27,869 nucleotides of DNA from the IMG/VR virus record IMGVR_UViG_3300009183_005245, positions 1 to 27,869 of that record, one strand, 5' to 3'. Positions 1 to 27,869 of the stretch are shown piece after piece (the stretch's first letter is position 1; every line of letters begins with the position of its first letter). The translations under genes were made by a program, and so were the position numbers. The notes below the pieces were generated by a model. The model saw only the letters and a program-made list of their open reading frames with translations, was not told where the DNA came from and searched no databases. The DNA is from a virus.

Positions 1-752
1 CCATTGTGGTCGGTCCAACGTTGCAACATGAGATTGTTCCAGTTGTAGCCTTTATTACCGCGATCCGCGTAGGCTTCACGGAGACCAACTTTATTCTTTG
101 TGCCTTTCTCACGTACTCCCGGATATGCACTAAAAACATTGTCGGAGGAGTCCCCACGCATACACTTCTCAAATAACAACCAGGCTGGATCCGGAACCGT
201 TTTTGGTTGTTTAGTTTTTTTATCAATGACCTGTCGACCTTTAGCATCAAAGATTCCTTCCAAGGTGTGAAGTTCGTCAGTTATACCATTGTATTGGCTG
301 ACATTGGGGGCAAGCAATTGTATAAAGTCTGTGTCTGAACTGATGATGTAGTGTTCATCTAGTGGATGCAATGCAATCCAGCGAGCAATAACATCATCTG
401 CTTCTGCTTCGGGATGACGTATAACACTACAGTTTGTGCTGTCACCCAAGTATTTAGTCAGGCCATCAAACGTCTCCCAGAACAACTGATCTTCTTCCCG
501 TTCAGTTTCTGTCAGTGCGGCACGGGCCACAGCACGATTTTTCTTGTAGGGCTCGTAATAGTCTTTGCGCCATGAGCGACCCTCTAGTGCGAACACCACG
601 TGATCTGCGTTGAATTTGCGGTGTACCTTGTTGATACTACTCATCACAATGTGTAACGCATAACCTACCTTTTCCCAGGGATCTGCGGCCCTAAAAGCCG
701 AATGACGGGCACGAAAAAATGTGTTGGCAGTATCAATCAGCAAGTATTTCAT
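1..752 (-). CDS. rnh: T4 RNase H-like 5'-3' exonuclease / flap endonuclease (partial, C-terminus off the window)
   Basis: The first ~250 residues of a 5' nuclease of the FEN/T4 RNase H family are visible, starting MKYLLIDTANTFFRARH from the ATG at 752; the reading frame runs off the left edge. Motifs in order are LIDTAN (first metal-binding Asp, ~residue 7), EGRSWRKDYYEPYKKNR (the conserved basic arch segment), EAEADDVIA, SSDTDFIQLL and RGDSSDNV, which together supply the usual acidic two-metal site. In T4 this enzyme removes RNA primers and flaps during lagging-strand synthesis. The start lies 2 nt after the stop of the SGNH gene upstream, so it is the last visible gene of the train that begins at queD. 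The family assignment is firm; it could equally be named a generic phage 5'-3' exonuclease. Confidence 0.9.
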   Translation of the reverse strand, partial: MKYLLIDTANTFFRARHSAFRAADPWEKVGYALHIVMSSINKVHRKFNADHVVFALEGRSWRKDYYEPYKKNRAVARAALTETEREEDQLFWETFDGLTKYLGDSTNCSVIRHPEAEADDVIARWIALHPLDEHYIISSDTDFIQLLAPNVSQYNGITDELHTLEGIFDAKGRQVIDKKTKQPKTVPDPAWLLFEKCMRGDSSDNVFSAYPGVREKGTKNKVGLREAYADRGNKGYNWNNLMLQRWTDHN

Positions 753-754
753 GT

Positions 755-1456
755 TTAAACCAAGTTGTTGTGTTTGATGTAGTTTAGCACATGTTGGGCC
801 CAAAAGCAATGGGCCGCCTCACCAAAATGCCAGGAATCTGGGCGTACCGTTTTGAAACTGTTGTTTTTCAGCACACTGTCATAGGTATTGGCCGGATCAT
901 ATGGTGCCATGTAGTTGACGCCCCAGTCGTGGCGATTTGGTACACCTGAGAAATCTGAGTTACCATTAAAGAACACATGGCGAACACCGTTGAGGTGCAG
1001 TTCTCTATGAAACTGCCAAATTTGGCTGTGTGCATGTTGTCTTGCTTCGGCCCAATCAACATCAACAATGAATCTTCGATAACGATCTTGTAATGATTCG
1101 GGCACATCATCTAGACCACTAGCATTCACTTGATACCATGTACTGTCATGCAACCATTCTTGACGTTCCCAAGTTGACCACTGTATAATGACCAAGGTAT
1201 CTTCAAGACTGTCTTGCTGTTGCAACCAAGCCCGTGTGGTGCGCATGATACGAGCATTGCTGGAGGCACTTTCTGCATCACAATGCAATATGGCTCGGAG
1301 ATGATTGGCCAGTTCACAACCCCAACTCACACGCTCGTTGTCTGGATGTGGCCTACGACCCAGACCGTAATACAAGCCATCATCTTCTGCAAAGGCATAA
1401 GAGTTCACTGCTTCGGCAGCCGCAGTGTGACTATCACCGTTTACATAAAGTATCAT
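755..1456 (-). CDS. SGNH/GDSL-like hydrolase-fold protein (paralogue 1)
   Basis: This 233-residue protein has the marks of the SGNH hydrolase fold: a block I NGDSHT at residues 6-11 right after the first beta strand, an ASSNARI segment that could hold the block II/III residues, NGNSDF in the middle, and a C-terminal DSWHFGEAAH resembling the block V D-x-x-H dyad. SGNH proteins are usually esterases or acyl/acetyl transferases on glycans or lipids; the substrate here is unknown. Its start lies 23 nt inside the end of the upstream SGNH paralogue and has no clear Shine-Dalgarno, so translational coupling is likely. The pair may be an ancient tandem duplication, though the two are quite diverged. 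Confidence 0.65.
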   Translation of the reverse strand: MILYVNGDSHTAAAEAVNSYAFAEDDGLYYGLGRRPHPDNERVSWGCELANHLRAILHCDAESASSNARIMRTTRAWLQQQDSLEDTLVIIQWSTWERQEWLHDSTWYQVNASGLDDVPESLQDRYRRFIVDVDWAEARQHAHSQIWQFHRELHLNGVRHVFFNGNSDFSGVPNRHDWGVNYMAPYDPANTYDSVLKNNSFKTVRPDSWHFGEAAHCFWAQHVLNYIKHNNLV

Positions 1457-2123
1457 TTATTTGACCATGTAAAAATTCGGCAAATTTTTTATGACCGTCA
1501 TTATACAAATAGTGATAAGTATTAATGGGTACCTGATTGGTTTCGGCCCAAATTCTCATGTTGAAACCATGTATATCAAGCACACAAGCATCACTCTGAA
1601 CATAATTATACATGTTTAAATTTTTTAAACATGACCAATCTAATTTTCTAAAATCTTGATTGTTTGCCGCTGAAAATAAAAAATACGGTATCTTTAATTG
1701 TTTTAAAGTTTGAGTAAACATGAACAATTTAGTATAAAAATTTATCATTTGTTGATTTATATTTTGATCTATGATCAGATGCATAGTGGTTTCATCTACA
1801 GTTTGATTGGTTAACCACATAGTGCTTAGAAATTTTGACCCAGTAAAATCTCTCGCTTGTTCATGCCATTTGGAAGGCTCATCGATCCAAGTTTCTTCCC
1901 TGTCAACAAAACTAAATCCAATCACTATCAATGGTGTTTGTTGATCCGAAAGATTTAGACAATATTCTAACGTAGAACGAAATAATCTGTCATTTGAACT
2001 GCCTGCCACAGCAAAATTTGTAACCGGAACATTGAACATTTGTCCAAGATGTACGGAATACGGCACAACGTCCTGGGCAGGGGCAGAGAAACTGTCACCA
2101 TTAACAAAAATTTCCGAGATCAT
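1434..2123 (-). CDS. SGNH/GDSL-like hydrolase-fold protein (paralogue 2)
   Basis: This 229-residue protein begins MISEIFVNGDSFSAP, with block I GDS at residues 9-11, an AGSSNDR segment near residue 41 matching the Gly/Asn blocks, and a C-terminal NDGHKKFAEFL that fits the block V Asp-x-His. These are the hallmark positions of SGNH hydrolases, but the substrate cannot be inferred. The start ATG overlaps the upstream stop as ATGA, and a GGAAG stretch lies just upstream. The gene is clearly richer in A+T than queE and its neighbours (runs such as aaattttttaaac), which suggests acquisition separate from the deazaguanine genes. Confidence 0.65.
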   Translation of the reverse strand: MISEIFVNGDSFSAPAQDVVPYSVHLGQMFNVPVTNFAVAGSSNDRLFRSTLEYCLNLSDQQTPLIVIGFSFVDREETWIDEPSKWHEQARDFTGSKFLSTMWLTNQTVDETTMHLIIDQNINQQMINFYTKLFMFTQTLKQLKIPYFLFSAANNQDFRKLDWSCLKNLNMYNYVQSDACVLDIHGFNMRIWAETNQVPINTYHYLYNDGHKKFAEFLHGQINDTLCKR

Positions 2124-2512
2124 GAAACTTCCGTGCGTCCGTTACCAATATCTGTGGCACGAACATAAATGCCTGATTTCTTCATGGCTTCTTCTTGTTC
2201 CCAAGTTTCCATTACAACATGTCGGCAAACATTTTGGAACCAGCGATCCACAATTTCTCCGTCAGTGTCTTCTTTCTTGAGTTGGTACCCCGCACGAATA
2301 AGATTGAATATGAACTTGTCATTCCAGTCTAGTTCAAATGCGCCTTGATGCAAGTTTTCAGGATCAATGTCCATGCTTAAGATTGCCACCCAAGGCTCGC
2401 CACGCTCTGTAGCCAACTGCTTTTCAGTCTTGACTGGTTCTTTGGGTTTGGGTTCAGACCGGACCTTTGGTGCAGGCTCGGGCTTTTTCTTAAACCAATC
2501 ACGTATCCCCAT
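2120..2512 (-). CDS. Small conserved phage protein of unknown function (MGIRDWFKKK start)
   Basis: A 130-residue protein starts MGIRDWFKKKPEPAPK if the ATG at 2512 is used; an ATG four codons upstream (2524) is possible, but 2512 forms a TGATG overlap with the queE stop and has a GGGGGA stretch at a good distance. The N-terminus is amphipathic and basic, followed by a Pro/Lys/Glu-rich linker (to ~residue 35) and a compact acidic domain containing EPWVAILSMDIDPENL and FELDWNDKF. No enzyme motif is recognised. Proteins of this look occur in T4-like marine phages to my recollection, but no function is known to me. Confidence 0.7.
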   Translation of the reverse strand: MGIRDWFKKKPEPAPKVRSEPKPKEPVKTEKQLATERGEPWVAILSMDIDPENLHQGAFELDWNDKFIFNLIRAGYQLKKEDTDGEIVDRWFQNVCRHVVMETWEQEEAMKKSGIYVRATDIGNGRTEVS

Positions 2513-3363
2513 CAGGTCCCCCATTCGTTTTTAAATAGTGGCACTTGTAGTCTATCACTGTACCGCCAGCCTTTTCGCATTGCCATTTCTGCCACTGCAC
2601 GATTGTTAAGGGTATACACCCGTTCAACACCACCAACAGGCATAACATACACAGGACCTGTAAACCCAGCCGCACGATATTCTTCAACTGCTTGTTCTGC
2701 ATCTACTAGATCCTGTTCTGTTGCTACGACCAATTTCAAGTATGTATAACCATATTCTTCATATTCACATACCACATCTGGACAGATAGCATCCGACCAT
2801 GACTCACCTGATCCAGGTAGTTTAGCACTCACACTAAATGTGACTTCTCTATAGAAGTCTTGACCATGATGAGAGGTCCAGGTGTGTAAGTGTTGTTTGA
2901 ATTGATCATCTAACCTCTGAGTGCCATTAGTTTCAAATGTGATTTCTCGAAGTCTGCCCATGCTTGGATGATTCAACAAGTCCGGATAAGCACGTTGCCA
3001 TCCTAACAGTGGCTCACCACCTGTGATCACAAGATGCTCATCTTCCCAACGCTTGTGCGGAAGTATTTGCATGATACGATCAACAATAGCATTGGTTTCT
3101 AACATGGGACTCAAATCTTTGAATCTAGGATCCCAACTTGCATAACTGTCACATCCGGTTGATACCAAAGGCAATTCATTGTAGTCGGTATAGTTAGTAG
3201 GATCAATAAGTTCTGCTTCATCACTAAGTTCTCCTCGAGACATGCCAAATCCCCTGCAAGAAAAATTACACCCGAAGGTTCGAAGGAATACACTGGGCAC
3301 CCCCATATATCTGCCTTCACCTTGAATACTATAAAACAGTTCTGCTATTTTGAGTTTGCTCAT
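2512..3363 (-). CDS. queE: 7-carboxy-7-deazaguanine synthase, QueE (radical SAM)
   Basis: QueE converts 6-carboxytetrahydropterin to 7-carboxy-7-deazaguanine (CDG). The 283-residue protein has the QueE N-terminus FYSIQGEGRYMGVPSVFLR (substrate-side loop), GCNFSC at residues 31-36, TGCDSYASW at 69-77, the radical SAM ITGGEP motif and FETNGT. The three cluster cysteines appear to be C32, C36 and C71, so about 34 residues are inserted between the second and third; the common family pattern is CX3CX2C. Burkholderia QueE is a known case with a CX14CX2C motif, so a loop insertion is tolerated. The start overlaps the upstream methyltransferase stop as ATGA. FolE and QueD are encoded in the same window, completing GTP to CDG. 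Confidence 0.93.
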   Translation of the reverse strand: MSKLKIAELFYSIQGEGRYMGVPSVFLRTFGCNFSCRGFGMSRGELSDEAELIDPTNYTDYNELPLVSTGCDSYASWDPRFKDLSPMLETNAIVDRIMQILPHKRWEDEHLVITGGEPLLGWQRAYPDLLNHPSMGRLREITFETNGTQRLDDQFKQHLHTWTSHHGQDFYREVTFSVSAKLPGSGESWSDAICPDVVCEYEEYGYTYLKLVVATEQDLVDAEQAVEEYRAAGFTGPVYVMPVGGVERVYTLNNRAVAEMAMRKGWRYSDRLQVPLFKNEWGT

Positions 3364-4142
3364 ATTTTCTTTGCTTTAACCAATAAATGCCAACCTAGAT
3401 ATTCTTTTACAGCCTCGCGCATTTCTTCCGACATGGCTGCAAACCAAGGTTCTAGTTCATAGATACCTTGTCTATACTTAGGTACATTATACATGAAACA
3501 ATGCGATTGTCTAATCCTTAGCACCTCAAATTTGCCATTTAGGAGATTGTATATGTCCTCGTTTGAGTAAGCCTGTGCATATGGACAGCCTGCTTGTGCT
3601 TCAAACTGGTCCAGACCTTTTCGGATCATGGCATATTTCCAGGAATTCTTTGCGTACACTAACATTCTGAACTCACCATCCGGTTCAAGTGCTGTGTGAA
3701 TGTTGTCAAGACAAGTGGTCATGTCCGGATAATGATGTAACACACCACATGAATATACCAAATCAAACTGTCCCAACGCAGCCATAGCCTCGGTGTCAGC
3801 GGCATCCATCACATGAAACTCGCCTTCAAGTCCAAACAAGTCAAAACGTTGACGGCTCATGGCCACAGATTCTGCTGAGAGATCAATGCCCACATACTCA
3901 GCACCATGGCGCACAAACTCCACAGCATCTGATCCAATACCCGAACCTACTTCTAACACACGTTTGCCGCGCCACAAATGAAAACTGGCTAAGTCGCGAA
4001 GGTGCGGTTCAACAAAATATCTACGCTCACTTATTTCATTCCAGTATTGCTCTGTACCAGGTTCACTTAGGCTGTGTTTGACATTACAGGGTTGGGTGTT
4101 CCAGTAATTTTTAATGCGGTCAATCAGTTGATCATTGTTCAT
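3360..4142 (-). CDS. Class I SAM-dependent methyltransferase
   Basis: The 260-residue protein has motif I VLEVGSGIGSD at residues 62-72, an acidic end of strand 2 in YVGIDLS (84-90), motif II/III VMDAADTE, and motif IV FDLVYSCGVLHHYPD followed by EPDGEFRMLVY. It is therefore a Rossmann-fold methyltransferase of the UbiE/small-molecule type; the HHYPD segment is common in those acting on small molecules, lipids or sugars. The target is unknown. It sits 1 nt after the glycosyltransferase gene and overlaps queE by ATGA, so it is co-expressed with the deazaguanine pathway and may methylate a pathway product or a sugar. Confidence 0.85.
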   Translation of the reverse strand: MNNDQLIDRIKNYWNTQPCNVKHSLSEPGTEQYWNEISERRYFVEPHLRDLASFHLWRGKRVLEVGSGIGSDAVEFVRHGAEYVGIDLSAESVAMSRQRFDLFGLEGEFHVMDAADTEAMAALGQFDLVYSCGVLHHYPDMTTCLDNIHTALEPDGEFRMLVYAKNSWKYAMIRKGLDQFEAQAGCPYAQAYSNEDIYNLLNGKFEVLRIRQSHCFMYNVPKYRQGIYELEPWFAAMSEEMREAVKEYLGWHLLVKAKKI

Positions 4143-4143
4143 G

Positions 4144-5028
4144 TTAGTTTCGCCATTGTTTTAATCGCTTGTGCGGGTCTGCGAGATTCATCTTGCACCA
4201 GATGTCATATTCATTGCCTTTGTCATCAACACCTTCGATGCCCCACTTGAAATGATTCATGTCATGCCCTAGTGGCGCAATATGCTGAGCCAACTTCATG
4301 CACTCGTCGATTCTGATCTTGCGCCATGTGATGTGATTGAAGTCTTTGGGATTTGATGGGTTACCTTCCAACATGGGGCGATTTTTGTAAACATCATCGC
4401 CGTTCTTGCCAGTAAGGTCATAGCGTTCATGATTGATCATGACCGGTATAGTTATAACAATGTCCAGCATCCAAGCCACTTGACTTACCCAAGCATCATT
4501 GATTTGATGTGGACTCAAGTGTCCGGTAATTTCAACCCACTTGCGTGGCACAATGGGAAATATTGCATAAGGATGTTCATGATTGGTTTCTGCCCGTAAC
4601 AGTGCAAATTCATCATCATGGTCCATGATCGCTTGATCCCAATCCTGCGTGGTCATCACAGCATCATCGTTCCAGAAGAACATCCAAGCACCATGACTGT
4701 GTTTGGCCAATTCGTTTAGATATTCATTAAGCCTGATATATCCCAGGCGTTTGAATTGCAAGGCACTGTAACGCACACCCATATCATCCAAGTAGGGTGT
4801 GATATTGTCCACAAAATATTCAATAGTGTCTGTGTCATCATCATCAAATGCAATTAACACTTCAATACGTTCGGGATTTTTTGCTCGATCGATAAGTGTG
4901 TGTAAACACTTTTCCATGGGCTCAGGCCTGCCACGTACGGGCAACAAAATACTGATATCTAGTGTGGGGTCACGCTCGGGCAAGTTCGACGTTGTGGATG
5001 CTGTCTCGGGTGATAGTTGTTTTTCCAA
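4144..5028 (-). CDS. GT-A-like glycosyltransferase (paralogue of the 6916-7743 gene)
   Basis: The core starts at DISILLPVRGRPEPM, a GT-2-type beta1/P-loop-like segment, followed by LIAFDDDD and the diagnostic WMFFWNDDAVMTTQDWD, where NDD is the likely nucleotide-sugar metal motif. The C-terminal half carries NHERYDLTGKNGDD and a Trp-rich end. The paralogue at 6916-7743 shares these segments almost exactly. No ATG lies before the core: the frame opens at TTG 5061, with further TTGs at 5046, 5028 and 4983. I chose 5028 because an AGAAAGAGA purine stretch precedes it, but the start is uncertain. Any of these begins inside the end of the radical SAM gene. The sugar acceptor could be DNA, a deazaguanine, or a virion/host glycan. 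Confidence 0.8.
   Translation of the reverse strand: MEKQLSPETASTTSNLPERDPTLDISILLPVRGRPEPMEKCLHTLIDRAKNPERIEVLIAFDDDDTDTIEYFVDNITPYLDDMGVRYSALQFKRLGYIRLNEYLNELAKHSHGAWMFFWNDDAVMTTQDWDQAIMDHDDEFALLRAETNHEHPYAIFPIVPRKWVEITGHLSPHQINDAWVSQVAWMLDIVITIPVMINHERYDLTGKNGDDVYKNRPMLEGNPSNPKDFNHITWRKIRIDECMKLAQHIAPLGHDMNHFKWGIEGVDDKGNEYDIWCKMNLADPHKRLKQWRN
4652..4686. repeat. 35-bp direct repeat, copy 1 (glycosyltransferase paralogues)
   Basis: This segment is identical to 7427-7461 except for one C/T change (34/35). It encodes the MFFWNDDAV catalytic-motif region of the two paralogous glycosyltransferases, so it is a conserved-domain duplicate and not an independent element. It could still serve as a recombination point that deletes the radical SAM gene between the copies. 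Confidence 0.85.
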
Positions 5029-6919
5029 AGTTTCTCTTTCTAGCAAAATACATGTTTTCAAGAAAACGATCCATGCTCATGTCTTGATCTTCTGGAGTAT
5101 CAAACATGTATGTACATTTTTGCTTGATTGGTTCGTTGTCTAAAATGTAGCCAAGGAAATCATAATCAAACTGTTGTTTTATCGGCAAAGATTTAAGGTC
5201 ACGATAGTCAATCACATAGTTCCGCTGAAACTGCATGAGTTGATCTAATATGTCCTTGTCAATATTATAATGGCTTTTTACAAATCTGTCAACACTATCG
5301 AACACATAGGCCACTCGATCTTGTTTTTGCATATACAAAGTAGTACGATGCACTAGATTCCATCCAAACACTTGAATGTTGCCAATAGGAGGATGATCAA
5401 TGGATCCTTGTCGGGTCCAGTTGGCAAAATAGTTGCGTGTGTCAGCAAACTGTTCACGGAACCAGTCGTCCTTTTGCACCCACTGATACAAGTCATCATA
5501 AAACTGGCTGTATTCAATGCCATGTGCTTTGTCCAGGTATCTAGCAATGTAGGTGGTTAGGCCATTGATATGAAATGTCTGAATAAAACTATTCCAGACC
5601 AAGGTGTCTAACATTTCTTCCTTGGGAATGTCCTTGGTACTCACCACCACATCCACACATTCGTTAAGGTCGGCATCACCGTAACTGCCACTCATGTAAT
5701 CGTACACTGGAACTGAATCAATCTTCCACATGCGCTTTTGGAGAAGATTCATTTCGGCATTTTCCAATAACTGTGCTTGGAGAATGTTTATGCCTGTGTG
5801 ATTGCCGGCACGGAAGATTTTCCAAAATGCATCTTTCCAAGTTCGAACAGTTTCTCCGGGCAAGCCTAGAATTAACTCAGTATACACAGGAATGTTGTTG
5901 CGATCACACAAGGCAAAGATTTCGTCAATCTTGTGTTGATCCAGATTTCTACGTTTGATGTTTTCCAACACGTCGTGATCCATACTTTGTACACTAACAG
6001 TAAGACCTTGGCCAAAGTTTGGACTTTCTTCAATCAACTTCTTCACAATGTCCACAACTTCGTTCTTTTGATTCTTGGCCCAGGTCATGGAGAATGATGC
6101 CAGGCGTCCCCAACGTTTCTGTACTTCAATCAGTTTGTCCACAATCATGTTGTCACGTTCCACAAACATACCAAAGTTGGCATCAGTGATTGTGACAAAG
6201 CCACAGTTGGCACCGATCCAGTCCATTTCATGGAACACTCGGGTAAGTTCAAACTTCTTGACCTTATTGTAAGTTAGACTACCCCAATCGCAAAAAGTAC
6301 ACTGATATGGACATCCGCGATTGGTTTCTAGTGTGGCATTCCAGATCACGTCAGGATTTTCTTCAATGATTTTATCAAAGATGCCTGTAAGATAAGGACT
6401 AGGAATTTGATCTAGATCGTCAATTCTAGCACAGTCTCCGGTGTTGACCAAGCCTGTGGGAGTGTTGATCAACAGGCCTGGTATGTGACTGAAATCAGTA
6501 TCAAAGTCTTCTAGTATGCGTTTGAATGTGATCTCACCTTCCATCTTGCTGACTAAATCCATGAAAGGTTCTTTGTTAAACAATTCGGGATCTTCGATGG
6601 CAGGCTCAGGTCCACCAAATATGATCGTTACAGCAGGATTGATTTCTTTAATGCGTCTAGCCAGTTTGTAGTTGTACCTATGATTCCACACATAGGTACT
6701 GAATGCCACAACGTCATTCTTGGCCAACCGAGGTGCAAGTTCTTCAATATCTTCTCTGCGCCAGATCAATTGATCTATAGCCCATGCCGCACGTATGTGC
6801 TCAAAACCCATGGCATAACTCAATATTACCCCTGCTGAATAGGGCAAATAATAAGCATTAAACTCTTTGGGGCCTTGTTGAAAGTTAGGCTGTACAAAAC
6901 TTATAGTTCTTTTGGTCAT
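4970..6919 (-). CDS. B12-binding-type radical SAM protein
   Basis: This 649-residue protein has an N-terminal Rossmann-like domain (residues ~1-150: VVAFSTYVWNH, IIFGGPEPAIEDPE) typical of cobalamin-binding radical SAM enzymes, then the cluster motif RGCPYQCTFCDW with Cys203, Cys207 and Cys210. The TIM-barrel core continues through VTITDANFGMF, TVSVQSMDHDVLENIKR and ELILGLPGET. A clear DxHxxG cobalamin ligand motif is not seen, as in several B12-type families that bind the cofactor base-off without it. Members methylate unactivated carbons or rearrange rings; the substrate is unknown. The start overlaps the upstream glycosyltransferase by ATGA, and the last ~60-90 nt overlap the start of its paralogue. 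Its place between queD and queE suggests a linked tailoring step. Confidence 0.88.
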   Translation of the reverse strand: MTKRTISFVQPNFQQGPKEFNAYYLPYSAGVILSYAMGFEHIRAAWAIDQLIWRREDIEELAPRLAKNDVVAFSTYVWNHRYNYKLARRIKEINPAVTIIFGGPEPAIEDPELFNKEPFMDLVSKMEGEITFKRILEDFDTDFSHIPGLLINTPTGLVNTGDCARIDDLDQIPSPYLTGIFDKIIEENPDVIWNATLETNRGCPYQCTFCDWGSLTYNKVKKFELTRVFHEMDWIGANCGFVTITDANFGMFVERDNMIVDKLIEVQKRWGRLASFSMTWAKNQKNEVVDIVKKLIEESPNFGQGLTVSVQSMDHDVLENIKRRNLDQHKIDEIFALCDRNNIPVYTELILGLPGETVRTWKDAFWKIFRAGNHTGINILQAQLLENAEMNLLQKRMWKIDSVPVYDYMSGSYGDADLNECVDVVVSTKDIPKEEMLDTLVWNSFIQTFHINGLTTYIARYLDKAHGIEYSQFYDDLYQWVQKDDWFREQFADTRNYFANWTRQGSIDHPPIGNIQVFGWNLVHRTTLYMQKQDRVAYVFDSVDRFVKSHYNIDKDILDQLMQFQRNYVIDYRDLKSLPIKQQFDYDFLGYILDNEPIKQKCTYMFDTPEDQDMSMDRFLENMYFARKRNFGKTTITRDSIHNVELARA

Positions 6920-7743
6920 GCTTTATTTAATCGGTCCACAGTCATACTAATAACTTGTTGATTAGGGTCGTTAGCCCGCATTTTGACCCAGGGATCTCTT
7001 GTGCCTTCGCAACACTCTGCAAAGAAACTCATGTCTTGATTCTTCACATCCTGCAACCATTGCGCCAGTTTGGCTGCATCTTGCATTCTAAGTTCAACCA
7101 CGCTTGGATAGTTAAAGTCTAGAGGATTACTCCGATCGCCTTCAAGTACTATTCTCTGCTGATAAGTTGCATCATTGTTGGTACCTGTGAGGTCAGCACG
7201 TTCATGATTACAGTAGATGGGCAAGCGTTCAAAGATGTCCAGAGCATAGGCAATACAACTGACCCAGGCATCATTGAGGCTGTGTTGACTAATGTGTCCC
7301 AGTGTTTCAAACCACGCACGTGGAATGATAGGAAAAATTGAATAAGGATGTTCGTTGTGTGTTATTACACTTAACAATTTAAATTCGCCAATCTTGGCAC
7401 GTATGTAAGTATCCCATCCTTGAGTCGTCATTACAGCATCATCGTTCCAGAAGAACATCCACCCACCTTGGCTGTTTTCAGCCAGGCCGTTTAGATAGCG
7501 ATGCAGATTGTGATAGCCCATGGGCTCAAATATCACAATCTTGTGTGATATATTATGTGTTTCAATCCAGGGTATGACATGATGCAACAGATATTCAAGT
7601 CCAATGGTATCATTATTGTCCATACCTAGTACAAGTTCGATTGTGGAAAAGTCAGTGGCCAAATCATGTAGGCTGGAGAGACTACGCATGAGCATGTCTG
7701 ATCTACCACGTGTGGGCAACAAAATTGAAATATCCGTGCTCAT
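6916..7743 (-). CDS. GT-A-like glycosyltransferase (paralogue of the 4144-5028 gene)
   Basis: The 275-residue protein starts MSTDISILLPTRGRSDMLM from an ATG that overlaps the queD stop as ATGA. It carries the same architecture as its paralogue: TRGR loop, LGMDNNDT in place of the first acidic motif, GWMFFWNDDAVMTTQGWD (likely metal/nucleotide-sugar site), a conserved NEHPYSIFPI(I)PR segment, and CNHERADLTGTNND. This is a glycosyltransferase family 2-like fold by recognition of these segments. Its compact start supports trimming the N-terminus of the paralogue. Lying directly after queD, it is likely translated with it. The donor and acceptor are unknown. Confidence 0.82.
   Translation of the reverse strand: MSTDISILLPTRGRSDMLMRSLSSLHDLATDFSTIELVLGMDNNDTIGLEYLLHHVIPWIETHNISHKIVIFEPMGYHNLHRYLNGLAENSQGGWMFFWNDDAVMTTQGWDTYIRAKIGEFKLLSVITHNEHPYSIFPIIPRAWFETLGHISQHSLNDAWVSCIAYALDIFERLPIYCNHERADLTGTNNDATYQQRIVLEGDRSNPLDFNYPSVVELRMQDAAKLAQWLQDVKNQDMSFFAECCEGTRDPWVKMRANDPNQQVISMTVDRLNKA
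7427..7461. repeat. 35-bp direct repeat, copy 2 (glycosyltransferase paralogues)
   Basis: Second copy of the 35-bp repeat, 34/35 identical to 4652-4686 and in the same orientation about 2.77 kb away. The near-identity at nucleotide level, including third codon positions, points to recent duplication or gene conversion of this motif-bearing part. Confidence 0.85.
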
Positions 7744-8237
7744 GCAAATAAATCTTCATTCCATTCTCTATGGCCTTCTCGGAAAGCCATATTACTCTGT
7801 GTTTCGCGTACTTCTACACGATAGCACCAGAGTCGCTCTGCTTCACCCTGCCCCCAAAAGTCAGGAATGTAAACGCCATTAACAAACCGGTACAGTTGGT
7901 CAGCAAGACCTTCGCATCCAAGTCGGGGTAATATAGTTAGTTTGGCAATGTTGCGACGTTGCATTTCTTTGTAGAGTTCCAGTTCAGGATCATCTTCAGC
8001 AACCAACAATGTGTGATCAAATTGATCTTCTAGTACGTTTTTAAGTTCTTTGAGACCACCATAATCAGCGGCCCAGTTACGAACGTCTAGGTCGTTTGTA
8101 CCAAAGTAAAACTTCATTGAGAACGAATAGCCGTGTATCAAATTACAATGGCTGTCGGCTCTCCATTGTCTGTAGGCGCACGGAAATGCATCGTGGTATT
8201 CTTTGGTTGAAGTGTATTTGTAAGTTACGGGTGTCAT
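7740..8237 (-). CDS. queD: QueD-type 6-carboxytetrahydropterin synthase (PTPS family)
   Basis: QueD turns 7,8-dihydroneopterin triphosphate into 6-carboxytetrahydropterin. The 165-residue protein has the family layout: SHCNLIHGYSF (residues 29-39) with the catalytic Cys at C31 and the first zinc His at H35, FDHTLL (the Asp-His catalytic pair), CEGLADQLY in place of PTSEVLA, and VEVRET (the binding Glu). It is odd in the zinc site: HGH is HGY (Y37), and the usual upstream AAH reads CAY (C20-Y22), so only H35 is canonical; C20, H30 or H15 may substitute. A clear AGGAGA Shine-Dalgarno 6 nt upstream and a consensus-like promoter make this the first gene of the left-hand train. Confidence 0.88.
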   Translation of the reverse strand: MTPVTYKYTSTKEYHDAFPCAYRQWRADSHCNLIHGYSFSMKFYFGTNDLDVRNWAADYGGLKELKNVLEDQFDHTLLVAEDDPELELYKEMQRRNIAKLTILPRLGCEGLADQLYRFVNGVYIPDFWGQGEAERLWCYRVEVRETQSNMAFREGHREWNEDLFA

Positions 8238-8254
8238 GCTGTTTCTCCTATGTT

Positions 8255-8285
8255 AAATTATAGCATAGACAGCAGAGTTTGTAAA
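8255..8285 (-). promoter_or_regulatory. Sigma70-like promoter upstream of queD
   Basis: On the minus strand, TTTACA (8280-8285) and TATAAT (8257-8262) are 17 bp apart, with an extended TGC before the -10. The -10 ends 20 nt before the queD ATG and an AGGAGA site follows. It is the only strong promoter seen before a train of overlapping genes reaching the left edge. It shares most of its sequence with the promoter at 9035-9063. Confidence 0.8.
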
Positions 8286-8318
8286 GCGGGAATGATGTCC
8301 GAGACCGCTGAATATTTA
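8255..8318 (-). repeat. Promoter cassette, copy A (imperfect direct repeat)
   Basis: This stretch shares with 9033-9091, in the same order and orientation, an AATAAATATT-like element beside the preceding stop codon, AGCGGT, and then ACTCTGC(T/C)G(T/C)CTA..CTATAATT. The promoter-proximal 27 nt match at 22 positions. The spacer between AGCGGT and ACTCTGC is longer in this copy. The two copies lie on either side of the methyltransferase gene. Confidence 0.7.
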
Positions 8319-9017
8319 TTTTTCAAATACTAATCTAATATTTCCATCTATAGGTTCATCGTATATTTCTGTAATTAAATTATCAATAACTAAAAAATTT
8401 AAAGGTAACATTTTAATTTTTTGATTTATATAGTCCGAAAGTTGATTGTTATTGGGGTCTTCGGTATTAAACAACTCTTTTAAAATTTTTTTATCTGTCT
8501 GTTCAACCATCCGAGCCATATTCATCGCAAGATATCCTCTGCCTCTGGGTTTTATAATATTTGCAAAATCTAACACTCGTTTATAAAAATTTGTTATTGG
8601 AACAAAATGTAGCGCATCGATAGAAAATGCACACTGGAAAAAATCTGTATGTCCGGTAATAAAGTCATCATCAAATACGTCATTGACATCACGCCATTTT
8701 CCATGTCCATCGAAACCTGTGATTCCGGGAACTATATCTTTAAAAAAATTCATACCACACCCGATGTCTGCAATTTCCAATGGTTCTATTTCTAATAATT
8801 TATTTAGATAATAAAAAGATGAACACGGAATAAGTCCGAATACCACTGAGTACCTGGGAGTCTCGCAAGAATGCGCATTATCGTCGGACTTATAAAATTT
8901 ACGGAAATCATTTACTGTAAACTTTCCGTATTTGTTTTTGATTTTCTCTTTAAAAAATTCAACAACTTCTCTACATATTTCTTCGTTATATGGATTAAGT
9001 TGCAACTGATTTACCAT
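8316..9017 (-). CDS. Class I methyltransferase-like protein, AT-rich cassette gene
   Basis: The protein is 233 residues from the ATG at 9017 (MVNQLQLNPYN), chosen because TAAGGATAAC precedes it and because a longer TTG start at 9035 would fall on the -10 box. It contains IADIGCGMNFFKD (motif I), GFDGHGKW (in place of the acidic end of strand 2), and CAFSIDALHFVP (motif IV), followed by IIKPRGRGYLAMNM. This is the Rossmann methyltransferase pattern, with an unusual motif II. The target is unknown. The gene is markedly more A+T-rich than the HIT gene and queD on either side. It has its own promoter and is bracketed by two similar promoter cassettes, so it looks like a later insertion. Confidence 0.7.
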   Translation of the reverse strand: MVNQLQLNPYNEEICREVVEFFKEKIKNKYGKFTVNDFRKFYKSDDNAHSCETPRYSVVFGLIPCSSFYYLNKLLEIEPLEIADIGCGMNFFKDIVPGITGFDGHGKWRDVNDVFDDDFITGHTDFFQCAFSIDALHFVPITNFYKRVLDFANIIKPRGRGYLAMNMARMVEQTDKKILKELFNTEDPNNNQLSDYINQKIKMLPLNFLVIDNLITEIYDEPIDGNIRLVFEK

Positions 9018-9032
9018 GTTATCCTTATATGT

Positions 9033-9063
9033 CAATTATAGTCTAGGCGGCAGAGTATGTGAC
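9033..9063 (-). promoter_or_regulatory. Sigma70-like promoter upstream of the cassette methyltransferase
   Basis: On the minus strand a perfect TATAAT (9035-9040) lies 17 bp from GTCACA (9058-9063), a 4/6 match to the -35 consensus. The spacer carries the same ACTCTGC.G.CTA sequence as the queD promoter. The ATG at 9017 is 18 nt from the -10, giving a short leader with AAGGAT. A TTGACG further upstream is at 22 bp, too far to be the -35. Confidence 0.7.
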
Positions 9064-9083
9064 GTCAATACCGCTTAAAGAAA

Positions 9084-9091
9084 TATTTATA
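9084..9091 (-). promoter_or_regulatory. Possible T4-type late promoter box TATAAATA
   Basis: TATAAATA on the minus strand exactly matches the known T4 late promoter consensus read by the gp55/gp33/gp45 system, and it overlaps the stop codon of the HIT gene. The matching place in copy A has AATAAATA (7/8). An eight-base AT-rich match can arise by chance, so support comes only from its repetition at the same relative position. Confidence 0.35.
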
Positions 9092-9488
9092 CTGGCTGTT
9101 TGTAGCCACCAGTTTTATAGTTTTGTTGTGCAGGAATGACCCCACGCACACCACCAATAGGGTCTGTGCAGTCACCAGTTTTGCGAGGAATCAAATGAAC
9201 ATGTGGATACATTACAGTTTGTCCAGCGGCTGGTCCTTGATTGATACCAATGTTGTAGGCATCACACTCACCCAAGTTAATCATTGACTCTCCAGCCAAT
9301 TGAGCACTGTAAAATGCTTCGTTGATCACTTCAGGTGTGTTGAAGTTGGGCACAAACAGCAAATGACCGTTAGTGACTGGGAAGCGATCTCGGAACACAG
9401 TGACATGAAAGTCCGACAGTTCATCTATCTTTAGATCCCAAGGTGCCGCTCCAGCGGCCTGTGCTGATTCTAGTGTTTGGTATTTCAT
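9087..9488 (-). CDS. HIT-family (histidine triad) nucleotide-binding protein
   Basis: The protein is 133 residues from the ATG at 9488 (MKYQTLESAQAAGAAPWDL), the usual length of a HIT protein. The alternative long frame opens only at a TTG (9593) and overlaps a better-placed small ORF; the chosen ATG overlaps that ORF's stop as ATGA. HIT features are HLLFVPNFNTPEV (substrate-strand region), GINQGPAAGQTV and YPHVHLIPRKTGD (residues 94-106), where H96 and H98 match the second and third His of the triad; the first His is replaced by Tyr94. HIT proteins hydrolyse nucleoside phosphoramidates, dinucleoside polyphosphates or nucleotidyl-sugars. It is co-transcribed with folE, though a role in that pathway is not established. 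Confidence 0.82.
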   Translation of the reverse strand: MKYQTLESAQAAGAAPWDLKIDELSDFHVTVFRDRFPVTNGHLLFVPNFNTPEVINEAFYSAQLAGESMINLGECDAYNIGINQGPAAGQTVMYPHVHLIPRKTGDCTDPIGGVRGVIPAQQNYKTGGYKQPV

Positions 9489-9598
9489 ATAGTAGTCAAA
9501 TGATATTGTGAATGTGGATAGTGTTGTTGTAACCATTCCAACAGCCCTGGTTCCACAGGCAGTTGAATAGATCCGTCGTGATTGGAAATGCAACTCAT
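9485..9598 (-). CDS. 37-residue small ORF between the membrane protein and HIT gene
   Basis: An ATG at 9598 opens a 37-codon frame (MSCISNHDGSIQLPVEPGL... ending LTTI) that stops at 9485-9487. Its start overlaps the stop of the 64-residue gene as ATGA, and its stop overlaps the HIT start ATG as ATGA, so it fills the gap exactly between two real genes. This double coupling is the main evidence that it is translated. It has no recognised domain; the WLQQHYP segment may form a short helix. It may be a functional micropeptide or only a coupling device. Confidence 0.6.
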   Translation of the reverse strand: MSCISNHDGSIQLPVEPGLLEWLQQHYPHSQYHLTTI

Positions 9599-9789
9599 TT
9601 TTTCCTCGTTTTAAGTTCGTGTAAATCTTGTTTTAAACTCTCACTGAGATTTCGATAGTACGATAACTCTTTGAAAAGTTCTTGTTCTATTTCGTCTCGT
9701 GTTTTGTAGTATTGATGGATTAGGCGTTCTTGACGATAGGTCAAGCCCAACATAAACCCTATTGTCACGGCAATAATTAATTCTAACAC
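9595..9789 (-). CDS. Small single-pass membrane protein with coiled coil
   Basis: The 64-residue product, from a GTG at 9789 with CAAGGTAA upstream, has a hydrophobic N-terminal segment LELIIAVTIGFMLGLTY (one membrane span, residues ~2-18). A charged, heptad-like helix follows to the end (DEIEQELFKEL, LSESLKQDLHEL). The start falls just past the folE stop at 9793-9795. This looks like a membrane-anchored small phage protein; its function is unknown. Confidence 0.7.
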   Translation of the reverse strand: MLELIIAVTIGFMLGLTYRQERLIHQYYKTRDEIEQELFKELSYYRNLSESLKQDLHELKTRKK

Positions 9790-9792
9790 AAG

Positions 9793-10530
9793 TTACCTTG
9801 GTGCAAACTCTTGTTGAAGTTTGATGTTGTCAAAAAATTCTTTCTTCACACTTGGGTCGGTCTTGAATGCACCATGGAGTACTGTAGTTTGCGTGAGACT
9901 ACTGTGTGCCATAATACCGCGATTCTCACAACATCCGTGGGTAGCCTGTATATAAACCGCAACATCGGATGACCCAGTGGCAGTTCCAATCTCTCGAGCA
10001 ATATCCATGCATAGTTCTTCTTGTAAGGTTCCTCTCCGAGCACACCACTGAGCGATACGTGTATACTTGCTGAGTCCGATAAGTTTGGGTCCAGCAATGA
10101 TTCCAATATAAGCCACACCCGACACAGGTTGGTGATGGTGCGAGCACATGCTTTTGAGTTCTGAACGAACGACCAACATGCCTTCGTATGCACCGTCTGT
10201 ATCATTTGGGAAAGCCGTAGCGTTTGGTGACTGTTCATATCTACCTGCCATTATTTCATTAAAGTACATCTTGGCCAAACGTCGTGCTGTACCTTTGCTG
10301 TTGGGATCATTCTCACGATCGATTAGCAATGCATCCAAAACACCTTCAAATGCCTTGGTTGCTTCGTCGATCAGTTGTGTTTTGGTTTGTTCGTTTACAT
10401 AATCACTGATGTTGTCTCCGGCCCAAAAACGTTTGTTATCACGTTGCATTTTGCAACGGATAGCGTCTGCTAGGTATGCCTCTTCGTAGCCTTTGTTGTC
10501 AACATTGTTGAGTGTTACTGGTTCTGTCAT
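9793..10530 (-). CDS. folE: GTP cyclohydrolase I, FolE
   Basis: FolE opens GTP to 7,8-dihydroneopterin triphosphate, the first step towards both folate and 7-deazaguanines. The 245-residue protein has the zinc ligands in MCSHHHQPVSGVAYIG (C129, H132) and ATHGCCENRG (C200), the GLSKYTRIAQWCARR segment, and TQTTVLHGAF at the end. In canonical FolE the first zinc motif is CEHH; here it is CSHH. The C-terminal two thirds is the T-fold; the first ~50 residues are a helical extension. A GGAG site precedes the ATG, and a consensus-like promoter lies 39 nt upstream. With queD, queE and dpdA in the window, a role in DNA deazaguanine synthesis is the best reading. Confidence 0.93.
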   Translation of the reverse strand: MTEPVTLNNVDNKGYEEAYLADAIRCKMQRDNKRFWAGDNISDYVNEQTKTQLIDEATKAFEGVLDALLIDRENDPNSKGTARRLAKMYFNEIMAGRYEQSPNATAFPNDTDGAYEGMLVVRSELKSMCSHHHQPVSGVAYIGIIAGPKLIGLSKYTRIAQWCARRGTLQEELCMDIAREIGTATGSSDVAVYIQATHGCCENRGIMAHSSLTQTTVLHGAFKTDPSVKKEFFDNIKLQQEFAPR

Positions 10531-10568
10531 TTTTTCTCCAAGTTACAAAACGTAGATGTCTTTGTTGT

Positions 10569-10597
10569 ATTGTATAGTATTTAGATTGTGTTGTCAA
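10569..10597 (-). promoter_or_regulatory. Sigma70-like promoter upstream of folE
   Basis: On the minus strand a perfect TTGACA (10592-10597) and TACAAT (10569-10574) are separated by exactly 17 bp. They lie in the only non-coding gap between the SGNH gene and folE, 39 nt before the folE ATG. The spacer does not share the ACTCTGC element of the two cassette promoters, so folE may be regulated separately from queD. Confidence 0.78.
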
Positions 10598-10611
10598 GAA
10601 AGATTTTTATC

Positions 10612-11214
10612 TTATTTGACAAAAGGTAAAATAGCATCAACATTGTCGATCCATTTTTTTATATCATCAAATACTTGTTTATTTGCCTCAGATGACAAAT
10701 GATTTATCACTCCCGGGGATTTAACAAACAACTTATTATAGTTGATGTCAATCTGCTCATCACCATTGTCAAAGAATGTGATGTGCAAACTAGGTATATT
10801 TTTTTCTTTGAGAGTGCGACTGATATCGCTGACAATCAACTTGTGTATGTACAAAAAGAACTCATCAAAAAAATATTTTTCATAATATTCTTTAACACAG
10901 TTAACTTGAGAGTTATCGGATTCTGCCACATCACTATATATAAAATCGCAAGAATGATGCAAGCAGTCGTCTTTGTGCAGTGGATTGTGTTCCACTGGCA
11001 ATCGATAGGGACTTGTATGAACCACAATGCAGTGTGTAACATCATCTGATGAATGTTTGACCAATTGTGTCTGAATTCGGAATTCACTACTACCTGCCTG
11101 GCATTGATTATCCACCTCATACTCTCTGGACAGCAAATTAGGCCAGCCCACTTGATCTGGATATTTCACAGTCCAATCTGCCCCAAAACTATCTCCTAAT
11201 AATAGTATTTTCAT
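10612..11214 (-). CDS. SGNH/GDSL-like hydrolase-fold protein (paralogue 3)
   Basis: A 200-residue protein starts MKILLLGDSFGADW with block I GDS at residues 7-9, has QAGSSEFRIQTQL near residue 40 (the Gly/Ser blocks), a TSPYRLPV stretch, and ends with NHLSSEANKQVFDDI, where His could serve as the block V residue. The match to SGNH proteins is best at the N-terminus. It is AT-rich and closes the long train that starts near 26.5 kb; the folE promoter follows. Its substrate is unknown. Four SGNH-like genes in one window suggest a decorated glycan or lipid as target. Confidence 0.6.
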   Translation of the reverse strand: MKILLLGDSFGADWTVKYPDQVGWPNLLSREYEVDNQCQAGSSEFRIQTQLVKHSSDDVTHCIVVHTSPYRLPVEHNPLHKDDCLHHSCDFIYSDVAESDNSQVNCVKEYYEKYFFDEFFLYIHKLIVSDISRTLKEKNIPSLHITFFDNGDEQIDINYNKLFVKSPGVINHLSSEANKQVFDDIKKWIDNVDAILPFVK

Positions 11215-11225
11215 ACGTGCAAAGT

Positions 11226-11840
11226 CTACTTAATGGATATACTGCTAACATCTGGATAAACAAAATGTTTATCCAGTTGCGTGGTAAATTTTTTTTCTGC
11301 CAGTAAGTTAAGTCCAGTGACACATTCTTCAGGCCGCATGTAATAATGATAACCTACTTGAAATTCTTTTTGTTCAATCCATGGGCCGATGCGCAGATCT
11401 CGACCATCGTACCGCATCATGCTGGCCTTGCGATATATTTCAGCATCATCGGTTAGTATACATCCACCTTGGCCAATTTCCAACGGTTTACTCCGTCCAA
11501 AACTAATGCACTGTATGCTTCCTGCCACATACATATCCGGTTTAAAATAACGAGCACAGTCCCATACGCGACTGCCTTCAAACTTATAGTAGTCTTTCCA
11601 TTTGTTGTCGGTCAACTGATACGGAATATTTAACTTGTGCATGGTCATAGGAACACTAAGATATGTATACGCAGGGAATGTGACCCAATCTTCATAGTCA
11701 CTTAGTCTAAATGCTATTTCGATTGCATGAGTACAACAATCTGTAGAGATACAATAAGGTGCGCCAGTAAATTTGGCCACTGCTGTTTCAAAGTCAAATA
11801 TTGCTTGGAAAGGATTTGAGTAATCTTCTAGTTTGATCAT
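11226..11840 (-). CDS. Short DegT/DnrJ/EryC1/StrS-type aminotransferase domain protein
   Basis: The 204-residue protein matches the N-terminal PLP-binding half of sugar aminotransferases: ISTDCCTHAIEIAFRL (residues 31-46, phosphate-binding cap), VTFPAYTYLSVPMTM (53-67), VWDCARYF (Asp94, in the place of the PLP-pyridine Asp), and ISFGRSKPLEIGQGG (112-126) with Lys118 as the probable PLP lysine. Full members are about 370 residues; the C-terminal domain is missing here. The frame ends cleanly with no remnant in the 11 nt before the next gene, so this is a short version and not a fresh frameshift. It may transaminate a nucleotide-sugar with GalE upstream, or be a binding-only form. Confidence 0.75.
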   Translation of the reverse strand: MIKLEDYSNPFQAIFDFETAVAKFTGAPYCISTDCCTHAIEIAFRLSDYEDWVTFPAYTYLSVPMTMHKLNIPYQLTDNKWKDYYKFEGSRVWDCARYFKPDMYVAGSIQCISFGRSKPLEIGQGGCILTDDAEIYRKASMMRYDGRDLRIGPWIEQKEFQVGYHYYMRPEECVTGLNLLAEKKFTTQLDKHFVYPDVSSISIK

Positions 11841-11881
11841 CTTTGATTGATAATTTATTTAAGATAAAAACTAATAGCAAT

Positions 11882-12832
11882 TTAGATTTGTAGGTACGTC
11901 TTGATGCATTGTTCTAAATAGTGATTACGTTGATCAAAGGCTCCTGAAAGAAATTTTTGCCTGTTGATCTCACGTCGCTCGCGTGTGTCTTGATAGATTT
12001 TTCGCAGATCTTGACAAATCAAAATTTCCAATTGTTGATGTATTTGATGTAGTCTCAATTTCCAATCTAGTGTGTGATCGTAACTGTGATCTATCAAATC
12101 GTCAAATACATCCACTCCTTGATTTCTGAGATAACTTACTGTTCCGGGATTGCCAAAGATTAAAAAAAGTTGTCCAGAGGCAATTGGCTTCCAAGTTTTT
12201 TCACTCACAAACATTTTTTCAATTATGGTAGTCTCTACTACCAACTGAATATAGGAATCATAACAAGCAGGAAGATTACAATCTGCTATTGGATAACCGT
12301 TTGAAAATATTGTACTACTGTGGGGCAAAGTTTGCTTGATATTGTTCCAGAATTGTGTTACTTCATCATCCAGTGGCACATCATCCGCTCTTGTTGCCCC
12401 ACCATTGTAGAAAGTAAAGCATGCATCATGGAAATAGGATTTTTGATGCAAGCAATAATAATTGTATATACGATGATTTCTTGGGTTGGCATTTAAACAA
12501 CTCCATTTGTAGGTTTTGTCTAATGACTGAGAATTTTTAGTTTTTAAATTTTTCCTGGCCCAATGATACCAAGTTGGATAGAACCACATTCGTTCAAAAC
12601 GTTTATGGTCCAGTGGGTCATGCGACAACAACAAAAAGTTTACTTGCTGTTGATCCAAGGCCTGGTACACATGATCCAGACCATCGACTCCATAATGATC
12701 AGGACTGAAATCAGCAATTACTAATTTATAATCTTTGAGTTTGGCAATTTTGTCATAATCTAAAACCCAATTATCATCAAATATGACATCTTTTGGTTTG
12801 TTGAAATAAAAAATTTCTGGACTATCGAACAT
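11882..12832 (-). CDS. Putative glycosyltransferase-like protein (SEKT...DVFDD...DHSYD family)
   Basis: The 316-residue protein has a segment KWSCLNANPRNHRIYNYYCL (residues ~109-128) and a C-terminal region FVSEKTWKPIASGQLFLIF followed by GNPGTVSYLRNQGVDVFDDL and DHSYD. The SEKT-x-G-x-FG-x-LRN-G-DVFDD-DHSYD order recurs in the gene at 25000-25986. The SEKT/pocket arrangement resembles the donor-binding half of GT-B enzymes such as fucosyltransferases, which is the reason for the call, but no catalytic proof is visible. The gene overlaps galE by 11 nt and lies 41 nt before the DegT-like gene, a sugar-metabolism setting that agrees with the call. Confidence 0.6.
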   Translation of the reverse strand: MFDSPEIFYFNKPKDVIFDDNWVLDYDKIAKLKDYKLVIADFSPDHYGVDGLDHVYQALDQQQVNFLLLSHDPLDHKRFERMWFYPTWYHWARKNLKTKNSQSLDKTYKWSCLNANPRNHRIYNYYCLHQKSYFHDACFTFYNGGATRADDVPLDDEVTQFWNNIKQTLPHSSTIFSNGYPIADCNLPACYDSYIQLVVETTIIEKMFVSEKTWKPIASGQLFLIFGNPGTVSYLRNQGVDVFDDLIDHSYDHTLDWKLRLHQIHQQLEILICQDLRKIYQDTRERREINRQKFLSGAFDQRNHYLEQCIKTYLQI

Positions 12833-13769
12833 ACCACGCCCACGAGTGGCGGATTATGTCATCTAAAATATGATGCCGCCACTTGCCCACAATCGACGCA
12901 AACTTTGCATCACTGGCTGTTAACACAGCAGGATCTCCCTCACGACGATCACCCACCACAACATTCAAAGGTCGTTGTGTTTCATCTAGTGCGGCTTCGA
13001 TGATGCCTCGATTGCTTGTGCCCATGTTGGAACCAAGATTGTAAACACCTGGCTCTATTTTTCGATCCAAGGCCAACACATGAGCACCTGCAATGTCCTC
13101 CACATGTACATAGTCACGCACACATGTGCCATCCTCAGTAGGAAAATCGTCGCCGTTTAACACAAACTCTTTTTGATCTCTAATGTTTTCCAGCACACGA
13201 GCAATGATGTGTGTGGCGCCAGGTGCTTGGCCATGTCTACCCCGACTGTCAGCACCGCAAGCATTGAAATAACGGAATGCCACATAATCCAAATTGTATG
13301 CTTGGTGATAACTTGCTAGTATCTGTTCTACCATGAGTTTGCTTTGGCCATAAGGTGAAACTGGCTCACAAGGATCCACCTCCTGGCAAGGATTTATAAT
13401 GGGTTCGCCGTATGTGGCTGCGCTAGAACTAAAGATAAATCTTGTTCGGGGCAGACTGTTTTTAACAATATCTAGCAACTTTAAAGTCTTGACCACATTG
13501 TTGTTGTAGTAGTCACTGGGATTCTTCATGCTCGGACCCACAAGACTGGTACCAGCACAGTGAACAATAGCATCAGGTTGTTTGGCAATGATCCAACTCA
13601 AGGCCACATCTGACGCAAAGTCCTGATACAAGAATTTGTCACATACACCCAACAAGTGTTTGGGAGGTTGCTGTCGATCAATGCCGTATACTGTGTGTCC
13701 TGCATCCTTCAACTGCAACATGATTTGGCCACCGATGTAGCCGCCTGATCCGGTAACTATAACATTCAT
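12822..13769 (-). CDS. galE: UDP-glucose 4-epimerase-like (GalE, extended SDR)
   Basis: The 315-residue protein begins MNVIVTGSGGYIGG (NAD-binding GxxGxxG) and has IVHCAGTSLVGPSM, the catalytic FSSSAATYGEP (Ser115/116) and SPYGQSKLMVEQ (Tyr140, Lys144). It also has FRYFNACGAD and GTCVRDYVHVEDIA, the latter two being typical of GalE. It should interconvert UDP-glucose and UDP-galactose, or their N-acetyl or related forms. The start overlaps the upstream glycosyltransferase as TAATG. With glycosyltransferases on both sides, it probably supplies a donor sugar. Substrate specificity cannot be settled by eye. Confidence 0.9.
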   Translation of the reverse strand: MNVIVTGSGGYIGGQIMLQLKDAGHTVYGIDRQQPPKHLLGVCDKFLYQDFASDVALSWIIAKQPDAIVHCAGTSLVGPSMKNPSDYYNNNVVKTLKLLDIVKNSLPRTRFIFSSSAATYGEPIINPCQEVDPCEPVSPYGQSKLMVEQILASYHQAYNLDYVAFRYFNACGADSRGRHGQAPGATHIIARVLENIRDQKEFVLNGDDFPTEDGTCVRDYVHVEDIAGAHVLALDRKIEPGVYNLGSNMGTSNRGIIEAALDETQRPLNVVVGDRREGDPAVLTASDAKFASIVGKWRHHILDDIIRHSWAWYVR

Positions 13770-14947
13770 TAGTATTTGGCCCCTGCTATATGATTACGAT
13801 ATCTGTTACCTGAACGATTCCACTTCTCTCCAGAACCTTCAATAATATCCACAATGCGATCGACTGTGCCATCGTTCCAGTCGCTGATACGACCCATGCT
13901 AGTATGCGGAGAGACCAACAACGGATCCAACTTGTTCATGGCATCTGTCATGCTCCAAGGAACATAAAGACGTTCTGGATCATTAGCAAAGGTTTCAGGG
14001 AAACTACGATAAGCAGGGTAAAGAACGTTACAGCCCAAAGTGTCAGCCTCAGACACGGTGTTGCTGACCCAATCCTGAAGGGCGCAATTGAAGAGACAAC
14101 GAGTATCATTAAGCAAAGCGTAGTAATCATTTTTGTTTAGATTCTCATGTATTTCCAACAAGCCTGCGGCTGCCAATGCCCGAGCACGATACACATAGTC
14201 TAGATTATTTGATCTCAGTGGACCACCTTGAAAGATAGCAAACTTCACACTGGGGTCAGTCTTTTGATACTGCTCGGCCAAGTCCATGAAGAAGCCCGGT
14301 TGTTTCTCTTGGTCAAATCTTGCGGCAAAGCCCACACGCAGTTGACGGTCATGGAATGGTCGAATGTTGTTGGCACCGTCAATACGTTCCAATACTTCTT
14401 GCTTGCCAAATGCTAGGCCACTAATATTGTATATAGGAGCACGCCATCCAGCAATACGCATATGAGCAACCATCTCTTCGTTCGTGGCGAGAACTCCTGT
14501 CGCAAACTCATTAACCATTTGTTCGTAGAGTCCCATCCATTTCGCCAGACCCCATACATGTACGAAATCATCAGGATCAATGGACTGAGCAAGACACCTA
14601 ACATATACGCGGGGACGTTGACTAGCAGGAACTTGATCAAGAATATAGGGTAGGCTCTCGATTCCAGGTTGAAACATGTCTTCAAAGTAGATAACATCTT
14701 CATTGGTAACTTCTCCGTTCTTCATCAATTGAACCAAATTCATCATCTGGCTCATGCCAAAGTAACTGCGACCATGTGCATCCAACACCTGCCCAACTGA
14801 TATGGCCTGTGTGTTGTCAATAGTGATGCCAGGAACATAAACCACGTCAAGACCTCTGCGGTCAAAAACTCGCTTGTTCCACTCTGTTAGTTGTAGTGTA
14901 TAGCGGCCTTGATAACTTTCCAAGCCCATGTAAAACAATTTTCTCAT
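13769..14947 (-). CDS. GT-B (GT4-like) glycosyltransferase
   Basis: The protein is 392 residues from the ATG at 14947 (MRKLFYMGLESYQGRYT), preferred over 14989 because TTAGGAAAA precedes it and the longer start would overlap the upstream gene. The C-terminal half reads RVGFAARFDQEKQPGFFMDL, FAIFQGGPL and WVSNTVSEADTLGCNVLYP, matching the donor-binding Rossmann half of GT4-type enzymes; the SEADTLG stretch corresponds to the region of the conserved Glu pair. The N-terminal half is a second Rossmann-like domain (FEDMFQPGIESLPYIL). The acceptor is unknown. GalE follows directly (TAATG), suggesting a galactose-type donor. Confidence 0.78.
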   Translation of the reverse strand: MRKLFYMGLESYQGRYTLQLTEWNKRVFDRRGLDVVYVPGITIDNTQAISVGQVLDAHGRSYFGMSQMMNLVQLMKNGEVTNEDVIYFEDMFQPGIESLPYILDQVPASQRPRVYVRCLAQSIDPDDFVHVWGLAKWMGLYEQMVNEFATGVLATNEEMVAHMRIAGWRAPIYNISGLAFGKQEVLERIDGANNIRPFHDRQLRVGFAARFDQEKQPGFFMDLAEQYQKTDPSVKFAIFQGGPLRSNNLDYVYRARALAAAGLLEIHENLNKNDYYALLNDTRCLFNCALQDWVSNTVSEADTLGCNVLYPAYRSFPETFANDPERLYVPWSMTDAMNKLDPLLVSPHTSMGRISDWNDGTVDRIVDIIEGSGEKWNRSGNRYRNHIAGAKY

Positions 14948-14951
14948 GATA

Positions 14952-15662
14952 TTAATTTTTCCTAAAAGTATAAATTGTAAGCCCACCATTAGTATAGTTG
15001 AAAATGTTTGTTAAGTCAACCAGTCGGTTAATCACACTAGGATATACTTTTTCCAGAGTGTATTGTTTAAAAAGAGATTTGACCTGTTTATAATTGAATG
15101 TGTATTCGAATGGTGCTTTCTCTTGATCCAAGAACAAAATTTGATTTGCATAATTGATAGGAAACAGTTTCTTTGCTAATTTCCCATACGGATTATATAG
15201 GCCAACAACAAGTTTACCATTTTTTTCCAGCAAATGATCAATGCGTTTGATTGCATTCAAATAATCTGGTATATGATGCAATACCCCATTACATATCACA
15301 GCATCATATGTAGATTTTGATTGGAACTCAAAAAAGTTCATTTTATAAAATCTCACATTTTGGATATTATGTTTGGTACTAAAATCAAGAGCAAAATCGA
15401 TACTGTCAGAAAAATCCACGGCATCGAACTGTATGTCAGGATTGCGATATGCCAGAAGATTTACAATCATACCGCTACCACAGCCTATATCTAATACTCT
15501 TTTACATTTTGTTATTCCTTGCTCAATTTGCGTAAGAAATGGGTTGAACAAATGAGCGTTGTAAATTTCAAAATCTTCTAAAGTATACAGTCCGGGAAAT
15601 TTGATTTCTCCATAGAATTTTTGTATTTGAGATTCTAAATTCTCAATGCTCATTTGCTTCAT
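14952..15662 (-). CDS. Class I SAM-dependent methyltransferase
   Basis: The 236-residue protein contains VLDIGCGSGMIV (motif I, ~56-67), FDAVDFSDS (acidic strand 2 end), FYKMNFFEF, and motif IV YDAVICNGVLHHIPDYL followed by LLEKNGKLVVGLYNP. It is a Rossmann methyltransferase of the small-molecule/sugar type. A second ATG three codons in (15653) is also possible. The gene is AT-rich relative to the glycosyltransferase next to it. It starts 13 nt after the small protein gene upstream and stops just before the GT4-like start, so it probably acts in the same sugar pathway. Confidence 0.82.
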   Translation of the reverse strand: MKQMSIENLESQIQKFYGEIKFPGLYTLEDFEIYNAHLFNPFLTQIEQGITKCKRVLDIGCGSGMIVNLLAYRNPDIQFDAVDFSDSIDFALDFSTKHNIQNVRFYKMNFFEFQSKSTYDAVICNGVLHHIPDYLNAIKRIDHLLEKNGKLVVGLYNPYGKLAKKLFPINYANQILFLDQEKAPFEYTFNYKQVKSLFKQYTLEKVYPSVINRLVDLTNIFNYTNGGLTIYTFRKN

Positions 15663-15675
15663 GCTTCAACTGATG

Positions 15676-15897
15676 TTAGAATCTTGAAGCAAAGCGACGT
15701 GTGTCCTCATCCCACATGTTCTTGGCAGTCTTGCCTTGCACATGTTTGTTGAACTGCTGAAACGCATAACTGCGGAAGTTGTACAAGTCCGCTTCGTTGA
15801 AGCGATATCCATAGTCTTGCACGAACTCGCGATAGCGATCCAGATCCTCCCAAACTTGTTGAGTACGTGGGTTGTGTTTGATTTGTGGCTTGGCCAT
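15676..15897 (-). CDS. Small conserved phage protein of unknown function
   Basis: The protein is 73 residues from the ATG at 15897 (MAKPQIKHNPRTQQVWEDLDRY), chosen over the longer frame at 15945 because TTAAGGAAAAC precedes it. It is basic at the ends, with a helical middle rich in Tyr, Phe and Arg (FVQDYGYRFNEADLYNFRSYAFQ split over two helices) and a DEDTRRFASRF tail. No motif for a known enzyme. Its composition suggests a small nucleic-acid- or protein-binding factor, which is only inference. Confidence 0.7.
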   Translation of the reverse strand: MAKPQIKHNPRTQQVWEDLDRYREFVQDYGYRFNEADLYNFRSYAFQQFNKHVQGKTAKNMWDEDTRRFASRF

Positions 15898-15907
15898 TTT
15901 GTTTTCC

Positions 15908-16360
15908 TTAAAATTTAATTGATAAACTAGGGCGAGAGAGTTCATATTTGATCAAGGCACCGTTCTCACCGTCTTCGGCAATCTCGATCCATACTGCACG
16001 ATCAGGATATCGACCAGCAATTTGTATATACAAGTCGTCAGCCATCATTTCACAACTTTTATAGTCCAGTTGCAGGATGCCATCCTTGTATAAGTTTTCT
16101 AACCAGCGTTTGAATTGAATAAACTCAATGTCGCGATCATTGTGTAGCACATCAATCCACACTCTAAAGTGGAATATGTGACGATGTGGAGTTCCTAAGA
16201 AACTCACATCATATTCATCTCCGGTCTTTAGTGCAGGATCAGTTGCTGCCGCAGGATAGCAATGTATTCCTTCTTTGCGGAATGTGACCCAGATTTTTCG
16301 TTCTGCCTGGCTCATGATTCTTTCACGTTGTTCGGTTAGGGCTTGCTCTCGTTGGTTCAT
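15908..16360 (-). CDS. Conserved phage protein, possible QueD/PTPS-like T-fold
   Basis: The 150-residue protein has no assigned function, but I see a layout like QueD: PHRHIFHFRVWIDV (residues 58-71; HRH in the place of the QueD zinc HGH, then a strand), DIEFIQFKRW (77-86, like the IIDFAELK strand-helix), YKSCEMMADDLY (100-111, like PTSEVLA) and WIEIAEDGENGA (124-135, like the VKET strand with its Glu). The Asp-His catalytic pair and a clear upstream Cys are not found. It might be a non-catalytic or altered T-fold enzyme, or the likeness may be chance. It overlaps the upstream stop as ATGA and shares the dpdA train. Confidence 0.6.
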   Translation of the reverse strand: MNQREQALTEQRERIMSQAERKIWVTFRKEGIHCYPAAATDPALKTGDEYDVSFLGTPHRHIFHFRVWIDVLHNDRDIEFIQFKRWLENLYKDGILQLDYKSCEMMADDLYIQIAGRYPDRAVWIEIAEDGENGALIKYELSRPSLSIKF

Positions 16361-16752
16361 GCTTTTAGTGCTTCCATGGTAATAATTTTGCCAATCTCTT
16401 CGCCAATATCCTGATCACTGGAGATCACATGCAGTTCAAAAAGGCTGTCACCGGTGCGTCGGTCATTACGACGAGTTTCGACCACAGTACCACCATTGGC
16501 ACGATACACTTCGAATCTGATGCCTGTGGCACTGATTCTGAATTCTTCTCTGTCATGTGCAATCTTCATATCTTCTTCATGACGATCGTTCATACTCCAT
16601 GTGACCAAGCCCTTGATCATTCGTTTAAACATATTGGGTCCTTTTGATTGATATTTCCTTGCTGGTACAACTTGCGGTGTACCGTAGATTTTGTTCATTC
16701 TTTGTTTTTGAGTACTGGGCTTGGCACCCATGATTGCGGGATATGTTGCCAT
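16357..16752 (-). CDS. Conserved phage protein of unknown function
   Basis: The 131-residue protein begins MATYPAIMGAKPSTQKQRM and has a basic N-terminal third followed by a predicted beta-rich domain: GIRFEVYRANGGTVVETRRND, then SLFELHVISSDQDIGEEIGKI. The alternating strand pattern suggests a small alpha/beta domain. I recall similar proteins in marine T4-like phages but no function. The start overlaps the upstream stop as TAATG and the stop overlaps the next start as ATGA, so it is firmly within the operon. Confidence 0.68.
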   Translation of the reverse strand: MATYPAIMGAKPSTQKQRMNKIYGTPQVVPARKYQSKGPNMFKRMIKGLVTWSMNDRHEEDMKIAHDREEFRISATGIRFEVYRANGGTVVETRRNDRRTGDSLFELHVISSDQDIGEEIGKIITMEALKA

Positions 16753-17279
16753 TAGATTACGGAATCCTCTCGGTAGTCATCCCACGAAGTAAATGTCTCA
16801 CGGCTCATTAGGCTGTGCAGACTGTGGCACCAAACGCCAGGATTGGTAGCGTCAAAGTCCTTGTCATCTATTTTTAACATTGTATTGTAATTCCACAATT
16901 TTGTATAGGGTAGACTTACTCGAATTTGCGGAACGAAGTTTCTGTAGTCGCAAAGTGGACCATCGTGAAACTCGTCCACGTGGGTAATTGGAATGTCCAA
17001 ACTACACAAGTGACCATCACCCAAGAACGGTTCAATCATGCTTTCCCAGCGTTGCCACTCTAGTCTGTTGGCAGGATGAAAACTGTGATTGGCACCAAAG
17101 AAGATGTGTTCGATGTGTTTGGTGTTGTCGACGGTCGAGTTGTGTTCGGCCAGCAGTCTAACAATTTCAGTCAGTGGTTGTACTCCCACAACAAACAAAG
17201 TTCTTTTGCCAAACGCAGGAGTGCGTTCTACTTCGGTGCCAACAAAGAAGTTGGTATCTTCGTGTCCTTGTCGATTCAT
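16752..17279 (-). CDS. Conserved phage protein of unknown function (FFVGTEVE...NPGVW)
   Basis: The 175-residue protein reads FFVGTEVERTPAFGKRTLFVVG near the N-terminus, then a HIEHIFFGANHSFHP strand-helix, SLDIPITHVDEF, and a C-terminal TNPGVWCHSLHSLM. Proteins with this layout are, from memory, common in T4-like cyanophages and of unknown function; the alpha/beta pattern and TIM-barrel-like strands are compatible with a degenerate radical SAM or similar fold, but no Cys cluster is present. It overlaps both neighbours and lies one gene away from dpdA. Confidence 0.7.
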   Translation of the reverse strand: MNRQGHEDTNFFVGTEVERTPAFGKRTLFVVGVQPLTEIVRLLAEHNSTVDNTKHIEHIFFGANHSFHPANRLEWQRWESMIEPFLGDGHLCSLDIPITHVDEFHDGPLCDYRNFVPQIRVSLPYTKLWNYNTMLKIDDKDFDATNPGVWCHSLHSLMSRETFTSWDDYREDSVI

Positions 17280-18199
17280 ATGAATTGCTTTTGATTAATA
17301 CAGTTTAACAAATAATCCGCCCACAATTTATGTCCTTGTGGAGTAGGATGCTTGGTAGCCTTTTTATAATTATACTGGCTTTGTTCTAATAGGTCAATCT
17401 GTTTTTTTCCCAAAGGTAAAATAACAGAATCCATCCATTGTTTGTATCCATTTGAATCTAATTTTTCTTTGACAATAAATTTATCAAACTCTTTAATACC
17501 AAAACTCATCATGCGTACATCAGTGTCATGATCAAATCCTTGTGCTTCAAACATAACTTGTGTCCAATTTTTAGGTAGTAGATTATCAACGATATCTAAG
17601 TTTTGGTCAAATGTATTTGTAAAATTTCTTCCTACCAACATGTTACAATTATTGGGTAATTTAGATTGAACGTCTTTGAGTTTTAAAAAATCAAATCGTT
17701 CTGCCTGAATCAGTATTTCTTCTACCGAGTCACTGGTGTTCCAATTATAAAAATCATTGAATTCTTGTTTATATTTGTCAAATCCAAAATCTCTACCAAG
17801 TTCAGTTAATGTAACCGCAATGACTATTTTTTCATATTGTTCACTAAGTCTTTGTATATCATGATTTAATAAAATTTGCAAACGATCATGTATCCAAAAA
17901 TTATAAATTCCAGGAATAGCACAATTGACAAAATCTGCATCAATATCATTTGCTAACCAATTGCCGTAAACGTTGTTGGATCTAAATTCAATATCATCTA
18001 TTCCGTCGGCCGCACTAGTATTTCCGAGACTATCTCCCCAAGTCCAACTATCACCATAGCAAATTACTAATTTTGATCTGTTAGATTTTTTTTCTAACAA
18101 ATAATTTGCATCACTTTTAACGTAGTCTGACCAATAAGGCGAGCCCGGATTACGATCAATATACTGCTGTCTCTGCTCATTGGTGAATAATATAGACAT
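17276..18199 (-). CDS. SGNH/GDSL-like hydrolase-fold protein (paralogue 4, longest)
   Basis: The 307-residue protein has an N-terminal extension of ~45 residues, then LVICYGDSWTWGDSLG (block I), VNCAIPGIYNFWIHDRL (block II/III Gly/Asn positions) and near the end HPTPQGHKLWADYLL, whose His may be the block V residue. It fits the SGNH fold better at the ends than in the middle. The gene is strongly AT-rich compared with dpdA upstream and the small gene downstream. Substrate unknown. It sits 1 nt after the dpdA stop, but this alone does not tie it to DNA modification. Confidence 0.62.
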   Translation of the reverse strand: MSILFTNEQRQQYIDRNPGSPYWSDYVKSDANYLLEKKSNRSKLVICYGDSWTWGDSLGNTSAADGIDDIEFRSNNVYGNWLANDIDADFVNCAIPGIYNFWIHDRLQILLNHDIQRLSEQYEKIVIAVTLTELGRDFGFDKYKQEFNDFYNWNTSDSVEEILIQAERFDFLKLKDVQSKLPNNCNMLVGRNFTNTFDQNLDIVDNLLPKNWTQVMFEAQGFDHDTDVRMMSFGIKEFDKFIVKEKLDSNGYKQWMDSVILPLGKKQIDLLEQSQYNYKKATKHPTPQGHKLWADYLLNCINQKQFI

Positions 18200-18200
18200 G

Positions 18201-19727
18201 TTATTCTAATGCTTCGAGTTTATCGGTATCCAGATCTTCAGGATCAGTATCTGGCTCTTCAAACGTAAACAATGCATTGAACTGTGTTCGAGCATTCATG
18301 GTCTTTTTGCCTTTGAATCCTCGTGTGCCCACAATCTCCATCCAGTAAGTGCTGTACAATTCTATGATATCTTCTGCAGTTTGTCTATCCGGTGCGGCGA
18401 AAATAGCCTCTACAATGTCTTCAAACTTGGCATAGTCTCCCCCACTTCGGCGCATCATGGCAGGATGTTCTCCTGCATCAAAACGTCGATTGGCTTCTTG
18501 TACCGCTGTCAAGTGCATCCAAACATTATGACCCATGAGCAAAGCATATGAGAAACTGTCCCATGATGTTTTGCCTTCCTTGCCATTTTTATTTAGGTCG
18601 CCTGGCCGGTAATGACAAATATCCTTCATCTTTAACAAGTCGCTTATGGGCGAGTCTTGCCAGCGTGGATAGATGCCATCTTGAACTACCCCGTCTGACC
18701 ACTTGCGTGTGTCTGTGGAATATTTTTTGTCATCGGCCGAAGGAGCCATGCGATACGACCACTTTGAGTCGTGTTCAAACACGTTTTCAAAGTAGACCTG
18801 TCCGTTTGCTGTTGCAAGGAACGGACTGGCGCAGTCAAACGAGATTGTGAAGTTTGGATTGACATATTTTCTTACAGCCCTCTGGATTACAGTTAATAAA
18901 ACAGCCCACTCCAGTTTGGAGGTTCCCAAGAAGTGCATCCAATCATGCTTGCCCTCTTGTAACAAATTGTCATAACGTAATGCTACCAAACGTTTCAGCA
19001 CCAAGTGTACGTCACACATGTTTTGTCCACCCATACTCCACCCGTTAAAATGTGTGTCTGGGTACTTGACAGGATCGCAATAGTCTTTCATGAGTTGATA
19101 CCAATCTTCTGCTGAAGTGTGGTTATCACCTTGCAACACGTTTAGGAATCTAGCACCACCATTTTTGACACCGCGGCGGTGTTTCATAAAGTACTCGTTA
19201 TTGTATTTGGTGGCATCTACCGCTTCTTGTAGTGTAGTAATACCACATGCACGACTGGCTTCCTTGTTGTGAATAACCCAAGTTGGAATATCAAGTATCA
19301 TGCCATAGTCAGCAATGTTATCCAGCCACTTTAGTACACCGTCTCGCTTTTTTTGAGCCTTGGGGCAACCTGAGTTGGCCTTCCAATCACCCTCCCACAA
19401 ACCCTTAGCGATCTGGAAACCACCTGAGTCACCGAGGATAAAGGTGCCAGGCTCTCGGGCTCGAACCATGTCTTCGGACCAGTCTTGTTTAGCAAGGTCA
19501 AGATTCGCATGTCCACCTGAGTATAGCGACCACTTGTAGGGGAAAAGGGCCTTGGTACTGTTGAGCCAATTAAGTTGCTCCATATCCGTAAGGCCCTGAG
19601 GAAATCGAGCCGGATCCACATAGTGTTCATTTCTTTGTCTACCTATGAATGTAGAATAAAATCCAGATATTGCTGGAAGAAATACTGCATAGTCATTTTG
19701 TTTGGAGGTTAAGTTGTCTTGCGTCAT
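18201..19727 (-). CDS. dpdA: DpdA-like 7-deazaguanine DNA transglycosylase (TGT superfamily)
   Basis: The 508-residue protein has the tRNA-guanine transglycosylase signature positions: ILGDSGGFQIAKG (residues 97-109, Asp100 for base recognition), MILDIPTW (143-150), FLNVLQG (194-200), GWSMGG (229-234), FLGTSK (266-271) and ISFDCASPFLATANGQVYF (295-313), where Asp298 matches the TGT nucleophile Asp in its FDCVLPT motif. ALLMGHNVWMHL resembles the C-terminal TGT helix, but the CxCxxC zinc motif is not intact (only C371 and H400 are in place). These departures are the mark of DpdA, which exchanges guanine for a 7-deazaguanine in DNA. The start overlaps the sulfotransferase stop as ATGA. Together with FolE, QueD and QueE, it defines the modification system here. 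Confidence 0.88.
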   Translation of the reverse strand: MTQDNLTSKQNDYAVFLPAISGFYSTFIGRQRNEHYVDPARFPQGLTDMEQLNWLNSTKALFPYKWSLYSGGHANLDLAKQDWSEDMVRAREPGTFILGDSGGFQIAKGLWEGDWKANSGCPKAQKKRDGVLKWLDNIADYGMILDIPTWVIHNKEASRACGITTLQEAVDATKYNNEYFMKHRRGVKNGGARFLNVLQGDNHTSAEDWYQLMKDYCDPVKYPDTHFNGWSMGGQNMCDVHLVLKRLVALRYDNLLQEGKHDWMHFLGTSKLEWAVLLTVIQRAVRKYVNPNFTISFDCASPFLATANGQVYFENVFEHDSKWSYRMAPSADDKKYSTDTRKWSDGVVQDGIYPRWQDSPISDLLKMKDICHYRPGDLNKNGKEGKTSWDSFSYALLMGHNVWMHLTAVQEANRRFDAGEHPAMMRRSGGDYAKFEDIVEAIFAAPDRQTAEDIIELYSTYWMEIVGTRGFKGKKTMNARTQFNALFTFEEPDTDPEDLDTDKLEALE

Positions 19728-20398
19728 TTATCAAATACTTGTTTAATTAATTCATAGTCTTGAGTATAAGCCTTGCGTACTCTTTGCTCTAGTTCGGGTC
19801 TGATATTTAGACGATGTCGAATAAATGTTTGAATTTTATATGTGTCAGGGTTGGTATCTGCGCGATTGCGATCAAGATCACTCATAGGAGAGAATCCAAG
19901 ATAATCACCAATGCGCCGATTAAAGTCTTGATCTATGTAGAAGAATTTTCTAGGAACTGTGGGTATTAGATTTTCAAAAAATTCTATCTGCGGCCAAACA
20001 TGATCATCCAGTCTAGCAAGATTATCAAACAGCAATCGTTCAACCACTTGATTGTAGTCTGCCACAAAGTCATCCCCGGATATCTGTTGATCATCAAGAC
20101 CTGGGCCAGTTTCCCAACTATAGGCACCAGTTACGTTTAGCACATAACTGGTCAAGTATTGTCCCACACCCGAAATCCAACGCTGAACTGGATCTCTAAC
20201 ACAAACAATCATTTCTTTGATATCGTTGTTCCGGACCACGGTGTCGTTAATCACAGCACTGGTCCAGCCATGCCGATTGGCCCAGTCCAACATGTAACTA
20301 CTGGCATTTTTGGGTATGTTCACCAAGAAACGATCATGATTGGGACTGAGTGTACCCGAACCATAACCATAACCCCTTGATGCCAGTTGTGTTATCAC
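19724..20398 (-). CDS. Sulfotransferase-family protein (GTG start)
   Basis: The protein is 224 residues from a GTG at 20398 that overlaps the clamp stop as GTGA. The longer frame back to 20542 would lie wholly inside the clamp gene, and its extra residues have no sulfotransferase likeness. FLVNIPKNASS (residues 24-34, Lys30) matches the 5'-phosphosulfate-binding loop, and IVCVRDPVQRWISGVGQY (64-81, Arg68 and Ser76) the 3'-phosphate-binding motif of PAPS sulfotransferases. The C-terminal part is helical. It should transfer sulfate from PAPS to an unknown hydroxyl or amine. The place between sliding clamp and dpdA is unusual. Confidence 0.8.
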   Translation of the reverse strand: MITQLASRGYGYGSGTLSPNHDRFLVNIPKNASSYMLDWANRHGWTSAVINDTVVRNNDIKEMIVCVRDPVQRWISGVGQYLTSYVLNVTGAYSWETGPGLDDQQISGDDFVADYNQVVERLLFDNLARLDDHVWPQIEFFENLIPTVPRKFFYIDQDFNRRIGDYLGFSPMSDLDRNRADTNPDTYKIQTFIRHRLNIRPELEQRVRKAYTQDYELIKQVFDK

Positions 20399-21117
20399 TT
20401 GCTTTGCGCTGGAAGAATATAGTTGTACACAGCCAGGCCAGAGTCTACAGTAATTTGTGCGGCGCCATCGTCGCTGATACGTATGGTCTTGTCTCCCACT
20501 AGGCTCATGATGCTCAACACTTGTGCTACTGGCCAAGCCCATGCTCGTTTGAGTTGTCCGGTGACACCGGGCTGGAACACAAAGTTACCTGCGTGTGTTG
20601 AGTGATCACCAAAGAAAAACTTCAAGTCTCCGTTGTCTGTTTTGGCAGTAAATGTAGTCTCTTCAGCATTGGCCTGTGCCTGCATGCGTAGTCGTTGAAT
20701 GGCAGCCACTGTAGGCTCAAATTCAATGTGCCATGTGGGCGTTTTAAATTTAAGTGTCTTGAGTTTTTCATTCACAATTGCATCTGCCATGAATCTGTAA
20801 CTGTTCTTGAAATCACCATCGGCATTTTCAAAATTCAAATTATCAGGAGCACCTGCAGAGTTTCTAGTCAATGCAATCTTGGCATTTTCTTTGTACTCTT
20901 GCAAGTTTAACAAAATCTTGAGTTTGGCCAAATTAGGCATACCAAACGTGCCCACAAAATCCGCCACAGGATTGTGAAATCGGGCTTCTAGCACCACACT
21001 TTTGTCTTCGGCTAGACCATTGATGGCAGTACTGGCATCGGTGCCAGTGATCTTGATCAAGTCAATACAGCCAAGATCGTGTGTGTGTTGTACTAGGTCT
21101 AATAAATGGTCTCTCAT
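20395..21117 (-). CDS. 45: DNA polymerase sliding clamp, gp45-like
   Basis: The 240-residue protein is of clamp length (T4 gp45 is 228). It has FVGTFGMPNLAKLKILLN in the first third, a repeated-domain pattern of alternating strands, and a C-terminal RISDDGAAQITVDSGLAV followed by YNYILPAQ, the part I find most like marine T4-type gp45. In T4 the clamp holds gp43 on DNA and also activates late transcription. It lies in the same train as the polymerase, but a methyltransferase-like gene is inserted between the two; starts and stops overlap as ATGA. The call rests on pattern and context, since gp45 is poorly conserved. Confidence 0.8.
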   Translation of the reverse strand: MRDHLLDLVQHTHDLGCIDLIKITGTDASTAINGLAEDKSVVLEARFHNPVADFVGTFGMPNLAKLKILLNLQEYKENAKIALTRNSAGAPDNLNFENADGDFKNSYRFMADAIVNEKLKTLKFKTPTWHIEFEPTVAAIQRLRMQAQANAEETTFTAKTDNGDLKFFFGDHSTHAGNFVFQPGVTGQLKRAWAWPVAQVLSIMSLVGDKTIRISDDGAAQITVDSGLAVYNYILPAQSK

Positions 21118-22283
21118 GATTGTTTCCTTTGGTTAAATAATTTCTTTATCATCTGTTCTGTCAGTATTTCTGGGTATATACTTTGTTCAATAGAACGTCT
21201 TAGTTTTTTTGCTGAGTACTGGCCTTTGGTGGTGCATTGTTTTAGATCAATGCCTTGGCGTTGGGCAATATTCAGCAGTATATTCAATTCATTATACGCA
21301 GACTCAGGAGGCTTGTCAATGATATTGGTAACATCTGATTCATTGGATCTTTGGAGTATGGTGGCCAAGGTCTGTCCACCTCGTATACTGGCGTAGTCAC
21401 CGGGCCGCCGTAATTCTAACCAACTGGTGTTTGAATCATCATCTAGATCAAATACAATTTCATATCCTAGTTCTTGTGCATACGCACGTACCAATCTACC
21501 AGGAGTGTAACAACCCGAATAATGTTCCACCTTGCCCACCCGACCGGCAATATCGCAGTTGTTGTAAGTAAATGCTAGAACACCCCCAGGCCTTAGTAGA
21601 TTGAAACATTCTTTGAGATACTGTTGCAGTACTGACCAAGGGCGGTATTCAAAAAAATGAAAAGCATAAATTAACCCAAACTGATCAGCAGGCAAATTTA
21701 TAAAAGTGGGTTGACCACTGTATTCTTCAATTACATAACGTCTTAATCTGTGTTGATATTCGGGAGTGAACCAAGATTCAGTAAGTTCCAATAATTGATT
21801 ACTGGTGTCTACAAAGTACATAGGATCACAAGCCACAAGATCTTCTACATATCGTGCATGAGCAGGACGAATGACCATGCCAGGATGCTGCCAACTGGTA
21901 TACAATTTTAATCTCTGTTGTATTATCACAGCAGTCACGGGGTCTACATCAATACGTCGATCTCGAATATAATCAGGAGTTTCGTTGCGGTAGCCAGTGT
22001 CATAAAGTTCTAGACTATTTTGAAAATATTCAGGCTCGTGTTGTTCTATTAGATCTTGTACCGACTGTTTTAGTTGAGCAAACTGTTGATTAAATTGCTT
22101 AACTGATTGTGTCACTTGCTCACGTGCCTGGTGCAATTGATCCACAGCATCAGGCATTTGCACACTGCTGACCTCTGCCGTGGTTGTTAGGCTCAGCATC
22201 TCGTGTAGCAGTGCCTGGGCTTCATGCTCAACACTGAGACTATCCAAAAGATTTTTATAACTGACTATGCCGCTAAGTTTCAT
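21114..22283 (-). CDS. Methyltransferase-like protein with N-terminal coiled coil
   Basis: The 389-residue protein has a helical N-terminal ~90 residues (LLHEMLSLTTTAEV, then a Gln-rich heptad-like helix to residue ~85). A Rossmann-like core follows, in which FVDTSNQLLELTESWF could bind the cofactor and DQFGLIYAFHFFEYRPW plus CFNLLRPGGVLAFTYNNCD match methyltransferase motifs IV-V. No clear Gly-rich motif I is seen, so it may be diverged. The C-terminal ~100 residues are helical and basic. It overlaps polymerase (ATGA) and clamp (ATGA), so it is tied into the replication unit. Its target is unknown. Confidence 0.6.
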   Translation of the reverse strand: MKLSGIVSYKNLLDSLSVEHEAQALLHEMLSLTTTAEVSSVQMPDAVDQLHQAREQVTQSVKQFNQQFAQLKQSVQDLIEQHEPEYFQNSLELYDTGYRNETPDYIRDRRIDVDPVTAVIIQQRLKLYTSWQHPGMVIRPAHARYVEDLVACDPMYFVDTSNQLLELTESWFTPEYQHRLRRYVIEEYSGQPTFINLPADQFGLIYAFHFFEYRPWSVLQQYLKECFNLLRPGGVLAFTYNNCDIAGRVGKVEHYSGCYTPGRLVRAYAQELGYEIVFDLDDDSNTSWLELRRPGDYASIRGGQTLATILQRSNESDVTNIIDKPPESAYNELNILLNIAQRQGIDLKQCTTKGQYSAKKLRRSIEQSIYPEILTEQMIKKLFNQRKQS

Positions 22284-24940
22284 TCAAATTCAAATAAGTT
22301 AGTAAATGTATTTTCTGTGTTGGTTGCACTTGCAAGGTCCCAATCCAGTACACCCAACAAGTTGTCGACCTTTTGATCCACCACAGTTGCTTCCATAAGC
22401 CCATCATCAAACGGCAATTCAGTAAACCAAGTGGGCAGACGTTGCTCATCTGTGGGGTAACCAATTGATGTCCAGCCCAAGGCATTTGACTTGAGTTTAC
22501 ACACAATAGTTTTCATTCCATCCACAATTTGCATACTGTAGTTGTCTCCGTTCATCCTTCGCATCTGGTTCCAGTTCATTGCGGCTCGTACATGTCCTGG
22601 CATGTTGGCTTTGCCCAGTCTGGCTTCTTCTGCCGCATACTTGGTCAAGTTGTTCACACGCTTGGGACTGCCTTTCTCCCAACCCGGACGTTCCATGAAC
22701 TCATACTTGAACTCACGGATACGTTCCACAATCTCATCCTTGCCAGCACCAGCAAGTAGTTTATTTAGAATTTCTAACAAGAACTCTTGAATTACTTTGG
22801 GTGTGTCACTGCGTTTTAAGTCAAGTCCTGTGGCTTTTGTTTTGCCAATTTTGCCATCCACATCTAGTCGCTTGCCTTCTATGTCAATGGCATTCACAGC
22901 ATAGCGTTTCTTGGTGATAAACAATCCGCGATCTGCCACAGTCTCACGTCCACACTTGATCAGTTCACCCATGTCTCGGGGACAATGGAAAGCCTGTTCC
23001 ATGAAGCCAGGGAAACTTTCGTTGACCTTCTCAGCAAGGTTGTCATACAGTTGAATACACGCTTCTTTTGACCATGCCATCCGGCCCTCCTCAACTTCTT
23101 TTTTAAGGGCCGGCCACGCGGAGAAATAACACGAATCTGTGTCACCGTAGATGACCGCTTTGCCCAGGTGATCGTATTCGCCTGTGATGAGTTCGTTAAG
23201 GTGAGCGTCCATGTGGCGTGCGATACTGCGACCCGTAAGCGTGGTTGATTGTCCAATACGCTTGTCAAAGAACCTACAGCCCGGGTTAAGAATAGCGCCG
23301 TAGAGACTGTTGAGGTTAATCTTTTTAACCAGTTGTCGCTTGTCCCAGAATGAAATTTCTTTGGCATCTTTGGCCTCCTTCTTCCGAGCCTGTAGTTCTT
23401 GTCGTTCACGATACCAACGCTCTAACAAGCCAGGTATGATACCTTTCTTTTCGTAGGTAAAGATAGTTCCGTTGGCACTGAGTATCCAAGGTTGATTTGA
23501 ATCAAACATCATGTGCCATATTTCAGCACCCGAATGCACGGTCTCCTCACCACTCTGCCAGTCTATGGTGATTTCTGTGCCACGCTCTTGATTCAACACT
23601 GAGGTATATTCTAAACTGGCAAACACGCCTTCCCATGCTGCCGCAAAACTTTGTCCCTTGGCCATGTTGTCTCGAATCAACCGGTCGGTCATTACAGGAC
23701 GCAGTTGTCCTACAATGGTTTCCGGCCCCATGTTGAGCGCACGAATAGCCGAGGGATAGAGACTGTTGATGTCGACACTTCCAATCCATTCGTGGACGCC
23801 TTTTTTGGGATAAGCAACATAGGCACCTGCCGCCTGTGTGTCTTCGTCTGTGAGTCTTTGTTTTCGGTTGGGCACAACCATTCCACGTTCATGTGCTTCA
23901 TTGATAATTGCCTGTTCAGTTACAGCCACCGCACCCATTGTGGTTTGCAGTAGCACGGTATTGGCGTGAGCCAATTCATTAGCCAATTCCAAGAAGCGTA
24001 ACTTCTTGTCCATCTTGGCGATAAGCATAGTATCTTGACGATTATATTCAATAAACGTTCGGAAGTGTTGGTTGTATAAGGAGTCTAGTGTGCCTTCAAA
24101 TTGTGTCTTGCGCTCACCCAGTTCGTATTCTGATATGGCATCCAAACTATATGAATGGCGCTCTTCATATGTGTACTTGCGATACAGTTGCATATAGTCC
24201 ATATGCACACGACCAATCAAGTCATAAGTTTCATTCTCAGCACCAAAGCGTTCAAACATACGCTTCTTGGGCAGTTGATTCCACAAACAAAAACGTCGTG
24301 TGTCGTCTTTGCTTAATACTCGTGTGGCTCTGTTGATGGTGTAAGGAATGTCATAGCCTTCTGAGTTCCAACCTGTTAAAATGTCTGCATCTTCGATCAA
24401 GTCCAAGAATGTCTTGATCATTTCTGCTTCGTCTTCAAACAATATGGTGTTCTCAAAGTCAGCCACAAGATCTTGTGCTGTGAGCCAGGTCATGCTCCGG
24501 GGCGGCACAGCAAGTGTTACCAGTTGATCCAACCAGTCTAGGTAGACTGAAATCGCAGTAATGGGATTAAAAGGGTCTGATACAGGTGAGAAGCCGCGAT
24601 CTTTATCAAACGCCACCTCAATGTCAAAAAACGCTGTGTGAAGTTCAGGCGCATCTTGGTCCTTGTAGTTTTCTTCAAGGCATCTAAAGATTGGATTGAT
24701 GTCGCTTTCATACAGCGGCTTATGGCTGTGAACGCGGACTTCCTTGCGGAACTCCTTGTTGTTTCTTGTACTAAATCTTGCGACGGGTGTGCCATAGATA
24801 CTTTGGAATTTACCTCGGGGATCATCATAGTAGAAAATATAGTTGGCTGGATACTCTCTATATACTCGTTCGCCATTGCGGCGTTCTACCACGTGAATGC
24901 GATCGTGCTCACGATCAAATAGTGCGTCAATATAACTCAT
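22280..24940 (-). CDS. 43: Family B DNA polymerase, gp43-like, with 3'-5' exonuclease
   Basis: The 886-residue protein is close to the T4 gp43 length (898). Exonuclease motifs are FFDIEVAFD (Asp106, Glu108), GWNSEGYDIPY (191-200) and YNRQDTMLI (299-307). Polymerase motifs are A SVDINSLYPS (388-397), B KKINLNSLYGA (539-549) and C IYGDTDSCYF (597-606). The C-terminus NTFTNLFEFE resembles the T4/RB69 clamp-binding tail, in keeping with gp45 in the same train. A TGGAGACAG site precedes the ATG at 24940. The enzyme is intact, unlike the split polymerases of some phages, and copies the phage genome. It must also read templates carrying the presumed deazaguanine. Confidence 0.97.
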   Translation of the reverse strand: MSYIDALFDREHDRIHVVERRNGERVYREYPANYIFYYDDPRGKFQSIYGTPVARFSTRNNKEFRKEVRVHSHKPLYESDINPIFRCLEENYKDQDAPELHTAFFDIEVAFDKDRGFSPVSDPFNPITAISVYLDWLDQLVTLAVPPRSMTWLTAQDLVADFENTILFEDEAEMIKTFLDLIEDADILTGWNSEGYDIPYTINRATRVLSKDDTRRFCLWNQLPKKRMFERFGAENETYDLIGRVHMDYMQLYRKYTYEERHSYSLDAISEYELGERKTQFEGTLDSLYNQHFRTFIEYNRQDTMLIAKMDKKLRFLELANELAHANTVLLQTTMGAVAVTEQAIINEAHERGMVVPNRKQRLTDEDTQAAGAYVAYPKKGVHEWIGSVDINSLYPSAIRALNMGPETIVGQLRPVMTDRLIRDNMAKGQSFAAAWEGVFASLEYTSVLNQERGTEITIDWQSGEETVHSGAEIWHMMFDSNQPWILSANGTIFTYEKKGIIPGLLERWYRERQELQARKKEAKDAKEISFWDKRQLVKKINLNSLYGAILNPGCRFFDKRIGQSTTLTGRSIARHMDAHLNELITGEYDHLGKAVIYGDTDSCYFSAWPALKKEVEEGRMAWSKEACIQLYDNLAEKVNESFPGFMEQAFHCPRDMGELIKCGRETVADRGLFITKKRYAVNAIDIEGKRLDVDGKIGKTKATGLDLKRSDTPKVIQEFLLEILNKLLAGAGKDEIVERIREFKYEFMERPGWEKGSPKRVNNLTKYAAEEARLGKANMPGHVRAAMNWNQMRRMNGDNYSMQIVDGMKTIVCKLKSNALGWTSIGYPTDEQRLPTWFTELPFDDGLMEATVVDQKVDNLLGVLDWDLASATNTENTFTNLFEFE

Positions 24941-24999
24941 CTGTCTCCATTTGTGGCTGGTTGGCCATGATTCATGCTCGTTAAGCGAGCGACTCTTTG

Positions 25000-25986
25000 T
25001 TACTTAGCATGTGATTGTGTTGCATCACAATAAACTTTATCTAACAGTTTCAAAAAATCCGACTGCCAACTCTGTGACCATGTTTTTAAAATATCTCTAT
25101 TGTGTTGTGCTTTTTGTTTCCAGATATCTATTATAGCAGGTGTTGCTTGTAATTGCAACAATTTTTCAATTTCAGAGATCATAGCATCTTGTCGTTGAAC
25201 ATATGATTGTTCTGTATCAAAAGCATCATAACTGTGATCTACAAAGTCATCAAAAACATCAAAGCCCATGTTTCTCAATCGATCAACTGATCCAGTGGCA
25301 CCAAATAGTACCCAAGGTCTTGGTAACTGTAGCACACGCATGGTTTTTTCACTGAAACAAACTGAATCTGGGCGTTCGTAATAGGGTTCTACAACTATGC
25401 TAAATTTTGTTTCTAGCACTCTTTCAAATTGATTGTGTATATCTATAAAGTTTTTGTAAGGCACAATTTTTTCTATAGACGAATATAGATAGTCATAACT
25501 GTTTAATAAAGTTTTGTGGTAGTGATCAAATACCTCTTTAGATGTTTCAGCAGGATACCAAAGTCCTGGGCGCAAATTAATATTAAACGATACATGTCCA
25601 AGATCTAACCAACCACGATCGTACAAAATATAAAACCAATTTTGCCGAGCGACGTCGGCACGGTGCAAGAAACAATTATAATCTTGAACAATTTCACAAT
25701 CCTGATTCAAATTGTCTACATAGTAGGTACCATAGAAAGATTTAGGAATAGTATGCACTGTGCAATTTTCCGGAACGGTAAATCCTGACTGCTCAGAAAT
25801 TACATACACATGCCTGTACTGTTTGCACAGTTTTTGTATGTTCTGAATAGGGACTGCATCAACAAGATATCCTTGAATGATTAAATCCGGCTGTGTTAGT
25901 TTTAATCTACGGTCAAGATCTTTTATCTGTTTATTACAGTAGTTTTCAGCACTTCTCCATTGTGTATTCCAGGTGTGATCATCCAT
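25000..25986 (-). CDS. Putative glycosyltransferase-like protein (SEKT...DVFDD...DHSYD family)
   Basis: The 328-residue protein ends with the module CFSEKTMRVLQLPRPWVLFG, RLRNMGFDVFDDFVDHSYD, near-identical in order to that of the gene at 11882-12832. The N-terminal half has PDLIIQGYLVDAV and RHVYVISEQSGFTV, alternating strands and helices as in a GT-B fold. No clear catalytic residue can be named. It overlaps the membrane protein stop as TAATG and is followed by the polymerase gene after ~60 nt. It is AT-rich compared with the polymerase. Confidence 0.58.
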   Translation of the reverse strand: MDDHTWNTQWRSAENYCNKQIKDLDRRLKLTQPDLIIQGYLVDAVPIQNIQKLCKQYRHVYVISEQSGFTVPENCTVHTIPKSFYGTYYVDNLNQDCEIVQDYNCFLHRADVARQNWFYILYDRGWLDLGHVSFNINLRPGLWYPAETSKEVFDHYHKTLLNSYDYLYSSIEKIVPYKNFIDIHNQFERVLETKFSIVVEPYYERPDSVCFSEKTMRVLQLPRPWVLFGATGSVDRLRNMGFDVFDDFVDHSYDAFDTEQSYVQRQDAMISEIEKLLQLQATPAIIDIWKQKAQHNRDILKTWSQSWQSDFLKLLDKVYCDATQSHAK

Positions 25987-26297
25987 TAGCCGTTACCTTG
26001 GATAAGAAGTTTTATCAATCCAGTTGAATCAATGATACTCAAGATCAAGTAGTTGCCCAGGATACCAAAACTGCCGCGTGTGTAGGCACACCAGGCCATG
26101 ATCAAGCATCCTGTGATGAATGCCGCATACAGAGGAATGAATGGCAAGTTGGGAACAGTAATGGCATAGGTCACGCTACAACCAATCGAGATAGCCCAGC
26201 CTAACATTTCCAAGCAGAAGCGAAAGGGATATTCGCGGTAGTCGGCTCGAACATAGTCCGCAACTGAACTGCGCCATTCTCGAAAGGTTTGACTCAA
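25986..26297 (-). CDS. Small integral membrane protein
   Basis: The 103-residue product has a cytoplasmic-looking N-terminus (FREWRSSVADYVRADYREYPFR broken over ~24 residues) and about three membrane segments: CLEMLGWAISIGCSVTYAI, FIPLYAAFITGCLIMAWCAY and ILGNYLILSIIDSTGLIKLL. The frame opens with a TTG at 26297 overlapping the DsbA-like stop (TTGA); no ATG in frame gives the N-terminal part. Similar proteins are, from memory, found in marine T4-like phages; the function is unknown. Confidence 0.68.
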   Translation of the reverse strand: MSQTFREWRSSVADYVRADYREYPFRFCLEMLGWAISIGCSVTYAITVPNLPFIPLYAAFITGCLIMAWCAYTRGSFGILGNYLILSIIDSTGLIKLLIQGNG

Positions 26298-26563
26298 AGT
26301 GTCTTGCCCACAGTCTCTAATATCTGATTTAATTCGTCATGATCTCGATTGGTCTCGCCCAGTTTGGCCTTGTGAGCAATCTTGATTGCTTTCTTTAAGG
26401 TAGCAGGTTTGATTTCCAATTCTTCAGCAATGGCCTTGATGGTGTCATTGAGGCCTTCGTTTAGAGTGTCAACTTCGTGTAGCACTTGCATGCCTTCGTT
26501 GATCAGTTGTGTGAGTTTGGCTTTGGCTTCGCCGTTGAAAGTTCTATCGTATCCACTACTCAT
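26294..26563 (-). CDS. dsbA: DsbA-like small dsDNA-binding protein (phage)
   Basis: The 89-residue product is the same length as T4 DsbA, a double-stranded DNA-binding protein that acts near late promoters. It is helical and charged, with NEGLNDTIKAIAEELEIKP followed by KKAIKIAHKAKLG, a helix-turn-helix-like basic patch, and an acidic end NQILETVGKTL. The call relies on the length, the composition and my recollection of similarly annotated marine-phage proteins; it is not the disulfide oxidoreductase of that name. AAAGGAATTT precedes the ATG. It is the first gene of the long minus-strand train. Confidence 0.55.
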   Translation of the reverse strand: MSSGYDRTFNGEAKAKLTQLINEGMQVLHEVDTLNEGLNDTIKAIAEELEIKPATLKKAIKIAHKAKLGETNRDHDELNQILETVGKTL

Positions 26564-26583
26564 ATAAATTCCTTTAAAACTAA

Positions 26584-26613
26584 ATTGTACACATTATTGC
26601 AGATAAATGCAAA
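26584..26613 (-). promoter_or_regulatory. Probable promoter upstream of the DsbA-like gene
   Basis: On the minus strand TACAAT (26584-26589) ends 20 nt before the ATG at 26563, the same spacing as the queD and methyltransferase promoters. A weak TTTGCA (4/6) is about 18 bp upstream. It is the only promoter-like sequence in the intergenic stretch before the polymerase train. Confidence 0.5.
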
Positions 26614-26691
26614 TCATTTGGTAAATAAAAGTGCCGATCGCGATGCTACCAACATCCACCGGCTCTAATGCTTTAAAGGAGCAATCAGCAA

Positions 26692-27300
26692 ATGTATTTA
26701 CACTTCTATGTCTATGCCTATCTAAGAAAAGATGGCACACCTTACTATATCGGTAAAGGTAAAGATCGTCGTGCTTGGAAACACAATAAAACAGAACAAT
26801 TTATAACCCCTCTGGACAAATCACGTATTGTGATTCTTGAAAAAAATTTGTCTGAAGTTGGCGCATTGGCCTTAGAAAGAAGAATGATTCTTTGGTACGG
26901 ACGTAAAGATTTAGGAACAGGAATCTTACGAAACAAAACCGATGGTGGCAACGGCATATCGGGTTTGAAACAAAGTGATGCTCATATTGAAAAGAGAATA
27001 TCAAAGATTAGAGGAAAATCTGCATGGAACAAAGGTATTCCACACAAAGAAGAAACTTTACAAAAAATGCGTAAACCTCGATCTGCTGAGCAGATTGCTA
27101 GTATTTCAAAAGGAAAAATTGGAAAGCCACATCCTATTTCAAAATCAACTTGTCCGCACTGTGGAAAAACTGGAGGTAACAACAATATGAAACGTTACCA
27201 TTATAATAATTGCAAGAAAAATGCTCACTTTGTGGATCACGGTAGCGAATCGCTTTCCACGCCCAGCACCCGGGCACCCTCGCAACTAGTGCGGTCCTAA
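26692..27300 (+). CDS. GIY-YIG homing endonuclease with NUMOD3-type DNA-binding repeats
   Basis: The 202-residue protein starts [15 protein letters not shown] and has the GIY-YIG core [19 protein letters not shown] (YAY...YIG), an ERRMILWYG helix with the catalytic Glu, and KTDGGNG. A NUMOD3-like region follows ([28 protein letters not shown]) and then a Cys/His segment [18 protein letters not shown] that could bind zinc. AAAGGAG precedes the ATG. It is the only plus-strand gene, as expected for a free-standing invader like the T4 Seg enzymes, which nick intron-less alleles and spread by repair. The last ~25 codons (from about 27225) are much richer in G+C than the rest. Confidence 0.9.
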
Positions 27301-27308
27301 GGGTGTTC

Positions 27309-27869
27309 TTATGATTGGATGATTTGTTTCAACAACGCCAGACGGCTTTCACGCACAGGTGCTTTTGGCGGCTGTTGCTTGGCTTTTTCTTGAGCCCGGG
27401 CTTTTTCGCCCACACGCCGGACCATGGCTTGATATTCTGGACCATAGTCGGCTTCTTTAGGTGGAACATAGTCGTCCTTGGCTTCCGTCATGCCTTGCTC
27501 TTTTAAACTTTGTAAATGCTGTGCTAATGATCTGTCACCAATACCACTGGCATTATTATGTGTCCACTCACGTTCAACTGCGGTATCTCCGCTCCTACTA
27601 GTCACTGGAGAACTAAGAGAAATACGACCATGTTTTGGATGCGTCATTGATGCTCCGTACTCACCTTGGTTGTATGCCCAGCCATATTGTTTTGCCAACT
27701 CGGCAGACTCGGTCCGAACACCTTCCGCCACACCTTGCTCTTGAGGTTGAGGTTTTTTGAACACACTATATATTTTTTGTGTATCAATACCTTTTATACC
27801 ATTGGCTTGTAATACATTTGCCACAAATGTCCCACAATTTTCTGCTCCTACTGAGTTAGTTGTAGGAAC
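27309..27869 (-). CDS. C-terminal part of a phage protein with a peptidase-like Cys motif (5' end off the window)
   Basis: The frame is open to the right edge, so this is a partial gene; an internal GTG at 27824 is unlikely to be the start. The first visible residues contain NCGTFVANVLQANGI, which resembles the nucleophile Cys helix of papain/NlpC-P60-type peptidases. Two motifs follow, EQGVAEG and EQGMTEA, separated by a segment YGWAYNQGEYGASMTHPKHG of unclear fold (weakly like a small dsRBD/HicA-type domain). A charged, Pro/Lys-rich C-terminus ends LLKQIIQS. The gene converges on the GIY-YIG gene. Confidence 0.55.
   Translation of the reverse strand, partial: VPTTNSVGAENCGTFVANVLQANGIKGIDTQKIYSVFKKPQPQEQGVAEGVRTESAELAKQYGWAYNQGEYGASMTHPKHGRISLSSPVTSRSGDTAVEREWTHNNASGIGDRSLAQHLQSLKEQGMTEAKDDYVPPKEADYGPEYQAMVRRVGEKARAQEKAKQQPPKAPVRESRLALLKQIIQS

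Follow-up and report, generated by a model that had tools for sequence, protein, structure and literature searches.

A repeated promoter-like element in an uncultured phage fragment as the core of a putative structured leader RNA of queD

Sequence comparison indicates that a short repeat in an uncultured phage fragment is the core of a conserved folded leader RNA of about 75 nt that belongs to queD in uncultured phages. The fragment, viral record IMGVR_UViG_3300009183_005245, was analyzed over its full 27,869 bases and is called the window below. As far as comparative data can tell, the leader is a new and comparatively well-supported phage leader RNA for queD, and no earlier description of it was found in the open-licence literature that we searched. 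Few structured regulatory RNAs are known that are the phages’ own rather than those of their hosts. This one is tied to a single gene of the 7-deazaguanine route, which other phages use to modify their DNA against restriction (PMC6884629); it is small enough for direct ligand tests and would reveal how the timing or dosage of the pathway is set in such phages. The window also illustrates a gene insertion that results in two copies of the leader, one of which decays. We consider it probable that the leader RNA controls queD translation as a switch, and that this reading, together with an inner promoter and the insertion, is the best explanation of the locus as a whole.

The genes around the repeat lie on the minus strand in the order FolE, a 64-aa ORF, HIT, copy 1 of the repeat, a methyltransferase-like gene, copy 2, queD, a glycosyltransferase, and a radical SAM gene. 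The leader belongs to queD (7740..8237, minus strand; 6-pyruvoyl-tetrahydropterin synthase family, PHROG 2389 with E 1e-35 and Pfam PTPS with E 7e-14), and its usual upstream neighbor by synteny is the HIT-domain gene (9087..9593, minus strand; Pfam HIT, E 1e-10). FolE, QueD, and QueE are all encoded in the window, as judged from Pfam/PHROG matches, and a tRNA scan of it found no tRNA. Its DNA polymerase makes the phage T4-type and has its nearest counterparts in jumbo phages, among them Phosso, Atu_ph07, and 121Q.

The original prediction described two direct copies of a promoter cassette around an AT-rich gene, and the repeat itself is real. Positions 8256-8282 and 9034-9060, both read on the minus strand, are identical at 22 of 27 positions, and the 22-nt pattern ACTCTGCNGNCTANNCTATAAT with up to 3 mismatches matches twice in the window compared to 0.02 matches expected from dinucleotide shuffles. 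Both copies have ATAAATATT overlapping the preceding stop codon (HIT TAA at 9089-9087, methyltransferase TAA at 8318-8316) as well as AGCGG (9075-9071 and 8309-8305), and the GC content of the gene between them is about 31-34% versus 42% for the window. The distance from TATAAT to the next ATG, described as the same in both copies, is similar but only approximately equal (23 and 25 nt from the first base of TATAAT to the ATG). Overlooked at that stage was an 11-nt stretch, TTCCCGCTTTA, which copy 2 has between AGCGG and ACTCTGC, which copy 1 lacks, and which includes one strand of the conserved stem P1 described below.

The two copies are not equivalent. Copy 2 upstream of queD (8235..8311, minus strand; ATG at 8237) is intact and scores 83.5 bits with our covariance model (E 1.6e-15), while copy 1 upstream of the methyltransferase-like gene (9015..9076, minus strand; ATG at 9017) is decayed and scores 19.3 bits (E 0.02), so that the fold appears to be kept for queD and not for the methyltransferase. 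In copy 1, the 11-nt deletion between 9060 and 9059 takes away the 3′ strand of P1, and the hairpin P3 is altered as well; copy 1 of locus L081 has the same deletion. In copy 1 the SD is computed to be largely unpaired in the window (0.79), and the value for L081 (0.43) does not clearly show the same. Two equal copies from one recent duplication are excluded, given that copy 1 has the HIT-side flank of the empty site and the deletion common to L081.

A conserved stretch of about 75 nt precedes queD in most of 80 close IMG/VR relatives. For a reverse test without selection on queD, 2.9 million viral contigs were scanned for exact occurrences of the 22-nt motif, and at least 119 stretches matched. 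The fetched loci held 126 exact motif matches, 124 of which precede a QueD homologue and 125 of which carry the upstream P1 stem, and more than 100 contigs of uncultured phages in IMG/VR carry the leader. At the two exceptions, the leader is followed by a 293-aa ORF that lies between it and queD and, by reading its sequence, looks GIY-YIG-like (L101, 7776-8657, minus strand) or by a short unclassified ORF (L154). Of 24 records (22-353 kb) searched with the covariance model, 23 hold a single copy and that of L082 holds two, and the leader is therefore not a general phage promoter; a generic phage promoter or middle-promoter motif is excluded by this copy number and the link to queD.

Beyond these contigs the leader was not detected: Rfam scans gave no family above gathering scores, and blastn of 50,697 phage records did not find it. 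In the isolates with the closer queD genes (ACP17, X1, and Phosso; no more than 52% identity across the match), there is hardly any room, or none, for a leader upstream of queD. Across the bacterial and archaeal genomes of GTDB (257 billion bases), a 17-base pattern gave 21 matches compared to about 30 expected by chance according to our own estimate, and the one match examined as an example (L213) is not a leader. With GTDB matches at the estimated chance level, a host-derived element is excluded.

Comparison of 73 dissimilar aligned leaders establishes the predicted fold, an H-type pseudoknot formed by P1 and P2 that is followed by an SD hairpin, P3. Stem P1 is 5 bp of AGCGG/CCGCT and variants; in copy 2 (8285..8309, minus strand), 8309-8305 AGCGG pairs with 8289-8285 CCGCT, and over the 73 leaders 99.5% of cells are paired with two-sided changes at 3 of 5 pairs. 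P2 joins the P1 loop to the downstream tail (e.g., GGCA/TGCC, GACA/TGTC, or GGTG/CACC) and in copy 2 (8267..8300, minus strand) consists of 8300-8296 GGACA with 8271-8267 TGTCT; here 90% of cells are paired with two-sided changes at 4 of 5 pairs, and the outermost G-T pair, which occurs in this copy only, was left out of the counted set. Loop 3 (TTACAAACTCTGC, 8272..8284, minus strand) is highly conserved, and its CTCT can pair with the GGAG of the SD, a pairing of conserved CUCU and GGAG that RNAalifold also returned. Hairpin P3 (8247..8269, minus strand) pairs TCTATG with CATAGG and covers the SD sequence AGGAG of queD (8245..8249, minus strand), with 97.2% of cells paired for P1 and P3 together. 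P2 and P3 compete because they share nucleotides, 8269-8267 in copy 2.

For P1 and P2 together, 95.2% of cells are paired and 58 two-sided changes compare to 14.4 in shuffles, with a covariation of 0.229 versus 0.073 that none of 500 shuffles reached; pairing drops to 40-52% once a strand slides by 1-3 columns. Covariation among related sequences can be inflated, but a check on the QueD protein tree, read without P2 pairs 19-51 and 20-50, argues against inflation here: P1 pair 5-33 undergoes 7 changes and all rows have either GC or CG there, and P2 pair 22-48 switches state 28 times without any independent pair to the contrary. The structural evidence for the leader is comparative, and single-sequence folding of the two window copies is uninformative (z of -1.7 and 0). 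A DNA operator as the source of this conservation is opposed by the variable length of loop 1, the interlocked helices, and the pairing of the SD on one strand.

A second leader lineage (L020, L029, L030, L031, L041, L055, L065, L066, and L080) retains P1 and in most members P2, which is weak in L030 and L031, while the TATAAT and the CTATG/CATAG hairpin are gone. In these leaders P3 was apparently swapped for other small SD hairpins such as ACTC/GAGT in L065.

In the switch that we propose, an open pseudoknot would let P3, helped by the CUCU of loop 3, hide the SD, while closure would take up P3 bases and the CUCU and free the SD, which makes it an ON switch. The SD is mostly paired in the computed ensemble. 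With P1 formed it is unpaired at 22%, and this value becomes 33% when the P2 strand alone is blocked, 36% for loop 3 alone, 61% for the whole pseudoknot region, and 23% when the P3 loop is blocked instead, although these folding energies omit pseudoknot terms and a calculation with partner strands occupied is by its nature biased toward a free SD. For most lineages the prediction is thus that translation occurs with the pseudoknot closed; two leaders, L030 clearly, are predicted to switch the other way, and the different P3 of L030-type lineages counts against the switch model. A further point against ON is the expectation that a sensor giving feedback from a pathway product would switch translation OFF.

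The trigger would most likely be a metabolite of the 7-deazaguanine/pterin route, and we put a small-molecule ligand at somewhat short of an even chance. QueC (PF06508) turned up in just 1 of 18 related records that have leader and queD; therefore, synthesis by the phage may end at CDG unless QueC comes from the host, and preQ0 and preQ1 are not obvious phage products. CDG as a possible end product may bear on the choice of ligand. In its most specific form, the proposal would be a phage-only riboswitch class outside Rfam and isolated phages in which a 7-deazaguanine/pterin intermediate turns queD ON through the competition of pseudoknot and SD hairpin, with an internal promoter supplying a switch-free transcript; this we offer tentatively, as a reading with more chances of failing than of holding.

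The repeat had originally been read as a promoter, which is partly right, and a sigma-70-like sequence does lie in the repeated part: in copy 2 (8257..8285, minus strand) it reads TTTACA-17-TATAAT with TGC before the -10 and fits 11 of 12 consensus positions, and it occupies the same position in most leaders of one lineage. The strongest signal is, however, RNA base pairing upstream of and around this promoter. An extended -10 sigma-70 fit occurs at one place in 22 of 32 QueD-first leaders; in most leaders of the main lineage the -10 has a fixed place within P3. Further upstream, a late-promoter-like TAAATA overlaps the methyltransferase stop codon before copy 2 (8313..8318, minus strand), where it was noted from TAARTA enrichment, and TATAAATA in the sequence overlaps the HIT stop codon before copy 1 (9084..9091, minus strand). 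These sites resemble the late promoter of T4-type phages, NATAAATA/TATAAATA (PMC2984593), and are putative here. TAARTA precedes P1 in 54 of 73 leaders versus 5.3 in shuffles and 4 in the next 28 nt upstream, an excess that may in part be TAA stop codons of the upstream genes; in a 200-kb relative, late-promoter-like sites number 19 in sense and 9 in antisense orientation compared to 10.6 in shuffles. Overlapping early and late promoters have been described for RB49 and S-PM2 (PMC2984593). Under the switch model, transcripts from the putative upstream TAARTA site or from the FolE-HIT genes would carry the full switch, while in the main lineage the putative inner extended -10 promoter would give short transcripts without P1, P2, and the 5′ arm of P3 that escape control.

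The same arrangement could be read with the hairpin alone. T4 genes e, soc, 49, and I-TevI have RBS-sequestering hairpins that a promoter’s transcripts cannot form (PMC3014915, PMC2988022), and if the leader worked like those of e, soc, and I-TevI, P3 would silence read-through transcripts, those of the inner promoter would be translatable, and P1 and P2 would play a minor role. This documented precedent and the fixed place of the -10 within P3 in most main-lineage leaders speak for it, and P3 likewise covers the SD AGGAG and covaries, and transcripts from the putative inner promoter would lack its 5′ arm. Unlike in T4, the inner promoter is sigma-70-like rather than late, and an extra conserved pseudoknot lies upstream. 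Since P1 and P2 are conserved more consistently than any other part, with strong covariation, and 10 of 32 unbiased leaders retain the element despite a poor promoter score, we regard the hairpin alone as a rather unlikely explanation.

A protein operator, in which translation would be repressed through binding of the pseudoknot by a phage protein such as QueD, a gp32-like protein, or some other repressor, would fit one site per genome before a single gene, as expected of QueD autoregulation, and T4 gp32 does use a leader pseudoknot on its own mRNA (PMC3014915). As in T4, the pseudoknot of the leader lies upstream of the RBS, here in a phage whose DNA polymerase is T4-type. The gene 32 operator, however, needs several UUAA(A) repeats after the pseudoknot and over the RBS (PMC3014915), whereas the leader has at most about one UUAA-like stretch and no run of them, precedes a different gene, and has an SD hairpin downstream. 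It also stands before the methyltransferase-like gene and before queD homologues that diverge to only 30-40% identity with that of the window, and its loops nevertheless stay nearly fixed. We consider this kind of control unlikely.

In layout, the leader is nearest to class I preQ1 riboswitches (RF00522; reviewed in PMC11625349), and it could be one that has diverged past the Rfam model. Both are small H-type pseudoknot leaders with a 5-bp P1, a short P1 plus loop-tail P2, an A-containing loop 3, and involvement of the SD, and both control a queuosine-pathway gene. Class I members have a specificity C directly before the P1 3′ strand, as UC or AC (PMC11625349), and the 73 leaders have an invariant C there that is mostly preceded by U as in type I. 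By the tests applied, the leader is not a member: the RF00522 covariance model placed none of 14 records over the cut-off, scans of small regions gave nothing, and the best score at a leader was 9.3 bits versus a cut-off of 39, below the model’s own matches elsewhere. The loop-1 U that reads preQ1 (PMC11625349) is not retained and is T, C, or A across the aligned leaders, and loop 3, instead of being short and A-rich, spans about 13 nt and ends in a conserved UCUGC. Different from class I, the SD lies in a separate competing hairpin, switching is predicted to be ON rather than OFF, and the element is phage-only. A diverged preQ1 riboswitch therefore seems to us a poor prospect.

Mobile regulatory cassettes of T4-type phages, reportedly described by Arbiol et al. 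in a 2010 paper that PMC4177764 cites, resemble the window in having promoter-like sequence and a stem-loop that flank an inserted gene, and copies beside other cargo in L083 and L199 would suit them; yet the leader is bound to one gene with one copy per genome and has a complex covarying RNA fold, and several copies per genome before unrelated genes were not found among the 24 records and the exact motif matches, so that the portable promoter cassette of the original prediction is not supported and is very improbable.

The methyltransferase-like gene (8316..9017, minus strand; 233 aa) is recognizable by a DIGCG-type motif only, gave no Pfam or PHROG match, and has only 4 relatives in IMG/VR; an AlphaFold model from 5 sequences is poor (pLDDT 48). 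By comparison of loci, the gene is best read as an insertion between HIT and queD, and the empty site with a single element that had been anticipated does exist: 71 loci, some of which share a contig, have HIT-leader-queD with one leader and no methyltransferase. That the element moved together with the gene held in part. It stands, complete or damaged, before all five methyltransferase copies, but L084 has HIT-leader-methyltransferase-queD with no second leader copy, and leader and gene therefore do not always travel together. Both leaders are intact in L082 (leader-methyltransferase-leader-queD), the first is decayed and the second intact in L081 and the window, and L083 has leader-methyltransferase with no queD nearby. 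After the insertion, the HIT-side copy would have decayed while the queD copy stayed intact.

L199 has two leaders on the minus strand, near 11413 and 9182; the first is followed by the first queD-like codons only and a radical SAM gene, and the second by a complete queD. Judged by this order, L199 would be a second insertion event at the same junction, parallel to that of the window, and cargo seems to have entered at the leader-queD junction more than once. Such insertions could plausibly have come about by recombination between leader copies, and a homing endonuclease such as the GIY-YIG-like ORF of L101 could help cargo into the junction.

Elsewhere in the window, a 508-aa protein (18201-19727, minus strand) without a Pfam match shares 36% identity with hypothetical proteins from Pseudomonas jumbo phages of the PA5oct group and, given its position amid queuosine genes, may be a Tgt/DpdA-type base exchanger. 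A single gene lies clearly on the plus strand (26692-27300); it is GIY-YIG/NUMOD3-like with weak Pfam scores and probably encodes a homing endonuclease. A second promoter-like site in the gene block, TTGACA-17-TACAAT (11 of 12 consensus positions), lies in the gap upstream of folE (10569-10597, minus strand).
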